From NCBI RefSeq assembly GCF_024585265.1, contig NZ_CP036533.1:806001-870000 (forward strand): a stretch of 64,000 nucleotides of DNA, given 5' to 3'. Both the position numbers and the translations under genes were made by a program. How positions within the stretch are numbered: the stretch's first letter is position 1; each line of letters begins with the position of its first letter. This stretch comes from Bradyrhizobium sp. WBAH42. GTDB taxonomy: Bacteria > Pseudomonadota > Alphaproteobacteria > Rhizobiales > Xanthobacteraceae. Below, in pieces: positions 1-64,000 of this stretch. The notes beneath the pieces were generated by a model. The model saw only the letters and a program-made list of their open reading frames with translations. It did no database searches and was not told where the DNA came from.

Positions 1-539
1 ATGCCGACGAGCGTGCCGGCGAGGAACGCGAGACCTGGATCCTGGCGCGCGATGCCGCGGTGATGGCGCTCTTGTACGGATCGGGGCTGCGCATCTCCGA
101 AGCGCTCTCCCTGAAGCGCCGCGAGGTGCCGCGTCCCGGCGAGGGCGACGTGTTGGTCGTGACCGGCAAGGGCAACAAGACCCGCATGGTGCCGGTGCTG
201 CAAAACGTGCTGGAGCTGGTGCAGGAATACGTTTCGATGTGCCCCTATCCGCTGCCGGCGGAAGAGCCGATCTTCGTCGGCGCGCGCGGCGGTCCCTTGA
301 GCCCGCGCATCATCCAGCTCGCGATGGAGCGGCTGCGCGGTGCGCTTGGGCTGCCGGACAGCGCCACGCCGCACGCGCTGCGCCATTCCTTCGCCACGCA
401 CCTGCTCTCGCGCGGCGGGGACTTGCGCGCCATCCAGGAATTGCTCGGCCATTCCTCGCTGTCGACGACGCAGGTCTATACCGGCATCGATTCCGAGCGG
501 CTGCTGGAGGTCTATGCCAGCGCGCATCCGCGGCGCTGA
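1..539 (+). CDS. xerC: Tyrosine recombinase XerC, C-terminal part (cut by window edge)
   Basis: This is the catalytic half of a tyrosine recombinase that resolves chromosome dimers at dif. The reading frame is open from base 3, so the gene starts outside the window. Visible family marks are the first catalytic Arg in GSGLRISE, the H-x-x-R box in HALRHSFATHLL, the GH of LLGHSS and the nucleophile Tyr in TTQVYT. The end, VYASAHPRR, is more typical of XerC than XerD. The N-terminal SAM-like DNA-binding domain is not in view. A perfect 12-base palindrome (541-552) follows the stop codon. The XerC/XerD assignment is inference from the tail; the recombinase family is certain. Confidence 0.85.
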   Translation, partial: ADERAGEERETWILARDAAVMALLYGSGLRISEALSLKRREVPRPGEGDVLVVTGKGNKTRMVPVLQNVLELVQEYVSMCPYPLPAEEPIFVGARGGPLSPRIIQLAMERLRGALGLPDSATPHALRHSFATHLLSRGGDLRAIQELLGHSSLSTTQVYTGIDSERLLEVYASAHPRR

Positions 540-691
540 GGCACGGCCGTGCGCACTGCACCGCAACGGCAGACAGGCCGTCGACGACCGGTGGAATAGA
601 GCGGATTTCCGTTTACGCGCGTAGGTGGATGGTGCAAAAGACCAATAGGCGGCATGTGCGACCCGCGACTATCGTCTACGGCGTGTGGAAA

Positions 692-940
692 ATGAACAAG
701 ACCTCTCCGGGAATGACTGTGGCGGTGCTGGCCGGAATCGCCGTGCTGATGCCGACCAGCGCCTATGCCTATCTGGATCCGGGGAGCGGCGCCTTCGCCG
801 TACAGGCTCTGCTTGCCGGCATTGCCGGCGGCCTGATCGCCATTCGAGCGTACGGAAAGCGGGTGATGGATTTCTTCCGGCGCTCGAAATCGTCGCCGGA
901 CGTCGCCACCAGCAGATCCATACTGGACCGCGATGCGTGA
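692..940 (+). CDS. Small YLDPGSG-motif membrane protein
   Basis: The predicted product has 82 residues. It has an N-terminal hydrophobic stretch ending TSAYA, which looks like a signal peptide cut just before YLDPGSG. A second hydrophobic segment (VQALLAGIAGGLIAI) follows, then a basic tail with FFRR. From memory, short proteins with a YLDPG(S/T)G motif recur next to methyltransferase and sulfatase-like genes in surface-polysaccharide contexts; the biochemical role is unknown to me. The stop overlaps the next gene's start (ATGCGTGA at 933-940), so the two are probably translationally coupled. An in-frame extension upstream exists, but the ATG at 692 places the signal peptide correctly. Confidence 0.75.
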   Translation: MNKTSPGMTVAVLAGIAVLMPTSAYAYLDPGSGAFAVQALLAGIAGGLIAIRAYGKRVMDFFRRSKSSPDVATSRSILDRDA

Positions 941-2342
941 TCCCGGATCGTTCCGCGATCCCTCAGGCTACGTCTTCACCCATGCTGGCCGAGTTTTTCG
1001 CGCGGTCGAGGACGAAGCATATCGCAACTTCCTGCTGCTGAAATCGTCGGGCGCCTACGACGCGCTGATGGAAAGAGGATGGATCGTCGCCGCGGAGGAG
1101 GCAAGCTCCGACGAGGCGACGCAGACTCTGATCCATGCCGAATCGGATCGACTGAAAGTTCTGGAGCATCCGCGCGTCCCGTTCATCTCCTATCCATATG
1201 AATGGCCGTTCGAGTTGCTCAAGCGCGCCGCCCTGCTCCACCTCGATGTCCATCTGCTCGCGCTCGATTTCGGACTGACGCTGTCGGATGCGACCGCTTA
1301 CAATATTCAGTTCATCGGAATCCGGCCGGTCTTCATCGACATTTCCTCTTTCGTGCCGTACCGGGACGGCGACTATTGGGACGGCCACCGGCAGTTCGTC
1401 GAGCAGTTCGCGAACCCCTTGCTGATGCGCGCGCTGCTCGGCGTCGCCCACAACGCCTGGTACCGGGGCGCGCTGGAAGGCATTCCGACCGCCGACATGG
1501 CCGCGCTGATCGGATGGCCCAAACGGTGGCTCTCCCCGGACGTCCTGACCAACATCACGCTTCCGGACCGTTTTCAGCGACGGGCACGCCGCGAGCCGAA
1601 TCAGCCCTCACGACAGCCAAAGCCGCTGCCCAAAGCCGCGCTTCAGATGATGTTGCGCCGGTTGCGGCGCTGGATCTCCAATCTCGCGCCGAAAGACGTC
1701 GGACCGACCGAATGGCAGCAATATGAGCGCGGCAATCTTTCATATTCCAATACCGAGGAAAGCAGGAAGGAGAAATTCGTCAGTTGCTTCGCGCAGAACA
1801 ATACGCTGGCCTGCGCGTGGGACATCGGCTGCAACACCGGTCGGTATTCGCAAGCGCTTTTGCAAAACCGGGTCCGGTCCGTGATCGGGTTCGACGCCGA
1901 TCTCAATGCGCTCGACGTTGCGGTGGCGCGTGCGACCGCGGACAATCTGGACTTTCTCCCGCTGTTCAGCGATGCCGCAAATCCAAGCCCCGGTCAGGGC
2001 TGGGCGGAGACCGAGCGTTCGGGGCTGCATTCGCGCAGCCGCGCGGACGCCGTTATCGCGCTCGCGATCGTGCACCATCTCGCGATCGGCCGGAACATTC
2101 CGCTGCCGTCGGTGCTGGATTGGCTCGTCGGACTGGCACCCCGCGGCGTGATCGAGTTCGTTCCGAAGTCCGACCCGATGATCCAGCGCATGCTGCGATT
2201 GAGGCGCGACATCTTCGATGGCTATGACGGCGAGCAATTCGAGCGCGCCTTGACCCGCCATGCAGCGATCGTGCGGCGGCTCGAGCTCACCCCGGGCGGC
2301 CGCACGCTGTACGAATTCGCAAGACAGGCCGGTGGAGACTGA
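933..2342 (+). CDS. Two-domain protein: kinase-like N-terminal half and class I SAM methyltransferase
   Basis: The product has 469 residues. The C-terminal half has a class I SAM-binding site: motif I DIGCNTG (297-303) and an acidic strand end VIGFDAD (317-323). The N-terminal half is not a usual methyltransferase extension. It carries D119-x4-N124 followed by FID (D136), the spacing of the catalytic loop (HGDxxxxN) and metal-binding Asp of aminoglycoside-phosphotransferase or protein-kinase-like folds, after a helix rich in His and Leu (about 95-115). The usual catalytic-loop His is absent, so this may be a pseudokinase. It lies between the YLDPGSG gene (8-base overlap) and the phosphatase-superfamily gene (1-base gap), so the three are almost certainly one operon. 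Substrate unknown; a glycan is plausible. Confidence 0.8.
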   Translation: MRDPGSFRDPSGYVFTHAGRVFRAVEDEAYRNFLLLKSSGAYDALMERGWIVAAEEASSDEATQTLIHAESDRLKVLEHPRVPFISYPYEWPFELLKRAALLHLDVHLLALDFGLTLSDATAYNIQFIGIRPVFIDISSFVPYRDGDYWDGHRQFVEQFANPLLMRALLGVAHNAWYRGALEGIPTADMAALIGWPKRWLSPDVLTNITLPDRFQRRARREPNQPSRQPKPLPKAALQMMLRRLRRWISNLAPKDVGPTEWQQYERGNLSYSNTEESRKEKFVSCFAQNNTLACAWDIGCNTGRYSQALLQNRVRSVIGFDADLNALDVAVARATADNLDFLPLFSDAANPSPGQGWAETERSGLHSRSRADAVIALAIVHHLAIGRNIPLPSVLDWLVGLAPRGVIEFVPKSDPMIQRMLRLRRDIFDGYDGEQFERALTRHAAIVRRLELTPGGRTLYEFARQAGGD

Positions 2343-2343
2343 A

Positions 2344-3882
2344 ATGCCGCTACGATCCGATGACAGATTCGTCCTGCTCCGCGCGGTCGCGACGGCTGTA
2401 CTTCTGTCCACGATGGCCCTCCTCAATTTTTACGCAGCGAACATGAGCGCGCTGGCTGGTCCGTCGCGCGTGTTGCAATACGCGGCCGGCATCATGGCGA
2501 TCGCGGCGGTTCTCTCGGTGTGTCTCGCCTTGCTGCTGCGCAAGGTCCCGCCATGGCGCATCGTTCTGGCGGTCGGGCTGACGGTCTTCGTCTTCTTCGC
2601 TTATCGCGTCGAGCTGGTCGAGTACGAGATGAAGGGCCGCTTCGGCGACTGGGCCGCGATCGCCTGGACCGTGATGGCCATCGCCACCGGCATCGGTGCC
2701 CTGATTGTCATCCGCCGACCTGCGCTCGTGACAATCGCACTGGTGGCGTCGTTGGCGTTTGCCGCCCTGCCCGTCACCCGCATCGCGACCGCGCTTGTGA
2801 AGGAGCAGCGCGCGCCGCGCCCGGTGCCGGGCGCCGGTGAGCCGGCGATGAAGCTCACGATGTCTCCCAACATCTATTGGATCGTGCTCGATGCCTATCC
2901 GAGGCAGGACGTCCTCAAGGAAGATTTTTCATTCGACAACAGCGGCTTCCTCGCCTCGCTCGGCGCGAAGGACTTTACGGTATTTCGCAATGCCCGCTCG
3001 AATTTTCCGGCGACGGCCAATTCGATATCGAGCACGGCCAACGCCGACTACACCGTCGAGGGCGAAGGCAAGGACCTCAAGGCTTTCCCGCTGGAGCGGC
3101 TATATCCGCTCGTTCGAGGCAAGAACCGGACGGTGGCCCGGCTCACCTCGGCCGGATACAGCTATGTCCATTTTGAAAACGGCTATGACAACCTGACCAA
3201 ATGCGCGTTCGACGGGCCGCGTTGCCTGCGCGGGAATGTCGGGCTGGACGAGATGGACGTCGCCATTCTCTCCAACACACCGATCATCGACTTGATCATC
3301 GGTCGGCGGCAGTCGCCGTTTGCGTGGGGCGGCGTCGATGACCTGACCCGTCTGTTGAATGAGGTCCAGGCGACTCCATCGCCGTTCTTCCTGTACGCAC
3401 ACATCCTGGTCCCGCATATCCCGTTCCGCTTCACGGCGGACTGCGGTTTCCGCTCGGCCGCCCCGGACCTGCAGCGCTGGGACCCGGCGAGCCGCCCGGC
3501 CTTCCTCGACCAGCTCCGCTGCACCAACTCTCAGACGCTGACGCTCGTCGACAAGATTGTCACGTCAGATCCCGACGCACTGATCATCCTGCAGTCGGAT
3601 CATGGCACGGACTTCCGCGGCCAGACCAAGCGCTCGCCATCTACCTGGTCGGACGCCGATCTCCACGAGCGCTTCGGCGTTCTGAACGCAATTCGGCTGC
3701 CGAAGCAATGCCGCGCGGCCGCTCCAGACGACATCACCTTGATCGACACCTTTCCGCTGGTCTTTGCCTGCCTGACCGGCGGCGCGTTTGAACCGCGTCA
3801 ACCGCGCTTCTTTGTCACCCCGTATGACGACATGCCCGATTTCGGGGATGCGGTCGAGTTTCCGGCTGAGCGGGTACGGTGA
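2344..3882 (+). CDS. Membrane-anchored sulfatase / alkaline-phosphatase-superfamily protein
   Basis: The product has 512 residues. Five hydrophobic segments span about residues 9-150, followed by a catalytic domain expected in the periplasm. The domain opens with NIYWIVLDAYPR, whose Asp (D183) is the usual first metal ligand. NFPATANS (219-226) is the likely nucleophile region with T224. HILVPHIPF (H353, H358) and QSDHG (D419-H420) are the C-terminal metal-binding motifs. Family members include sulfatases and phosphoethanolamine or phosphoglycerol transferases; I cannot tell which applies. It starts one base after the stop of the methyltransferase fusion gene. Together they suggest modification of an exported polysaccharide or lipid. 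Confidence 0.8.
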   Translation: MPLRSDDRFVLLRAVATAVLLSTMALLNFYAANMSALAGPSRVLQYAAGIMAIAAVLSVCLALLLRKVPPWRIVLAVGLTVFVFFAYRVELVEYEMKGRFGDWAAIAWTVMAIATGIGALIVIRRPALVTIALVASLAFAALPVTRIATALVKEQRAPRPVPGAGEPAMKLTMSPNIYWIVLDAYPRQDVLKEDFSFDNSGFLASLGAKDFTVFRNARSNFPATANSISSTANADYTVEGEGKDLKAFPLERLYPLVRGKNRTVARLTSAGYSYVHFENGYDNLTKCAFDGPRCLRGNVGLDEMDVAILSNTPIIDLIIGRRQSPFAWGGVDDLTRLLNEVQATPSPFFLYAHILVPHIPFRFTADCGFRSAAPDLQRWDPASRPAFLDQLRCTNSQTLTLVDKIVTSDPDALIILQSDHGTDFRGQTKRSPSTWSDADLHERFGVLNAIRLPKQCRAAAPDDITLIDTFPLVFACLTGGAFEPRQPRFFVTPYDDMPDFGDAVEFPAERVR

Positions 3883-4021
3883 ACGACCGATGTGTCGCGG
3901 CGCGGCCTCCCCCACAGGCTGCGCAGCCGGCAGACTGACACACTCTCGTCATAGCGCGCGTGCCTCTTGCGCAGGCCGCGCGGTTCGGTCAATCGTTGCG
4001 GAACCGACCAAGAGGGGAATC

Positions 4022-4609
4022 ATGAGCGCACATGAAAGCATGGAGCATGCCGAGCACGCCGAACACGCGTCCGGCTCGAACAAGAAGATCGCCCTTCTGA
4101 TCGCCGTGCTGGCGCTTTTCCTTGCGATCTCGGAGACGCTCGGCAAGGGGGCCCAGACCGAATCGATCAGCAAGAACGTCGAAGCCGCCAATCTCTGGGC
4201 GTTCTTCCAGGCCAAGAGCATCCGCCGCACCGTGGTGGTGACCGCGGCCGAGCAGGGCAAGCTGACGCTGGCCGCCGCGGACGAGGCGCAGAAGCCCGCC
4301 GTGCAGAAGCAGATCGAGGATTGGACCAAGACCGCGCAGCGCTACCGCTCCGAGCCCGAGACCGGCGAAGGCACCGAGCAGCTTGCGGAGAAGGCCAAGC
4401 ACGCCGAGCACGACCGCGACGAGGCGACCGCGAAATACCACCATTTCGAGCTGGCCTCGGCCGCCTTCCAGATCGGCATCGTGCTGGCCTCGGCCACCAT
4501 CATCACCGGCATGTTCGCGCTCGCCTATGTCGGCGGCGTGCTGACGATCGCCGGCCTGATCATGACCGCACTCGGCCTGTGGTGGCCGCATCTGCTGCAT
4601 TTGCATTGA
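4022..4609 (+). CDS. DUF4337 family membrane protein
   Basis: The product has 195 residues. A His- and Glu-rich N-terminus (HAEHAEHA) precedes a membrane segment (about 20-40, KKIALLIAVLALFLAI). A charged helical middle of about 90 residues looks coiled coil, and two membrane segments lie at the C-terminus, ending LWWPHLLHLH. This is the layout of DUF4337 proteins. The function is unknown. The ATG at 4022 is preceded by a good ribosome site (AAGAGGGGA). It is 139 bases from the sulfatase-like gene, so it is probably a separate unit. Confidence 0.8.
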   Translation: MSAHESMEHAEHAEHASGSNKKIALLIAVLALFLAISETLGKGAQTESISKNVEAANLWAFFQAKSIRRTVVVTAAEQGKLTLAAADEAQKPAVQKQIEDWTKTAQRYRSEPETGEGTEQLAEKAKHAEHDRDEATAKYHHFELASAAFQIGIVLASATIITGMFALAYVGGVLTIAGLIMTALGLWWPHLLHLH

Positions 4610-4647
4610 GGGGAGCGTGTGGCGCGCGCCCGAAACCACACAGACAG

Positions 4648-4752
4648 TGTCATGCCCCGGCTTGACCGGGGCATCCAGTACGCCGCGGCTTCTCGGTTCA
4701 ATCACTGACGTCTCTGGAATACTGGATCGCCCGGTCAAGCCGGGCGATGACA
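4648..4752. repeat. Palindromic intergenic repeat (CCCCGGCTTGACCGGGG type)
   Basis: An imperfect inverted repeat. TGTCATGCCCCGGCTTGACC on the left mirrors GGTCAAGCCGGGCGATGACA on the right, with internal CATCCAGTA/TACTGGAT arms. It lies between two convergent genes, where its transcript could fold as a terminator. Related copies are at 8893-9012 and 47641-47764. Confidence 0.85.
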
Positions 4753-4771
4753 GCGAGCGTGTGGTGAACAG

Positions 4772-5302
4772 CTAGCGCGCCTGGTGCACGCTCTTCCTGA
4801 AACGCTGGATCATACGCAACGTGCGGGACGACCAGCCCTCGCCGTCGCCGGCGATCAATTCGCGGATGCGGCGCTTGATCGGGTCGACCAGCTCCGCAGC
4901 CTTGGCGCGGATCTTCAGCACCAGCCCGTAGATCCGCTCAAACCAGCGCATCTCCAGAAGCTTGGCGCGCGTGACGTCGAACACGAAGGCGGTAACGCCG
5001 ACGCCGATGAGCTTCGCGAACACGATCGTGAAGACGGCGCTGGTCCAGTATTCGTGCGCGAGCAGCCACAGGCCGACCAGCTTGAGCGGAAACAGCGGGA
5101 CGATTGGGACCGCGAACACGATCAGCGTCATGGCCGGCGACAGCGCATCGACGCGCTCGGTCAGCCATTGCTTGAAGCGCGCAAGCGGGATGGCTGCGAC
5201 GACCTTGGCAACGATCGGCTCGAGATGGTCCCACAGCCAGGCTTCGATCAGGAAGACGATCGCAAGCAGGACCCAGACCGGTTGAAGAAGGCGGCGCAGC
5301 AT
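4772..5302 (-). CDS. Conserved hypothetical membrane protein
   Basis: The product has 176 residues. Hydrophobic segments appear near the start (PVWVLLAIVFLIEAWLW), in the middle (MTLIVFAVPIVPLFPLKLVGLWLLA) and after that (AVFTIVFAKLIGVGVTAFVF). A basic amphipathic C-terminal part (KIRAKAAELVDPIKRRIREL) is probably cytoplasmic. The reading frame extends upstream into lpd, but the ATG at 5302 (MLRRLLQ) gives a normal start 34 bases after the lpd stop. It is the last gene of the minus-strand TCA block and is probably co-transcribed. No function is recognised; the length and layout recall conserved Rhizobiales membrane proteins. Confidence 0.7.
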   Translation of the reverse strand: MLRRLLQPVWVLLAIVFLIEAWLWDHLEPIVAKVVAAIPLARFKQWLTERVDALSPAMTLIVFAVPIVPLFPLKLVGLWLLAHEYWTSAVFTIVFAKLIGVGVTAFVFDVTRAKLLEMRWFERIYGLVLKIRAKAAELVDPIKRRIRELIAGDGEGWSSRTLRMIQRFRKSVHQAR

Positions 5303-5336
5303 GTGTTTCCCGCCCGATTTGGCGCTGGGCGCTTCG

Positions 5337-6737
<1,401 letters not shown>

Positions 6738-6789
6738 GAGAGAAAGTCCCGTAAGGTTAGGCGTGATGAGGATGAGTCCGCGCGGCGCC

Positions 6790-7551
6790 TCAGCGTCCGC
6801 CGGACACATCGAGAATGGCTGAGGTGACGTAGGAGGCCTCGTCCGAGATCAGCCAGACGATGGCATTGGCGATTTCGTCGGCGGTGCCGACGCGCTTCAT
6901 CGGCACCAGATGGGCCAGACGATGGGCGCGGTCGGGCTCGCCACCGGCGGCGTGGATTTCGGTGTCGATCAGGCCGGGACGGATCGCAGCGACGCGAATG
7001 CCCTCGCCCGCGACCTCATAACCGAGGCCGACGGTGAAGGAATCGACCGCGCCCTTGGACGCGGCGTAGTCGACATAGGTGTTGGGTGCGCCGAGACGGG
7101 CCGCGACCGAGGACAGGTTGACGATGACGCCGCCCTTGCCGCCGTGCTTGGTCGACATCCGCTTCACTGCTTCACGCGCGCAGAGGATGGAGCCGGTGAC
7201 GTTGACGGCCATCACGCGCTGGATGCGCTCGGCCGACATCTCGTCGACACGCACGCCGCTCTTGCCGACAATGCCGCCATTGTTGACGAGCGCGCCGAGC
7301 GTACCGAACTTGTCGGCCTCCTTGAACAAATTGAGGATGTCGCTTTCCTCGGCGACATCGCACTTCACAGCGATGGCCTTGCCATTGCTGGCCGCGATCT
7401 GCGCGACCACCTCGTCGGCCGCATTCTTGTTGCTGGCATAGCCGACCACGACGCGGAAGCCGCGCGCGGCCGCCGCAAGCGCGGTCGCACGACCGATGCC
7501 GCGGCTGCCGCCGGTGATGACAACGACTTTATCCGTCACGGGCGCCTCCAT
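6790..7551 (-). CDS. Short-chain dehydrogenase/reductase
   Basis: The product has 253 residues and is a classical SDR. It has the cofactor motif TGGSRGIG (13-20), NNGG in place of the usual NNAG, a catalytic Ser in NLSSVA and Y-x3-K in DYAASK. The end, [14 protein letters not shown], is typical of the glucose-1-dehydrogenase/FabG-like group. The substrate is not predictable. It lies between sucB (54 bases) and lpd (52 bases), in the same direction, so it is probably transcribed with the 2-oxoglutarate dehydrogenase genes although it has no known role in that complex. Confidence 0.88.
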
Positions 7552-7605
7552 GGTTCGACACGCGCCGTCGCATCAGTCGCGACGGCGCTCGCAACGCATC
7601 AGCGA

Positions 7606-8847
7606 TCAGAGATCGAGCACCAGGCGCGCCGGATCTTCCAGGCTCTCCTTGACGCGAACCAGGAAGGTGACGGCTTCCTTGCCGTCGATCACGCGGTGAT
7701 CGTAGGACAGGGCCAGATACATCATCGGGCGCACCTCGATCTTGCCGCCGACGACCATCGGCCGCTCCTGGATCTTGTGCATGCCGAGAATGCCCGACTG
7801 CGGCGCGTTCAGGATCGGGGTCGACATCAGCGAGCCGTAGATGCCGCCGTTGGTGATGGTGAAGGTGCCGCCCTGCATTTCGTCGATCTTGAGCTGGCCG
7901 TCACGGGCGCGGCGGCCGAAATCGGCGATGCCCTTCTCGATGTCGGAGATCGACTTGTGGTCGCAGTCGCGCACCACGGGCACGACCAGGCCCTTGTCGG
8001 TGCCGACGGCGACGCCGATGTGATAGTAGTTCTTGTAGATCAGGTCGCTGCCGTCGATCTCGGCATTCACCGCCGGGATGTCCTTCAGCGCCTGCACGAC
8101 GGCCTTGGTGAAGAAGCCCATGAAGCCGAGCTTGGCGCCATGCTTCTTCTCGAACGCGTCCTTGTAGTGCGCACGCAGCGCCATGACGTTGGTCATGTCG
8201 ACCTCGTTGAAGGTCGTGAGCATGGCCGCGGTGTTCTGCACGTCCTTGAGGCGGCGCGCGATGGTCTGGCGCAGGCGGGTCATCTTGACGCGCTCTTCGC
8301 GGGCGGCGTCATCGGCCGGCGAGGGGCTGCGGACCTGAACGGCGGCGGCGGGCTGGTTGACCGGGGTCGGCGCCGAGGCGGCACGCTCGATCGCGGCCAG
8401 CATGTCGCCCTTGGTGACGCGGCCGTCCTTGCCGGAGCCGGGAACGGTCGAGGCGTCGATGCCGGTCTCGGCAGACAGCTTACGCACGGACGGCGCGAGC
8501 GGCGCGTCGGCCGGCGGTGCCTTCGCGGCAGCGGGCGCCGGCGCGGGAGCAGCGGCGGCAGCCGCGGGCGCAGCAGCCTTGGCCGGCGCGGCGGCGGGCT
8601 TGGCTGCGCCGGCACCGTCGGTGATCTGACCGAGCAGCGCGCCCACGGCAACGGTCGCACCATCGGCGGCGATGATCTCGCTCAGCGTGCCGGCGGACGG
8701 CGCGGGGACTTCGATGGTGACCTTGTCGGTCTCGAGCTCCACCAAGGGCTCGTCGACGGCGACGGGGTCGCCGGCCTTCTTGAACCAGCGGCCGATGGTG
8801 GCCTCGGTGACGGATTCGCCGAGCGTCGGCACACGAATTTCAGTCAT
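7606..8847 (-). CDS. sucB: 2-oxoglutarate dehydrogenase E2, dihydrolipoyl succinyltransferase
   Basis: E2 core of the 2-oxoglutarate dehydrogenase complex; it transfers the succinyl group from lipoate to CoA. The product has 413 residues. There is one lipoyl domain (1-77, lipoyl Lys K42 in ETDKVT), an Ala/Pro-rich linker (about 82-115), a small subunit-binding domain ([13 protein letters not shown]) and a catalytic domain with H384 and D388 in HRVIDG. The start at 8847 has an AAGGAAGAG ribosome site. It lies downstream of sucA, separated by a palindromic repeat. Also called odhB. Confidence 0.97.
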
Positions 8848-8892
8848 GGTCTCTTCCTTAAGGGATCGCCGGTAGCGGTCATGAATTTCATA

Positions 8893-9012
8893 CGTCATTG
8901 CCCGCGAAGGCGGGCAATCCAGTACGCCGTGACCTTCGTGATCAAAACGAAAGCCGCGGAATACTGGATGCCCCGCCCCCGTGCGCGATTGCGCACTAGG
9001 CGGGGCATTGAC
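8893..9012. repeat. Palindromic intergenic repeat between sucA and sucB
   Basis: The outer arms are CGTCATTGCCCGC and the mirrored GGGGCATTGAC. Inner arms contain CGAAGGCGGGCAATCCAGTA and TACTGGATGCCCCGCC. It sits inside the suc operon, so its hairpin is in the transcript and may affect stability or the E1:E2 ratio. It is related to the copy at 4648-4752. Confidence 0.8.
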
Positions 9013-9030
9013 CTAGTCCTAAAAACCTTC

Positions 9031-11988
9031 TCAGCTCAGTGCTTCGTCCAGGAACGCCTTCAGCTGAGCCTGATGCTTGGACATCAGACCCGTTGCGGTC
9101 GCAGCGGAGGCAGCGCGGCCGACATAACGCGGACGCCGGCTCACGCCGTTCACCTGGTTCAGCACCCATTCCAGATAGGGCTCGATGAAGTGCCAGGCAC
9201 CCATGTTGCGGGGCTCTTCCTGGCACCACACCATCTCGGCCTTCTTGAAGCGCGACAGCTCGGCCACCAGCGCCTTCAGCGGCACCGGATAGAGCTGCTC
9301 GACGCGCATCAAATAGATGTCGTCGATGCCGCGCTTCTCGCGCTCCTCGTAGAGGTCGTAATAGACCTTGCCGGAGCACAGCACGATGCGGCGGATCTTC
9401 TCGTCGGGGACGAGCTTGATCGCCTCGTTCGGCAGCATCTGGGCGTCATCATAGAGGATGCGGTGGAAGGTCGTGCCCTTCGCCAGCTCTTCGAGACGCG
9501 ACACCGCCCGCTTGTGACGCAGCAGCGACTTCGGCGTCATCATGATCAGCGGCTTGCGGATCTCGCGATGCAGCTGCCGGCGCAGCACGTGGAAGTAGTT
9601 CGCCGGCGTGGTCGGGTAGACCACCTGCATGTTGTCTTCCGCGCACATCTGCAAGTAGCGCTCGAGGCGCGCCGAGGAGTGCTCCGGACCCTGGCCCTCA
9701 TAGCCGTGCGGCAAGAGGCAGACGAGGCCGGACATGCGCAGCCATTTGCGCTCGCCCGAGGAGATGAACTGGTCGAACACGACCTGCGCGCCGTTGGCGA
9801 AGTCGCCGAACTGGGCTTCCCACAGCGTCAGCGTGTTCGGCTCGGCGAGAGAATAGCCGTATTCGAAGCCGAGCACGGCTTCTTCCGACAGCAGCGAGTT
9901 AATGACCTCGTAGTGGCCCTGCTCGTGACCGAGATGGTTGAACGGCGTGTAACGGCTTTCGTCTTCCTGGTCGATCAGGACCGAATGGCGCTGCGAGAAG
10001 GTGCCGCGCTCCGAATCCTGTCCGGACAGACGGACGTGATGGTTTTCGTTGAGCAGCGAGCAGAACGCCAGCGCCTCGCCGGTCGCCCAGTCGATGCCGG
10101 CGCCGGTGTCGATCGCCTTCGAGCGGTTGTCGAGGAAACGCTGGATGGTGCGGTGAACGCGGAAGCCGTCCGGGACCTTGGTGATCTTGCGGCCGATATC
10201 CTTCAGCGTGGCGATATCGACGCCGGTGACGCCGCGCCGCGCATCCTCTTCCTGGTCGGCGATCTTGAAGCCGGACCACTTGCCGTCGAGCCAGTCGGCC
10301 TTGTTCGGCTTGTAGGAGGTGCCGGCCTCGAACTCGGCGTCGAGCCGGGCGCGCCAGTCCGCCTTCAGCTTGTCGACCTCGCCCTCGGTGACGACGCCTT
10401 CTGCGATCAGGCGCTTGGAGTAGAGCGTGAGGGTCGAGGGATGGGCCGCGATCCGCTTGTACATCACCGGCTGGGTGAAGGCCGGCTCATCGCCCTCATT
10501 GTGGCCGTAGCGGCGGTAGCACCACATGTCGATGACGACGGGCTTGTGGAACTTCTGCCGGAATTCGGTCGCGACCTTGGCCGCGAACACGACGGCTTCC
10601 GGATCGTCGCCGTTCACGTGGAAGATCGGCGCGTCGATCATCTTCGCCACATCCGACGGATAGGGCGAGGAGCGCGAGTAGCGCGGATACGTGGTGAAGC
10701 CGATCTGGTTGTTGACGATGAAGTGCACGGAGCCGCCGGTGCGATAGCCCTTCAGATCGGACAGGCCGAAGCACTCCGCGACCACGCCCTGGCCGGCGAA
10801 CGCGGCGTCGCCGTGCATCAGAAGCGGCATCACGGAGATCCGCATGTCCGGGGGATCACCGTGCTGGTCCTGCTTGGCGCGGACCTTGCCGAGCACCACG
10901 GGATCGACGATCTCGAGATGCGAGGGGTTGGCGGTCAGCGACAGATGGATGCGGTTGCCGTCGAACTCGCGGTCCGAGGAGGCGCCGAGGTGGTACTTGA
11001 CGTCGCCCGAGCCTTCGACCGCGTCGGGGTTGGCCGAGCCGCCCTTGAACTCGTGGAACAGTGCGCGATGGGCCTTGCCCAACACCTGCGTCAGCACGTT
11101 GAGGCGGCCGCGATGCGGCATGCCCAGCACGATCTCCTTCACGCCGAGATTGCCGCCGCGCTTGATGATCTGCTCGAGCGCGGGGATCAGCGCTTCGCCG
11201 CCATCGAGACCGAAGCGCTTGGTGCCGGTGAACTTGGTGTCGCAGAACTTTTCGAAGCCTTCGGCTTCAATCAGCTTCTGCAGGATGGCTCTGCGGCCTT
11301 CGCGCGTGAACGAGATCTCCTTGTCGGGTCCCTCGATGCGCTCCTGGATCCAGGCCTTCTGCGCGGCGTTGCTGATATGCATGAACTCGACACCGAGCGT
11401 CTGGCAGTAGGTGCGCTCGCAGATCGCGGTGATCTCGCGCAACGTGCCGTATTCGAGACCGAGCACGTGATCGAGGAAGATCTTGCGGTCGAAATCGGCC
11501 TCGGTGAAGCCGTAGGTGCGCGGATCGAGCTCTTCGCGGTTGCGCTGGGCTTCGATCCCGAGCGGATCGAGCTTGGCGTGGAAGTGGCCGCGCATGCGGT
11601 AGGAGCGGATCAGCATCAGGGCGCGGACGGAGTCGCGCGTGGCCTGAAGCACGTCGGCGGAGGAGATGTCGGCGCCCTTGGTCTGCGCCTTGGCGGCGAT
11701 CTTGGCACCGACCGCCTTCTCGACTTCGGCCCAGTTGCCGTCGAGGGCAGAGGTCAGGTCGTCCTTCGGGGTCAGCGGCCAGTTGTCGCGCTCCCAGGAC
11801 GGGCCTTCCGCGTTCTTGCTGATGTCAGCGGGCGCGTCGTTCAGGCTCTTGAAGAACTCCTGCCACTCGGCGTCGACCGAGGACGGGTCCTTCTGGTAGC
11901 GGGCGTAGATTTCGTCGATGTAGGTGGCGTTGGTGCCCTGCAAAAAGGAGGACAGGGCAAAGGCTGCGTTCGCGTCCTGGCGAGACAT
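9031..11988 (-). CDS. sucA: 2-oxoglutarate dehydrogenase E1
   Basis: Thiamine-diphosphate E1 that decarboxylates 2-oxoglutarate and passes the succinyl group to E2 lipoate in the TCA cycle. The product has 985 residues, slightly longer than the enterobacterial enzyme. Visible features are the N-terminal E2-contact helix (NAAFALSSFLQGTNATYIDE), GMPHRGRLNVL, the HGDAAFAGQG region and the C-terminal transketolase-like part ending KAFLDEALS. The ATG at 11988 (MSRQDAN) is preferred over an upstream in-frame extension that has no family similarity. It is followed by sucB and preceded by sucD at 136 bases. Confidence 0.97.
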   Translation of the reverse strand: MSRQDANAAFALSSFLQGTNATYIDEIYARYQKDPSSVDAEWQEFFKSLNDAPADISKNAEGPSWERDNWPLTPKDDLTSALDGNWAEVEKAVGAKIAAKAQTKGADISSADVLQATRDSVRALMLIRSYRMRGHFHAKLDPLGIEAQRNREELDPRTYGFTEADFDRKIFLDHVLGLEYGTLREITAICERTYCQTLGVEFMHISNAAQKAWIQERIEGPDKEISFTREGRRAILQKLIEAEGFEKFCDTKFTGTKRFGLDGGEALIPALEQIIKRGGNLGVKEIVLGMPHRGRLNVLTQVLGKAHRALFHEFKGGSANPDAVEGSGDVKYHLGASSDREFDGNRIHLSLTANPSHLEIVDPVVLGKVRAKQDQHGDPPDMRISVMPLLMHGDAAFAGQGVVAECFGLSDLKGYRTGGSVHFIVNNQIGFTTYPRYSRSSPYPSDVAKMIDAPIFHVNGDDPEAVVFAAKVATEFRQKFHKPVVIDMWCYRRYGHNEGDEPAFTQPVMYKRIAAHPSTLTLYSKRLIAEGVVTEGEVDKLKADWRARLDAEFEAGTSYKPNKADWLDGKWSGFKIADQEEDARRGVTGVDIATLKDIGRKITKVPDGFRVHRTIQRFLDNRSKAIDTGAGIDWATGEALAFCSLLNENHHVRLSGQDSERGTFSQRHSVLIDQEDESRYTPFNHLGHEQGHYEVINSLLSEEAVLGFEYGYSLAEPNTLTLWEAQFGDFANGAQVVFDQFISSGERKWLRMSGLVCLLPHGYEGQGPEHSSARLERYLQMCAEDNMQVVYPTTPANYFHVLRRQLHREIRKPLIMMTPKSLLRHKRAVSRLEELAKGTTFHRILYDDAQMLPNEAIKLVPDEKIRRIVLCSGKVYYDLYEEREKRGIDDIYLMRVEQLYPVPLKALVAELSRFKKAEMVWCQEEPRNMGAWHFIEPYLEWVLNQVNGVSRRPRYVGRAASAATATGLMSKHQAQLKAFLDEALS

Positions 11989-12124
11989 ACTTGAGTTCCT
12001 GGCGATTTCGGTTCGCGCATAACAAACGGCGCTGGCGCCGAGCTCCCCGACAGGGCTCGACGCGACAGGCACCCTTTACCCTATTTGCTGCGAAACTTCG
12101 CCCGGAAAAGCACGAAGAAGTGAA

Positions 12125-13009
12125 TTAGCCTTTCAACTTTTCGGCAAGCGTGTGGCCGAGGCGGGCGGGCGACGGAGACACTGTAATCCCTGCGGATTTC
12201 ATCGCCTCGGTCTTGGAACCGGCATCGCCCTTGCCGCCCGAGATGATGGCGCCGGCATGGCCCATGCGGCGGCCGGGAGGGGCGGTGACGCCGGCGATGA
12301 AGCCGACCATCGGCTTCTTGCGGCCGCGCTTGGCCTCGTCCTTGAGGAACTGGGCGGCGTCCTCCTCGGCGGAACCGCCGATCTCGCCGATCATGATGAT
12401 CGATTCCGTCTTGGGATCGGCCAGCAGCATCTCCAGCACGTCGATGAACTCGGTGCCCTTGACCGGGTCGCCGCCGATGCCGACCGCGGTGGTCTGGCCG
12501 AGGCCTTCCTGGGAGGTCTGGAACACGGCTTCATAGGTCAGCGTGCCCGAGCGGGAGACGATGCCGACCGAGCCGGTCTTGAAGATGTTGGCGGGCATGA
12601 TGCCGATCTTGCACTCGCCGGCGGTCATGACCCCCGGGCAGTTCGGCCCGATCAGGCGCGACTTGGAGCCGAGCAGCGAGCGCTTGACGCGCACCATGTC
12701 CACGACCGGAATGCCCTCGGTGATGCAGACGATCAGCGGGACCTCGGCGTCGATCGCTTCGCAGATCGCATCCGCCGCGCCCGGCGGCGGCACGTAGATC
12801 ACCGACGCGTCGGCGCCGGTCTTCTCACGCGCCTCGCGCACGGTGTCGAACACCGGCAGGCCCAGATGCGTCGAGCCGCCTTTGCCCGGCGAGGTGCCGC
12901 CGACCATCTTGGTGCCGTAGGCGATCGCGGCCTCGGAATGGAAGGTGCCGTTCTTGCCGGTGAAGCCCTGGCAGATGACCTTGGTGTTCTTGTCGATCAG
13001 GATGGACAT
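12125..13009 (-). CDS. sucD: Succinyl-CoA ligase alpha subunit
   Basis: Makes ATP or GTP from succinyl-CoA together with SucC. The product has 294 residues, the usual length. The CoA-binding Rossmann region has [12 protein letters not shown] near the N-terminus, and the phosphorylated His is H251 in [11 protein letters not shown]. In this window sucC and sucD are not adjacent: a 159-residue DUF1579-like gene lies between them. The start at 13009 ([11 protein letters not shown]) is the family start. Confidence 0.97.
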
Positions 13010-13045
13010 GAGGTCTGCTTTCGCGAAACTAACAGAGTGAGAGGG

Positions 13046-13525
13046 TCAGTGGATGCGGCGGTAGACGCCGGTGAGGACGTCGGACCAGCCTTCCGCGTCC
13101 GGCGAGAACTGAATCTTCAACGAGTAGGAATCCTCATTGATGATCTCGTAGACGTGGCGCGCATTGCCGCGGAGCGAGCCGCGCACCAGCGTCAGGGTCT
13201 TGCCGACCCACCCGCCTGAGGCGGGCGAAGGCGGCGTGTAGCCGAGCGAGTCGTACCAGAACAATTTGTAGGTCCGGTCGTCGCGGTCGAAAGTGAAGAT
13301 GCCGTGGGTGGCGAAGATCTGCTTGCCGTCGCGCATCTGGACCGAGTCCTGGATCAGATAGAATCCGTTCAGGTCCATGCGCGCGACGACGTGAGAGGTG
13401 GCCGGCCCGCCCGCGTTCCAGCGCGACGGGAAGACCATCTCCTCACCATCCCATTCGCCGGCGAACGCGGCGAGGCGCGTGTGCTCGGGGAGCGGAGATG
13501 ATGCGGCGAGATGGTCCTGGGTCAT
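13046..13525 (-). CDS. DUF1579-like protein inserted between sucC and sucD
   Basis: The product has 159 residues without signal peptide or membrane segment. It looks like a beta-rich barrel of the DUF1579 type: LAAFAGEWDGEE near the start, a central GIFTFDRDDRTYKLFWYDS, and a C-terminal VYRRIH. The start codon is 4 bases after the sucC stop, and the sucD start follows 36 bases after its own stop, so it must be co-transcribed and is probably translationally coupled to sucC. The function is unknown. The context suggests a role linked to succinyl-CoA metabolism, or simply a stable insertion. Confidence 0.75.
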   Translation of the reverse strand: MTQDHLAASSPLPEHTRLAAFAGEWDGEEMVFPSRWNAGGPATSHVVARMDLNGFYLIQDSVQMRDGKQIFATHGIFTFDRDDRTYKLFWYDSLGYTPPSPASGGWVGKTLTLVRGSLRGNARHVYEIINEDSYSLKIQFSPDAEGWSDVLTGVYRRIH

Positions 13526-13529
13526 GGCC

Positions 13530-14726
<1,197 letters not shown>

Positions 14727-14882
14727 ATGGTCGCTCCCTGAACCCGCGGGCGGTGACCTCATGGGCCCACCTCAGTCTTGTGGCTGGCATACCATATACC
14801 ACAGGAACTGCAACCCGGATTCTTTGACTTCAAGATCTCTGGACTAGGGAACCCGCCCCGGCAGTGGGTCCCGGAAGTGAAA

Positions 14883-14913
14883 CCGCCGAAGACCGGGTTT
14901 CGATCTTCGGCGG
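14883..14913 (-). terminator. Hairpin terminator downstream of mdh
   Basis: Perfect 10-base stem (CCGCCGAAGA / TCTTCGGCGG) with an 11-base loop, starting 15 bases after the mdh stop. On the minus strand it is followed by TTTC, a short T tract, so termination may be partial and leave mdh-sucC read-through possible. Confidence 0.6.
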
Positions 14914-14928
14914 GATGTCGTTTGCGCC

Positions 14929-16134
<1,206 letters not shown>

Positions 16135-16146
16135 CGGGAATAGGAC

Positions 16147-17334
16147 TTAAGTCTCCACCAGGCCCTTGGTCGAGCCGCTGGCGGTGGAATCCTTGCGGCC
16201 GTGAGGCAGCGCCAGATAGGATTCCGAGCTCATTTCGATCAGGCGCGAGGCGGTCCGTTTGAACTCCATGGCCTCAACACCCTCGGTCGCGAGGTAAAGT
16301 GAGATCGGGTTGGCGTCGGCCGAGGCCATCAGCTTCACGGCGTTGTCATAGAGCGTATCAATCAGCGTGATGAAGCGCTTGGCCGCGTTGCGCTGGGAGG
16401 AGTCCATCACTGGAATATGGTCGACCAGGATGGTGTGATAGTCGTGCGCCAGCCTGAGGTAGTCGGATGCGCCGAGCGGCTGCTCGCAGAGGTCGGCGAA
16501 GGAGAACCGCGCCACGCCATGGGCCGAGCACGGCACGTGCAGGATGCGCCCCTTGATCGAAATGTCGCGCGGCTTGCATTTGGCATTGCCGGTCATCTTC
16601 ACCCAGGCGCGGTTGAGCGCGGCGTCGGCATCGCCATCGGCCGGCGTCAGCCACATCCGCACGCCCTGAAGTTTTTCGAGCCGGAAGTCGGTGCGCGCAT
16701 CGAGCCGCGCGACGTCCATGTGGTCGGTGATCTGCTTGATGAAGGGCAGGAACAGCGAGCGGTTGAGGCCACCCTTGTAGAGATCGTCGGGCGCGACGTT
16801 GGAGGTCGCGACCACGACGGTGCCGAGCTCGAACAGTTTCGCGAACAGGCGGCCCAGGATCATCGCGTCCGCGATGTCGGTGACGTGGAATTCGTCGAAG
16901 CAGAGCAGCCAGCTCTCCTCGAAGATCGCATTGGCGGTCAGCGCGATGACGTCGCCATCGGCGATCTCGCCGCGCGCGATGCTCTGGCGGTAGTCGTAGA
17001 TGCGCTCGTGCACGTCCGCCATGAACTCGTGGAAATGCGCGCGGCGCTTGTGCTCGACCGATGAGTGCTGGAAGAACAGGTCCATCAGCATGGTCTTGCC
17101 GCGGCCGACCTCGCCATGGATGTAGAGCCCGCGCGGCGCCTCGTCCTTGTCACCAGAGCTGAACAGGCGGCTGAGCAGGCCTTGCTTGCGGGCCGGCTTG
17201 TAGGTCGAAAGCCGCAGGTCCAGCGCCGCATAGGCCTCGGCGACCTCGGCCTGCGCGGCATCGGGCTCGATCGCGCCGGACGCGATCTCGGCCTGGTAGG
17301 CCTCGCGGAATGAGGAATTTTGGGTGGAGAGCAT
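16147..17334 (-). CDS. zapE: Cell division protein ZapE (AFG1-like ATPase)
   Basis: AAA-type ATPase related to yeast Afg1. In bacteria ZapE acts at the Z-ring late in division or under low oxygen. The product has 395 residues. Walker A is GEVGRGKT (74-81) and Walker B is LLCFDEFHVTD. The segment GVARFSFADLCEQPLGASDY is the family signature. A minus-strand neighbour of mdh, separated by a repeat, so it may be a separate transcription unit or lead into the TCA block. Confidence 0.92.
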   Translation of the reverse strand: MLSTQNSSFREAYQAEIASGAIEPDAAQAEVAEAYAALDLRLSTYKPARKQGLLSRLFSSGDKDEAPRGLYIHGEVGRGKTMLMDLFFQHSSVEHKRRAHFHEFMADVHERIYDYRQSIARGEIADGDVIALTANAIFEESWLLCFDEFHVTDIADAMILGRLFAKLFELGTVVVATSNVAPDDLYKGGLNRSLFLPFIKQITDHMDVARLDARTDFRLEKLQGVRMWLTPADGDADAALNRAWVKMTGNAKCKPRDISIKGRILHVPCSAHGVARFSFADLCEQPLGASDYLRLAHDYHTILVDHIPVMDSSQRNAAKRFITLIDTLYDNAVKLMASADANPISLYLATEGVEAMEFKRTASRLIEMSSESYLALPHGRKDSTASGSTKGLVET

Positions 17335-17399
17335 GGCCCTTTACGGCCAGAGACGGACGGAAATTGCAAGCCGTGAAATGAGGTCAGAGCTATGCGGTT

Positions 17400-17525
17400 T
17401 CGTGTCCCGGACGCGCTGCAGCGTGCAACGCTGCTGCGCAGAGCCGGGACCCACCGTCTCGTTCATCACCACATTAACGTTCATCGCGGAGCACTGGGCC
17501 CCGGCTCTGCGGCCGGGGCACGAGA
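17400..17525. repeat. Palindromic repeat (TCGTGTCCCGG type)
   Basis: The left end TCGTGTCCCGGACGCGCTGC with GCGCAGAGCCGGGACCCA pairs with GGGCCCCGGCTCTGC and GGGGCACGAG on the right. A second copy of the same family is at 39864-40030, where it also lies between a gene end and a following gene. Confidence 0.85.
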
Positions 17526-17531
17526 GCGGTG

Positions 17532-18068
17532 CTACTCACACAGCTCATAGGCGTCCTCGACGACATACGGGCCACCGCCGGTGGAGGCGCGCGAGGAGAA
17601 CAGCACGAAGCGTTCCGCCATGAACGCCTTGCTCGGGAAGTAGCCGCGGATCGAGAGATAGTCGGCGACGTCGCGGTCGGAAGCGTCGTGTAGCCGCGCG
17701 AGCGTGACGTGGGGGATGAACTTGCGTCCCTCGGGGTCGAGGCCGATCCGCTGCATCATGCGCTCGAGCTCGGCCTGCAATTCCATCAGCGGCTTGCTCG
17801 GCGCGATGGTGGCGACCACTGCGCGCGGCTTGCGGCCGCCGAAGCTGGTGAGCCCCTGCACCTTCACCTCGAACGGCTTGCGGTCGACGCGAAACAGCAT
17901 CGATGCGATCTCGTTGGCGGAAGCGCCGTCGATGTCGCCGATGAAGCGCAGGGTGACGTGATAATTTTCGGGATCGATCCAGCGGGCGCCGGGGAGGCCG
18001 CCCCTCAAGTTGGAAAGCGACTGGCCGATCTCGGCCGGAATTTCCAGACCCGTGAACAAACGCGGCAT
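17532..18068 (-). CDS. thpR: RNA 2',3'-cyclic phosphodiesterase
   Basis: 2H phosphoesterase that opens 2',3'-cyclic phosphates, formerly called 2'-5' RNA ligase. The product has 178 residues. The two HxT boxes are HVTL (H37) and HVTL (H120), spaced as in the family. It starts MPRLFTGLEIP, as related proteins do. It stands alone between zapE and the GDSL esterase, flanked by a palindromic repeat downstream. Confidence 0.92.
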   Translation of the reverse strand: MPRLFTGLEIPAEIGQSLSNLRGGLPGARWIDPENYHVTLRFIGDIDGASANEIASMLFRVDRKPFEVKVQGLTSFGGRKPRAVVATIAPSKPLMELQAELERMMQRIGLDPEGRKFIPHVTLARLHDASDRDVADYLSIRGYFPSKAFMAERFVLFSSRASTGGGPYVVEDAYELCE

Positions 18069-18244
18069 CGTTTCGCACTCCCGATGCTTGGGTACAGTCC
18101 TCGAAGCGCGAGAACCATATCCAAATTAGAGCCGGCGACGAATCACCGGTACCCTGATTCCTATCGCAGTTGTGTGACTCTGCGAAGCATGCCGCGCCTC
18201 ACCCCGGTAAAACCCTGGTAATTAGGGTTAGCGTTGCCTGGTTT

Positions 18245-18880
18245 TCAACGCCGTTGCTCAGCGATCGTGCCAATGAATGCCTCCACCGTGGGCATGATCC
18301 TGCCGACGATGATGTCGACGCCCTCAGCGGTCGGATGAATGCCGTCGGCCTGGTTGAGCTTGGCGTCGGCCGCGACGCCCTCGAGGAAGAACGGATAGAG
18401 CGGCACGTCGAATGTCTTGGCCAGATCCGGATAAATCGAATTGAAGCGTGCGGCGTATTCGGCGCCGTAATTCGGCGGCGCCAGCATGCCGCAGAGCATG
18501 ACTGAAATCTTTCGCGCCTTGAGCCGCTGGACGATGTCGGTCAGCGCCGCGCGCGCCACGTCGGGATCGATGCCGCGCAGCGCGTCATTGGCGCCGAGCT
18601 CGACGATGACGCCGTCAGTTCCATCGGGCACCGACCAGTCGAGCCGGTCGCGGCCGCCCGAGGTGGTGTCCCCGGACACCCCGGCATTGGTCATGTCGAC
18701 CTCTATGCCTTTGGCTTGTAAGGCTTTTTGAAGCTTTTGAGGGAACGCCTCCTGGGCCGGAAGGCCGAAGCCGGCGCTCAGGGAATCGCCGAGAACGACA
18801 AGCTTGACCGGTTTTGTCGCGCCTGCCCAAGCCGGGTTCGCCATCGTCATCAAGGCGAGCATCAACACGGCTATGTGCAT
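18245..18880 (-). CDS. tesA: GDSL arylesterase / lysophospholipase (TesA-like)
   Basis: Secreted SGNH hydrolase of the TesA group. The oxyanion and nucleophile block is VLGDSLSAGFG, block III is ELGANDALRG and block V is DGIHPTAEG. The hydrophobic leader MHIAVLMLALMTMANPAWA looks like a signal peptide. I use the ATG at 18880, but that leader has no basic n-region. An in-frame ATG at 18937 would add RGVERRYG and give a better one; its codon shares CATG with the divergent ABC gene start. The tesA-ybbA-ybbP grouping is the same as in Escherichia coli. Confidence 0.88.
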   Translation of the reverse strand: MHIAVLMLALMTMANPAWAGATKPVKLVVLGDSLSAGFGLPAQEAFPQKLQKALQAKGIEVDMTNAGVSGDTTSGGRDRLDWSVPDGTDGVIVELGANDALRGIDPDVARAALTDIVQRLKARKISVMLCGMLAPPNYGAEYAARFNSIYPDLAKTFDVPLYPFFLEGVAADAKLNQADGIHPTAEGVDIIVGRIMPTVEAFIGTIAEQRR

Positions 18881-18935
18881 GAACAATCCGTAACGCCTCT
18901 CGACCCCGCGTGCGGAGTTGCCATATGACCGGACC

Positions 18936-19658
18936 ATGGACACTCGCATCGACCCCTCTTCGCTCGCCGCTACTGCCGCGGACACCATCGCCATCTCCAA
19001 CGTCAATCTGTCATTGGGCACGGGCGCGGCACGCGTTCACATCCTCAAGGATATCAGCCTGCGCGTCGCCTCGGGCGAGACGATCGGCCTGATCGGCCCG
19101 TCAGGCTCGGGCAAATCCACGCTGCTGATGGTGATGGCGGGGCTGGAGCGTCCTGACAGCGGAGAGGTGGTGGTGAATGGCACGCCTTTCAATGCCCTCG
19201 ACGAGGACGCGCTGGCGCGCTTCCGCGGCCGCCAGGTCGGCATCGTCTTCCAGTCCTTCCACCTGATCCCGACCATGACGGCGCTGGAGAACGTCGCGGT
19301 GCCGCTCGAGCTCGCCGGCAATCCCGATGCCGCCAAGCGTGCGGCAGAGGAGCTGCAATCGGTCGGGCTCGGCGACCGCCTGCATCATTATCCGACGCAG
19401 CTCTCCGGCGGCGAGCAGCAGCGCGTCGCGCTCGCCCGCGCGCTGGCACCCGATCCCGCGATCCTCGTCGCGGACGAGCCGACCGGCAATCTCGACGAAG
19501 CGACCGGAAAGCAGATCGTCGATCTGCTGTTCACCAAGCATGCCGAGCGCGGCATGACCTTGGTGCTCGTGACGCACGATTCCTCGCTCGCACACCGCTG
19601 CGACCGCGTCATCCGCCTGCGCTCCGGGCGCATCGACACGCAGTCTGCGCCGGCATGA
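18936..19658 (+). CDS. ABC transporter ATP-binding protein (YbbA-like)
   Basis: ATPase of a MacB/LolD-type mechanotransmission ABC system. The product has 240 residues. Walker A is GPSGSGKST, the signature is LSGGEQQR, Walker B is ILVADEPTG, and the H-loop is LVTHD. The ATG at 18936 is chosen over one 18 bases upstream. The stop overlaps the permease start by 4 bases (ATGA), so the two work together. It is divergent from the TesA-like esterase, and the combination suggests export or extraction of a lipid-like molecule; the substrate is not shown by sequence. Confidence 0.92.
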
Positions 19659-22225
19659 GCGCCGTGGCCGAACCGTTCGCGAAGCCGAACGCCGTCGCGC
19701 TGTCGCTGCGCTACGCCTTGCGCGAATTGCGCGGTGGCCTGCGCGGCTTCTACGTCTTCATCGCCTGCATCGCGCTCGGCGTGATGGCGATTGCCGGCGT
19801 CGGCTCGGTGTCCGCCAGCCTGAGCGATGGTCTCGCGCGCGAGGGCCGCACACTGCTCGGCGGCGACGTCTCGTTCGTGCTGTTCCAGCGCGAGGCCAAG
19901 CCGGAAGAGGTCGCGTTCCTGCGCTCGCGCGGCACGCTGTCGACCGCTGCGACCTTGCGCGGCATGGCGCGTTCGGCTGACGGCAAGCTGGCGCTGGTCG
20001 AGATGAAGGCGGTCGATAGCACCTATCCGATGCTAGGGCAGCTGACGCTGGCGCCGCCCCTGCCGATGGCCGATCTGCTCGCCGAGCGCGACGGTGCGTT
20101 CGGCGCCGCCGCCGATCCGACGCTGCTGGCGCGGCTTTCGCTCAAGACCGGCGACCGCGTCACCATCGGCGCGGCGACCTTCCAGATCCGCTCGACGGTC
20201 GAGGCCGAGCCCGACAAACTCGCGGGCGGCATCGGCTTCGGGCCGCGCTTTTTGATCAGCGAGGCGGCCTTGCGCGCCACCGGCCTGATCCAGCCCGGCA
20301 GCCTGGTGCGCTGGGTCTACCGGGTCAAGCTGCCAGAGGCTGCGAACAACGAGCGCGCCACCGAAGCCTTCATCGCGGATGCGCGCAGCGCCGCGCCGCA
20401 AGCCGGCTGGGAGATCCGCAGCCGGTCCAATGCCTCGCCGCAGCTCGAGCGCAATATCAGCCGCTTCACGCAGTTCCTGACCCTGGTCGGCCTCGCCGCG
20501 CTGCTGGTCGGCGGCGTCGGGGTCGCCAATGCCGTCAAGAGCCACATCGACCGCAAGCTCGAGGTGATCGCCGCCTTCAAGGCCGTCGGCGCCACCGGCC
20601 GGGACGTGTTCGGCATCTACCTGGCGCAAGTGGTCCTGCTGGCGGCGATCGGATCCGTGATCGGCCTTGCGCTCGGCGCCGCGATGCCCTTTGCCATCGT
20701 TGGCCTGTTCGGCAAGCTGCTGCCGCTGCCGGTGGTGCCGGCCGTGCATGCCGACGAGCTCGCGCTGTCCTTCGTCTACGGCCTCCTCACTGCGCTTGCC
20801 TTCGGCCTGTGGCCGCTCGGGCGCGTGCACGACGTGCCGGTGGCCGCGCTGTTCCGCGACACCATCAGCTCCGAATGGCACCGGCCGCGTGCGGGCTATC
20901 TCGTGTTCATGGGGGTCGTGATCGCGCTGCTCATCGCGGTCGTGATCGGCCTGTCGTTCGACAAGCGCATCGCCGCGGTGTTCGTGGCCTCCTCCGTCGT
21001 GGTGTTCGCCTTGCTGCGCGGCATCGCCGCCCTGCTGATGGCGATCGCACGCCGGCTGCCGCGGACGCGGCTGCCGATGCTGCGGCTGGCGATTGCCAAC
21101 ATCCACCGGCCGGGCGCGCTGACGCCTTCAGTCGTGCTGTCGCTGGGACTCGGGCTCGCCGTGCTCGTCACCATCACCCAGATCGACGGCAATCTGCGCC
21201 GGCAGTTCCTGGCCGCGCTCCCCGACCAGGCACCGTCGTTCTTCTTCATCGACATTCCGAGCGCGCAGGCCGAGCAGTTCGACGCCTATCTGCACCGGAT
21301 CGCCCCCGGCGCCCGAATCGAGGACGTGCCGATGCTGCGCGGGCGCATCGTCGCCGCGCGCGGGGTGCGCGCCGAGGAGCTCAAGCCCACAACCGATTCC
21401 GAATGGGTGCTGCAGAGCGACCGCGGGCTGACCTACACCGCCGAGCTGCCCAAGGGCTCCAAGGTGGTCGAGGGCGAGTGGTGGCGCGCCGATTATTCCG
21501 GCCCGCCGCTGGTCTCGATGGAGAAGAAGATCGCCGACGGGCTCGGCCTCAAGCTCGGCGACGAGGTGGTGGTCAACGTGCTCGGCCGCGACATCCCGGC
21601 GAAGATCAGCAATTTGCGCACGATCGACTGGCAGGGGCTCGGCATCAATTTCGTCCTGGTGTTCTCGCCCAACGCCTTCAAGGGCGCGCCGCACACCCAC
21701 ATCGCGACGCTGACGGAAGCGGGCGGAAATGCGGCGGGCGACGGCAAGATCATCAAGGAGATCGCCGACGCCTATCCGATGGTGACGAGCGTGCGCGTGC
21801 GCGAGGTGATGGAGACGGTCGGCTCGGTCGTGACCAATCTGGCACTGGCGATCCGCGGCGCCAGCGCCGTGACCCTGATCTCGGCGATCCTGGTGCTGGG
21901 CGGGGCGCTCGCCGCCGGCCACCGCCACCGGGTCTATGATGCGGTGATCCTGAAGACCCTGGGCGCGACGCGGCTGCGACTGCTCGGCGCCTATGCCCTC
22001 GAATACCTCCTGATCGGCCTTGCCACGGCGGTGTTCGGGGTGATCGCAGGCAGCATCGCGGCGTGGATGATCGTCACGCGGCTGATGACGCTGAGCTTCG
22101 TCTGGCAGGCCGGCAGCGCCGCCGGCGTGGTCGCGGCCGCGCTGGTCGTCACCGTCGGGCTCGGGCTTGCCGGCACGCTGCTGGCATTGAACAAAAAGCC
22201 GGCGACGGTGTTGCGAAATTTGTGA
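19655..22225 (+). CDS. ABC transporter permease (YbbP-like, FtsX-type)
   Basis: The product has 856 residues. It has an N-terminal membrane segment (FYVFIACIALGVMAIAGVG) then a large extracytoplasmic region. An FtsX core of three helices follows (FLTLVGLAALLVGGVGVANAV, YLAQVVLLAAIGSVIGLAL and on), then further helices with a second periplasmic region, and a second FtsX core at the end (about 720-856). This duplicated layout is typical of YbbP-like permeases. It partners the ATPase encoded immediately upstream, with 4-base overlap. Confidence 0.9.
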   Translation: MSAVAEPFAKPNAVALSLRYALRELRGGLRGFYVFIACIALGVMAIAGVGSVSASLSDGLAREGRTLLGGDVSFVLFQREAKPEEVAFLRSRGTLSTAATLRGMARSADGKLALVEMKAVDSTYPMLGQLTLAPPLPMADLLAERDGAFGAAADPTLLARLSLKTGDRVTIGAATFQIRSTVEAEPDKLAGGIGFGPRFLISEAALRATGLIQPGSLVRWVYRVKLPEAANNERATEAFIADARSAAPQAGWEIRSRSNASPQLERNISRFTQFLTLVGLAALLVGGVGVANAVKSHIDRKLEVIAAFKAVGATGRDVFGIYLAQVVLLAAIGSVIGLALGAAMPFAIVGLFGKLLPLPVVPAVHADELALSFVYGLLTALAFGLWPLGRVHDVPVAALFRDTISSEWHRPRAGYLVFMGVVIALLIAVVIGLSFDKRIAAVFVASSVVVFALLRGIAALLMAIARRLPRTRLPMLRLAIANIHRPGALTPSVVLSLGLGLAVLVTITQIDGNLRRQFLAALPDQAPSFFFIDIPSAQAEQFDAYLHRIAPGARIEDVPMLRGRIVAARGVRAEELKPTTDSEWVLQSDRGLTYTAELPKGSKVVEGEWWRADYSGPPLVSMEKKIADGLGLKLGDEVVVNVLGRDIPAKISNLRTIDWQGLGINFVLVFSPNAFKGAPHTHIATLTEAGGNAAGDGKIIKEIADAYPMVTSVRVREVMETVGSVVTNLALAIRGASAVTLISAILVLGGALAAGHRHRVYDAVILKTLGATRLRLLGAYALEYLLIGLATAVFGVIAGSIAAWMIVTRLMTLSFVWQAGSAAGVVAAALVVTVGLGLAGTLLALNKKPATVLRNL

Positions 22226-22501
22226 CAAATTGAAGCGGCGGATCGAGCCGGAATCGCCCCGGTTTCCGCGATTAACCACGCTGCTCGTCAGCTCCACGTC
22301 AGGATTGCCGCCAAGGGCGACATTCGGCCGCGCGTGGAAGGTTGCAGCGAATGTGTTAGTTTCCCACATATCGAATGGGTTCGGGGCCCCGATTGTGAGC
22401 CAAAATTTAGTCGGCTGGCAACGGTCTCCGAGATAGAATTTGACGAACCGGCGGCATGGCGACCCTCATGCCGGACCGGACCAACCAACGGGAATTCGAC
22501 C

Positions 22502-23293
22502 ATGTCGGACCTAGACCGTAACTACGCTTCTCCTTTCGGCAGGGCCGCCGGGCGTGTCGACGCCGCGACGGTCGATGCCGGCCTGCGCGCCTATATGCTG
22601 CGCATCTACAACTACATGAGCATTGGCTTGGCCATCACCGGCCTTGCCGCGCTCGGCGTCTACATGGCCGCCGTGACCGACGTCCCGACGGCGGACGCCG
22701 TCCGCGTCGGCAAGCTGTTCCTGACGCCGTTCGGCTACGCCATGTTCGTCAGCCCCCTGAAGTGGCTGTTCATGCTCGCGCCGCTCGCGATGGTGTTCGT
22801 GATCTCGGCGGGCATCAACCGCCTGGCCCCCTCGACCGCCCAGATCCTGTTCTGGGTGTTCTCGGCGCTGATGGGCATCTCGCTGTCGTCGATCTTCCTG
22901 GTGTTCACCCACACCTCGATCGTGCGGGTGTTCTTCATCACCGCGGCCACCTTCGGTGCGCTGAGCCTCTACGGCTACACCACCAAGCGTGACCTGACCG
23001 GGATGGGCTCGTTCCTGTTCATGGGCCTGATCGGCATCATCATCGCCAGCCTGGTGAACCTGTTCCTGGCCAGCTCGATGCTGCAGTTCATCGTCTCGGT
23101 GGTCGGCGTGCTGGTGTTCTCGGGCCTCACCGCGTGGGACACCCAGCGGCTGAAGAACGACTACATCTACGGCTATGCCTCGGCCGGCGGTGACATCGCA
23201 GAGCGTGCGGCCATCACCGGCGCACTGTCGCTGTACCTGAACTTCATCAACCTGTTCACGCTGCTGCTGCAGCTCCTCGGCCAGCGCGAGTAG
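22502..23293 (+). CDS. Bax inhibitor-1 / YccA family membrane protein
   Basis: The product has 263 residues. A polar N-terminus of about 30 residues precedes seven hydrophobic segments. The family signature is near the end: VFSGLTAWDTQRLKNDY, then a last helix ending LLLQLLGQRE. Related proteins are channel-like (calcium or proton leak) or modulate FtsH. The ATG at 22502 is the family start; longer in-frame extension upstream is not supported. It is followed by a strong terminator, so it is probably monocistronic. The 276 bases upstream hold no gene that I recognise. Confidence 0.9.
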   Translation: MSDLDRNYASPFGRAAGRVDAATVDAGLRAYMLRIYNYMSIGLAITGLAALGVYMAAVTDVPTADAVRVGKLFLTPFGYAMFVSPLKWLFMLAPLAMVFVISAGINRLAPSTAQILFWVFSALMGISLSSIFLVFTHTSIVRVFFITAATFGALSLYGYTTKRDLTGMGSFLFMGLIGIIIASLVNLFLASSMLQFIVSVVGVLVFSGLTAWDTQRLKNDYIYGYASAGGDIAERAAITGALSLYLNFINLFTLLLQLLGQRE

Positions 23294-23318
23294 GCGACAG
23301 GACCGAGCGAACGACACG

Positions 23319-23350
23319 AACCCCGGCCGAGAGGCCGGGGTTTTTGTTTG
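23319..23350 (+). terminator. Rho-independent terminator of the YccA-like gene
   Basis: Perfect 10-base stem AACCCCGGCC / GGCCGGGGTT with a GAGA tetraloop, followed by TTTTTGTTTG. It lies 25 bases after the stop. Confidence 0.93.
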
Positions 23351-23377
23351 GGGGGCGCGGGGGCGGCCACAAACACC

Positions 23378-23456
23378 GTCATTGCGAGCGCAGCGAAGCA
23401 ATCCAGAGTCCCTCCGCGGATGCATTTCTGGATTGCTTCGCTGCGCTCGCAATGAC
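23378..23456. repeat. Palindromic repeat with a perfect 29-base stem
   Basis: GTCATTGCGAGCGCAGCGAA and the next 9 bases pair perfectly with their mirror ending TCGCAATGAC; the loop has 21 bases. Same family as 32087-32204, 43107-43187 and 45578-45664. Confidence 0.95.
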
Positions 23457-23515
23457 GCTGCGGAGGCGGCGTAGCCCCCTTCCAGCAGTCGGATGAAGGC
23501 TCTATCCTTCCCGCC

Positions 23516-24046
23516 ATGTCCGCACCCGATATCAGGCCCACCACCGAGGCCGACCTTCCCGCCATCACCGCCATCTACCAGCAGGCCGTCCGCGAGGGCA
23601 CGGCGACGTTCGAGCTGGAGCCGCCTGACCTTACGGAGATGACGCGCCGCTATCGCGCGCTGATCGATGGCGGCTATCCCTACTTCGTCGCCATGCTGGA
23701 CGGGAGCGTGGCCGGCTATGCCTATGCCGGCGCTTACCGGCCGCGGCCGGCCTATCGCTTCACAGTGGAGAACTCGATCTATCTGGATCCGTCCTTCCAC
23801 CGCCGCGGCGTCGGCTCAATGCTGCTGGAACGGCTGATCGCCGAATGCGAGGCGCGCGGCTTCCGCCAGATGATCGCGGTGATCGGCGATTCCGCCAATG
23901 CCGGGTCGATCGGCGTGCACACAAGGTGCGGCTTCAAGATGATCGGCACGCATCCCAGCGTCGGGCTGAAATTCGGGCGCTGGCTGGACACGGTGATGAT
24001 GCAGCGCGACCTCGGCGAGGGCGCGCGCACGGTGCCGGGGAAGTAA
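23516..24046 (+). CDS. GNAT N-acetyltransferase (phosphinothricin acetyltransferase-like)
   Basis: The product has 176 residues and is a single GNAT fold. The N-terminus (IRPTTEADLPAITAIYQQAV), the block GTATFELEPP and the acetyl-CoA loop RRGVGSMLLERL (Q/R-x-x-G-x-G/A type) match the PAT/YwnH group, which acetylates amino-acid-like molecules such as phosphinothricin or methionine derivatives. The end, VGLKFGRWLDTVMMQRDL, is also characteristic. It stands alone, flanked on both sides by palindromic repeats of different families. Confidence 0.9.
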   Translation: MSAPDIRPTTEADLPAITAIYQQAVREGTATFELEPPDLTEMTRRYRALIDGGYPYFVAMLDGSVAGYAYAGAYRPRPAYRFTVENSIYLDPSFHRRGVGSMLLERLIAECEARGFRQMIAVIGDSANAGSIGVHTRCGFKMIGTHPSVGLKFGRWLDTVMMQRDLGEGARTVPGK

Positions 24047-24055
24047 GCTCGGTTT

Positions 24056-24146
24056 CGTAGGGTGGGCAAAGCGCAAGCGTGCCCACCGTTCGCGGCGATT
24101 GAGATAGGACGTGGGCACGGCGCGGTGCGCCTTTGCCCACCCTACG
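24056..24146. repeat. Palindromic repeat (CGTAGGGTGGGCAAAG type)
   Basis: CGTAGGGTGGGCAAAG at the left mirrors CTTTGCCCACCCTACG at the right, with inner arms CGTGCCCAC and GTGGGCACG. Only one clear copy is present in this window; a decayed relative may lie at about 57455-57500. Confidence 0.9.
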
Positions 24147-24161
24147 GCAGCGTTCGTGCCG

Positions 24162-24533
24162 CTACACCACCGCCAGCTTGCGATCGATCACCAGCAGCAC
24201 CCGCTCGAGCTCGTGGCCGCGGCGCAGGATCAGGCCGGTCGCCGAGATCACGCTGTACATGCCTTGCTTGCGCGCGAGGCGCGGGTCCTTCTCGATGCGG
24301 TAGATCGGCACTTCCGAGGCACGGCGATAGACCGAGAACACGGCGCGGTCCTTCAGGAAGTCGATGGCATAGTCGCGCCACTCGCCGTCGGCGACCATGC
24401 GACCGTAGAGATTGAGAATCCGGTGCAGCTCGAGCCGGTTGAAGGTCACCCGGTTCGGCGGCGCATGCGCCGCGGCGGGACGCGCCGCCGCGCGCTGCTC
24501 GCTCGGCTCGGCATCCTCCGACGTCAGACTCAT
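24162..24533 (-). CDS. DUF2794 domain-containing protein
   Basis: The product has 123 residues. A disordered N-terminus of about 25 residues rich in Ala and Pro is followed by the conserved domain: VTFNRLELHRILNLYGRMVA, then EWRDYAIDFL and RRASEVPIYRIEKDP. DUF2794 is widespread in alphaproteobacteria and has no established function. It is a separate minus-strand unit. On its upstream side is a 558-base gene-free stretch holding a candidate small RNA and a repeat. Confidence 0.85.
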   Translation of the reverse strand: MSLTSEDAEPSEQRAAARPAAAHAPPNRVTFNRLELHRILNLYGRMVADGEWRDYAIDFLKDRAVFSVYRRASEVPIYRIEKDPRLARKQGMYSVISATGLILRRGHELERVLLVIDRKLAVV

Positions 24534-24789
24534 GGGAAGCGCCTCCTCATCGCACGGCTATGACCCGGGTCCGCGAAGACGGTCCCCGGAACCGCGTTCA
24601 TGACACTTGCATGATTGCGCCAACCGTTCCGCGCCGCAAGGGGCTCAACCGGTCGAATCGACAGTGCGTCCGGGCACACGCAAGGGTGGAACTCCGTCGC
24701 GGCAAACCGTCACGGGATCGTTAGCAGGAATCATAGTATCGCCGCTTTTCCGCCAACCGCCCGCCGCCCTGCATTGCGAAAAGACTGGT
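24534..24789. other. Gene-free stretch before the candidate small RNA
   Basis: I see no convincing reading frame or repeat. It should hold the promoter of the DUF2794 gene (minus strand) and any promoter of the candidate RNA; no clear -35/-10 pair stands out. Confidence 0.5.
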
Positions 24790-24904
24790 GTGCGTTGACC
24801 CGGTCCTTTCGGTTCCGGATTCCTCAGCCCCCAGCCCCCCGGGGTCGAACAGGATCGGGTCTGTACGCACGACAAGGAGGGCCAACGCAAGTTGGTCCTT
24901 TTTT
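24790..24904 (+). ncRNA. Candidate structured small RNA
   Basis: A long closing stem can form: GTGCGT (24790-24795) with ACGCAC (24865-24870), then GACCCGGTCC (24797-24806) with GGATCGGGTC (24852-24861), ten pairs including one G-U. The enclosed loop carries a C-rich run (CAGCCCCCAGCCCCCC) that could pair with G-rich ribosome sites. An intrinsic terminator follows directly. No reading frame fits. I do not recognise an RNA family; it lacks the conserved core of 4.5S RNA. Confidence 0.6.
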
Positions 24905-24908
24905 GTTT
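24878..24908 (+). terminator. Intrinsic terminator of the candidate small RNA
   Basis: Nine-pair stem AGGGCCAAC-type (AGG GCCAAC / GTTGGTCCT, one G-U pair) closed by a GCAA tetraloop and followed by six T and then GTTTG. No protein gene ends nearby on this strand: the GNAT gene ends about 830 bases upstream and the DUF2794 gene is on the other strand. It therefore implies an untranslated transcript. Confidence 0.85.
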
Positions 24909-24931
24909 GTGTCGCGATGTTTCCGGTTTTG

Positions 24932-25060
24932 CCGTCATTCCGGGGCGCGCCTCTTGGCACGAACCCGGAAATCCATTGCTCAGCTTGCACAATGGATCGA
25001 TGGATTCTCAGGTGCGCAATTGCGCAGCATAGCTCGCGCTTCGCGCGCCCCGGAATGGCG
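24932..25060. repeat. Palindromic repeat (CCGTCATTCCGGGG type)
   Basis: Left end CCGTCATTCCGGGGCGCG, right end CGCGCCCCGGAATGGCG. Inner arms are AATCCATTG...CAATGGAT. It is less perfect than the copy at 16027-16134. It lies just downstream of the DUF1223 gene. Confidence 0.85.
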
Positions 25061-25091
25061 AAGCATCAATTGCTGAGATGTTCTGCTTGCT

Positions 25092-25868
25092 TCAATGCAG
25101 CGACGTGTACGCCGCACCCAACATCGGGCCCGGTCGCTCGCGGCTGCCGTCCTGGACGTAGACCACTGCGCCGTCGACGCCGTCGCGCGTGAGATTTTCG
25201 ATCGGCACCGTCCAGCTCTCCGGACGGCCGGTCCAGTCGCCGACCTTGAGCAGGTTGCGCACCACGTTGTGATAGGTGACCTGCTGTCCGCGATTCTCGC
25301 CGCGGGTGATCGCGATCGGCACCGACTTGGCGATCGAGCAGATCCAGACCTCGCCATGCGAGACCGTGGGCTCCTTGCTCGCGGCCACCGACACGTTGAT
25401 CTGCTTGCCCGAGAGCGACATCGTCACCGGCACGCTCATCACGCCGTTGCCCTTGTCGGTCTTGCCGATCGCGTTCTCGATGCCGGCGCGATCGCTGCCG
25501 ATGACATGCGTGGAGCCGTTGACCACGACCTGTGGCGTGTAGACCTCGCGGTCGCCGCGCATGCGCGAATAGGCGCGCTGCCGTGCAGAGAAACGCGAAT
25601 CCGCCAGCGTGTCCTTCCAGCCGAGATAGTCCCAATAATCGATCGGCATGCTCAGCGCGATGACCGAGGGATCCTTGGAGAGATCGCCGATGATCTGGTC
25701 GGCGGGCGGGCAGGAGGAGCAGCCCTGCGAGGTGAACAATTCGACGACGGCGCGGGGATCAGCCTCGGCAGGACGAATGACGGCGATGATCGCACATATG
25801 CCGAGAGCTCCCGACCAGAGGGCACCGGACCAACGTGGAATCAGATGGGAAGCCGTCATTGTCGTCAT
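25092..25868 (-). CDS. DUF1223 secreted thioredoxin-like protein
   Basis: The product has 258 residues. There is an N-terminal hydrophobic leader (LWSGALGICAIIAVIRPAEA) that looks like a signal peptide. The DUF1223 domain follows: VVELFTSQGCSSCPPAD with a CxxC pair as in thioredoxin folds, then SMPIDYWDYLGWKD and YTPQVVVNG. Related proteins are periplasmic and of unknown role, possibly redox. It lies downstream of acnA on the minus side but has its own intergenic space of about 230 bases with a hairpin. Confidence 0.88.
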   Translation of the reverse strand: MTTMTASHLIPRWSGALWSGALGICAIIAVIRPAEADPRAVVELFTSQGCSSCPPADQIIGDLSKDPSVIALSMPIDYWDYLGWKDTLADSRFSARQRAYSRMRGDREVYTPQVVVNGSTHVIGSDRAGIENAIGKTDKGNGVMSVPVTMSLSGKQINVSVAASKEPTVSHGEVWICSIAKSVPIAITRGENRGQQVTYHNVVRNLLKVGDWTGRPESWTVPIENLTRDGVDGAVVYVQDGSRERPGPMLGAAYTSLH

Positions 25869-26021
25869 GTCGAACGCCGCACACCGTTGCTCTCAGAGGG
25901 AAATCTTATCGCCGGATGGTCACCGTAGTCTTACGGGGCGCGGTACATTCATCCATCCGGGCCACCGTCCAAGGGGAGGTATTCCGCCGGGCGGGCCCAT
26001 CTGAAGCGTACCGCAAACGCG

Positions 26022-26050
26022 CGAAGGCGGCCTTTGATAGGCCGCCTTCG
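26022..26050 (-). terminator. Hairpin downstream of acnA
   Basis: Perfect stem GAAGGCGGCC / GGCCGCCTTC with loop TTTGATA, extendable by flanking C-G pairs. It lies about 50 bases past the acnA stop. The minus-strand flank is T-poor, so termination may be Rho-assisted; the plus strand has a short TTAAGG flank. Confidence 0.6.
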
Positions 26051-26099
26051 TTAAGGCTTCTACTCACTTCGCAGTGAGCCATCGTTCACAAATCCGCGC

Positions 26100-28820
<2,721 letters not shown>

Positions 28821-28934
28821 GTAGGAGATCCCAATTGTTAGTTATACCCGGCAGGGTATTTTAACACCGTCAGCGTATCAGGCTGGGCCGCTTGCAGGGG
28901 CAGGTTGAGTTGCTGCATCAAGTAGTTCCGGGCT

Positions 28935-28951
28935 TATAGAAGCTTTCTAAC
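28935..28951. promoter_or_regulatory. Candidate Irr-binding site (ICE) between acnA and ccmA
   Basis: TATAGAA GCT TTCTAAC: a 7-3-7 inverted repeat with a TAGAA/TTCTA core, close to the TTTAGAA-N3-TTCTAAA form I recall for the iron control element of Irr in Bradyrhizobium. It is about 114 bases before acnA and 110 before ccmA. Both encode iron-dependent functions (Fe-S enzyme, haem export), fitting an Irr target. Confidence 0.6.
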
Positions 28952-29061
28952 CGCGCCGCCACAGCCACTATCGTGCTGCAGCAATCCGCGAGCCAAAAAT
29001 TCCCATGCGCTACCCCAAGATTTCCTGAGGCCCGGCTGTGAGCGGATTGAACCAGGGCGAC

Positions 29062-29664
29062 ATGCGGCTGTCCGGTCACGGGCTGAGGTGCGTGCGGGGC
29101 GGACGCGAGGTGTTCGCCGGGCTCGATTTCGCGGCCGTCTCGGGCGAGGCCGTCGCGGTCGTCGGCCGCAATGGATCGGGCAAGACCTCGCTGCTGCGGC
29201 TGATCGCGGGCCTGCTCGTTCCCGCCGGCGGGACGATCGCGCTGGACGGGGGCGACGGCGAGCTGACCCTGGCGGAGCAGTGCCACTATCTCGGCCATCG
29301 CGATGCCCTGAAGCCGGCGCTGAGCGTTGCCGAAAACCTGACGTTTTGGGCCGATTTTCTTGGAGGAGAGCGTTTCGATGCGGCTGACAGCCTCGCCAAG
29401 GTCGGGCTCGACCACGCCACCCATTTGCCCGCCGGATTCCTGTCCGCGGGACAGCGCCGCCGGCTCTCGCTGGCCCGGCTGCTGACCGTCCGCCGCCCGG
29501 TCTGGCTCTTGGACGAGCCGACCAACGCGCTGGACGTCGCCGGTCAGGACATGTTTTCCGGATTGATGCGCGAGCACCTGGCTGGCGGCGGCATGATCGT
29601 CGCGGCGACGCATGCCCCGCTCGGCGTCGATTCGCGAGAGCTGCGGATCGGGGGGACGGCGTGA
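29062..29664 (+). CDS. ccmA: Cytochrome c maturation ATPase CcmA (CycV)
   Basis: ATPase of the CcmABCD complex that releases holo-CcmE during c-type cytochrome assembly. The product has 200 residues from the ATG at 29062; a GTG at 29038 would add 8 residues. Walker A is GRNGSGKTS, the signature is [14 protein letters not shown], and Walker B is [11 protein letters not shown]. It heads ccmABCDG, known in Bradyrhizobium as cycVWZXY. Confidence 0.95.
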
Positions 29665-29758
29665 TGCCGATGCACCCTCAGCTTTCCGAGCGGCTGGGCG
29701 CCGTGCTCTCCCTACCCTCCCCCCCTGTGGCCTCCCCCCCTGTGGGGTCCGAGGCCCC

Positions 29759-30427
29759 ATGACCGCCCTCGCCGCCCTCATCCGCCGGGACATCCGCATC
29801 GCGCTCCGCGTCGGCGGCGGAGCCTTGATTGGCGTCTTGTTCTTTCTGACCGTGGTGGTGCTGATGCCGTTCGCGGTCGGGCCGGATCTGGCGCTGCTGT
29901 CGCGGCTGGGCCCGGCCATTCTCTGGCTTGGCGCGCTGCTGGCGAGCCTGCTGACCCTGGACCGGCTGTTCATGGCCGACCATGAGGACGGCTCGCTCGA
30001 CCTGATCACGATGAGCCGGACGCCGTTGGAACTCGCTTGCGCCGCCAAGGCGCTGGCGCATTGGCTCGCCGCCGGCCTGCCGCTGATTGTCGCAACCCCC
30101 GTGCTCGGCCTGTTGCTCAACCTCGACATGGTCGCCACGGCGGCGGTGGCGCTGACGCTGCTGGCGGGCACCCCGGCCCTGACCTTCACCGGCATGATCG
30201 GCGCAGCGCTCGCGGTGACGCTGCATCGCGGCGGGCTGTTGATGGCCGTCCTGGTGCTGCCGCTGTCGATTCCCGTGCTGATTTTCGGCGTTGCGGCCTC
30301 TCAGGCGGTGATCGTCGGTCCCATGACCTTCGGCGCGCCGTTCTCGATCTTGTGCGCGCTGTCGCTGGTCAGCCTCGTGATCGGCCCGTTCGCGGCGGCG
30401 GCGAGCCTGCGCCATGGTCTCGATTGA
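29759..30427 (+). CDS. ccmB: Haem exporter permease CcmB (CycW)
   Basis: Membrane partner of CcmA. The product has 222 residues with about six hydrophobic segments. MTALAALIRRDIRIALR is the family start, LFMADHEDGSLDLI is the conserved cytoplasmic loop that contacts CcmA, and the end is AAAASLRHGLD. The gap to ccmA (94 bases) contains a duplicated CCTCCCCCCCTGTGG element. Confidence 0.95.
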   Translation: MTALAALIRRDIRIALRVGGGALIGVLFFLTVVVLMPFAVGPDLALLSRLGPAILWLGALLASLLTLDRLFMADHEDGSLDLITMSRTPLELACAAKALAHWLAAGLPLIVATPVLGLLLNLDMVATAAVALTLLAGTPALTFTGMIGAALAVTLHRGGLLMAVLVLPLSIPVLIFGVAASQAVIVGPMTFGAPFSILCALSLVSLVIGPFAAAASLRHGLD

Positions 30428-30518
30428 GATCGGTCGGACCAACCTTGACCCCGATCAACTTTCGCCACGGGCTTTCGTGCTGATTGCCTGAGCGGCCCCC
30501 GGTGATTATCAGGATACC

Positions 30519-31310
30519 ATGACGCTGATCGACCTCGCCAACCCCACGCGGTTCCTCGCGCTGACAGCGCGGGTGTTGCCGTGGCTGGCGGCCGCGACAA
30601 TCATCCTGCTCACGATCGGTCTTTATCAGGCCGCCTACGCGCCGGACGACTATCAGCAGGGCGCGACCGTGAAGATCATGTTCATCCACGTGCCCAATGC
30701 CTGGCTGTCGATGTTCGTGTGGGGCGTGATGAGCATCGCATCATTGGGCACGCTGGTGTGGCGGCATCCGCTCGCCGACGTCGCCGCCAAGGCCGCAGCG
30801 CCCATCGGCGCCGCCTTCACCTTCCTCGCGCTGCTCACGGGCTCGCTGTGGGGTCGGCCGATGTGGGGCACCTATTGGGAATGGGACGCGCGGCTGACCT
30901 CGGTGCTGATCCTGTTCCTGATGTATCTCGGCCTGATGGCGCTGTGGCGCGCGGTCGACGATCCCTCGCGCGCGGCGCGCGCCGCTGCGGTGCTGACGCT
31001 GGTCGGCGCGATCAACTTGCCGATCATCAAGTTCTCGGTCGATTGGTGGAACACGCTGCACCAGCCCGCCTCGGTGATGCGCATGGGCGGCTCGGCGCTG
31101 GACAAATCGTTCCTGATTCCGCTGCTGGTGATGGCGATCGCCTTCACGCTGCTGTTCGTCACGCTGCACCTGGCCGCGATGCGCAACGAGATTTTGCGCC
31201 GCCGTGTCCGCTCGCTGCAGATGATGCAGGCGAGTCGCATCGCGTTTTCGAGCGAGGTGGCATCCGGCTCGCGTGAAGACAATGCGTCAAAAGAAGCTGG
31301 GGCTGCATGA
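30519..31310 (+). CDS. ccmC: Haem handling protein CcmC (CycZ)
   Basis: Membrane protein that binds haem and loads it on CcmE. The product has 263 residues. The tryptophan-rich haem signature [13 protein letters not shown] is visible, flanked by His residues in membrane segments ([12 protein letters not shown] and [10 protein letters not shown]). The C-terminal tail after the last membrane segment (about 30 residues) is polar. Its stop overlaps the ccmD start by four bases. Confidence 0.95.
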
Positions 31311-31492
31311 CGATGTCGCTCGGTCCCTACGCCTCCTTCATCGTGACCTCTTATGCCGCTGCCGCCCTCGTGATCGTGATCCTGATCGGCTGGGTCATAC
31401 TCGATTATCGCAGCCAGACGCAGCGCCTGCGCGAGCTGGAGCAGCGCGGCATCACCCGTCGGTCGGGCCGCAGCGCGACGGAGCCGCGATGA
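31307..31492 (+). CDS. ccmD: CcmD, small membrane subunit of haem export (CycX)
   Basis: The product has 61 residues: one membrane helix ([22 protein letters not shown]) followed by a basic, charged tail ([16 protein letters not shown]), which is the CcmD layout. It helps release CcmE from CcmABC. It overlaps ccmC upstream and ccmG downstream, each by four bases. Confidence 0.93.
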
Positions 31493-32079
31493 GCGATCAA
31501 CCTGCCTCCGCTCCGCCGCAGCGCCGCACCTTCCTGGTGGTGCTGCCGCTGATCGCCTTCATCGGCCTTGCGCTTCTGTTCTGGTTCCGGCTCGGCAGCG
31601 GCGATCCCTCGCGGATTCCCTCCGCGCTGATCGGCCGCCCCGCGCCGCAGACCGTGCTGCCGCCGATCGAGGGGTTGCAGGACAACGGCACGCAGGTGCC
31701 GGGGCTCGATCCCGCCGCCTTCAAGGGCAAGGTCAGCCTCGTCAATGTCTGGGCGTCCTGGTGCGTGCCGTGCCACGACGAAGCGCCGCTCCTGACCGAG
31801 CTCGCCAAGGACAAGCGCTTCCAGCTCGTCGGCATCAACTACAAGGACGCCGCCGACAATGCGCGGCGCTTCCTCGGCCGCTACGGCAACCCGTTCGGCC
31901 ATGTCGGCGTGGACGCCAACGGCCGCGCCTCGATCGAATGGGGCGTCTACGGCGTGCCGGAGACTTTCGTCGTCGGGCGCGAGGGCACCATCGTCTTTAA
32001 GCTGGTCGGTCCGATCACGCCGGACAATCTGCGGACGGTGTTGATGCCGCAGATGGAGAAGGCGCTGAAGGGGTCTTAG
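31489..32079 (+). CDS. ccmG: Thiol:disulfide oxidoreductase CcmG/DsbE (CycY)
   Basis: Membrane-anchored periplasmic thioredoxin that keeps apocytochrome c haem-site cysteines reduced. The product has 196 residues. One N-terminal anchor ([19 protein letters not shown]) is followed by a thioredoxin fold with WASWCVPC active site and cis-Pro in YGVPETF. The acidic-loop feature of CcmG ([16 protein letters not shown]) is present. It is the last gene of the ccm operon, followed by a palindromic repeat that could act as a terminator. Confidence 0.95.
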
Positions 32080-32086
32080 CCAAGAC

Positions 32087-32204
32087 CCTCATTGCGAGGA
32101 GCCCCGCGACAAAATTGCGAAGCAATTTTGCGCTGGTGCGACGAAGCAATCCAGAGTCCCTCCGCACAGACATTCTGGATTGCTTCGCTTCGCTCGCAAT
32201 GACG
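32087..32204. repeat. Palindromic repeat (CATTGCGAG...CAATGAC type)
   Basis: A longer, less perfect member of the family seen at 23378-23456. It carries an internal small hairpin AAATTGCGAAGCAATTTT, and GAAGCAATCCAGAG pairs with TCTGGATTGCTTC. It lies between the convergent ccmG and yciB genes. Confidence 0.88.
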
Positions 32205-32217
32205 AGCGGAGAGACCG

Positions 32218-32820
32218 TTACCCCTTGCTCACATCGCCCGCCTCGGCCTCGCTTCTTTCCAGCGAGACCGGCGCGAGGTGATAGCGCTTGGTCAGCGGCA
32301 TCTGGGCGATGGCGAAGATCATCGTGATCGGGGTGACGCCGAACACCTTGAAGTTCACCCAGAAATCCGTGCTCTGGGTGCGCCAGACGATCTCGTTCAG
32401 CACCGCCATGCCGGCGAAGAACAGCGCCCAGCGCAAGGTGAGGATGCGCCAGCCCTGCGGGGTCAGGTTGAACACCTGATCGAACATCACGGCGATGAAG
32501 GAGCGGCCGAACAACAGGCCGCCGCCGAGGATCGCGGCGAACAGGCCGTAGATGATGGTCGGCTTGACCTTGATGAAGGTCTCATCATGCAGCACCAGCG
32601 TCAGGGTGCCGAACACCAGCACGATCACACCCGTGACGATCGCCATGATCGGGATGTGGCGCGTCACCATGTAGGAGGCGGCCATCGCCGCCACGATCGC
32701 GACCATGAAGGCGCCGGTCGCGGCGAACAGATTGAACTTCGCGTTGACGAAGAAGAATACGAGCAGCGGACCGAGCTCGGTCGCGAGCTTGAACAGCGGA
32801 TGCGGCTGGGTCTTGTCCAT
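32218..32820 (-). CDS. yciB: Inner membrane protein YciB (septation protein A, IspZ)
   Basis: The product has 200 residues with five or six membrane segments. The family start [20 protein letters not shown] and the end signature [20 protein letters not shown] are clear. YciB acts in envelope synthesis and septation. The in-frame extension upstream runs into a palindromic repeat and is not part of the gene; the ATG at 32820 (MDKTQPH) is used. Downstream of ftsY on the same strand. Confidence 0.94.
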
Positions 32821-32838
32821 TCTCTCTTCCGTCTCTCC

Positions 32839-32939
32839 CATCCTTCGAGACGACCGCTTCGCGGTCTCCTCAGGATGAGGACCTCTTATGTGGCACGACC
32901 TCATCCTGAGGAGCCGCGCAAGCGGCGTCTCGAAGGATG
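32839..32939. repeat. Palindromic repeat (CATCCTTCGAGACG type)
   Basis: CATCCTTCGAGACG...CTCCTCAGGATGAGG pairs with CCTCATCCTGAGGAG...CGTCTCGAAGGATG. It fills the ftsY-yciB gap. A related element with a degenerate left half is at 34653-34765. Confidence 0.9.
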
Positions 32940-32942
32940 AAG

Positions 32943-33887
32943 CTATTCGATTCCGGCGATGGCGCGGGCGAAGTCGCGCGCGGTGAAGGGCGCGAGATCG
33001 TCGACGCCTTCGCCGACGCCGATGAAGTGCACCGGCAGCTTGAATTTCTCGGCGAGCGCCACCAGGATGCCGCCGCGCGCGGTGCCGTCGAGCTTGGTCA
33101 TCACGAGGCCGGTGACCCCGGCGGTGCGATGGAAGGCCTCGACCTGCGACATCGCATTCTGGCCGACGGTCGCATCCAGCACCAGCAGCACGGCATGCGG
33201 CGCAGTGTCATCCACCTTGCGGATCACGCGCACGACTTTCTCGAGCTCGTTCATCAGCTCGGCCTTGTTCTGTAAGCGGCCGGCAGTGTCAATCAGCAGC
33301 ACGTCGATGCCCTGCTCCTTCGCCGCGGTGAGCGCGTTGAAGGCAAGGCTCGCCGAATCCGAGCCCTGCGCGCCCGCGATGACCGGCGTCTTGGTCCGCT
33401 CGCCCCAGACCTTGAGCTGCTCGATGGCCGCGGCGCGAAACGTATCGCCGGCGGCCAGCATCACCTTGCGGCCTTCGGAGGCGAATTTCTGCGAGAGCTT
33501 TCCGATGGTGGTGGTCTTGCCGGAGCCGTTGACGCCGACGACGAGAATGACGAACGGTTTTTTGGCCGCATCGATCACGAGCGGCTTTGCCACCGGCGAC
33601 AGCACCTTCTCGACCTCGGTCGCGACGACGTCCTTGACCTCGTCCGCCGAGATCGCCTTGTCGTAGCGCCCCGTGCCGACCGCGTCCGCGATCCGCACCG
33701 CGACGGAGGTGCCGAGGTCGGCGCGCAGCAGCACGTCCTCGATGTCGTCGAGCATGGCGCGGTCGAGCTTGCGCTTGGTGACGAGGTCGGCGACCGCGGT
33801 CCCGAGCGAGGACGAGGTGCGCTTCAGCCCGTTGGACAGGCGGCGCCACCAGCTCAGCTTGGGGGGATCTGACGTGGTATCGTTCAT
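32943..33887 (-). CDS. ftsY: Signal recognition particle receptor FtsY
   Basis: GTPase that docks SRP-ribosome complexes at the membrane. The product has 314 residues; it has an N domain and a G domain with [14 protein letters not shown] (G1), DTAGRLQ (G3) and [10 protein letters not shown] (G4). It lacks the long acidic A domain of the Escherichia coli protein, as is common in alphaproteobacteria. Its partner Ffh is encoded at 41546. Divergent from the RluA-type gene. Confidence 0.96.
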
Positions 33888-33944
33888 GATGGCGTGTTAG
33901 CCGTTCCGGCCCGTAAACGAAAGCCTTGACCGAAAGTCCTGCAA

Positions 33945-34646
33945 TTGCTCGATGTTCCCCAATTGACCGCCGATGAGATCCTGGCCCGCGTGCTCCATCG
34001 CGACGGGCTGATGCTGGTCATCGACAAGCCGGCCGGCCTGCCGGTGCATCGCGGCCCCAAGGGTGGCCCCAATCTGGAGGATTCCTTCGACGCGCTGCGT
34101 TTCGGCCTGCCGCGGCCGCCGGTGCTGGCCCACCGGCTGGACAAGGATACCTCGGGTTGCCTCGTGCTCGGCCGCCACCGCAAGGCGACGGCATCGCTGG
34201 GCCTTTTGTTCAAGCACGGCAAGATCGGCAAGACCTACTGGACCGTGGTCGAAGGCGGCCCTGCTGAAGATGAGGGCATCATCGACATGCCGCTCGGCCG
34301 GCTCAATGCCGAACGCGGCTGGTGGCAGAAGCCGGATCCCGACGGCCAGAAGGCCATCACCAACTGGAAGGTGTTGGGTCGGGGCGACGGTTTCGCCTGG
34401 CTTGCCATGGAACCCGTCACCGGCCGCACCCATCAATTGCGCGTGCATTCGTCGGCGACCGGATGGCCGATCTTCGGCGACAACATTTACGGCAACGGCC
34501 CGCGCTTCGGCGAGCCGCGCCTGCACCTGCATTCGCGCGAGATCGTGGTGCCGATCTCCCGGAACAAGGAGCCGATCCGCGTGGTGGCGCCGGCCCCGCC
34601 GCACATGCATGAGAAGCTCCGGGCCTGCGGGTGGAATGGGGAATAG
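33945..34646 (+). CDS. RluA-family pseudouridine synthase
   Basis: RNA pseudouridine synthase. The product has about 233 residues, without an S4 domain. The catalytic Asp is in AHRLDKDTSGCLVL; KTYWTVVEGG and GRTHQLRVHSSATGWPIFGDNIYG are family motifs. An in-frame stop at 33927 limits the start; TTG at 33945 fits best, because the next in-frame ATG would remove the first conserved strand. Whether the target is 23S rRNA or tRNA cannot be decided. Confidence 0.9.
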   Translation: MLDVPQLTADEILARVLHRDGLMLVIDKPAGLPVHRGPKGGPNLEDSFDALRFGLPRPPVLAHRLDKDTSGCLVLGRHRKATASLGLLFKHGKIGKTYWTVVEGGPAEDEGIIDMPLGRLNAERGWWQKPDPDGQKAITNWKVLGRGDGFAWLAMEPVTGRTHQLRVHSSATGWPIFGDNIYGNGPRFGEPRLHLHSREIVVPISRNKEPIRVVAPAPPHMHEKLRACGWNGE

Positions 34647-34652
34647 GTGTCG

Positions 34653-34765
34653 ACCCTCATGGTGAGGAGGCGCGCTAGCGCCGTCTCGATCCATGAAAGG
34701 CCCGCATCTCGCCCGCGGCCAAATCCTTCGAGACGCCCGCTTTGCGGGCTCCTCAGGATGAGGAG
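34653..34765. repeat. Palindromic repeat related to the CATCCTTCGAGACG family
   Basis: The right half AATCCTTCGAGACGCCCGC...CTCCTCAGGATGAGG is well kept; the left half (CCTCATGGTGAGGAGGCGCG...CGTCTCGATCCATG) is degenerate. It lies between the RluA-type gene and the DUF2336 gene. Confidence 0.8.
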
Positions 34766-34878
34766 CGGAGCCGTGCCCGGCTACCGCGCCATGGTTTACG
34801 AAACGTTCAGGGCTCACCTCTAATGATAACGGTTGCTTAGAAAAAGCTTCCGTAACCGCTCAGGACGAGCCGCGCGTG

Positions 34879-35988
34879 ATGACCAAGGCCGGGCTATCGA
34901 TCATCGACGAGGTCGAATCCGCACTTCGGATCGGCTCGCCGGAAAAGGGCCTGGCGACGGCGCGGCGCGTCACCGAGCTGTTCCTCTCCTCCGCCGGCAA
35001 TTTCGACGACGAGCAGATCGCGCTGTTCGACGAGGTGCTCGAGCGCCTGATCGGCACGATCGAGCTGCGCGCCATCGCCGATGTGGCAGCACGCGTCGCC
35101 CTGGCCGAGATCAGCGCTCAGCTGGCGCCGATCGCGCAGGCGCCGCCGTCGGTGATCCGCCGCCTCGCCAACAATGACGAGATCCGCATCGCCGGCCCCG
35201 TGCTGCAGGAATCCGCGCGGCTCGACGACGGCGAGCTGGTGAAGATCGCCTCCAGCAAGGGCGAGCCGCATCTGCTCGCGGTCGCCGGCCGCTGGTGGCT
35301 GAAGGAGATCGTCACCGACGCGCTGCTGGCGCGCCGCTATCCCAGCGTCAGCCGGCGGCTCGCCGCCAATCCCGGCGCGCGCGTCTCCGGAAAAGGGTTT
35401 GCCATCATCGTCGGCCAGGCCGAAAGCGATCCGGAGCTCGCGGTCGGCGTCGGCGTCCGCGTCGATCTGCCATCGGAGCTGCGCCGCCAATTGCTGCGCT
35501 CGGCGACCGATGCCGTACGCACCCGCCTGCTGTCGCGCGCTCCGCCGCATCTGTTCGAGGAGATCCAGAGCGCCATCGCCGCCGTCACCGTCGGCGTGGA
35601 GCGCGAGATGTCGGGTGTCCGCGATTTCGAGGGTGCCAAGCGCGCGATCGGGTATCTCAAGGCCACCGGCCAACTCAACGAGGCGACATTGTTCGGATTC
35701 GCCAGACAGCGGCGCTATGAGGAGACGGTGGCGGCCCTGGCGGCATTGTCCGGATCGACCGTCGAGGTGATTCGTCCGCTGATGCAGAGTCTCCGCGAGG
35801 ACGGCCTGCTGGTGCCGTGCAAGGCCGCGCAGCTCAGCTGGGAGACGACCATGGCCGTGCTCGAATGCCGTTTCGCGACAGGCGCAATGAAGCCGGCGGA
35901 CATCGCCAGGGCGCAGGGACACTACGCGAGAATGACGGCGGAGAATGCCAAGCGGACGCTGCGGTTCTGGCAGGTAAGGGCGTCGTAG
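34879..35988 (+). CDS. DUF2336 domain-containing protein
   Basis: The product has 369 residues, helical, without signal peptide or membrane segment. DUF2336 proteins of alphaproteobacteria resemble HEAT-like helical repeats. Visible signs are IIDEVESAL at the start, repeating helical pairs with LARRYPSVSRRLA and a C-terminal AKRTLRFWQVRAS. The function is unknown. ATG 34879 is used; a GTG lies one codon upstream. It stands alone between two repeats. Confidence 0.82.
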   Translation: MTKAGLSIIDEVESALRIGSPEKGLATARRVTELFLSSAGNFDDEQIALFDEVLERLIGTIELRAIADVAARVALAEISAQLAPIAQAPPSVIRRLANNDEIRIAGPVLQESARLDDGELVKIASSKGEPHLLAVAGRWWLKEIVTDALLARRYPSVSRRLAANPGARVSGKGFAIIVGQAESDPELAVGVGVRVDLPSELRRQLLRSATDAVRTRLLSRAPPHLFEEIQSAIAAVTVGVEREMSGVRDFEGAKRAIGYLKATGQLNEATLFGFARQRRYEETVAALAALSGSTVEVIRPLMQSLREDGLLVPCKAAQLSWETTMAVLECRFATGAMKPADIARAQGHYARMTAENAKRTLRFWQVRAS

Positions 35989-35993
35989 GTTTT

Positions 35994-36143
35994 CCCTCTC
36001 CCCTTGCGGGAGAGGGTGGCTCGCCGCGATAGCGGCGAGACGGGTGAGGGGTCTCTCTCCGCGCATAACCTCTCAATGTGAGTGCGCGGATACAACCCCT
36101 CATCCCGCGCTTCGCGCCACCTTCTCCCGCAAGGGGAGAAGGG
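35994..36143. repeat. Palindromic repeat (CCCTCTCCC...GGGAGAGGG type)
   Basis: CCCTCTCCCCTTGCGGGAGA at the left with TTCTCCCGCAAGGGGAGAAG at the right; inner arms GGGTGAGGGG and CCCCTCATCCC. It has self-complementary halves as well as a large-scale fold. Relatives are at 41396-41526 and 49688-49797, and a fragment is at 51401-51432. Confidence 0.88.
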
Positions 36144-36156
36144 AAGAGACAACGGC

Positions 36157-37410
36157 TTATGTGGTGAGCCGCTCGCCATCAACGCCGGCAATCAATCGTG
36201 GCACGATGCTTCCGACCTGCTCGCCCGCAATCGCCACCGGCAGATAATGCTCCGTGCGGCCCTGCTCCGCGCTCTCGATCAGCACCTCGCGCCTCGTGCC
36301 GATCTCGGCTCGCAGGCGCTGCCGCAAGGCCGCTTCACCGGCCGCGCGCAGCCTTTTCGCACGCTCCTTGATCAGGCCTCCCGCCACCTGCGGCATCCGT
36401 GCGGCCGGCGTGCCGGGCCGCGGGGAATAGGGGAAGACGTGCAGGAAGGTCAGGCCGCATTCTTCGACGAGGTCGAGCGAGCGCGAGAACATCTCCTCGG
36501 TCTCGGTCGGGAAGCCCGCGATGATGTCGGCGCCGAAGACGACATCGGGGCGCAGGCGGCGCACCTGCTCGCAGAATGCAATCGCATCCTGCCGCGAATG
36601 CCGCCGCTTCATGCGCTTCAGGATCATGTCGTCGCCTGACTGCAGCGACAGATGCAGATGCGGCATCAGCCGCGCATCCTCGGCGATGGCATCGAGCAGG
36701 TCGTCGTCCGCCTCGATCGAATCGATCGAGGAGACGCGCAGGCGCTTCAGCTCGGGCACATGGCGCAGGATCTGCTTGGTCAGCATGCCGAGCTTCGGCG
36801 CACCGGGCAGGTCGGTGCCGTAGCTGGTGAGGTCGACGCCGGTCAGCACGATCTCGGCATGGCCGCGCTCGGCCAGGGTGCGCACCTGATCGACCACCGC
36901 GCCCATCGGCACCGAGCGCGAATTGCCGCGGCCGAACGGAATGATGCAGAAGGTGCAGCGATGGTCGCAGCCGTTCTGTACCTGCACGAAGACGCGCGGC
37001 AGGCCGCTCGCATAGCCGTCGGCGAGATGCGGCGCCATTTCCTTGACAGCCATGATGTCGCTGACGGCGATCTTCTCGTTGGCACCGAGATCGAAGGCAT
37101 CGCGTGTCTTCCGCCATGCTTCGCCACGCATCTTGTCGTCATTGCCGACGACACGATCGACCTCGGCCATGTCGGCGAACATCGCAGCCTGCGTCTGCGC
37201 CGCGCAGCCGGTGACGACGATGCGCGCCTCGGGACGCTCGCGCTTCAACTTGCGGATCGACTGGCGCGCCTGCGCCACCGCCTCGTTGGTGACGGCACAG
37301 CTATTGATGACAACGGTGTCGGAAAGCCCCGCGGCTTCCGCCTTGCTGCGAATCACCTCGGCCTCGAAGGCGTTGAGGCGGCAGCCGAAGGTGACGATGT
37401 CGACGGCCAT
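36157..37410 (-). CDS. mtaB: tRNA t6A methylthiotransferase MtaB
   Basis: Radical-SAM enzyme that turns t6A37 into ms2t6A in tRNA. The product has 417 residues. The N-terminal cluster Cys are in FGCRLNAFE, SCAVTNEA and GCAAQ. The radical-SAM triad is CDHRCTFC. The segment LQSGDDMILKRMKRRH is the family signature. Its ATG shares one base with the dapF stop (TGATG), so it is translated as the second gene of a dapF-mtaB operon. The window also holds the related miaB at 60207. Confidence 0.93.
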   Translation of the reverse strand: MAVDIVTFGCRLNAFEAEVIRSKAEAAGLSDTVVINSCAVTNEAVAQARQSIRKLKRERPEARIVVTGCAAQTQAAMFADMAEVDRVVGNDDKMRGEAWRKTRDAFDLGANEKIAVSDIMAVKEMAPHLADGYASGLPRVFVQVQNGCDHRCTFCIIPFGRGNSRSVPMGAVVDQVRTLAERGHAEIVLTGVDLTSYGTDLPGAPKLGMLTKQILRHVPELKRLRVSSIDSIEADDDLLDAIAEDARLMPHLHLSLQSGDDMILKRMKRRHSRQDAIAFCEQVRRLRPDVVFGADIIAGFPTETEEMFSRSLDLVEECGLTFLHVFPYSPRPGTPAARMPQVAGGLIKERAKRLRAAGEAALRQRLRAEIGTRREVLIESAEQGRTEHYLPVAIAGEQVGSIVPRLIAGVDGERLTT

Positions 37411-38285
37411 CAGGCGACGGACGCGAACAGCGCCGGATCGAAGGTGCCCTCATATTCGAAGGTCGCGGTGCCCGTCATCAGCACGTGATCGTCGCGCTCG
37501 CGCCATTCAATGCCGAGCTTGCCGCCCGGCAGCGTGATCTCGACCTTGCGCTCGGCACGCTTCAGCCGCGCGGCGGCGACCGCCGTGGCACAGGCCGCCG
37601 AACCGCACGCCTTGGTCAGGCCCGCGCCGCGTTCCCAGGTGCGGATCGTGATGTGCTCACGATCGACGATGTGGGCGAGCGTGATGTTGGCGCGCTCGGG
37701 GAAGATCGGATGGTTTTCCAAGAGCGGACCGAAGCGGCCGAGATCGTAGGCGTTGACGTCGTCGACCCAGAACACCGCGTGCGGATTGCCCATGCTCACC
37801 GCCGAGGGCGAATGCAGGATCGGATTGTCGATCGGCCCGATCTGCAATTCGATGTAGCGGGTGTCGCGAAACTCTTCCGCCAGCGGAATGTCCTGCCAGC
37901 CGAATTTTGGCGCGCCCATGTCCACCGTGTAGAGATCGGGTGCAGGGCCCTGCCAGGCATTGAGCAGGCCGGCGGCCGTCTCGAACGTCGCGGTGGTCTG
38001 CCCGGTCTTCTCGAAGATGCGGCGCACGACGCAGCGCATGCCGTTGCCGCAGGCGCCGGCCTCCGAGCCGTCATTGTTGTAGATGTTGATGAAGGCCTCG
38101 GTGCCGTCGAGCCGCGGCCTCGAGAGCACCATGAGTTGGTCATAGGCCACGCCGCCGTTCGCGGACGCCACGGCGCGGGCGTCGTCCGGGGTGACCTTGG
38201 CCGTCGAATCGCGCAAGTCGACAACGACGATCTCGTTGCCGATGCCGTTCATCTTGGCAAATGCATGGTTGGCCAGCGCGCTCAT
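37410..38285 (-). CDS. dapF: Diaminopimelate epimerase
   Basis: Converts LL- to meso-diaminopimelate for lysine and peptidoglycan. The product has 291 residues. The two active-site Cys lie in ACGNGMRCV and [25 protein letters not shown] is the family start motif. The stop overlaps the mtaB start by one base. The upstream region (38286-38531) is shared with the divergent GyrI-like gene. Confidence 0.95.
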
Positions 38286-38531
38286 GAAAATTCCCGAATT
38301 TCGCCTGCCTTATATGGCGATCCTCGGCCGCTTGGCCAGTGATTTGCCGCCCGGGTCGGGACATGGGCCAAGGTGCCGGCCATGACGCATCTGTCATGGG
38401 ACGAATTCGGCGCTCGCGTGTTAGAACGGCGCGGTTCGCGCGAACCGGGACGCGCGGCCGGGTTAAGGCCTTGGTGGGTAAGGCCTTGATGAATTCGGGA
38501 CCCGACGAAGCGGGGCCTTGGGGAGAATAAA

Positions 38532-39151
38532 ATGAACACTTTTCGTCGCCTCGCTTTGGCCGCGCTGATCCCGGCTGCGGCCTTGTCGCTCGGGCCGTCG
38601 GGCGCTCTGGCGCAGACGCCGAGCCCCGCACCGGCGGCCTCTGCGAGCCGCCCCCGGCGGCCGCCGCGACGCCGGCCCCGGTTCAGACCGCCGATCCCTT
38701 TGGCCTCGAGACCATTCTCGAGTCGAAGAAGGTCGTGATGGTCAAGGGCACCGCCAATTGGGACTCGGCCTTCGACACGCTGATCGACGCCTTCAAGGCG
38801 CTGAACACGCTGCTGGACAAGCAGGGCATCAAGCCGTCGGGCAATTCGATGATCGTCTACACTTCGACCGACGACACCGGCTTCACCTTCCTTGCCGAGA
38901 TCCCGGTCGAGCAGGACCCGAAGAGCCTGCCCAAGGACATGAGCGTCGGCAAGTCGCCTGAAGGCAAGGCGCTGAAATTCGTCCATCGCGGCTCCTACGA
39001 CAACATGGATAACACCTATGAGGCGATCACCAATCACCTCGACGACAAGAGGCTGGAAGCCAAGGACACCTTCATCGAGGAGTACCTCACCGATCCCCTG
39101 AAGACGGCGGAGGACAAGCTCGTGATCAACGTTTTCGTGCCGCTGAAGTGA
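38532..39151 (+). pseudogene. Secreted GyrI-like domain protein with a frameshift
   Basis: Two frames together make one protein. The first (38532 to about 38645) encodes a signal peptide MNTFRRLALAALIPAAALS...ALAQ and the start of an Ala/Pro linker. The second, from about 38645 to 39151, continues the same linker (EPPPAAAATPAPVQTADPFG) into a GyrI-like effector-binding domain (KGTANWDSAFDTLIDAF, KFVHRGSYDNMDNTYEAI). One G is missing near 38645: TCTGCGAG instead of TCTGCGGAG rejoins the frames. In the present sequence the first frame runs to a TGA at 38736-38738. It could be a real mutation or a sequencing error. The next gene (SIMPL) begins six bases after the stop. Confidence 0.85.
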
Positions 39152-39156
39152 GAGAG

Positions 39157-39858
39157 ATGAAAAAGCCTGCCCTGCTCGCCGCCGTCCTTGCCACCACGCT
39201 GCTGGCCGCGCCCGCGCGCGCCGACGATGTTCCCGCCGCGATCACGGTGAGCGGCGAAGCTTCGGTGTCCGCGGCGCCCGATCTCGCGCAAATCGATGCC
39301 GGCGTCGCCAGCGACGCCAAGACGGCGAAGGAAGCCTCCGATGCCAACAACGCGGCGATGGGCAAGGTGCTGCTGGCGCTGAAGGGCGCCGGCATCGCCG
39401 AGAAGGATTACCAGACCTCGCGGCTGTCGCTGCAGCCGCAATACGGCCAGAACAAATCCACCGGGACCTCGCCGGTGGTCGGTTTCCGCGCCAGCAACCG
39501 CGTCACGGTGAAGATCCGCGACGTGACCAAGGTGGCTGGCATCATCGACACGCTGGTTGCCGCCGGCGCCAACGACATCGGCAATATCTCCTTCGAGGTG
39601 ACGCAGGCCTCAAAGCTGCTCGATGATGCGCGCGAGCAGGCCGTGGCGGATGCGCGCCGCAAGGCGGAGATCTACGCCAAGGCCACCGGCGTGACGCTGG
39701 GCGCGCCGCTGAGCGTGTCCGAGGGCGGTGCGCCCGTGCCGTTGTTCAAAGCCCGGATGGCACCCGCGCCGATGGCGGCGCCGGCCGCAGTCGCGCCCGG
39801 CGAGGAGACGCTGACGGTGACGGTGAATGTGAGCTGGGCGATCAAGGCCAAGGAATAA
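39157..39858 (+). CDS. SIMPL (DUF541) domain periplasmic protein
   Basis: The product has 233 residues. Signal peptide MKKPALLAAVLATTLLAAPARA, then a SIMPL domain: ITVSGEASVSAAPDLAQIDAGV, the Tyr-containing YQTSRLSLQPQY and AREQAVADARRKAEIYA. Family members are periplasmic or outer membrane and linked with oxidative stress. The ATG at 39157 follows the GyrI-like stop by five bases, so both are one operon, and a frameshift upstream may reduce its translation. A C-terminal Ala/Pro linker precedes the last strand. Confidence 0.9.
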   Translation: MKKPALLAAVLATTLLAAPARADDVPAAITVSGEASVSAAPDLAQIDAGVASDAKTAKEASDANNAAMGKVLLALKGAGIAEKDYQTSRLSLQPQYGQNKSTGTSPVVGFRASNRVTVKIRDVTKVAGIIDTLVAAGANDIGNISFEVTQASKLLDDAREQAVADARRKAEIYAKATGVTLGAPLSVSEGGAPVPLFKARMAPAPMAAPAAVAPGEETLTVTVNVSWAIKAKE

Positions 39859-39863
39859 CAGGT

Positions 39864-40030
39864 CTCGTGTCCCGGAGGCGCTGCAGCGTGAAACGCTGTT
39901 GCGCAGAGCCGGGACCCAGAAAGCCACAAAGTACATTGCCGCGACATGGGCCCCGGCTCTGCAGCGCACTGTCGCACCGGACGATGCTTCGCATCGCCGG
40001 GGTGACGCTGCGCTGCGTTCGGGGCACGAG
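39864..40030. repeat. Palindromic repeat (TCGTGTCCCGG type), long copy
   Basis: Same family as 17400-17525: TCTCGTGTCCCGGAGGCGCT, GCGCAGAGCCGGGACCCA, GGGCCCCGGCTCTGC and GGGGCACGAG are shared. This copy has an extra internal segment of about 40 bases with its own GATGCTTCGCATC hairpin. Confidence 0.88.
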
Positions 40031-40048
40031 CGGCGTGTTCGGGAAAGA

Positions 40049-41113
40049 TTAAATCTCCACCACCTGCCCGGGCATCATCGCCACGAACCTTTCCTGCGGA
40101 ATCTTCGCCGCATCGAGCGCTTCCACCAGCGCTTTCGCCGGCGCATCGATCGCTTCGTCCGTTAGCTGAAATGTGCCGTGATGATGCCCGAGCGCGGCTT
40201 CCGCGCCGCAATCGGCCAGCGCCTTCACGGCATCTTCCGGATTCATGTGCTGGTCGCGCATGAACCAGCGCGGCTCGTAGGCACCGATGGGGAGGATCGC
40301 TAGGCGCAGCTTGCCGTGCTTCTCGGCGACGCGGCGGAAATGGCGGCCATCGCCGTAGCCGGAATCGCAGACGACGTAGATCTTGCCCGCCGGCGTCTCC
40401 AGGACAAAGCTCGCCCACAGCGCCTTGTTGCGGTCGAACAGGCCGCGCGCGGTCCAGTGCCGGGTCGGCACCAGATGCACCGCGACGCCTTCGCCGAGCT
40501 CGACACGATCATGCCAGTCGAACGCTTCCGCCTTGATGGTGGGATCGGTGCTGCGCATCGTAACGTCGTTGCCGAGCGGGGTGACGACGCGCGGAGCGAA
40601 ATTCTTGGTGAGGCGCGACAGCGTTGCGATGTCGAGATGGTCGTAATGGCCGTGCGAGACCAGCACGACGTCGATCTTCGGCAGCTTCTCGAAGGCGATG
40701 CCGGGATCGTTGTGCCGCTTCGGCCCAGCCCAGGCGATTGGCGAGACCCGCTCCGACCAGACCGGGTCGACCAGGATGTTGACGCCGCCGGCCTGGATCA
40801 GCCAGCTGGCGTGGCCGACGAAGGAGAGCCGCACCTTGTCGCCATCGACACGCGCCGGCGGGGTGTCGGCGTGGGGGCTCGGCGCCCAATCCGGCCAGGT
40901 CGCCCGCCGCCGCTTGCCGCTGAACTGCCAACGCAGCACCTCGCGCAGCGATTTCGGCGGCGACCCGTCCGGATCGAAGAAGGTCAGACCGTCGAAATGG
41001 TCGGAGGCGGGACCGTCATAGGTTTTCATGCGGGACATCCAGAGGGAGGGGACGCCGACCAGCGCGCCGGCTCCGGCGAATAGTCCGAAAAGGCGGCGGC
41101 GGGTGATCGGCAC
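40049..41113 (-). CDS. MBL-fold metallo-hydrolase (NAPE-PLD-like)
   Basis: The product has 354 residues. The start MPITRRRLFGLFAGAGALVG resembles a Tat or lipoprotein-like leader. The zinc site is SHGHYDHLD. The segment SFVGHASWLIQAGGVNILVDPVW and GYGDGRHFRRVAEKHG match the lactonase group related to N-acylphosphatidylethanolamine phospholipase D. Substrate unknown; membrane lipid or quinone-like molecules are possible. Single gene, divergent from ffh. Confidence 0.85.
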   Translation of the reverse strand: MPITRRRLFGLFAGAGALVGVPSLWMSRMKTYDGPASDHFDGLTFFDPDGSPPKSLREVLRWQFSGKRRRATWPDWAPSPHADTPPARVDGDKVRLSFVGHASWLIQAGGVNILVDPVWSERVSPIAWAGPKRHNDPGIAFEKLPKIDVVLVSHGHYDHLDIATLSRLTKNFAPRVVTPLGNDVTMRSTDPTIKAEAFDWHDRVELGEGVAVHLVPTRHWTARGLFDRNKALWASFVLETPAGKIYVVCDSGYGDGRHFRRVAEKHGKLRLAILPIGAYEPRWFMRDQHMNPEDAVKALADCGAEAALGHHHGTFQLTDEAIDAPAKALVEALDAAKIPQERFVAMMPGQVVEI

Positions 41114-41252
41114 GAGCGGGCTTCTAGGAATGGTCGGAAGGGTAAGACATCACCGCCTATATGGGCGGGGCCGGCGGAAAAGGAACCGCGACAAAAGGAT
41201 CACGTTTTCAAAACCTTGCCTTACCAAGAGCGAGCCGGCACCCTAACTTTCC

Positions 41253-41281
41253 TTGACTTTTGGGCTGGAGCGGCGTTTAAC
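41253..41281 (+). promoter_or_regulatory. Candidate sigma70-type promoter for ffh-rpsP
   Basis: TTGACT (41253-41258), a 17-base spacer, then TTTAAC (41276-41281). It is the best match in the 432-base gap before ffh and lies about 265 bases from the start codon, with a palindromic repeat in the leader. Confidence 0.45.
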
Positions 41282-41395
41282 CCCGCCACTTTCTCGGAAA
41301 GGCTTTCTTTTCGACCCGCCGACCGGCCCCCGAGGCCGGAGGTTAACGCCCGACAGCGCTGTGCGCCCTCGGGCGCAAAGGTGTTTGGTTTTCTG

Positions 41396-41526
41396 CTCCC
41401 TCCCCGCTCTTGCGGGGAGAGGGTCGGGGTGAGGGGCTCTCTCCGCGCATGGTGCGCGTCGATGGTCCCGTACCCCTCACCCGCCGCCCAAGAGGGCGGC
41501 GACCTCTCCCCGCAGGCGGGGAGAGG
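41396..41526. repeat. Palindromic repeat (CCCTCTCCC family) in the ffh leader
   Basis: CTCCCTCCCCGCTCTTGCGG...GAGAGGGTCGGGGTGAGGGG mirrors CCCCTCACCCGCC...CCTCTCCCCGCAGGCGGGGA. It ends only about 20 bases before the ffh start codon, so the folded leader is close to the ribosome site (AAGGA). Confidence 0.88.
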
Positions 41527-41545
41527 TAAAAAAGGACAAACGGCA

Positions 41546-43099
41546 TTGTTCGACAATCTGTCGGAACGGCTTGGTGGCATTCTCGATCGTCTGACGGGGC
41601 GCGGTGCGCTGACCGAAAAGGACGTCGACGCCGCGATGCGCGAGGTGCGCCGCGCGCTGCTGGAGGCCGACGTCGCGCTCGAGGTGGTCCGCAGCTTCAC
41701 CGAGCGGGTCCGCGAGCAGGCGATCGGCGCCACCGTCGTCAAGTCGGTCACCCCCGGCCAGATGGTAGTCAAGATCGTCCATGACGAGCTGGTCAACACG
41801 CTCGGCAGCGAAGGCCAGACCATCGACGTCAATTCCGTGCCGCCGGTGCCGATCATGATGGTCGGCCTGCAGGGCTCCGGTAAGACCACCACCACCGCCA
41901 AACTCGCCCGCCGCCTGGTCCAGCGCGACAAGCGCAAGGTGCTGATGGCCTCGCTCGACGTCTACCGTCCGGCGGCGATGGAGCAGCTGGCCGTGCTCGG
42001 CCGCGACCTCGACATTCCGACGCTTCCGATCGTCGCCGGGCAGCAGCCGCCGCAAATCGCAAAACGCGCGCTGGAAGCCGGCAAGCTCGGCGGCTACGAC
42101 ATCGTGCTGCTCGACACCGCCGGCCGCACCACGCTCGACGAAGAGATGATGGCGGAGGCCGCCGCAATCAAAGCCGCGGCCAATCCGCATGAAGTGCTGC
42201 TGGTCGCCGACAGCCTCACCGGCCAGGACGCCGTGAACCTCGCGCGCTCGTTCGATCAGCGCGTCGGCCTCACCGGCATCGTGCTGACGAGGGTGGACGG
42301 CGACGGTCGCGGCGGCGCCGCATTGTCGATGCGCGCGGTCACCGGCAAGCCGATCAAGCTGATCGGCACCGGTGAAAAGACCGACGCGCTGGAAGACTTC
42401 CACCCCGATCGTATCGCCGGCCGCATCCTCGGCATGGGCGACGTGGTCTCGCTGGTCGAGCGCGCCGCCGCCAATATCGACGCCGAAAAGGCCGCGCGCA
42501 CCGCCGAGCGCATGCGCAAGGGTCAGTTCGACCTCAACGACATGCGCGAGCAGCTGCTGCAGATGGCCAATATGGGCGGCATCAGCGGGCTGATGGGCAT
42601 GATGCCCGGCATCTCCAAGATGAAGAACCAGATCGCGGCAGCCGGCATCGACGACAAGATTTTGAAGCGCCAGGTCGCGATCATCGATTCCATGACGCGC
42701 GATGAGCGCCGTCATCCGGACCTTCTGAAGGCGAGCCGCAAGAAGCGCATCGCGGCCGGCAGCGGCCAGAGCGTCGAGCACGTCAACAAGCTTTTGAAGA
42801 TGCACCGGAACATGGCCGACATGATGAAGGCCATGGGCTCTGGCAAGCGAGGCCCGCTCGCCGGCATCGCGCAGGCGATGGGCTTCGGCGGCGGCATGAA
42901 GATGCCTTCGCCCGAAGAGATGAAGGCGCTGCAGGAGAAGATGCAGAGCGGCGGCGGACAAGGCCTGCCGAATCTGCCGAAGGATCTGCCGGCCGGGCTT
43001 CGCCAGGGCCTGCCGAATGTGCCGGGGCTGACGGGCCTCAGCAACAAGCCGAACCTGCCCGGGCTCGGCGGCTTCCCCGGACTGGGGAAGAAGAAGTGA
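41546..43099 (+). CDS. ffh: Signal recognition particle protein Ffh
   Basis: GTPase that binds signal peptides and 4.5S RNA. The product has 517 residues. It has an N domain, a G domain (GLQGSGKTTTTAKL, DTAGRTT, TRVDGDGRGGAALS) and an M domain rich in Met (LLQMANMGGISGLMGMMPG). A C-terminal tail of Pro-Gly-Leu repeats ends GKKK. The TTG at 41546 is the start: it gives the conserved LFDNLSERL and has AAGGA eight bases before; the longer frame runs into a repeat. Followed by rpsP, rimM, trmD, rplS as in many bacteria. Confidence 0.95.
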   Translation: MFDNLSERLGGILDRLTGRGALTEKDVDAAMREVRRALLEADVALEVVRSFTERVREQAIGATVVKSVTPGQMVVKIVHDELVNTLGSEGQTIDVNSVPPVPIMMVGLQGSGKTTTTAKLARRLVQRDKRKVLMASLDVYRPAAMEQLAVLGRDLDIPTLPIVAGQQPPQIAKRALEAGKLGGYDIVLLDTAGRTTLDEEMMAEAAAIKAAANPHEVLLVADSLTGQDAVNLARSFDQRVGLTGIVLTRVDGDGRGGAALSMRAVTGKPIKLIGTGEKTDALEDFHPDRIAGRILGMGDVVSLVERAAANIDAEKAARTAERMRKGQFDLNDMREQLLQMANMGGISGLMGMMPGISKMKNQIAAAGIDDKILKRQVAIIDSMTRDERRHPDLLKASRKKRIAAGSGQSVEHVNKLLKMHRNMADMMKAMGSGKRGPLAGIAQAMGFGGGMKMPSPEEMKALQEKMQSGGGQGLPNLPKDLPAGLRQGLPNVPGLTGLSNKPNLPGLGGFPGLGKKK

Positions 43100-43106
43100 G
43101 TTCACC

Positions 43107-43187
43107 CGTCATTGCGAGCGAAGCGAAGCAATCCAGACTTTCTCCGCGGATGCTTTCCTGGATTGCTTCGCTGCGCTCGCAATGACG
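43107..43187. repeat. Palindromic repeat between ffh and rpsP
   Basis: CGTCATTGCGAGCGAAGCGA...AATCCAG pairs with CTGGATTGC...CTCGCAATGACG. It belongs to the family at 23378-23456. It is inside the likely ffh-rpsP transcript. Confidence 0.93.
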
Positions 43188-43230
43188 AACCAAATCAACC
43201 TTTGAATTAACAACTACTCAGGAGACCAAC

Positions 43231-43563
43231 ATGTCCGTCGTTATCCGCCTCGCCCGCGCAGGCACCAAGAAGCGTCCCGTCTATCACGTCGTCGTTGCCG
43301 ACTCGCGCTTCCCGCGCGATGGCCGCTTCATCGAGCGTCTCGGCTATTTCAATCCGCTGCTGCCGAAGGACAACGAGACCCGCCTCAAGCTCGACATGGA
43401 CAAGGTGAAGGCCTGGCTCGCCAAGGGCGCGCAGCCGTCCGATCGCGTCGCGCGTTTCCTCGATGCCGCCGGCGTTGCGAAGCGCGAAGCCCGCAACAAC
43501 CCGCAGAAGGCCGTGCCGCGCAAGGAGCGCAAGGCGCAGGCCGAAGCCGCCGCCAAGGCGTAA
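43231..43563 (+). CDS. rpsP: 30S ribosomal protein S16
   Basis: The product has 110 residues. [24 protein letters not shown] and [10 protein letters not shown] are family signatures; the basic, Ala-rich tail is typical of alphaproteobacteria. It has a strong ribosome site (CTCAGGAGACC). Next gene rimM is nine bases away. Confidence 0.97.
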
Positions 43564-43572
43564 GGCCGGATC

Positions 43573-44130
43573 ATGTCGGCGCTGGTCTGCGTCGCGCGGA
43601 TCGGCGCCGCGCATGGTGTGCGCGGTGCGGTCAAGCTGTGGACCTTCACCGAGGATCCCTTTGCCGTCCGCCGCTACGGGCCGCTGTCGACCAAGGACGG
43701 CAGGCGCCAGTTCGAGATCGCGCAGGTGCGCGAGGCCAAAGATCATCTGGTCGCGACATTTAGGGGTGTCGCGACCCGCGATGAGGCCGAGCGCCTCAAC
43801 GGCATCGAACTCTACGTTCCGCGCGAAAAGCTGCCCGCGACGGACGAGGACGAATATTACCACACCGATCTGATCGGGCTTGCCGCCGTCTCCACCGATG
43901 GCGATGCGCTCGGCCGTGTGCTCGCGATCCATAATTTCGGCGCCGGCGACATCATCGAGATCGCGCCCCTCAAGGGCCCGACCATGCTGCTGCCGTTCTC
44001 CAACGCGGTGGTGCCGGAGGTCAACCTCAAGGGCGGCCGCGTCGTGATCGCGCTGCCGCAGGAGATCGAGGGCGAGGAGCCTGGCAATACTCCCTCCGCG
44101 AGTCGTCCCCGCGAAGGCGGGGACCCATAA
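43573..44130 (+). CDS. rimM: Ribosome maturation factor RimM
   Basis: 30S assembly factor that binds S19. The product has 185 residues. The N-terminal barrel has [21 protein letters not shown]; the PRC-like barrel has YYHTDLIGL and ILPFSN-type ending ([14 protein letters not shown]). The last nine residues (SRPREGGDP) and the stop codon are encoded by the palindromic repeat 44102-44234, so the native C-terminus has been replaced or extended by the repeat. Confidence 0.95.
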
Positions 44131-44234
44131 CCACGACGCGTAGTTTTTGGCTAAGCTGGCAGTTCCAGCCATCGCAACACGGGTTGCGGTGGTTATGGGT
44201 CCCGGGCTCGCGCTTCGCGCGCCCCGGGACGACG
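44102..44234. repeat. Palindromic repeat overlapping the rimM 3' end
   Basis: GTCGTCCCCGCGAAGGCGGG at the left; CGCGCTTCGCGCGCCCCGGG then ACGACG at the right. Inner arms are GGACCCATAACCAC and GTGGTTATGGGTCC. It provides coding sequence and the stop of rimM and extends to 13 bases before trmD. Confidence 0.9.
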
Positions 44235-44247
44235 AGATCGGGATGCA

Positions 44248-45003
44248 ATGACCAACCCCTCACCCTGGCGCGCGACGGTGCTGACGCTGTTTCCGGAGAT
44301 GTTTCCGGGGCCGCTCGGCGTGAGCCTCGCCGGCCGGGCGCTCGCGTCCGGGCTCTGGCAGATCGAGGCGCGGGACATCCGGGCCTCCGCGACCGACCGC
44401 CACCGCAGCGTCGACGATACCCCTGCCGGCGGCGGCCCGGGCATGGTGCTGCGGGCGGACGTTTTGGCCGCGGCGATCGATGCCGCCGAGATCGGGCAAG
44501 ACCCGTCAAGAGCGCGGCCACGCCTGCTGATGAGCCCGCGCGGTCGGCCATTGACCCAGGCCCGCGTTACCGAGCTCGCCCGGGGCCCCGGCCCCCTGAT
44601 CGTCTGCGGGCGGTTCGAAGGGATCGACCAGCGGGTGATCGACGGGCGGGGCCTGGAGGAGGTCTCGATCGGCGATTACGTGCTGTCCGGGGGCGAAATC
44701 GCAGCCTTGGCCCTGATTGACGCCTGCGTCCGGCTGCTGCCGGGGGTGATGGGTAAAGAGGCCTCGGGAACCGAGGAGAGTTTTTCGGACGGCCTGCTGG
44801 AGTACCCCCAATACACCCGCCCGCAGCTGTTCGAGGGGGTTCCGATCCCGGCCGTCCTCACCTCGGGTGACCACGCCAAGGTAGCGGCGTGGCGGCGGGC
44901 CGAATCCGAGGCCGTGACGGCCGCCCGGCGCCCGGATTTGTGGGAAAAGGCCGCAAATCGGGGGAGCGGCCAAAAAACGCCAAAAAACAAGACAGACGGG
45001 TGA
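44248..45003 (+). CDS. trmD: tRNA (guanine-N1)-methyltransferase TrmD
   Basis: Makes m1G37 in tRNA and prevents frameshifting. The product has 251 residues. SPOUT knot motifs are [22 protein letters not shown] and [15 protein letters not shown]...LLPGVMG. The C-terminal domain has [13 protein letters not shown] and [10 protein letters not shown]. The last 15 residues ([15 protein letters not shown]) are basic and poorly conserved. Between rimM and rplS in the usual order. Confidence 0.97.
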
Positions 45004-45114
45004 CAAACGCTTCGGCTTGCCTTATAGCAGCGGCCAAATCCGCAATGGCTGGATAGACGAATTTCACGCAGCCCCCGTTTCTTAAAGGCTGGGCGCGCCG
45101 ATGGAGATTTACCC

Positions 45115-45495
45115 ATGAACCTGATCAAGCAGCTCGAGCAGGAGCAATTCGACAAGCTGTCCGCCGGCAAGGACATCCCGGAATTCGCCCCCGGCGACAC
45201 CGTGATCGTCAACGTGAAGGTGGTCGAAGGCGACCGCACCCGCGTGCAGGCCTATGAGGGCGTTTGCATCGGCCGTTCCGGCGGTGGCCTCAACGAGAGC
45301 TTCACCGTGCGCAAGATCTCCTATGGCGAGGGCGTCGAGCGCGTGTTCCCGCTGCTCTCCCCGATGATCGACTCGATCAAGGTGGTGCGCCGCGGCAAGG
45401 TGCGTCGCGCCAAGCTCTATTATCTCCGCAACCTTCGCGGCAAGTCGGCCCGCATCGTCGAGAAGCAGGACCGCGCTGCTGCCGTCGGCGAGTAA
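45115..45495 (+). CDS. rplS: 50S ribosomal protein L19
   Basis: The product has 126 residues. [20 protein letters not shown], the YEGVCIGR loop and [20 protein letters not shown] are family signatures. The 111 bases before it may hold a second promoter; a ribosome site (ATGGAGAT) is seen. An intrinsic terminator follows. Confidence 0.97.
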
Positions 45496-45520
45496 GCTTC
45501 GCCACCAGGCAAGTCTTTCG

Positions 45521-45556
45521 AAAGCGCGGGGCTCGGCTCCGCGCTTTTTTGTTTTG
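45521..45556 (+). terminator. Rho-independent terminator of the rpsP-rplS operon
   Basis: Perfect nine-base stem AAAGCGCGG / CCGCGCTTT with loop GGCTCGGCT, followed by TTTTTTGTTTTG. It starts 25 bases after the rplS stop. Confidence 0.93.
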
Positions 45557-45577
45557 ACCGGACGCCCTCCCCGACCT

Positions 45578-45664
45578 CGTCATTGCGAGCGCAGCGAAGC
45601 AATCCAGAGTCTTTCCGCGGAGACAGTCTGGATCGCTTCGTCGCAAGGGCTCCTCGCAATGACG
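45578..45664. repeat. Palindromic repeat (CATTGCGAG...CAATGAC type)
   Basis: CGTCATTGCGAGCGCAGCGA...AATCCAGA pairs with TCTGGATCGCTTCGTCGCAA...GCAATGACG; an eight-base insertion (GGGCTCCT) breaks the right arm. Same family as 23378-23456. Confidence 0.9.
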
Positions 45665-45709
45665 ACGCAGCTAAGCTCTCGCGCTTTTATCGCTGCGTGC
45701 TATATAGCT

Positions 45710-45726
45710 TCTAGAATGTTTCCAGA
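45710..45726. promoter_or_regulatory. Candidate ICE (Irr site) upstream of leuC
   Basis: TCTAGAA TGT TTCCAGA: a 7-3-7 inverted repeat resembling TTTAGAA-N3-TTCTAAA. A TATATA box lies just upstream (45701-45706), so the site would overlap the start of a transcript. leuC is 197 bases downstream and encodes an iron-sulfur enzyme. Confidence 0.45.
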
Positions 45727-45831
45727 TCCGACCAGCTTCGCACCCGTCCGGCGCATCGTCATCGACGATCGCTCGCGGCTGCCTGGCCGGTTCTTCGGAC
45801 GCTTCGCGACCTCGGCAACGTCAGAGCTTAG

Positions 45832-45856
45832 CAGCGCAGCTTAAAAAGCTGCGCTG
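45832..45856 (+). terminator. Hairpin in the leuC leader
   Basis: Perfect 11-base stem CAGCGCAGCTT / AAGCTGCGCTG with an AAA loop, followed by ACGATTTTGTTG. It is 66 bases before leuC. It could be a terminator or an attenuator. The stop codon of a short frame (45716-45844) falls in the loop. Confidence 0.5.
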
Positions 45857-45922
45857 ACGATTTTGTTGCCCGCGCGGCCTGCCGCGCTCATCGCTGACAC
45901 ACATTCTTCGGAGCTCGAGCTC

Positions 45923-47329
<1,407 letters not shown>

Positions 47330-47387
47330 GCCGGTCCCTGCAATTGTAGCGATCGCGGCAAAGCGTCGTTAATCGGCGGCGCCGACA

Positions 47388-47416
47388 GTGTCCTCGCGAC
47401 GGTTTCGCGAGGACAC
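47388..47416 (+). promoter_or_regulatory. Hairpin covering the ribosome site of the 69-residue gene
   Basis: Perfect 12-base stem GTGTCCTCGCGA / TCGCGAGGACAC with loop CGGTT. The right arm holds the likely ribosome site (GAGGA), three bases before ATG 47420. It may block translation until opened, or act as the leuC terminator (no T tract is seen). Confidence 0.6.
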
Positions 47417-47419
47417 GTC

Positions 47420-47629
47420 ATGGCCAACAAGCCGGAATATGTCGATCTCATCAGCGAAGCGACGCGCCAGCACCGCCGGCGCGCGGCGCCATTGCGCATC
47501 GTCGCCAAGCCGGAGGTCGAGGAGACCTCCAAGCTCAGCCGCTGGCCACCGGCGATGTTCAAGCAATGGAAGCTCGAGAACCTGATGCGGTGGAAGGCTT
47601 CGTCGTGGAAGCTGAAGGACTGGCTCTAA
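47420..47629 (+). CDS. Small hypothetical protein
   Basis: The product has 69 residues, basic, without signal or membrane segment. It has KPEYVDLISEATRQHRRRAA, a middle part with VAKPEVEETSKLSRWP, and a Trp- and Lys-rich end (WKLENLMRWKASSWKLKDWL) that could form an amphipathic helix. A ribosome site (GAGGAC) is within a hairpin. I do not recognise a family. The size, ribosome site and lack of an opposing gene support a real gene. Confidence 0.6.
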   Translation: MANKPEYVDLISEATRQHRRRAAPLRIVAKPEVEETSKLSRWPPAMFKQWKLENLMRWKASSWKLKDWL

Positions 47630-47640
47630 CAAGTCTCTCC

Positions 47641-47764
47641 GTCATGGCCGGGCGTGTCCCGGCCATCCACGTTCTTAGGCACGCATGAAGAGATCGTGGA
47701 TGCCCGGGACATAGGCGAGCGGAAGCGACGCCGTCCTTCGGACGGCTATGCCCGGGCATGACGC
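47641..47764. repeat. Palindromic repeat (GTCATGGCCGGGC type)
   Basis: GTCATGGCCGGGCGTGTCCC with GGCCATCCACG pairs with CGTGGATGCCCGGGAC and GCCCGGGCATGAC. An inner hairpin CCGTCCTTCGGACGG is included. Related to 4648-4752. Confidence 0.85.
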
Positions 47765-47788
47765 GTGCGGATCGAGCGGAGGCTCACA

Positions 47789-48328
47789 TCACCAATAATA
47801 CCGGTACGGATAGTGCCAGCGGGGCCAGCGACAGACGCGGCGCGGGCCGTAATAGGTCCAGATGATCCGGCAGCGGCGCGGATAGTGGTAGTAGGGATAA
47901 TAGCCGCCGTAGTAGTAGCGCCGGTGGAAGTGGCGATAGCCGTAATGGGGGCGATAGCCCCAGTGCCGGTGATGGCCGCCGTAGTGACGGAATCCGCCGT
48001 AACGAATGCCGCCGCCGTGAAAGGCCGGCGCGGCGCGGAAGCCGCCGCCATGAAAGCCACCGCCGCGGAAACCGCCGATATGTCCGCCGCCACCGCGGAA
48101 ACCTCCGCCGTGAAAATGCCCGCCGCCACCATGTCCGCCGTGCCCGCCATGGCGAACCTGCGTGACGAGATCGTCGGTTGCGGCCTTCGTCACCGGCGAC
48201 GTCGCCGGATTGATCAAGGTGAGCGCTTCAGCGCGACGCGCGCTGCCGGCCGACAGCATCAGCGTCGCGGCGGCCGCAAGCCCAAGCAGGCGCATCGGGC
48301 TGGCCCGACGACCCAATATCATCAGCAT
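47789..48328 (-). CDS. Secreted Gly/His/Tyr-rich protein
   Basis: The product has 179 residues. Its N-terminus (MRLLGLAAAATLMLSAGSARRAEA) looks like a signal peptide. After a short segment (NPATSPVTKAATDDLVTQVR), a repeat region of HGG/GGG/FRGGG/FHGGG units extends over about 50 residues. A Tyr/His/Arg-rich part follows (HYGGHHRHWGYRPHYGY, RRYYYGGYYPYYHYPRRCR), ending WPRWHYPYRYYW with two Cys near the end. The composition suggests a cell-surface, metal-binding or adhesive protein. No catalytic motif is seen. Start may be at 48328 or a few codons later. Confidence 0.75.
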   Translation of the reverse strand: MLMILGRRASPMRLLGLAAAATLMLSAGSARRAEALTLINPATSPVTKAATDDLVTQVRHGGHGGHGGGGHFHGGGFRGGGGHIGGFRGGGFHGGGFRAAPAFHGGGIRYGGFRHYGGHHRHWGYRPHYGYRHFHRRYYYGGYYPYYHYPRRCRIIWTYYGPRRVCRWPRWHYPYRYYW

Positions 48329-48516
48329 GAAATCCTCCCTGAACCCGGACGGCAGAGCTGCGACGTCTCGGCCGCGCCATTGCTGTTCAATTGCAGTCGC
48401 TCCAGGGATTAAGTTGCGGACAGCGATGTGAACGCGCCATGAATGAACGACACGCGGCGCGGCGATGCGACGCCGTGCCTCGCACGATCACAAAGCCGGC
48501 GGTCCAAGGCGGCGCC

Positions 48517-48780
48517 TTACCAGAAGGGCCCGTAGCTGAAGACGAACGGCGCCGGCACGCCGTAGGGATAGGGACGATAGTAGACAGGGCGCGCGTAGTA
48601 GCGCGGATCGCGGCGTACGGCAGGCCGCGCCATGTCATATGTCCGCGCGTGTCGTCGCACATCGAAAACCGCGATCCCTGCCGACGCCTCCGGGATCGTC
48701 GCCCTTGGCGCGGCGGACGCGCAAGGCAGTCCGGCGGCAAGCGCGGCGGCAATTGCCAATGCGATCCATCTCGCCATCAT
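48517..48780 (-). CDS. Small secreted Tyr/Pro-rich protein
   Basis: The product has 87 residues. MMARWIALAIAAALAAGLPCASA is a clear signal peptide. The mature part is Arg-, Tyr- and Pro-rich (RRDPRYYARPVYYRPYPYG) and ends FVFSYGPFW. The longer frame upstream overlaps the next gene in another frame and is rejected. Similar in style to the two neighbouring small secreted proteins. Function unknown. Confidence 0.65.
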   Translation of the reverse strand: MMARWIALAIAAALAAGLPCASAAPRATIPEASAGIAVFDVRRHARTYDMARPAVRRDPRYYARPVYYRPYPYGVPAPFVFSYGPFW

Positions 48781-48827
48781 GGCCCTCACGAGGCCACCGC
48801 GAAGCTCGCTGGCGCGGGCATCGACGG

Positions 48828-49142
48828 TCAGCCCCGGCGCCAGTAGCAGCTCACGCGCGGCACGATCACCGTACCGCTCGGCCGGTACTCCTGCACATAG
48901 GTGGCGTTGCAGACGCGGACCGCGTCGGGGCCGGGATTGTAGCGGGGATAGACGCCATCCGGGCTGTAATAGGGCGTGACGCGCAGACGCGCTGGAGGCC
49001 GCTTGCGCGGCGGGGGGACATCGTCCGGCGAGACCAATTGGGCCATCCGGAGTCCGGAACTGGCTGTCTGCGCCTCGGCACCGACGCAAAACTGCGAAAA
49101 CAACCCCATGCATAGTAGAGTCAGCGCTGTTTTCGCTCGCAT
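48828..49142 (-). CDS. Small secreted protein with two conserved Cys
   Basis: The product has 104 residues. MRAKTALTLLCMGLFSQFCVGAEA is a signal peptide. The rest is Pro-rich (DDVPPPRKRPPARLRV), then YYSPDGVYPRYNPGPDAVRV and CNATYVQEYRPSGTVIVPRVSCYW with two Cys likely in a disulfide. Upstream is GGCGGA as a ribosome site. Divergent from the metallopeptidase gene with 121 bases between them. Function unknown. Confidence 0.7.
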   Translation of the reverse strand: MRAKTALTLLCMGLFSQFCVGAEAQTASSGLRMAQLVSPDDVPPPRKRPPARLRVTPYYSPDGVYPRYNPGPDAVRVCNATYVQEYRPSGTVIVPRVSCYWRRG

Positions 49143-49263
49143 TTTTCCGCCCACCTGAAACGTCCCATTGACCGCCCCACGCTCCCCGTTTTGGCGGCGC
49201 TCGTCAACCTCGCCGCTTATAAAGCCAGATGCATCGCCACGGAACCCGCGGTATGAGGGGCAC

Positions 49264-49662
49264 ATGTGGACGGAATTGAAAGCGCCTTCGCTCGCCGAGA
49301 TGGAAGCGATGACTCACGACGTGTTCGAGCGCCTGCCGGCGGAATTTCGCAAGCTCTGCGAGGGCGTGATCGTCCGCGTCGAGGACTTCCCGACCGAGGA
49401 GGTCCTGGACGAGATGGAATGCGAGAGCGAGTTCGACCTGCTCGGCCTGTTCCAGGGCGTCGGCCTGCCCCAGCAGAGTTTTGGCGACGTGGCGCGGCTA
49501 CCCAACATGGTCTGGCTCTACCGCCGCCCGATCCTGGACTATTGGGCCGAGCACGACGAAAGCCTCGGCCACATCGTCCGCCACGTCCTGATCCACGAGA
49601 TCGGCCACCATTTTGGTCTGTCGGACGGCGATATGGCGGCCATTGAGGCCAAGGCGGGGTAG
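49264..49662 (+). CDS. Zincin-like metallopeptidase family protein
   Basis: The product has 132 residues. The zinc site HEIGHHFGLSD (H-E-x-x-H-x5-D) is at the C-terminus; LPAEFRKLCEGVIVRVEDFP and LPNMVWLYRRPILDYW are family features of the small acidic zincin group (formerly DUF). It has no signal peptide, so it is cytoplasmic. Target unknown. Confidence 0.88.
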   Translation: MWTELKAPSLAEMEAMTHDVFERLPAEFRKLCEGVIVRVEDFPTEEVLDEMECESEFDLLGLFQGVGLPQQSFGDVARLPNMVWLYRRPILDYWAEHDESLGHIVRHVLIHEIGHHFGLSDGDMAAIEAKAG

Positions 49663-49687
49663 CACCGTTGCCACGCGCGAAGTGCGC

Positions 49688-49797
49688 TCCCTCTCCCGCT
49701 TGCGGGAGAGGGCCGGGGAGAGGGTGTCTCCACAATGGGACAGTCTCCTAGAGGAGAAACCCTCTCCCCAACCCTCCCCCGCTCGCGGGGGAGGGAG
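49688..49797. repeat. Palindromic repeat (CCCTCTCCC family)
   Basis: CTCCCTCTCCCGCTTGCGGG...GAGAGGGCCGGGGAGAGGGT mirrors ACCCTCTCCCCAACCCTCCC...CGCGGGGGAGGGAG. It is upstream of leuD. Confidence 0.88.
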
Positions 49798-49915
49798 CTC
49801 ACCTTTCTCTTGGCTCATGAGCAAGCAGACGAGATCTGCCGATTTCGGCCTAGGATTCCCGGTCCGATCGCGATAAATAGCCGGTTCCCTGAACCACGTG
49901 CGGGAAAGCGCAACC

Positions 49916-50521
49916 ATGGACAAGTTCACTACGCTGGAAGGCGTCGCGGCGCCGCTGAAGATCATCAATGTCGACACCGACATGATCATTCCGAAGCAGT
50001 ACCTCAAGACCATCAAGCGCACCGGCCTTGGCAAGGGGCTCTTCTCCGAGCAGCGCTACAAGGATGACGGCAGCGAGAACCCGGACTTCGTGCTCAACCA
50101 GCCGGCCTATCGCAATGCGAAGGTGCTGGTCGCCGGCGACAATTTCGGCTGCGGCTCGAGCCGCGAGCATGCGCCCTGGGCGCTGCTCGACTTTGGCATC
50201 CGCTGCGTGATCTCGACCTCGTTCGGCGACATCTTCTACAACAATTGCTTCAAGAACGGCATTCTGCCGATCCGGGTGTCTCAGGAAGACCTCGACAAGC
50301 TGTTCGACGACGCCGAGCGCGGCGCCAATGCGACGCTGACGATCGACCTGCCGAACCAGGAGATCCGCGGCCCCGACGGCGGCAAGGTCAAGTTCGAGAT
50401 CGATCCGTTCCGCAAGCACTGCCTGATCAACGGCCTCGACGACATCGGCCTCACCATGGAGAAGAAGGCTTCGATCGATTCCTATGAGGACAAGCTCAAG
50501 CGCGAGCGCGCCTGGGCCTGA
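49916..50521 (+). CDS. leuD: 3-isopropylmalate dehydratase small subunit
   Basis: Swivel subunit of isopropylmalate isomerase, partner of LeuC. The product has 201 residues. [22 protein letters not shown] is the family start, and [16 protein letters not shown] the substrate loop. ATG 49916 is chosen over an upstream in-frame start. A strong terminator follows. Confidence 0.97.
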
Positions 50522-50538
50522 TATCAGATTTCCGTTCG

Positions 50539-50575
50539 AGCCCCGGCGTCGAAGGCGCCGGGGCTTTTTCTTTGT
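50539..50575 (+). terminator. Rho-independent terminator of leuD
   Basis: Perfect ten-base stem AGCCCCGGCG / CGCCGGGGCT with loop TCGAAGG, followed by TTTTTCTTTG. Confidence 0.93.
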
Positions 50576-50601
50576 TCTGATTAGCCCGTATAGCTGCACA
50601 C

Positions 50602-51387
50602 ATGCTGCCCGAGATCGTCACCTTCTGGCACGGCCCGATGGACGCGCTACGCCAGACCTGTCTGCGCTCGCAGCTGGCTGCCGGCCACAAGGTCACGGTC
50701 TACAGCTTCGATCCCATTCCCGGCCTCCCCGCCGGCGTTGCGAATGCCGAGGCCGAGGCGATCCTGCCCCACGCGTTCTCCGAACGCTTGCGGCCGCCGC
50801 AGCCGGATGGCAGCTGGCGCGACTGGACCATTCTGCAGTTCAGCGACTTCTTCCGCATGAAGCTGATGGCGAAGGGCCTCGGCCTCTGGCTCGACGCCGA
50901 CGTGCTGCTCCTGAAGCCGGTCGAGATCGATCCGGCAAAGCCCTACTTCGCCTGGGAGCGGCCGCGCCAGCTCGGCAATTCCGTGCTCTACCTGCCGCCC
51001 GCGCACGGCATCGTCGCCGCCTTCGAGGAGCTGATGGAGCAGGAGGAGCTGACGCCGAACTGGCTGTCGCTGCGCCATCGCATCACCTTCATGATGCGTC
51101 GCCTGCGCGGCGGCTCGAACCGCCTCTCGGATATTCGCGTCGCGATCTACGGGCCCGCGGCACTCACAGCGCTGGCGCGGCGTACCGGTGAATTGCAGAA
51201 CGCATTGCCGAAGCAGTCGTTCTACGCCGTGCATGCCGAGCCAAGACTGTTCTTCGATCCCTCGAGCTATCTCGGTCTCGTCACCGACCCCAGCATCATC
51301 GGCCTGCACATCTCGCCGAAGGGCCGCGGCGGCGAGAAGCCGATTCCCGGTAGCCTGTATGCGTGGGCGGCGGAGCGGTTTAGGTAG
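50602..51387 (+). CDS. Glycosyltransferase with a DxD motif (GT32-like)
   Basis: The product has 261 residues, cytoplasmic. It has a GT-A layout: IVTFWHGPMDALRQTCLRSQ at the start, a nucleotide-sugar metal site LWLDADVLLLKP (DxD at about 98-100), and FSDFFRMKLMAKGLGLW just before. This resembles capsular or Lgt5-type sugar transferases. The C-terminus ends SLYAWAAERFR. The sugar is unknown. It lies alone after leuD. Confidence 0.72.
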   Translation: MLPEIVTFWHGPMDALRQTCLRSQLAAGHKVTVYSFDPIPGLPAGVANAEAEAILPHAFSERLRPPQPDGSWRDWTILQFSDFFRMKLMAKGLGLWLDADVLLLKPVEIDPAKPYFAWERPRQLGNSVLYLPPAHGIVAAFEELMEQEELTPNWLSLRHRITFMMRRLRGGSNRLSDIRVAIYGPAALTALARRTGELQNALPKQSFYAVHAEPRLFFDPSSYLGLVTDPSIIGLHISPKGRGGEKPIPGSLYAWAAERFR

Positions 51388-51400
51388 TTGCTGCGCAGGA

Positions 51401-51432
51401 AGTGCGCTCCCTCTCCCGCAAGCGGTAGAGGT
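51401..51432. repeat. Truncated copy of the CCCTCTCCC repeat
   Basis: AAGTGCGCTCCCTCTCCCGC then AAGCGGTAGAGG: only the left arm matches the repeat at 49688-49797, including the same AGTGCG flank seen at 49681. A decayed or partial copy. Confidence 0.65.
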
Positions 51433-51529
51433 TGGCAATCCCGCTCTTCCCTGTTTGATCCAGCGCAACGCGCTTCTGCATCATTGTGCTTATCTCGCTC
51501 CAATTCCGCTCGTCCGAATGGAGCTTGCC

Positions 51530-51949
51530 ATGAGCACCGCAACCAGGCCCTATCCCATCGTCCAGGATCTCATCGAGTCCTTCGCGAACTGGCTGAAGCA
51601 CCGCCGCGAGATCAACGAGATGCGGCAGCTCGACCGCGCCGATTTCGACCGGATCGCCAATGATCTCAGGATCGCGCCCGACGATCTGGAGGAGCTGGTC
51701 CGTCACGGCCGCCACGCCGCCGACGAATTGCCGAAGATGCTCGAGCAGCTCGGCATCAGCACTGAGGCGCTCGGCCGCGCGCAGCCGCTGCTGCTCCGCG
51801 ACCTCGAACGGGTCTGCTCGCTCTGCAATCAAAAGGGACAGTGCGACCGCGACCTCGCTGAGGGCACCGCCGCGGAGAATTACCACGGCTATTGCGCCAA
51901 CGCCTCGACGCTGGAGACGCTCGAGCGCGCCGAACACGCGCCGCGGTGA
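51530..51949 (+). CDS. DUF6455-like Cys-containing small protein
   Basis: The product has 139 residues, mostly helical. Middle part RADFDRIANDLRIAPDDLEELV and a C-terminal Cys cluster, CSLCNQKGQC then HGYC, are the features of DUF6455-type proteins and suggest a metal or Fe-S site. The ATG at 51530 is preferred since GGAG lies five bases before it; another ATG is at 51518. Function unknown. Confidence 0.75.
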   Translation: MSTATRPYPIVQDLIESFANWLKHRREINEMRQLDRADFDRIANDLRIAPDDLEELVRHGRHAADELPKMLEQLGISTEALGRAQPLLLRDLERVCSLCNQKGQCDRDLAEGTAAENYHGYCANASTLETLERAEHAPR

Positions 51950-51958
51950 GGCGTTGCG

Positions 51959-52732
51959 TTACTCGATCCACTTCGGCGCGTAAGCCATCCCTTCGCTTTG
52001 CGCCGTATCGTGATTGATCCAAATTTCGGCGTTCTCGAGGCGTAGCAGCTCGACCACCTTGGCCATCGACGCAACCGTCGCCTGCGGGTCGGCATTGAAC
52101 GACGGTACACGCATGCGCCGGAGGTTCTCTCGGTTATGCGCGACGTCGCCGCTCAGCAGCACGGCGCCGCGCCGCGGCAGCTTCAGCATCAGCGAGCAAT
52201 GCCCAAGCGTATGGCCGGGCGTGAAGATCATGCGCACTGCGCCGTCGCCGAAGATGTCGTGATCACCATCGACGATCTCGTAAGGCCGCTCCTTCAACAT
52301 CCTGTAGTGCTGAAGCGAGTAGCCGAATTCGTCAGGCTCAGGCCCGAACATGGCCTCGAATTCGGCCCGCTGAGCGATCCATCTTGCATTTTCGAACAGA
52401 TCGACATTCCCGATATGATCGAAATGCGCGTGGGAAAGGAGGATCGTGCGGATATCGCGGGGCCGCACCCCGATTTCATCCAATTGGTCCGCGATGGGAC
52501 GACGCACGATGCCCCGTATGCCATGCGCGATGATGCGCCCTTCCGGATGCTTCGCCAGCTCATCCTCAATGCCCGTATCCCAGATCAGCCACTCACCACG
52601 GTGACCGATGAGATAGGCATTGCAGCTCAACGTCATGGGAACGCCTACGTTGATGCCGGGAGAATAGATCGAACCGTCTTCGACCTCCGCAATGCCTCCG
52701 TCGAGGATGTAGATCCTGTCGATTGTCGCCAT
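51959..52732 (-). CDS. MBL-fold lactonase-like hydrolase (N-acyl homoserine lactonase family)
   Basis: The product has 257 residues without a signal peptide. The metal site is HAHFDHIG (H101, H103, D105, H106), with H178 in GHTLGH, D196 in SGDVAH and H241 near the end, a full dinuclear set. The layout matches AttM/AiiA-like lactonases, which can open acyl-homoserine lactones or other lactones. It starts 11 bases after the AraC-type gene, so both are co-transcribed. Quorum quenching is a possibility and not shown. Confidence 0.8.
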   Translation of the reverse strand: MATIDRIYILDGGIAEVEDGSIYSPGINVGVPMTLSCNAYLIGHRGEWLIWDTGIEDELAKHPEGRIIAHGIRGIVRRPIADQLDEIGVRPRDIRTILLSHAHFDHIGNVDLFENARWIAQRAEFEAMFGPEPDEFGYSLQHYRMLKERPYEIVDGDHDIFGDGAVRMIFTPGHTLGHCSLMLKLPRRGAVLLSGDVAHNRENLRRMRVPSFNADPQATVASMAKVVELLRLENAEIWINHDTAQSEGMAYAPKWIE

Positions 52733-52743
52733 TTGAGAACTCT

Positions 52744-53637
52744 TCAAGCCGCCGATTCGACGCGCCGCTTCGCCTCGCGCATGTCGCGCCCAGGCGGCAT
52801 GCCGAAAAGCCGGCAATATTCCCGCGTGAACTGCGTGACGCTTTCGTAGCCGACCCGATGCGAGGCGGTCGCGATGCTTGCGCCATCGGCCAGCATGGTG
52901 CGGCGCGCCTCGATCAGACGAAGCTGCTTCTGAAACTGAAGCGGGGTCAGCGACGTGACGCTGCGAAAGTGCAGGTGAAATGCCGACTGGCTCATCCCCG
53001 CAGCCTTGGCGAGCCGGTCGACACGCAAAGGCTTGGCATAGTCGGCGCGGATGATCGCAACCGCACGGCCGATCCGCTGCGCATGGCTGTCGGCAATACC
53101 GAGCGCCCTGATGGCGCCACCGTGCCGACCGGCCAACAGCCAATAATGCAGCTCCCGCAGCATTTGGCTCTGGAGGATTGAGGCGGACGAGGGCCGATCG
53201 ATCAGGCGCAACAACCGCCGCGCCGCGTCGCTCACATCCCGCTCCGTCGGCTCGACCCGCAGCGGCCGGGACGGAACATAAGGCGCCGCCCCGATCTCGA
53301 CGACCAGCCCCTCAATGACAATGGGATCGAGCTCGACGACGAGCGACAAATAGGGCACCGCGACTGTGGCGTGCGTAATCTGGCTGACCGTCGGCACGTC
53401 GCTCGCGATCACCAGCGAATCGCCTGCACCCAGGTCGAAGGACGTGGCGCCGACCGCAACACGCTTGGCGCCTTGCAGCACCAAGGCGACCAGAGGCTTG
53501 GAGATCGCAAATTGGAGCGCGCTCGGCGCGGTCTCACGAATGATCGAGATGCCGGCGAAAGGCGTGGACGCAAGGCCTTTGTCATCGGCGTGGGCTGCGG
53601 CGTAGCGGCTGGCGATCTGGAGCAGCGTTTCGGTCAC
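52744..53637 (-). CDS. AraC-family transcriptional regulator
   Basis: The product has 297 residues. The N-terminal cupin-like sensor (KPLVALVLQGAKRVAVGATSF) is of the AraC_N type. Two C-terminal HTH units follow: VDRLAKAAGMSQSAFHLHFRSV and IATASHRVGYESVTQFTREYCRLFG. It is transcribed toward the lactonase-like gene and is divergent from the SDR gene (193 bases between them), so it probably controls one or both. Confidence 0.9.
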   Translation of the reverse strand: MTETLLQIASRYAAAHADDKGLASTPFAGISIIRETAPSALQFAISKPLVALVLQGAKRVAVGATSFDLGAGDSLVIASDVPTVSQITHATVAVPYLSLVVELDPIVIEGLVVEIGAAPYVPSRPLRVEPTERDVSDAARRLLRLIDRPSSASILQSQMLRELHYWLLAGRHGGAIRALGIADSHAQRIGRAVAIIRADYAKPLRVDRLAKAAGMSQSAFHLHFRSVTSLTPLQFQKQLRLIEARRTMLADGASIATASHRVGYESVTQFTREYCRLFGMPPGRDMREAKRRVESAA

Positions 53638-53830
53638 GGGCCCAATCTAGGCCGAGCCAGGCACGCGGGCAATTGCCGGCGGGCGATCAGGCAAGAAGAC
53701 GGGAGTTCCAGGCAAGTCGGTCGCCGGCCACATTCTGGAGGGTTGGGCAAGACGAGCAGAGGATCCGGCAACATCCGACGCTCGATCACAGGCAGAAGGG
53801 CCCTGCCGAAACTCCACGAGGAACCTGCAA

Positions 53831-54586
53831 ATGCCCACCATTTCTCTCGTCACCGGTGCCAGCCGGGGCCTTGGCCGCAATACCGCAATCGCCATCGCGC
53901 ATCACGGCGGCGACGTCATCGTGACCTATCGCAGCGGCGCCGCCGCCGCCCGCGAGGTCGTCACCGAGATCGAGGCGCTCGGCCGAAAAGCGGTCGCGCT
54001 CCAGCTCGACGTCACCTCCGTATCGACCTTTCCGGCGTTCGCTGCAAAAGTCGGGTCGGCACTGGCGGAGCACTGGCACACCGAGCGGTTCGATCATCTC
54101 GTCAACAATGCCGGCCAGGGCGAAATGGCCGCCATGACCGAGACGACGGAGCAGCAGTTCGACGCGCTCTTCGACACCCATGTCAAAGGGCCGTTCTTCC
54201 TGACGCAGGCCTTGCTGCCGCTGCTTGGCGACAATGGCCGGATCATCAACTTCTCGAGCGGGCTGACGCGCGTGTCTTTCCCCGGCTTCTCGGCCTATGC
54301 CGCCGCCAAGGGCGCCATCGAGGTTCTGACCGTCTACATGGCAAGAGAATTCGGCGAACGCGGCATCACCGCCAACGTCGTTGCGCCGGGCGCAATCGAG
54401 ACCGACTTCCTCGGCGGCGCGGTCCGCGACATGCCGGATTTGAACAAGCAGTTCGCGCAAATGACCGCGCTTGGCCGCGTCGGGCTGCCCGACGACATCG
54501 GGCCGATGGTCGCGAGCCTGCTCGGTCCGGATAACCGCTGGGTCACAGCACAGCGGATCGAGGTGTCCGGCGGACAGACGATCTGA
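53831..54586 (+). CDS. Short-chain dehydrogenase/reductase
   Basis: The product has 251 residues. TGASRGLG cofactor motif (8-15), NNAGQGEM, catalytic Ser in NFSSG and Y-x3-K in AYAAAKG. End: WVTAQRIEVSGGQTI. Divergent from the AraC regulator, a layout often seen when the regulator controls the SDR. Substrate unknown. Confidence 0.9.
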   Translation: MPTISLVTGASRGLGRNTAIAIAHHGGDVIVTYRSGAAAAREVVTEIEALGRKAVALQLDVTSVSTFPAFAAKVGSALAEHWHTERFDHLVNNAGQGEMAAMTETTEQQFDALFDTHVKGPFFLTQALLPLLGDNGRIINFSSGLTRVSFPGFSAYAAAKGAIEVLTVYMAREFGERGITANVVAPGAIETDFLGGAVRDMPDLNKQFAQMTALGRVGLPDDIGPMVASLLGPDNRWVTAQRIEVSGGQTI

Positions 54587-54904
54587 TCGAAGCGGCACTT
54601 GCGCACTTCGTCGCGAGGCGATGGAGTGCGCGAGCCCTCAGCCCTTCCGCATCACCGCGATCGCATCCGCGATCTTGCCACCGCTATCGTCACCGAGAAA
54701 GACCCGACCATCTGCCGGACCGGCTGATGCCAGCGTACGGCAGAGCTTTCAACTCGTGCGCATCGCCGGGTGGCAACGGGCGTAAATAGTATGACTGTTT
54801 GCGCGGCGAGGATGCGGGAAAGCTCACCGCAATTATCCGTGCTTGATCTCGACTATTAGCTCTGTTTGGATCGTACCGTTCCGCAATTCGCATTTCGGAT
54901 AAAC
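54587..54904. other. Gene-free stretch with a short gene remnant
   Basis: A minus-strand reading at 54638-54748 gives a C-terminal-looking peptide ending IADAIAVMRKG and a stop. Its last 37 bases match the 3' end of the CitE-like gene (55821-55857) at about 32 positions. The rest of the stretch shows no gene; it should hold the promoter of the Crp-family gene. Confidence 0.5.
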
Positions 54905-55777
54905 ATGGCGAATGAAACAGATGATTCCCGTCGTTCATTGGGTGCTCGTTCAACAGAGGACACCGTGACTGCCCACCGCAAGGGCATCGGGAATCGGCTA
55001 TTGGCGGCGCTGCCGCCGGCGGATCTCGCCTTGCTGACGCCCCACTTCCAGAAGGTCTCGTTCGAACCCGATGCCGTCCTGGTGCGATCGGGCGACGAGC
55101 TCGACCCGGTCTATTTTCCCCATAGCGGCGCGATCGCCTTCATGCTCGACATGCCGGACGGGCAAACGGTCGCGACCACCTTGATGGGACGGGAAGGCGC
55201 TTTGGCCTCGTTCTCCGTGCTCGGCCCGTCGCCTTCATCCGTCACCGCGATCGCCCGCATAGCCGGTACTGCATCGGTGATCTCCGCCGCTAAATTTCGC
55301 GCGGCCCATGCGCAAAGCGCAGCCATCAGGCATGTCGTGCAGGTCCACGCCCGCGCCGTGTTATTGCAGCTCCAGCACGTCGCCGCTTGCAACGCGCTGC
55401 ATCGGGTGGATGGCCGCATGGCCCGGTGGCTCCTGCAGCTTCACGACCGCGTTCCCGAGGACCTCCTTCCGGTGACGCAGGAGGCGCTGGCGCAACTGGT
55501 TGGGGTACGGCGGACGACGGTGACTCTGACGATGAGCAAGCTACGCGAGGCCGGCGCCATCCCGTCCGACCGGCGCGGGTTTGTCGAAATCCATCGGGCG
55601 CGGCTCGAGAGGGTCGCATGCGATTGCTATGCGCTCATGCAGCGCACCATCGATCGGATGTATTGCCAGGAATTGGCGGCGCCGCAGCCTGCCGATACGC
55701 CTTTCCGGCAAAGCGCCATCGCCGCCTCCCACGGAGCAGGTGGTGAATTCAAAGCCGTTTCACGGGCGGGACGATAG
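54905..55777 (+). CDS. Crp/Fnr-family transcriptional regulator
   Basis: The product has 290 residues. The cyclic-nucleotide-type sensor domain (about 40-150) has PDAVLVRSGDELDPVYFPHSG and the Crp-type HTH has LAQLVGVRRTTVTLTMSKLREAG. It lacks the Fnr Cys cluster. An unstructured N-terminus of about 30 residues and a long C-terminal tail (AAPQPADTPFRQSAIAASHG) are unusual. It lies between two partial copies of the citE 3' end. Confidence 0.88.
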   Translation: MANETDDSRRSLGARSTEDTVTAHRKGIGNRLLAALPPADLALLTPHFQKVSFEPDAVLVRSGDELDPVYFPHSGAIAFMLDMPDGQTVATTLMGREGALASFSVLGPSPSSVTAIARIAGTASVISAAKFRAAHAQSAAIRHVVQVHARAVLLQLQHVAACNALHRVDGRMARWLLQLHDRVPEDLLPVTQEALAQLVGVRRTTVTLTMSKLREAGAIPSDRRGFVEIHRARLERVACDCYALMQRTIDRMYCQELAAPQPADTPFRQSAIAASHGAGGEFKAVSRAGR

Positions 55778-55820
55778 AGAGCGAAACCTGCTTGGCGCGC
55801 GGAAAAGCAAATCTCGCGCC

Positions 55821-56702
55821 TCAGCCCTTCGCCATCGCCGCGATCGCGTCCGCAATCGCGATCGTGCGCCGGGCCATGTCGGCGTGCAGGCGCTCCACCA
55901 TCGCGCCGTCGAGACGGATCGCGCCGCGCGAGGCGTTCTCCGGCAGTTCGAACGCCGCGATGATTTTTCGCGCGCGGGCGACTTCCTCCTCCGGCGGGGT
56001 GAAGATCGCGTTGCAGGCGTCGATCTGGGAGGGATGGATCAGGGTCTTGCCGTCGAAGCCGAGGTCGCGGCCTTGCGCGCATTCGGTGGCGAAACCGTCG
56101 GAATTGGCGATGTCGCTGTAGGGGCCGTCGAGGATCTCGAGGCCGTGGGCGCGCGTCGCCAGGATGCAATGGGTGATCATCGGGATCATCGCGGCGCGGC
56201 CCGGCAGCATCCTGATCCGCGTCTCGCGCGAGATGTCGTTCGGGCCGAACACGAAGCCCGAGAGGCGGCTCGATGGATCGCGTCCGGCGGCGGCCAGTTC
56301 CTCGGCATGCAGCACGGCGCGCGCGGTCTCGATCATGGCCCAGACCTTGACGGTCGGCGCGGCGCCGAGCTCGGCCAGCTTGCGGCCGATGACCTCGAGA
56401 TCTTCGACGCTCGAGACTTTTGGAACCAGGATGCCGTCCGGCGAAGCCTTGGCGGCCATGGCGACGTCATCTGCCCACCAGGGCGAGTCGAGGCCGTTGG
56501 TCCGGATCAGGATCTCGCGCCTGGCAAAGCCCTTGGCGGCGATCGCCGCCGCAATGCCGTCGCGCGCCGCCGCCTTGGCCTCAGGGGCGACGGAATCCTC
56601 GAGGTCGAGGATCAGGCCGTCGGCGGGGAGATTGCGCGCCTTTTCCAGCGCACGCGGGTTGGAGCCGGGCATGAACAGATGGCTGCGGCGCGGGCGGGTC
56701 AT
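55821..56702 (-). CDS. HpcH/HpaI aldolase, CitE-like citrate lyase subunit beta family
   Basis: The product has 293 residues. RSHLFMPGSNPRALEKA start, LEDSVAPEAK, MIETARAVLHAEELA and FGPNDIS are family motifs, with metal-binding Glu and Asp. No alpha or gamma subunits of citrate lyase are nearby. It thus resembles a stand-alone CitE-type (malyl-CoA or citramalyl-CoA lyase-like) enzyme. The ATG at 56702 is preferred to the longer frame. Divergent from the carbonic anhydrase gene. Confidence 0.88.
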   Translation of the reverse strand: MTRPRRSHLFMPGSNPRALEKARNLPADGLILDLEDSVAPEAKAAARDGIAAAIAAKGFARREILIRTNGLDSPWWADDVAMAAKASPDGILVPKVSSVEDLEVIGRKLAELGAAPTVKVWAMIETARAVLHAEELAAAGRDPSSRLSGFVFGPNDISRETRIRMLPGRAAMIPMITHCILATRAHGLEILDGPYSDIANSDGFATECAQGRDLGFDGKTLIHPSQIDACNAIFTPPEEEVARARKIIAAFELPENASRGAIRLDGAMVERLHADMARRTIAIADAIAAMAKG

Positions 56703-56807
56703 GCTGGCGTTCCTTCCTGGTCTGTCGTCCGACCCCCAGGCGATAGCACTTGGCCTGCCCATTCGAAAGGCTTGTCGGCTCTGGCGGTATGTGATTAGGC
56801 ATGGGCC

Positions 56808-57449
56808 ATGACGACATTCCCGAAGCAATTGCTGGAAGGCTACAAGGCCTTCGCCACCCAGCGGCTGCCGACCGAGCAGAACCGCTACCGCGAACTCTCG
56901 GTCAAAGGGCAGTCGCCCGAGACCATGGTGATCGGCTGCTGCGACTCCCGGGTCTCCCCCGAGGTGATCTTCGACGCGGGGCCGGGCGAGCTCTTCGTCG
57001 TCCGCAACATTGCCAATCTGGTGCCGACTTATCAGCCCGACGAAAGCGCGCACGGCGTCTCGGCAGCGCTGGAGTTTGCGGTGACGGTGCTGAAGGTGAA
57101 GCACATCGTGGTGCTCGGCCACGCGCAATGCGGCGGCATCCGCGCCTTCGTCGACAAGATCGAGCCGCTGACGCCCGGCGACTTCATCGGCAAATGGATG
57201 CAGATGTTCATCAAGCCGGGCGAGGTGGTCGAGCAGCGCGAGCACGAGACCATGGCGCAATTCGTCGAGCGCATCGAGAAGGCCGCCGTGTTCCGCAGCC
57301 TGGAAAACCTGATGACCTTCCCGTTCGTGCGCAAGGCCGTGGAGAGCGGCCAGATGCAGACCCACGGCGCCTATTTCGGCGTGGCGGAGGGATCGCTGTT
57401 CGTGCTGGACAAGGCGGCCAAGGAATTCAGGAACGCGCGCGCGGCATAG
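56808..57449 (+). CDS. Beta-carbonic anhydrase
   Basis: Interconverts CO2 and bicarbonate. The product has 213 residues. Zinc ligands C44, H105 and C108 (CCDSRVSPE; GHAQCGG) with the D46/R48 dyad are all present. The beta-class tail EGSLFVLDKAAKEF is seen. Cytoplasmic. Alone in its direction. Followed by a region (about 57455-57608) that contains fragments similar to repeats. Confidence 0.95.
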   Translation: MTTFPKQLLEGYKAFATQRLPTEQNRYRELSVKGQSPETMVIGCCDSRVSPEVIFDAGPGELFVVRNIANLVPTYQPDESAHGVSAALEFAVTVLKVKHIVVLGHAQCGGIRAFVDKIEPLTPGDFIGKWMQMFIKPGEVVEQREHETMAQFVERIEKAAVFRSLENLMTFPFVRKAVESGQMQTHGAYFGVAEGSLFVLDKAAKEFRNARAA

Positions 57450-57609
57450 CCGCTCGCCGGTGGGCAGAGCGGCTTGGCCGCAAGGCGCACGCTTGCCCTC
57501 CTTGCGAAATGGCGCATATCGGGGACCTGCAAATCGTGCGTGATGAATGGCGGACAGGCGCCTGGTTCGCTAGAGTGCTCTCCATTCGCCACTCGCCGTT
57601 TGCTGTTTC

Positions 57610-58305
57610 ATGCTGATCCTTGCCATCGATACTGCGCTCGAAGCCTGCGCGGCCGCCGTTCTCGATACCGACGCCGGCGAGCTCCTCGCCCGGGAATCGC
57701 AGCTCATGAAGCGTGGCCATGCCGAGGCGCTGATGCCGATGATCGCGCGCGTGATGCAGAGGGCCAGCCTCGCCTTCACCTCGCTCGACCGCATCGCCGT
57801 CACCGTCGGGCCCGGCAGCTTCACCGGCCTGCGCGTCGGCATCTCGGCGGCGCGGGGCCTTGCGCTGGCGGCGAAACGGCCGGCGGTCGGGCTGACGACG
57901 CTGTCGGCCTATGCCGCTGGTGTCGTCGGCCAGAGCGGAACGGCGCCGGTGATCTCCGCGATCGATGCGCGGCACGATCACGTCTATTTCCAGATCGTCG
58001 CCGGCGACGGCAGCCAGCTGGTGCGGCCCTGTGTCGCCGCGATCGACGCGGCGATCGCGGCCTCGCAATTCGGCGCGCCGCATCTGGTCGGCAATGCCGC
58101 CGGGATTCTCGCCGATCGTTGGCCGAAGGATGGACCGCAACCCGTTGCGGTCGACGCGCAGCCCGCGCCCGACATCAGCTGGATCGCCTGGCTCGGCGCG
58201 GCGGCCAATCCCGACACCAATCCGGCGCGGCCGTTCTATCTGAAAGCGCCCGACGCCAAGCCGGCGGCACAGACGCCGCGCGCAGCACAAGCCGCGACCT
58301 CATGA
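57610..58305 (+). CDS. tsaB: tRNA threonylcarbamoyladenosine protein TsaB
   Basis: Partner of TsaD in t6A37 synthesis. The product has 231 residues. ILAIDTALEACAAAV and VGPGSFTGLRVGISAARGLAL are the ASKHA family signatures. The stop overlaps rimI by four bases (ATGA). t6A is the substrate of MtaB (36157-37410), so the pathway partners are in this window. Confidence 0.95.
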   Translation: MLILAIDTALEACAAAVLDTDAGELLARESQLMKRGHAEALMPMIARVMQRASLAFTSLDRIAVTVGPGSFTGLRVGISAARGLALAAKRPAVGLTTLSAYAAGVVGQSGTAPVISAIDARHDHVYFQIVAGDGSQLVRPCVAAIDAAIAASQFGAPHLVGNAAGILADRWPKDGPQPVAVDAQPAPDISWIAWLGAAANPDTNPARPFYLKAPDAKPAAQTPRAAQAATS

Positions 58306-58787
58306 TGGGATGGCTGTCGGAGTGGTGGCGCGGCGGCACGGCCGCCGTCGAGCCCGCGACCATGCGCGATGCCGCGCGGCTCGCGCAGCTGCACGGCGCC
58401 GCCTTCGCGCATGGCTGGGGCGAAGGCGAGTTCGAGAGCATGATGAGCGAGCGCAACACGCTGGTGCATCGCTTGCGTCTCGGCCGCAAGACGGTCGGCT
58501 TTGCGGTGTCGCGGATCGGCGCGGACGAGGCGGAAATCCTCTCGGTCGCGGTGGACGGGGCTTATCGCGGCCGCGGCCTCTCCCGTACGCTGCTGATGAC
58601 CCATCTCGGCCACCTCGCCGGGCGCGGCGTGCGCACGATATTTCTGGAAGTGGAGGAAAATAACCAGCCGGCGCGGCGGCTTTACGATCGAGCTGGATTC
58701 GTGGTGGTCGGGCGCCGCGATCGCTACTATAAGCAGCCCAACGGGGAACAATTGAACGCCCTTCTGATGCGACGCGACTTGGCGTAA
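58302..58787 (+). CDS. rimI: Ribosomal-protein-alanine N-acetyltransferase RimI-like
   Basis: GNAT enzyme that acetylates the N-terminus of ribosomal protein S18 in Escherichia coli. The product has 161 residues. SVAVDGAYRGRGLSRTLL is the acetyl-CoA motif and EENNQPARRLYDRAGF is the family end. Coupled to tsaB, which is the usual arrangement. Confidence 0.92.
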   Translation: MMGWLSEWWRGGTAAVEPATMRDAARLAQLHGAAFAHGWGEGEFESMMSERNTLVHRLRLGRKTVGFAVSRIGADEAEILSVAVDGAYRGRGLSRTLLMTHLGHLAGRGVRTIFLEVEENNQPARRLYDRAGFVVVGRRDRYYKQPNGEQLNALLMRRDLA

Positions 58788-58825
58788 CATCGGTGGCAGA
58801 AAGCGCCCGCCAGGCAGACAACGCT

Positions 58826-59281
58826 ATGACCACACTGAAACATTCTCCTGCGTCCAAGGCGTCCGATATCGAGGCGCGCTGCGCCGCCACGGGCATGCGC
58901 ATGACCGAGCAGCGCCGCGTCATCGCCCGCGTGCTGGCCGAAGCGATCGATCATCCCGACGTCGAGGAACTGTACCGGCGCTGCGTTGCGGTCGACGACA
59001 AGATCTCGATCTCGACGGTCTACCGCACCGTGAAACTGTTCGAGGACGCCGGCATCATCGAGCGCCACGATTTCCGCGAAGGCCGCGCGCGCTACGAGCA
59101 GATGCGCGACAGCCATCACGACCACCTCATCAATCTGCGCGACGGCAAGGTGATCGAGTTCACCTCCGAAGAGATCGAGAAGCTCCAGGCCGAGATCGCC
59201 CGCAAGCTCGGCTATCGGCTGGTCGATCACCGGCTCGAGCTCTATTGCGTCCCGCTCGATGACGACAAGCCGACGTCTTGA
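58826..59281 (+). CDS. fur: Fur-family transcriptional regulator
   Basis: Metal-dependent repressor. The product has 151 residues from ATG 58826; GTG 58793 would give 162. The HTH region has MRMTEQRRVIARVLAE and ISISTVYRTVKLFEDAGII. The metal site HHDHLINLRDGKVIEF keeps HHDH, but has R-D where enterobacterial Fur has the structural C-x-x-C motif. This is like Fur/Mur of Rhizobiales. It responds to iron or manganese. It is 39 bases after rimI. Confidence 0.88.
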   Translation: MTTLKHSPASKASDIEARCAATGMRMTEQRRVIARVLAEAIDHPDVEELYRRCVAVDDKISISTVYRTVKLFEDAGIIERHDFREGRARYEQMRDSHHDHLINLRDGKVIEFTSEEIEKLQAEIARKLGYRLVDHRLELYCVPLDDDKPTS

Positions 59282-59333
59282 TTGGCATGACCTTGTCGGA
59301 AAACCGCTTCACACTATTCCGGGTCATGCCTTA

Positions 59334-60014
59334 GTGCCCATCGATCTCATTATCTTCGATTGCGACGGCGTGCTCGTGGACAGCGAGGTGATCTCCTGTC
59401 GCGCGCACGCTGACGTGCTGACCCGGCACGGCTATCCGATCACATCGGAGCAGGTGTTCGCGCGCTTCCTTGGCCGCTCGACCAAACAGGCCAATCTCGA
59501 GATCGAAACCGAGCTCGGCCGCAAGCTGCCCGAGGCCTATCACGGTGATCTCCAGGACGAGCTTTTTCGTTCGTTCGAAGCCGACCTGGAAGCGATCCGC
59601 GGCATCCATGATGTGCTGGATGTCGTCAGCCAGCGCGTCTGCGTCGCCTCCAGCGGCTCGCATCCGCGCATGCAGGTGAGTCTCGGAAGCACGGGGCTTT
59701 ATGAGCGTCTCGCGCCAAATATCTTCTCGGCCTCGCAGGTCAAGAACGGCAAGCCAGCACCTGACCTGTTCCTGTTCGCGGCGAGCCAAATGGGCGTCCC
59801 GCCCGAGCGCTGCGTCGTGATCGAGGACAGCCTGGCCGGCATCGCCGGCGCGCGGGCGGCCGGTATGAAAGTGTTCGGCTTTTACGGGGGCAGTCATTGC
59901 GGGGGCGGCCATGCCGAGACCCTGCGCCAAGCCGGCGCCGACTTAACTTTCGCCGACATGCATCAGTTGCCGGACCTGGTCCGGCGGGTCGAGGCGGACG
60001 CTCTGGCGGGTTGA
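59334..60014 (+). CDS. HAD-family hydrolase (beta-phosphoglucomutase-like)
   Basis: The product has 226 residues. HAD motifs: FDCDGVLVDSE near the start, SSGSHPRM, NGKPAPDLFL and VIEDSLAGIAGARAAGM. A phosphatase acting on a sugar phosphate is likely. GTG 59334 gives the usual short N-terminus; ATG 59259 would overlap fur by 23 bases and is less likely. Confidence 0.85.
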   Translation: MPIDLIIFDCDGVLVDSEVISCRAHADVLTRHGYPITSEQVFARFLGRSTKQANLEIETELGRKLPEAYHGDLQDELFRSFEADLEAIRGIHDVLDVVSQRVCVASSGSHPRMQVSLGSTGLYERLAPNIFSASQVKNGKPAPDLFLFAASQMGVPPERCVVIEDSLAGIAGARAAGMKVFGFYGGSHCGGGHAETLRQAGADLTFADMHQLPDLVRRVEADALAG

Positions 60015-60027
60015 TTGTTGTCCCGGA

Positions 60028-60125
60028 CCGTCATTCCGGGGCACGCGCGACGCGCGTGAACCCGGAATCTCGCAGTAAAACCTCTGGATTCCGGGTTCGC
60101 GCTGGCGCGCGCCCCGGAATGACGG
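60028..60125. repeat. Palindromic repeat (CCGTCATTCCGGGG type)
   Basis: CCGTCATTCCGGGGCACGCG pairs with CGCGCCCCGGAATGACGG; inner arms GAACCCGGAATC and GATTCCGGGTTC. Same family as 16027-16134. It lies between the HAD gene and miaB. Confidence 0.92.
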
Positions 60126-60206
60126 GCCGAAAGAGGCCGCATTCGCTGGATTTTCGGCCCTCCAACCTATATCTGAGGGCCGTCCTCCACCTCCATTTCG
60201 GGTTCC

Positions 60207-61601
<1,395 letters not shown>

Positions 61602-61605
61602 ACCC

Positions 61606-62661
61606 TTGCCCAAAAGCGCATCGGATTCGTCTTCGTTCGCTCCCAGCCGCAAATTTGACCGCGACATGCAAGTTCCGCCCGAGACCCAGGTCGTCATCGA
61701 CCTCGACGACAACCGCGCCGCTTCCGCGCTGGTCGGCCCTTACGGTCAGAATCTCGCGCAGATCGAGCGGAGGCTCGGCGTCGTCGTCGATTCCAAGGGC
61801 AACCACATCACCATCGGCGGCACCCGCGACGGCTGCGACGCCGCGCGCCGCGTGGTGGAGATGCTCTACGCGCAGGCCGTGAAGGGACAGGACCTCGACC
61901 AGGGCGAGGTCGAAGGCGCGATCCGCGCCGTGATCGCGCAGGGCTCGCTGTTCGAGTTCGACGCCAAATCAGCCAAGTCCACCTTCGACAGCATCAACTT
62001 ACGCAAGCGCCCGGTGCGTGCGCGTACCGCTGCGCAGGACTCCTACATCCGCGCGCTGAAGCGCCACGAGCTGGTGTTCGGCATCGGCCCCGCCGGCACC
62101 GGCAAGACCTGGCTCGCCGTCGCGCACGCCGCGCAGCTGTTCGAGCGCAAGGAGGTCGACAAGATCATCCTGTCGCGTCCGGCGGTGGAAGCCGGCGAGC
62201 GGCTCGGCTTTTTGCCTGGCGATCTCCGCGAGAAGGTCGATCCGTATCTGCGCCCGATCTACGATGCGCTCTACGACCTCATGGATGCGCGGATCGTCGA
62301 GCGCGCGCTGCAGACCGGCGAGATCGAGATCGCGCCGCTCGCCTTCATGCGCGGCCGCACGCTGACCAACGCCGCCATCATCCTGGACGAGGCCCAGAAC
62401 ACCACGTCGATGCAGATGAAGATGTTCCTGACGCGTTTGGGCGAGAACAGCCGCATGATCGTGACGGGCGATCCCTCGCAGATCGACCTGCCGAACGGCC
62501 AGACCTCGGGCCTGGCCGAGGCGACCCGCCTCCTGAGCGGCGTCGAGGGTATCGCCCAGGTTCATTTCAAGGCCGAGGACGTGATCCGCCACGAGCTGGT
62601 GGCGCGGATCGTCGCCGCCTACGAAGGGCCGCCGCAGCGGCCGGCCACCGGTCAGTCCTGA
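61606..62661 (+). CDS. ybeZ: PhoH-like ATPase (YbeZ)
   Basis: PhoH-family ATPase linked to ribosome or RNA metabolism with YbeY. The product has 351 residues from TTG 61606, which has GGAG nine bases before it; GTG 61591 would overlap miaB. An N-terminal KH-like part (VGPYGQNLAQIERRLGV) is followed by GPAGTGKTWLAVAHA (Walker A) and ILDEAQNTTSMQMKMFLTRL (Walker B). Confidence 0.94.
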   Translation: MPKSASDSSSFAPSRKFDRDMQVPPETQVVIDLDDNRAASALVGPYGQNLAQIERRLGVVVDSKGNHITIGGTRDGCDAARRVVEMLYAQAVKGQDLDQGEVEGAIRAVIAQGSLFEFDAKSAKSTFDSINLRKRPVRARTAAQDSYIRALKRHELVFGIGPAGTGKTWLAVAHAAQLFERKEVDKIILSRPAVEAGERLGFLPGDLREKVDPYLRPIYDALYDLMDARIVERALQTGEIEIAPLAFMRGRTLTNAAIILDEAQNTTSMQMKMFLTRLGENSRMIVTGDPSQIDLPNGQTSGLAEATRLLSGVEGIAQVHFKAEDVIRHELVARIVAAYEGPPQRPATGQS

Positions 62662-62720
62662 CGAGGCAACACCGGACCCAAGAGGGCGCGAACTCGGCGC
62701 CTTTCGTCCGAGACAACACA

Positions 62721-63230
62721 ATGTCCCATTCCAACCTTCCCATGACCGAGGTCCTCGTCGTCGCCGATTGCTGGCAGCGCGAGCCCGATTCCGAAGCCGT
62801 GATCCAGCGCGCGGTGGCGGCTGCCGCCGAGAGCGTCGACGAGGACGTTGCCGACGCGGAAGTGGCCGTGATGCTGACCGATGATGCCGGCATCCGCACG
62901 CTCAACAGCAACTGGCGCGGCATCGACAAGCCGACCAACGTGCTATCGTTTCCCGCGCTGCAGCCGGAGGGCGCCTGGAAGCCGGGCGATGCGCCGCGCA
63001 TGCTCGGCGACATCGCGATCGCCTACGAGACCATGCGGCGCGAGGCCGACGAGGAACACAAGCCGTTCGACCATCATTTGAGCCACCTCGCCGTGCACGG
63101 CTTCCTGCACCTGATCGGCTACGACCACGAGAACGAGAGCGACGCCGAGGAGATGGAAGCGCTCGAAACGGAGATCCTCGCTCATCTCGGCATCCCCGAT
63201 CCCTATGCCGACCGCCCGGGGACGCACTGA
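62721..63230 (+). CDS. ybeY: Endoribonuclease YbeY
   Basis: Metal-dependent RNase for 16S rRNA 3' maturation and 70S quality control. The product has 169 residues. The zinc site HGFLHLIGYDHEN and TNVLSFP are visible. Between ybeZ and corC, the usual order. Confidence 0.96.
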   Translation: MSHSNLPMTEVLVVADCWQREPDSEAVIQRAVAAAAESVDEDVADAEVAVMLTDDAGIRTLNSNWRGIDKPTNVLSFPALQPEGAWKPGDAPRMLGDIAIAYETMRREADEEHKPFDHHLSHLAVHGFLHLIGYDHENESDAEEMEALETEILAHLGIPDPYADRPGTH

Positions 63231-63231
63231 G

Positions 63232-64000
63232 ATGCCGGATTCCGAGCCTACCCACGACAATCCGCGCACCACGGCCAATCTGCCGGCCGTGGTGACGCCG
63301 GGCGAGGTGCTGCGCCCGACCGCCGATAGCTGGCTGCTGCGCGCCATCCGCACGCTGTTCGGCTGGAAGGCGGGGTCGGTGCGCGATGATCTCCAGGTCG
63401 TGCTCGACGCCTCGACGCCCGACGACACCGGCTTCTCCGCGGTCGAGCGCACCATGCTGCGCAACATCCTCGGCCTGCACGAGCGCCGCATCGCCGACGT
63501 CATGGTGCATCGCGCCGACATCATCGCGGTGAAGCGCGACATCCCGCTCGGCGAATTGATGGACCGCTTCGAGAGCGCCGGCCATTCCCGCCTCGTCGTC
63601 TTCGACGAGACGCTCGACGATCCCGTCGGCATCGTTCACATCCGCGACCTGCTCGCTTTCATGACCGCGCGTGCCCGCGTGTCGGAAGCCACCAAGACCA
63701 AGCGCAAGAAGCCGCTGCCGGCCGGGCTCGACTTGCGCGCGGTGGATCTCGCGCTGCCGCTTCACGAGGCGCACATCATCCGCAAGCTGCTCTACGTGCC
63801 GCCGTCGATGCGGGCGATCGACCTGCTCGCGCAGATGCAGGCCTCGCGCATCCATCTGGCGCTGGTGGTCGACGAATATGGCGGCAGCGACGGGCTGGTC
63901 TCGATCGAGGACATCGTCGAGCAGATCGTCGGCGAGATCGACGACGAGCACGACAGCGACGAGCCGCCCTCGATCGTGCGCCTCCCCGACAACGCCTTCA
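63232..64000 (+). CDS. corC: CBS-domain transporter-associated protein (CorC/YbeX), cut by window edge
   Basis: The first 256 residues are in view, with no stop. An acidic, polar N-terminus is followed by paired CBS domains (VERTMLRNILGLHERRIADVM, and VPPSMRAIDLLAQMQASRIH), ending VDEYGGSDGLVSIEDIVEQI. The C-terminal transporter-associated domain lies outside. It starts one base after the ybeY stop, so it is coupled. The gene order matches the ybeZ-ybeY-corC set. Confidence 0.93.
   Translation, partial: MPDSEPTHDNPRTTANLPAVVTPGEVLRPTADSWLLRAIRTLFGWKAGSVRDDLQVVLDASTPDDTGFSAVERTMLRNILGLHERRIADVMVHRADIIAVKRDIPLGELMDRFESAGHSRLVVFDETLDDPVGIVHIRDLLAFMTARARVSEATKTKRKKPLPAGLDLRAVDLALPLHEAHIIRKLLYVPPSMRAIDLLAQMQASRIHLALVVDEYGGSDGLVSIEDIVEQIVGEIDDEHDSDEPPSIVRLPDNAF

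What the first reader, a model, noticed from the sequence alone, without database searches (positions are those of the whole stretch)
692..3882. Tight three-gene block: YLDPGSG micro-protein, kinase-like/methyltransferase fusion, membrane phosphatase-superfamily enzyme
The three genes overlap or abut (8-base overlap, then 1-base gap), so they act together. One is a signal-peptide micro-protein, one combines a kinase-like and a methyltransferase domain, and one places an alkaline-phosphatase-superfamily domain outside the membrane. A kinase plus methyltransferase pairing is known from WbdD, which caps O-antigen chains with methyl phosphate. By analogy this block may modify or cap an exported glycan. 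No other polysaccharide gene is next to it, so it would act on a polymer made elsewhere. Pathway and substrate are inference.
Basis: partly seen in the sequence, partly recalled or inferred. Interest (0 to 1): 0.72.

Follow-up and report, generated by a model that had tools for sequence, protein, structure and literature searches.

The report
Tyrosine microprotein with NoeA/NoeB-like surface-modification enzymes
A three-gene block in a Bradyrhizobium-like genome is the unstudied cousin of the nodulation genes noeA and noeB plus an overlooked tiny membrane protein, and matching sulfation operons suggest that the tiny protein may ferry a chemical group across the membrane on a fixed tyrosine.

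Summary
Observation confirmed to the base. The 469-residue protein has a kinase-fold N-half (model pLDDT 93) and a methyltransferase C-half. The block is collinear with Sinorhizobium meliloti nodL-[71-aa 'hypothetical']-noeA-noeB. The kinase-methyltransferase/NoeB pairing is already in print (PMC9758233). Not found in print is the pattern around the microprotein. It lies within 2 kb of the kinase-methyltransferase in 91 of 96 close relatives, and 4 of the other 5 genomes carry it elsewhere. It has an invariant Tyr at the predicted +1 residue of its signal-peptide site. Sister microproteins with the same Tyr sit with a cytosolic-type sulfotransferase and a membrane-anchored arylsulfotransferase: 13 of 13 genomes holding that subfamily, 3 of them new to the search. 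Best reading: a relay. A cytosolic enzyme loads methyl-phosphate (here) or sulfate (sisters) on the Tyr; an outer-face enzyme passes it to an envelope acceptor. The parts are shown; the relay and acceptor are inferred. WbdD is an analogy, not the family.

The parts
692..940 (+). Microprotein (82 aa), two hydrophobic segments (residues 8-26 and 33-51) around the YLDPGSG motif
770..772 (+). Codon of Tyr27, invariant; predicted +1 residue after the A-Y-A signal-peptidase site (proposed group-carrying residue)
   Evidence: invariant column in 19 of 19 aligned; motif with Tyr found in 92 of 92 family A, 21 of 21 family B, 4 of 4 family C (a pattern that asks for Tyr; allowed Phe)
933..2342 (+). NoeA-like kinase-methyltransferase fusion (469 aa), no hydrophobic segment
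933..1697 (+). N-terminal kinase-fold domain (residues 1-255)
   Evidence: model pLDDT 93; fold matches are kinases
1287..1340 (+). Kinase catalytic residues D119 (1287-1289), N124 (1302-1304), D136 (1338-1340); R23 (999-1001) lies outside this range
   Evidence: invariant in 97 of 97 aligned sequences
1698..2330 (+). C-terminal class I SAM methyltransferase domain (residues 256-466; DIGCNTG motif at residues 297-303)
2344..3882 (+). NoeB-like membrane-anchored alkaline-phosphatase-superfamily enzyme (512 aa)
   Evidence: PF00884 E 1.2e-9; blastp to NoeB E 4e-7; hydrophobic N-terminal part
3013..3015 (+). Codon of Thr224, candidate nucleophile of gene 3 (Thr in 8, Ser in 1 of 9 aligned); D183, H353, H358, D419, H420 invariant in the 9
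   Evidence: alignment A7; the role of these residues is recalled from the superfamily

Best explanation
The block is a complete copy of a widespread three-part envelope-modification system (microprotein, NoeA-type kinase-methyltransferase, NoeB-type alkaline-phosphatase-superfamily transferase). Shown here: gene identities, folds, conserved catalytic residues, close association of the three genes, and parallel sulfation operons built round sister microproteins. Inferred mechanism: the cytosolic kinase-methyltransferase puts a phosphate, then a methyl group, on the invariant Tyr of the microprotein. The resulting methyl-phosphate diester has one negative charge, like a sulfate ester. The microprotein is exported and cut so that this Tyr is its first residue on the outer face of the inner membrane. 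The NoeB-type enzyme then moves the methyl-phosphate to an envelope or exported glycan. The sister operons do the same with sulfate (PAPS sulfotransferase, Tyr, then arylsulfotransferase or sulfatase-type enzyme).
Against: No modified Tyr has been seen. A Tyr exposed outside cannot be reloaded by a cytosolic enzyme, so each microprotein would serve once unless it flips. In the review read, Tyr peptides appear as acceptors of arylsulfotransferases, so the direction is not given (PMC13426309). The 96 loci are close relatives (the best 80 of at least 580 plus sampled genomes); a published wider survey gives 65% and 38% for the two neighbours of the related gene Lani_1194 in 816 loci (PMC9758233). 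21 of 96 loci have no AP-type gene nearby (5 of the 21 have under 1 kb left downstream); of those 21 genomes 2 have no match at E 1e-5 and many of the other 19 have only weak ones that may be ordinary sulfatases. One NoeA-type gene (L081) sits beside an acyltransferase with its microprotein elsewhere. In family C the microprotein is on the opposite strand to both enzymes. A few microproteins lack a clear signal peptide by eye (L120, L121), and the tail after the second hydrophobic segment is net positive in only 62 of 89. The methyltransferase fold list is headed by enzymes that do not act on phosphate. Published work is read as Nod-factor modification in the cytoplasm (PMC9758233).
Confidence: 0.4

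Rival explanations
1. WbdD-like direct capping: gene 2 phosphorylates and methylates a glycan or lipid-linked glycan in the cytosol; the microprotein is only a membrane anchor or docking subunit; gene 3 trims or transfers something else outside.
For: WbdD precedent (PMC3482155 passages); WbdD among the best sequence matches of the methyltransferase half; NoeA/NoeB are held to modify Nod factor (PMC9048898 passage and PMC9758233); L081 sits beside an acyltransferase; a few neighbours are sugar genes (glycosyltransferase family 2 in 5 of 85, epimerase in 2 of 85 and 3 of 112, polysaccharide synthesis protein in 2 of 112).
Against: No polysaccharide gene is regularly linked: the neighbour tallies are mixed housekeeping genes (only the first 25 families of each tally are shown). 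It does not explain the invariant Tyr, or why sulfotransferase plus arylsulfotransferase operons use the same kind of microprotein.
Confidence: 0.33
2. The microprotein is the end product: a surface-displayed, Tyr-modified peptide (signal or adhesion tag), with the outer enzyme removing or editing the group.
For: A bacterial peptide sulfated on Tyr, RaxX, is known (PMC6637879, start of abstract in the listing; RaxST as its sulfotransferase is recalled); noeA is truncated in a nodulation-deficient S. meliloti strain (PMC4053727, passage).
Against: By record titles the gene 2 relatives come from soil, marine and groundwater bacteria of several phyla; in families B and C an outer transferase or sulfatase-type enzyme was found with the microprotein in 25 of 25 loci read.
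Confidence: 0.12
3. The microprotein is a structural subunit or activator of the outer-face enzyme, with no chemical role; Tyr is a packing residue.
For: Distant microproteins stand next to AP-type genes in 3 of 4 cases.
Against: In 17 of the 21 loci without an AP gene nearby the microprotein is still near the NoeA-type gene; two unrelated kinds of outer enzyme (AP-type and arylsulfotransferase) would both need a Tyr at the cleavage site.
Confidence: 0.1

Closest known systems
Sinorhizobium meliloti nodL-noeA-noeB operon (nod box n5)
   Same: Same order of microprotein, noeA, noeB; p2 45% identical to NoeA over 467 residues; p3 and NoeB both PF00884, with PHxP...DC and DHG motifs in common.
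   Different: No nodL and no ATC-N9-GAT (nod box core, recalled) in the 151 bases upstream on the + strand; chromosomal position 0.81 Mb, nodA of this genome at 7.72 Mb. Of 12 block-bearing genus genomes, 5 have a strong NodA match, 3 a weak one, 4 none.
Lani_1194 kinase-methyltransferase family (PMC9758233)
   Same: Described there with NoeA as homolog; Arg in place of the kinase Lys, conserved Asp/Asn/Asp, no ion-pair Glu found; AP-fold neighbour (section 8). Fits R23, D119, N124, D136 here.
   Different: That text counts neighbours Lani_1193 (65%) and Lani_1195 (38%) of 816; the two places that name Lani_1193 do not say what it is (supplements could not be read). The Tyr, the sulfation sisters and a relay are not in the section read.
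WbdD of Escherichia coli O9a
   Same: Kinase and methyltransferase in one chain, making methyl-phosphate (PMC3482155 passages).
   Different: Order methyltransferase-kinase-coiled coil in WbdD, kinase-methyltransferase without tail here; no O-antigen cluster beside it.
PAPS-independent arylsulfotransferases (families B here; caprazamycin Cpz4 as precedent)
   Same: Group transfer from an aryl donor; Cpz4 is an AST with an established role (PMC13426309 passage). That its donor is a phenolic compound loaded by a PAPS sulfotransferase is recalled, not read.
   Different: Here the carrier would be a protein Tyr and, in the window, the group a methyl-phosphate.

Membership tests
NoeA family (kinase-methyltransferase) | Full-length sequence homology to NoeA | tested here: met
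   45% identity over 467 residues, E 2e-125
NoeA family (kinase-methyltransferase) | Kinase fold with D...N...D and Arg at the Lys position | tested here: met
   Arg assignment by analogy with PMC9758233
NoeA family (kinase-methyltransferase) | Enzymatic kinase and methyltransferase activity | not testable with these tools
   none; no activity reported in the passages read
NoeB / alkaline-phosphatase superfamily, membrane transferase type | PF00884 domain with Thr/Ser nucleophile and Asp/His metal ligands | tested here: met
   D183, T224 (Ser in one), H353, H358, D419, H420 in 9 of 9; their roles are recalled
NoeB / alkaline-phosphatase superfamily, membrane transferase type | N-terminal membrane helices before the catalytic domain | tested here: met
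   hydropathy only: six partly overlapping segments within residues 9-152
WbdD | Order methyltransferase, kinase, C-terminal coiled coil | tested here: not met
   kinase first, methyltransferase last, protein ends at 469 against PMC3482155
WbdD | Inside an ABC-transporter O-antigen cluster (cluster recalled) | tested here: not met
   flanks are xerC-like, priA-like, atp, lpd-like and sucB-like genes (names by eye from translations)
WbdD | Methyl-phosphate on a sugar | not testable with these tools
   fold and sequence resemblance only
Nod-factor modification operon | nod box and neighbouring nod genes | tested here: not met
   no ATC-N9-GAT in 541-691, + strand; nodA lies at 7.72 Mb

The most novel reading that the evidence does not exclude
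A new class of protein-based group carriers: tiny exported membrane proteins whose first mature residue, an invariant tyrosine, is charged in the cytosol with methyl-phosphate (kinase-methyltransferase) or sulfate (PAPS sulfotransferase) and discharged outside the inner membrane by unrelated enzymes (alkaline-phosphatase-superfamily or arylsulfotransferase), giving bacteria activated groups where ATP, SAM and PAPS are absent.
Probability: 0.38. Interest if true: 0.93.

Novelty: new variant of a known kind. Interest (0 to 1): 0.72.

Why it matters
It would explain what NoeA and NoeB do, give a natural donor for a group of bacterial arylsulfotransferases, whose natural substrates are said to be unknown (PMC13426309, passages), and reveal a general way to bring activated sulfate or phosphate across a membrane. 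It also draws attention to an overlooked small gene of the nod box n5 operon, between nodL and noeA, annotated only as hypothetical in the record read.

Tried and rejected
A search of the 5.8-billion protein database could not be made (database switched off). PDB sequence search of gene 2 alone gave nothing, of gene 3 eight hits at E 0.37 or worse, of the N-half profile nothing. A viral-contig scan found no relative. Fold search with the full-length model showed the methyltransferase half only, so the N-half was folded alone. In one search, 48 of the 50 listed rows are kinases or kinase complexes by title; the other two (6zxg_z, 6zxe_z) are chains of pre-40S particles, perhaps RIO kinase (recalled). 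In one search, 45 rows are kinases and 5 are RNase L, matched in residues 366-590. These lists do not exclude other kinase-like families. The idea that the block belongs to a local polysaccharide cluster was not supported: Pfam tallies of 197 neighbour proteins (85 plus 112, picked by hand from the 320 listed, which had left out the syntenic Bradyrhizobium loci) show mixed genes, with some sugar genes (first 25 families of 112 and of 173 shown). A link to nodulation in this genome was not supported.

Rows dropped before counts: L047, L098, L111 (same genomes as L027, L035, L029) and L046 (the window) from 100 loci, leaving 96. The microprotein profile A2 was built from 19 of the loci. The arylsulfotransferase profile A8 was built from 9 loci found by the microprotein, so only 3 of its 13 genomes are independent. 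Of 21 microprotein places in family f22, 17 were read for context. One microprotein hit (G381, L163) was judged spurious, and one (G270 second hit, L162) was not recovered. The Tyr count uses a pattern that asks for Tyr; one search allowed Phe and gave Tyr in 89 of 90, the one Phe (L115) being a mis-picked place just before AYIDPG, and 2 more (L045, L117) had failed that stricter pattern. The control for +1 residues had only 12 proteins (0 Tyr), too few to weigh.
Full report
OBSERVATION. The three genes are at the stated places: 692-940, 933-2342 and 2344-3882, all on the + strand, with the stated 8-base overlap and 1-base gap. The window is G000:C1:806001-870000 in an 8.29 Mb single-contig genome; a named relative with 92% identical gene 2 is Bradyrhizobium diazoefficiens SZCCT0449, so Bradyrhizobium is inferred.

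IDENTITY. A plasmid search with gene 2 gave 65 of 72,556 records, 57 of them Sinorhizobium; 5 of the 40 rows listed are annotated NoeA. In S. meliloti pSymA (CP140953.1) the order is nodL, a hypothetical 71-residue protein, noeA, noeB. The three window proteins match these three in order: 32% over 62 residues, E 2e-9; 45% over 467 residues, E 2e-125; 25%, E 4e-7, with the same Pfam domain.

HOW COMMON. Gene 2 relatives, the window's own counted, occur in 4 of 149 family genomes, 11 of 146 genus genomes and 9 of 398 phylum genomes. In 96 non-window loci (19 from the genome samples, 77 from the scan after removing 3 duplicates) the microprotein is directly upstream on the same strand in 81, elsewhere within 2 kb in 10, and not found in 5; all 5 are from the scan, so 72 of 77 loci not used to build the profile have it. 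A NoeB-like gene lies within 1 kb in 75 of 96. Of the 5 genomes without a local microprotein, 4 have one elsewhere, and in 3 of those it stands beside an AP-superfamily gene. The fifth has gene 2 at a contig edge. Of the 21 genomes without a nearby NoeB-like gene, 19 have some AP-superfamily match at E 1e-5, many of them weak. These loci are close relatives; the wider published survey gives 65% and 38% for the two neighbours of Lani_1194.

SISTER SYSTEMS. Searching the same number of phylum genomes (398) with the microprotein profile alone gave 21 genomes: all 9 with gene 2, and 12 more. Ten of these 12 hold a Y[VIS]GPG.G microprotein with an arylsulfotransferase (PF14269 in those scanned) and a sulfotransferase (PF13469 in those scanned); one holds a YIDPN microprotein between a sulfotransferase and an AP-superfamily enzyme, on the other strand; one is spurious. 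Eleven more loci of the first kind and three of the second came from family f22. In reverse, a profile of these arylsulfotransferases found strong matches (E below 1e-70) in 13 of 398 genomes. In all 13 the microprotein and the sulfotransferase are with it (for L239 the microprotein is upstream, seen in L159); 10 of the 13 were already known from the microprotein search, 3 were new. Two extra paralogs in those genomes (L253, L255) and nine weaker places (E 8.3e-32 to 2.6e-12) have no microprotein in the stretch read.

THE TYROSINE. Family A: Y-x-D found in 92 of 92, Ala at -1 in 87 of 92, an AxA-like site in 89 of 92. Family B: Y-x-G-P-G-x-G in 21 of 21. Family C: Y-I-D-P-N in 4 of 4 (see the caveats under Tried and rejected). 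Tyr is thus at the predicted +1 position in all three, Asp or Gly two residues on follows the type of outer enzyme, and the enzymes that could load it differ. Hydropathy finds no membrane segment in 7 of 7 loading-type enzymes (NoeA-type, sulfotransferase) and at least one in 8 of 8 outer-type enzymes.

MECHANISM. Arylsulfotransferases transfer sulfate from aryl sulfates, in EcAST through His436, and their natural substrates are said to be unknown (PMC13426309, passages). The family B enzymes keep H198, H199, H277, R305 and H332 in 22 of 22 sequences. A Tyr-sulfate made by the neighbouring sulfotransferase would be a fitting donor. In the same way NoeA-type enzymes would make a Tyr methyl-phosphate, a singly charged ester of the kind that sulfatase- and phosphodiesterase-like members of the AP superfamily use (recalled). 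This accounts for the fused methyltransferase: it turns a doubly charged phosphate into a sulfate-like group. A bacterial Tyr-sulfated peptide is known (RaxX; start of abstract in a listing). The relay, the methyl-phosphate and the acceptor are inference.

AGAINST IT. One-use carriers are costly. In the review, Tyr peptides are listed as acceptors, not donors. Some loci lack the outer enzyme nearby. A few microproteins lack a clear signal peptide, and the tail is net positive in only 62 of 89. The methyltransferase fold list is headed by non-phosphate enzymes. No chemistry was measured.

PRIOR ART. PMC9758233 (section 8 and passages) already describes this kinase-methyltransferase family, its NoeA link, the Arg-for-Lys change and the AP-fold neighbour, and reports a second neighbour, Lani_1193, in 65% of 816 loci without saying there what it is; it may be the microprotein. 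PMC4053727 (passage) reports truncated noeA in a nodulation-deficient S. meliloti strain. Searches for the motif and for related sulfation and methyl-phosphate systems listed nothing on this microprotein family by title, start of abstract or term counts; the 1995 noeA paper was not read (one search failed).

VERDICT. The block itself is a chromosomal member of a known, barely studied system. What is new, as far as these searches go, is the microprotein as its regular partner and the parallel with sulfation operons, which makes a clear and cheap test possible.

Noticed in passing
L127:6757-6972: In S. meliloti pSymA a gene between nodL and noeA, annotated only as hypothetical, encodes a YLDPGTG microprotein and overlaps noeA.
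   Followed up: yes
L151-L161 (not L155), L185-L195: Loci with arylsulfotransferase, Y[VIS]GPG microprotein and sulfotransferase; in many also a 238-254 aa protein with hydrophobic segments and no Pfam family (L153:7792-8532).
   Followed up: partly
L155, L182, L183, L184: Third kind: YIDPN microprotein beside a roughly 670-residue AP-superfamily enzyme and a sulfotransferase, on the opposite strand.
   Followed up: partly
L081:7962-11398: NoeA-type gene followed by an acyltransferase/SGNH protein, with the microprotein elsewhere in the genome.
   Followed up: partly
window 1-692 and 3883-6827: In six other Bradyrhizobium loci (clusters of six, apparently L027-L032) the block has the same xerC-like and lpd-like flanks as in the window; only 11 of 146 genus genomes have a gene 2 relative.
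   Followed up: partly
G000:C1:7722510-7723094: The genome carries nodA (PF02474, E 4.5e-100), far from the block.
   Followed up: no
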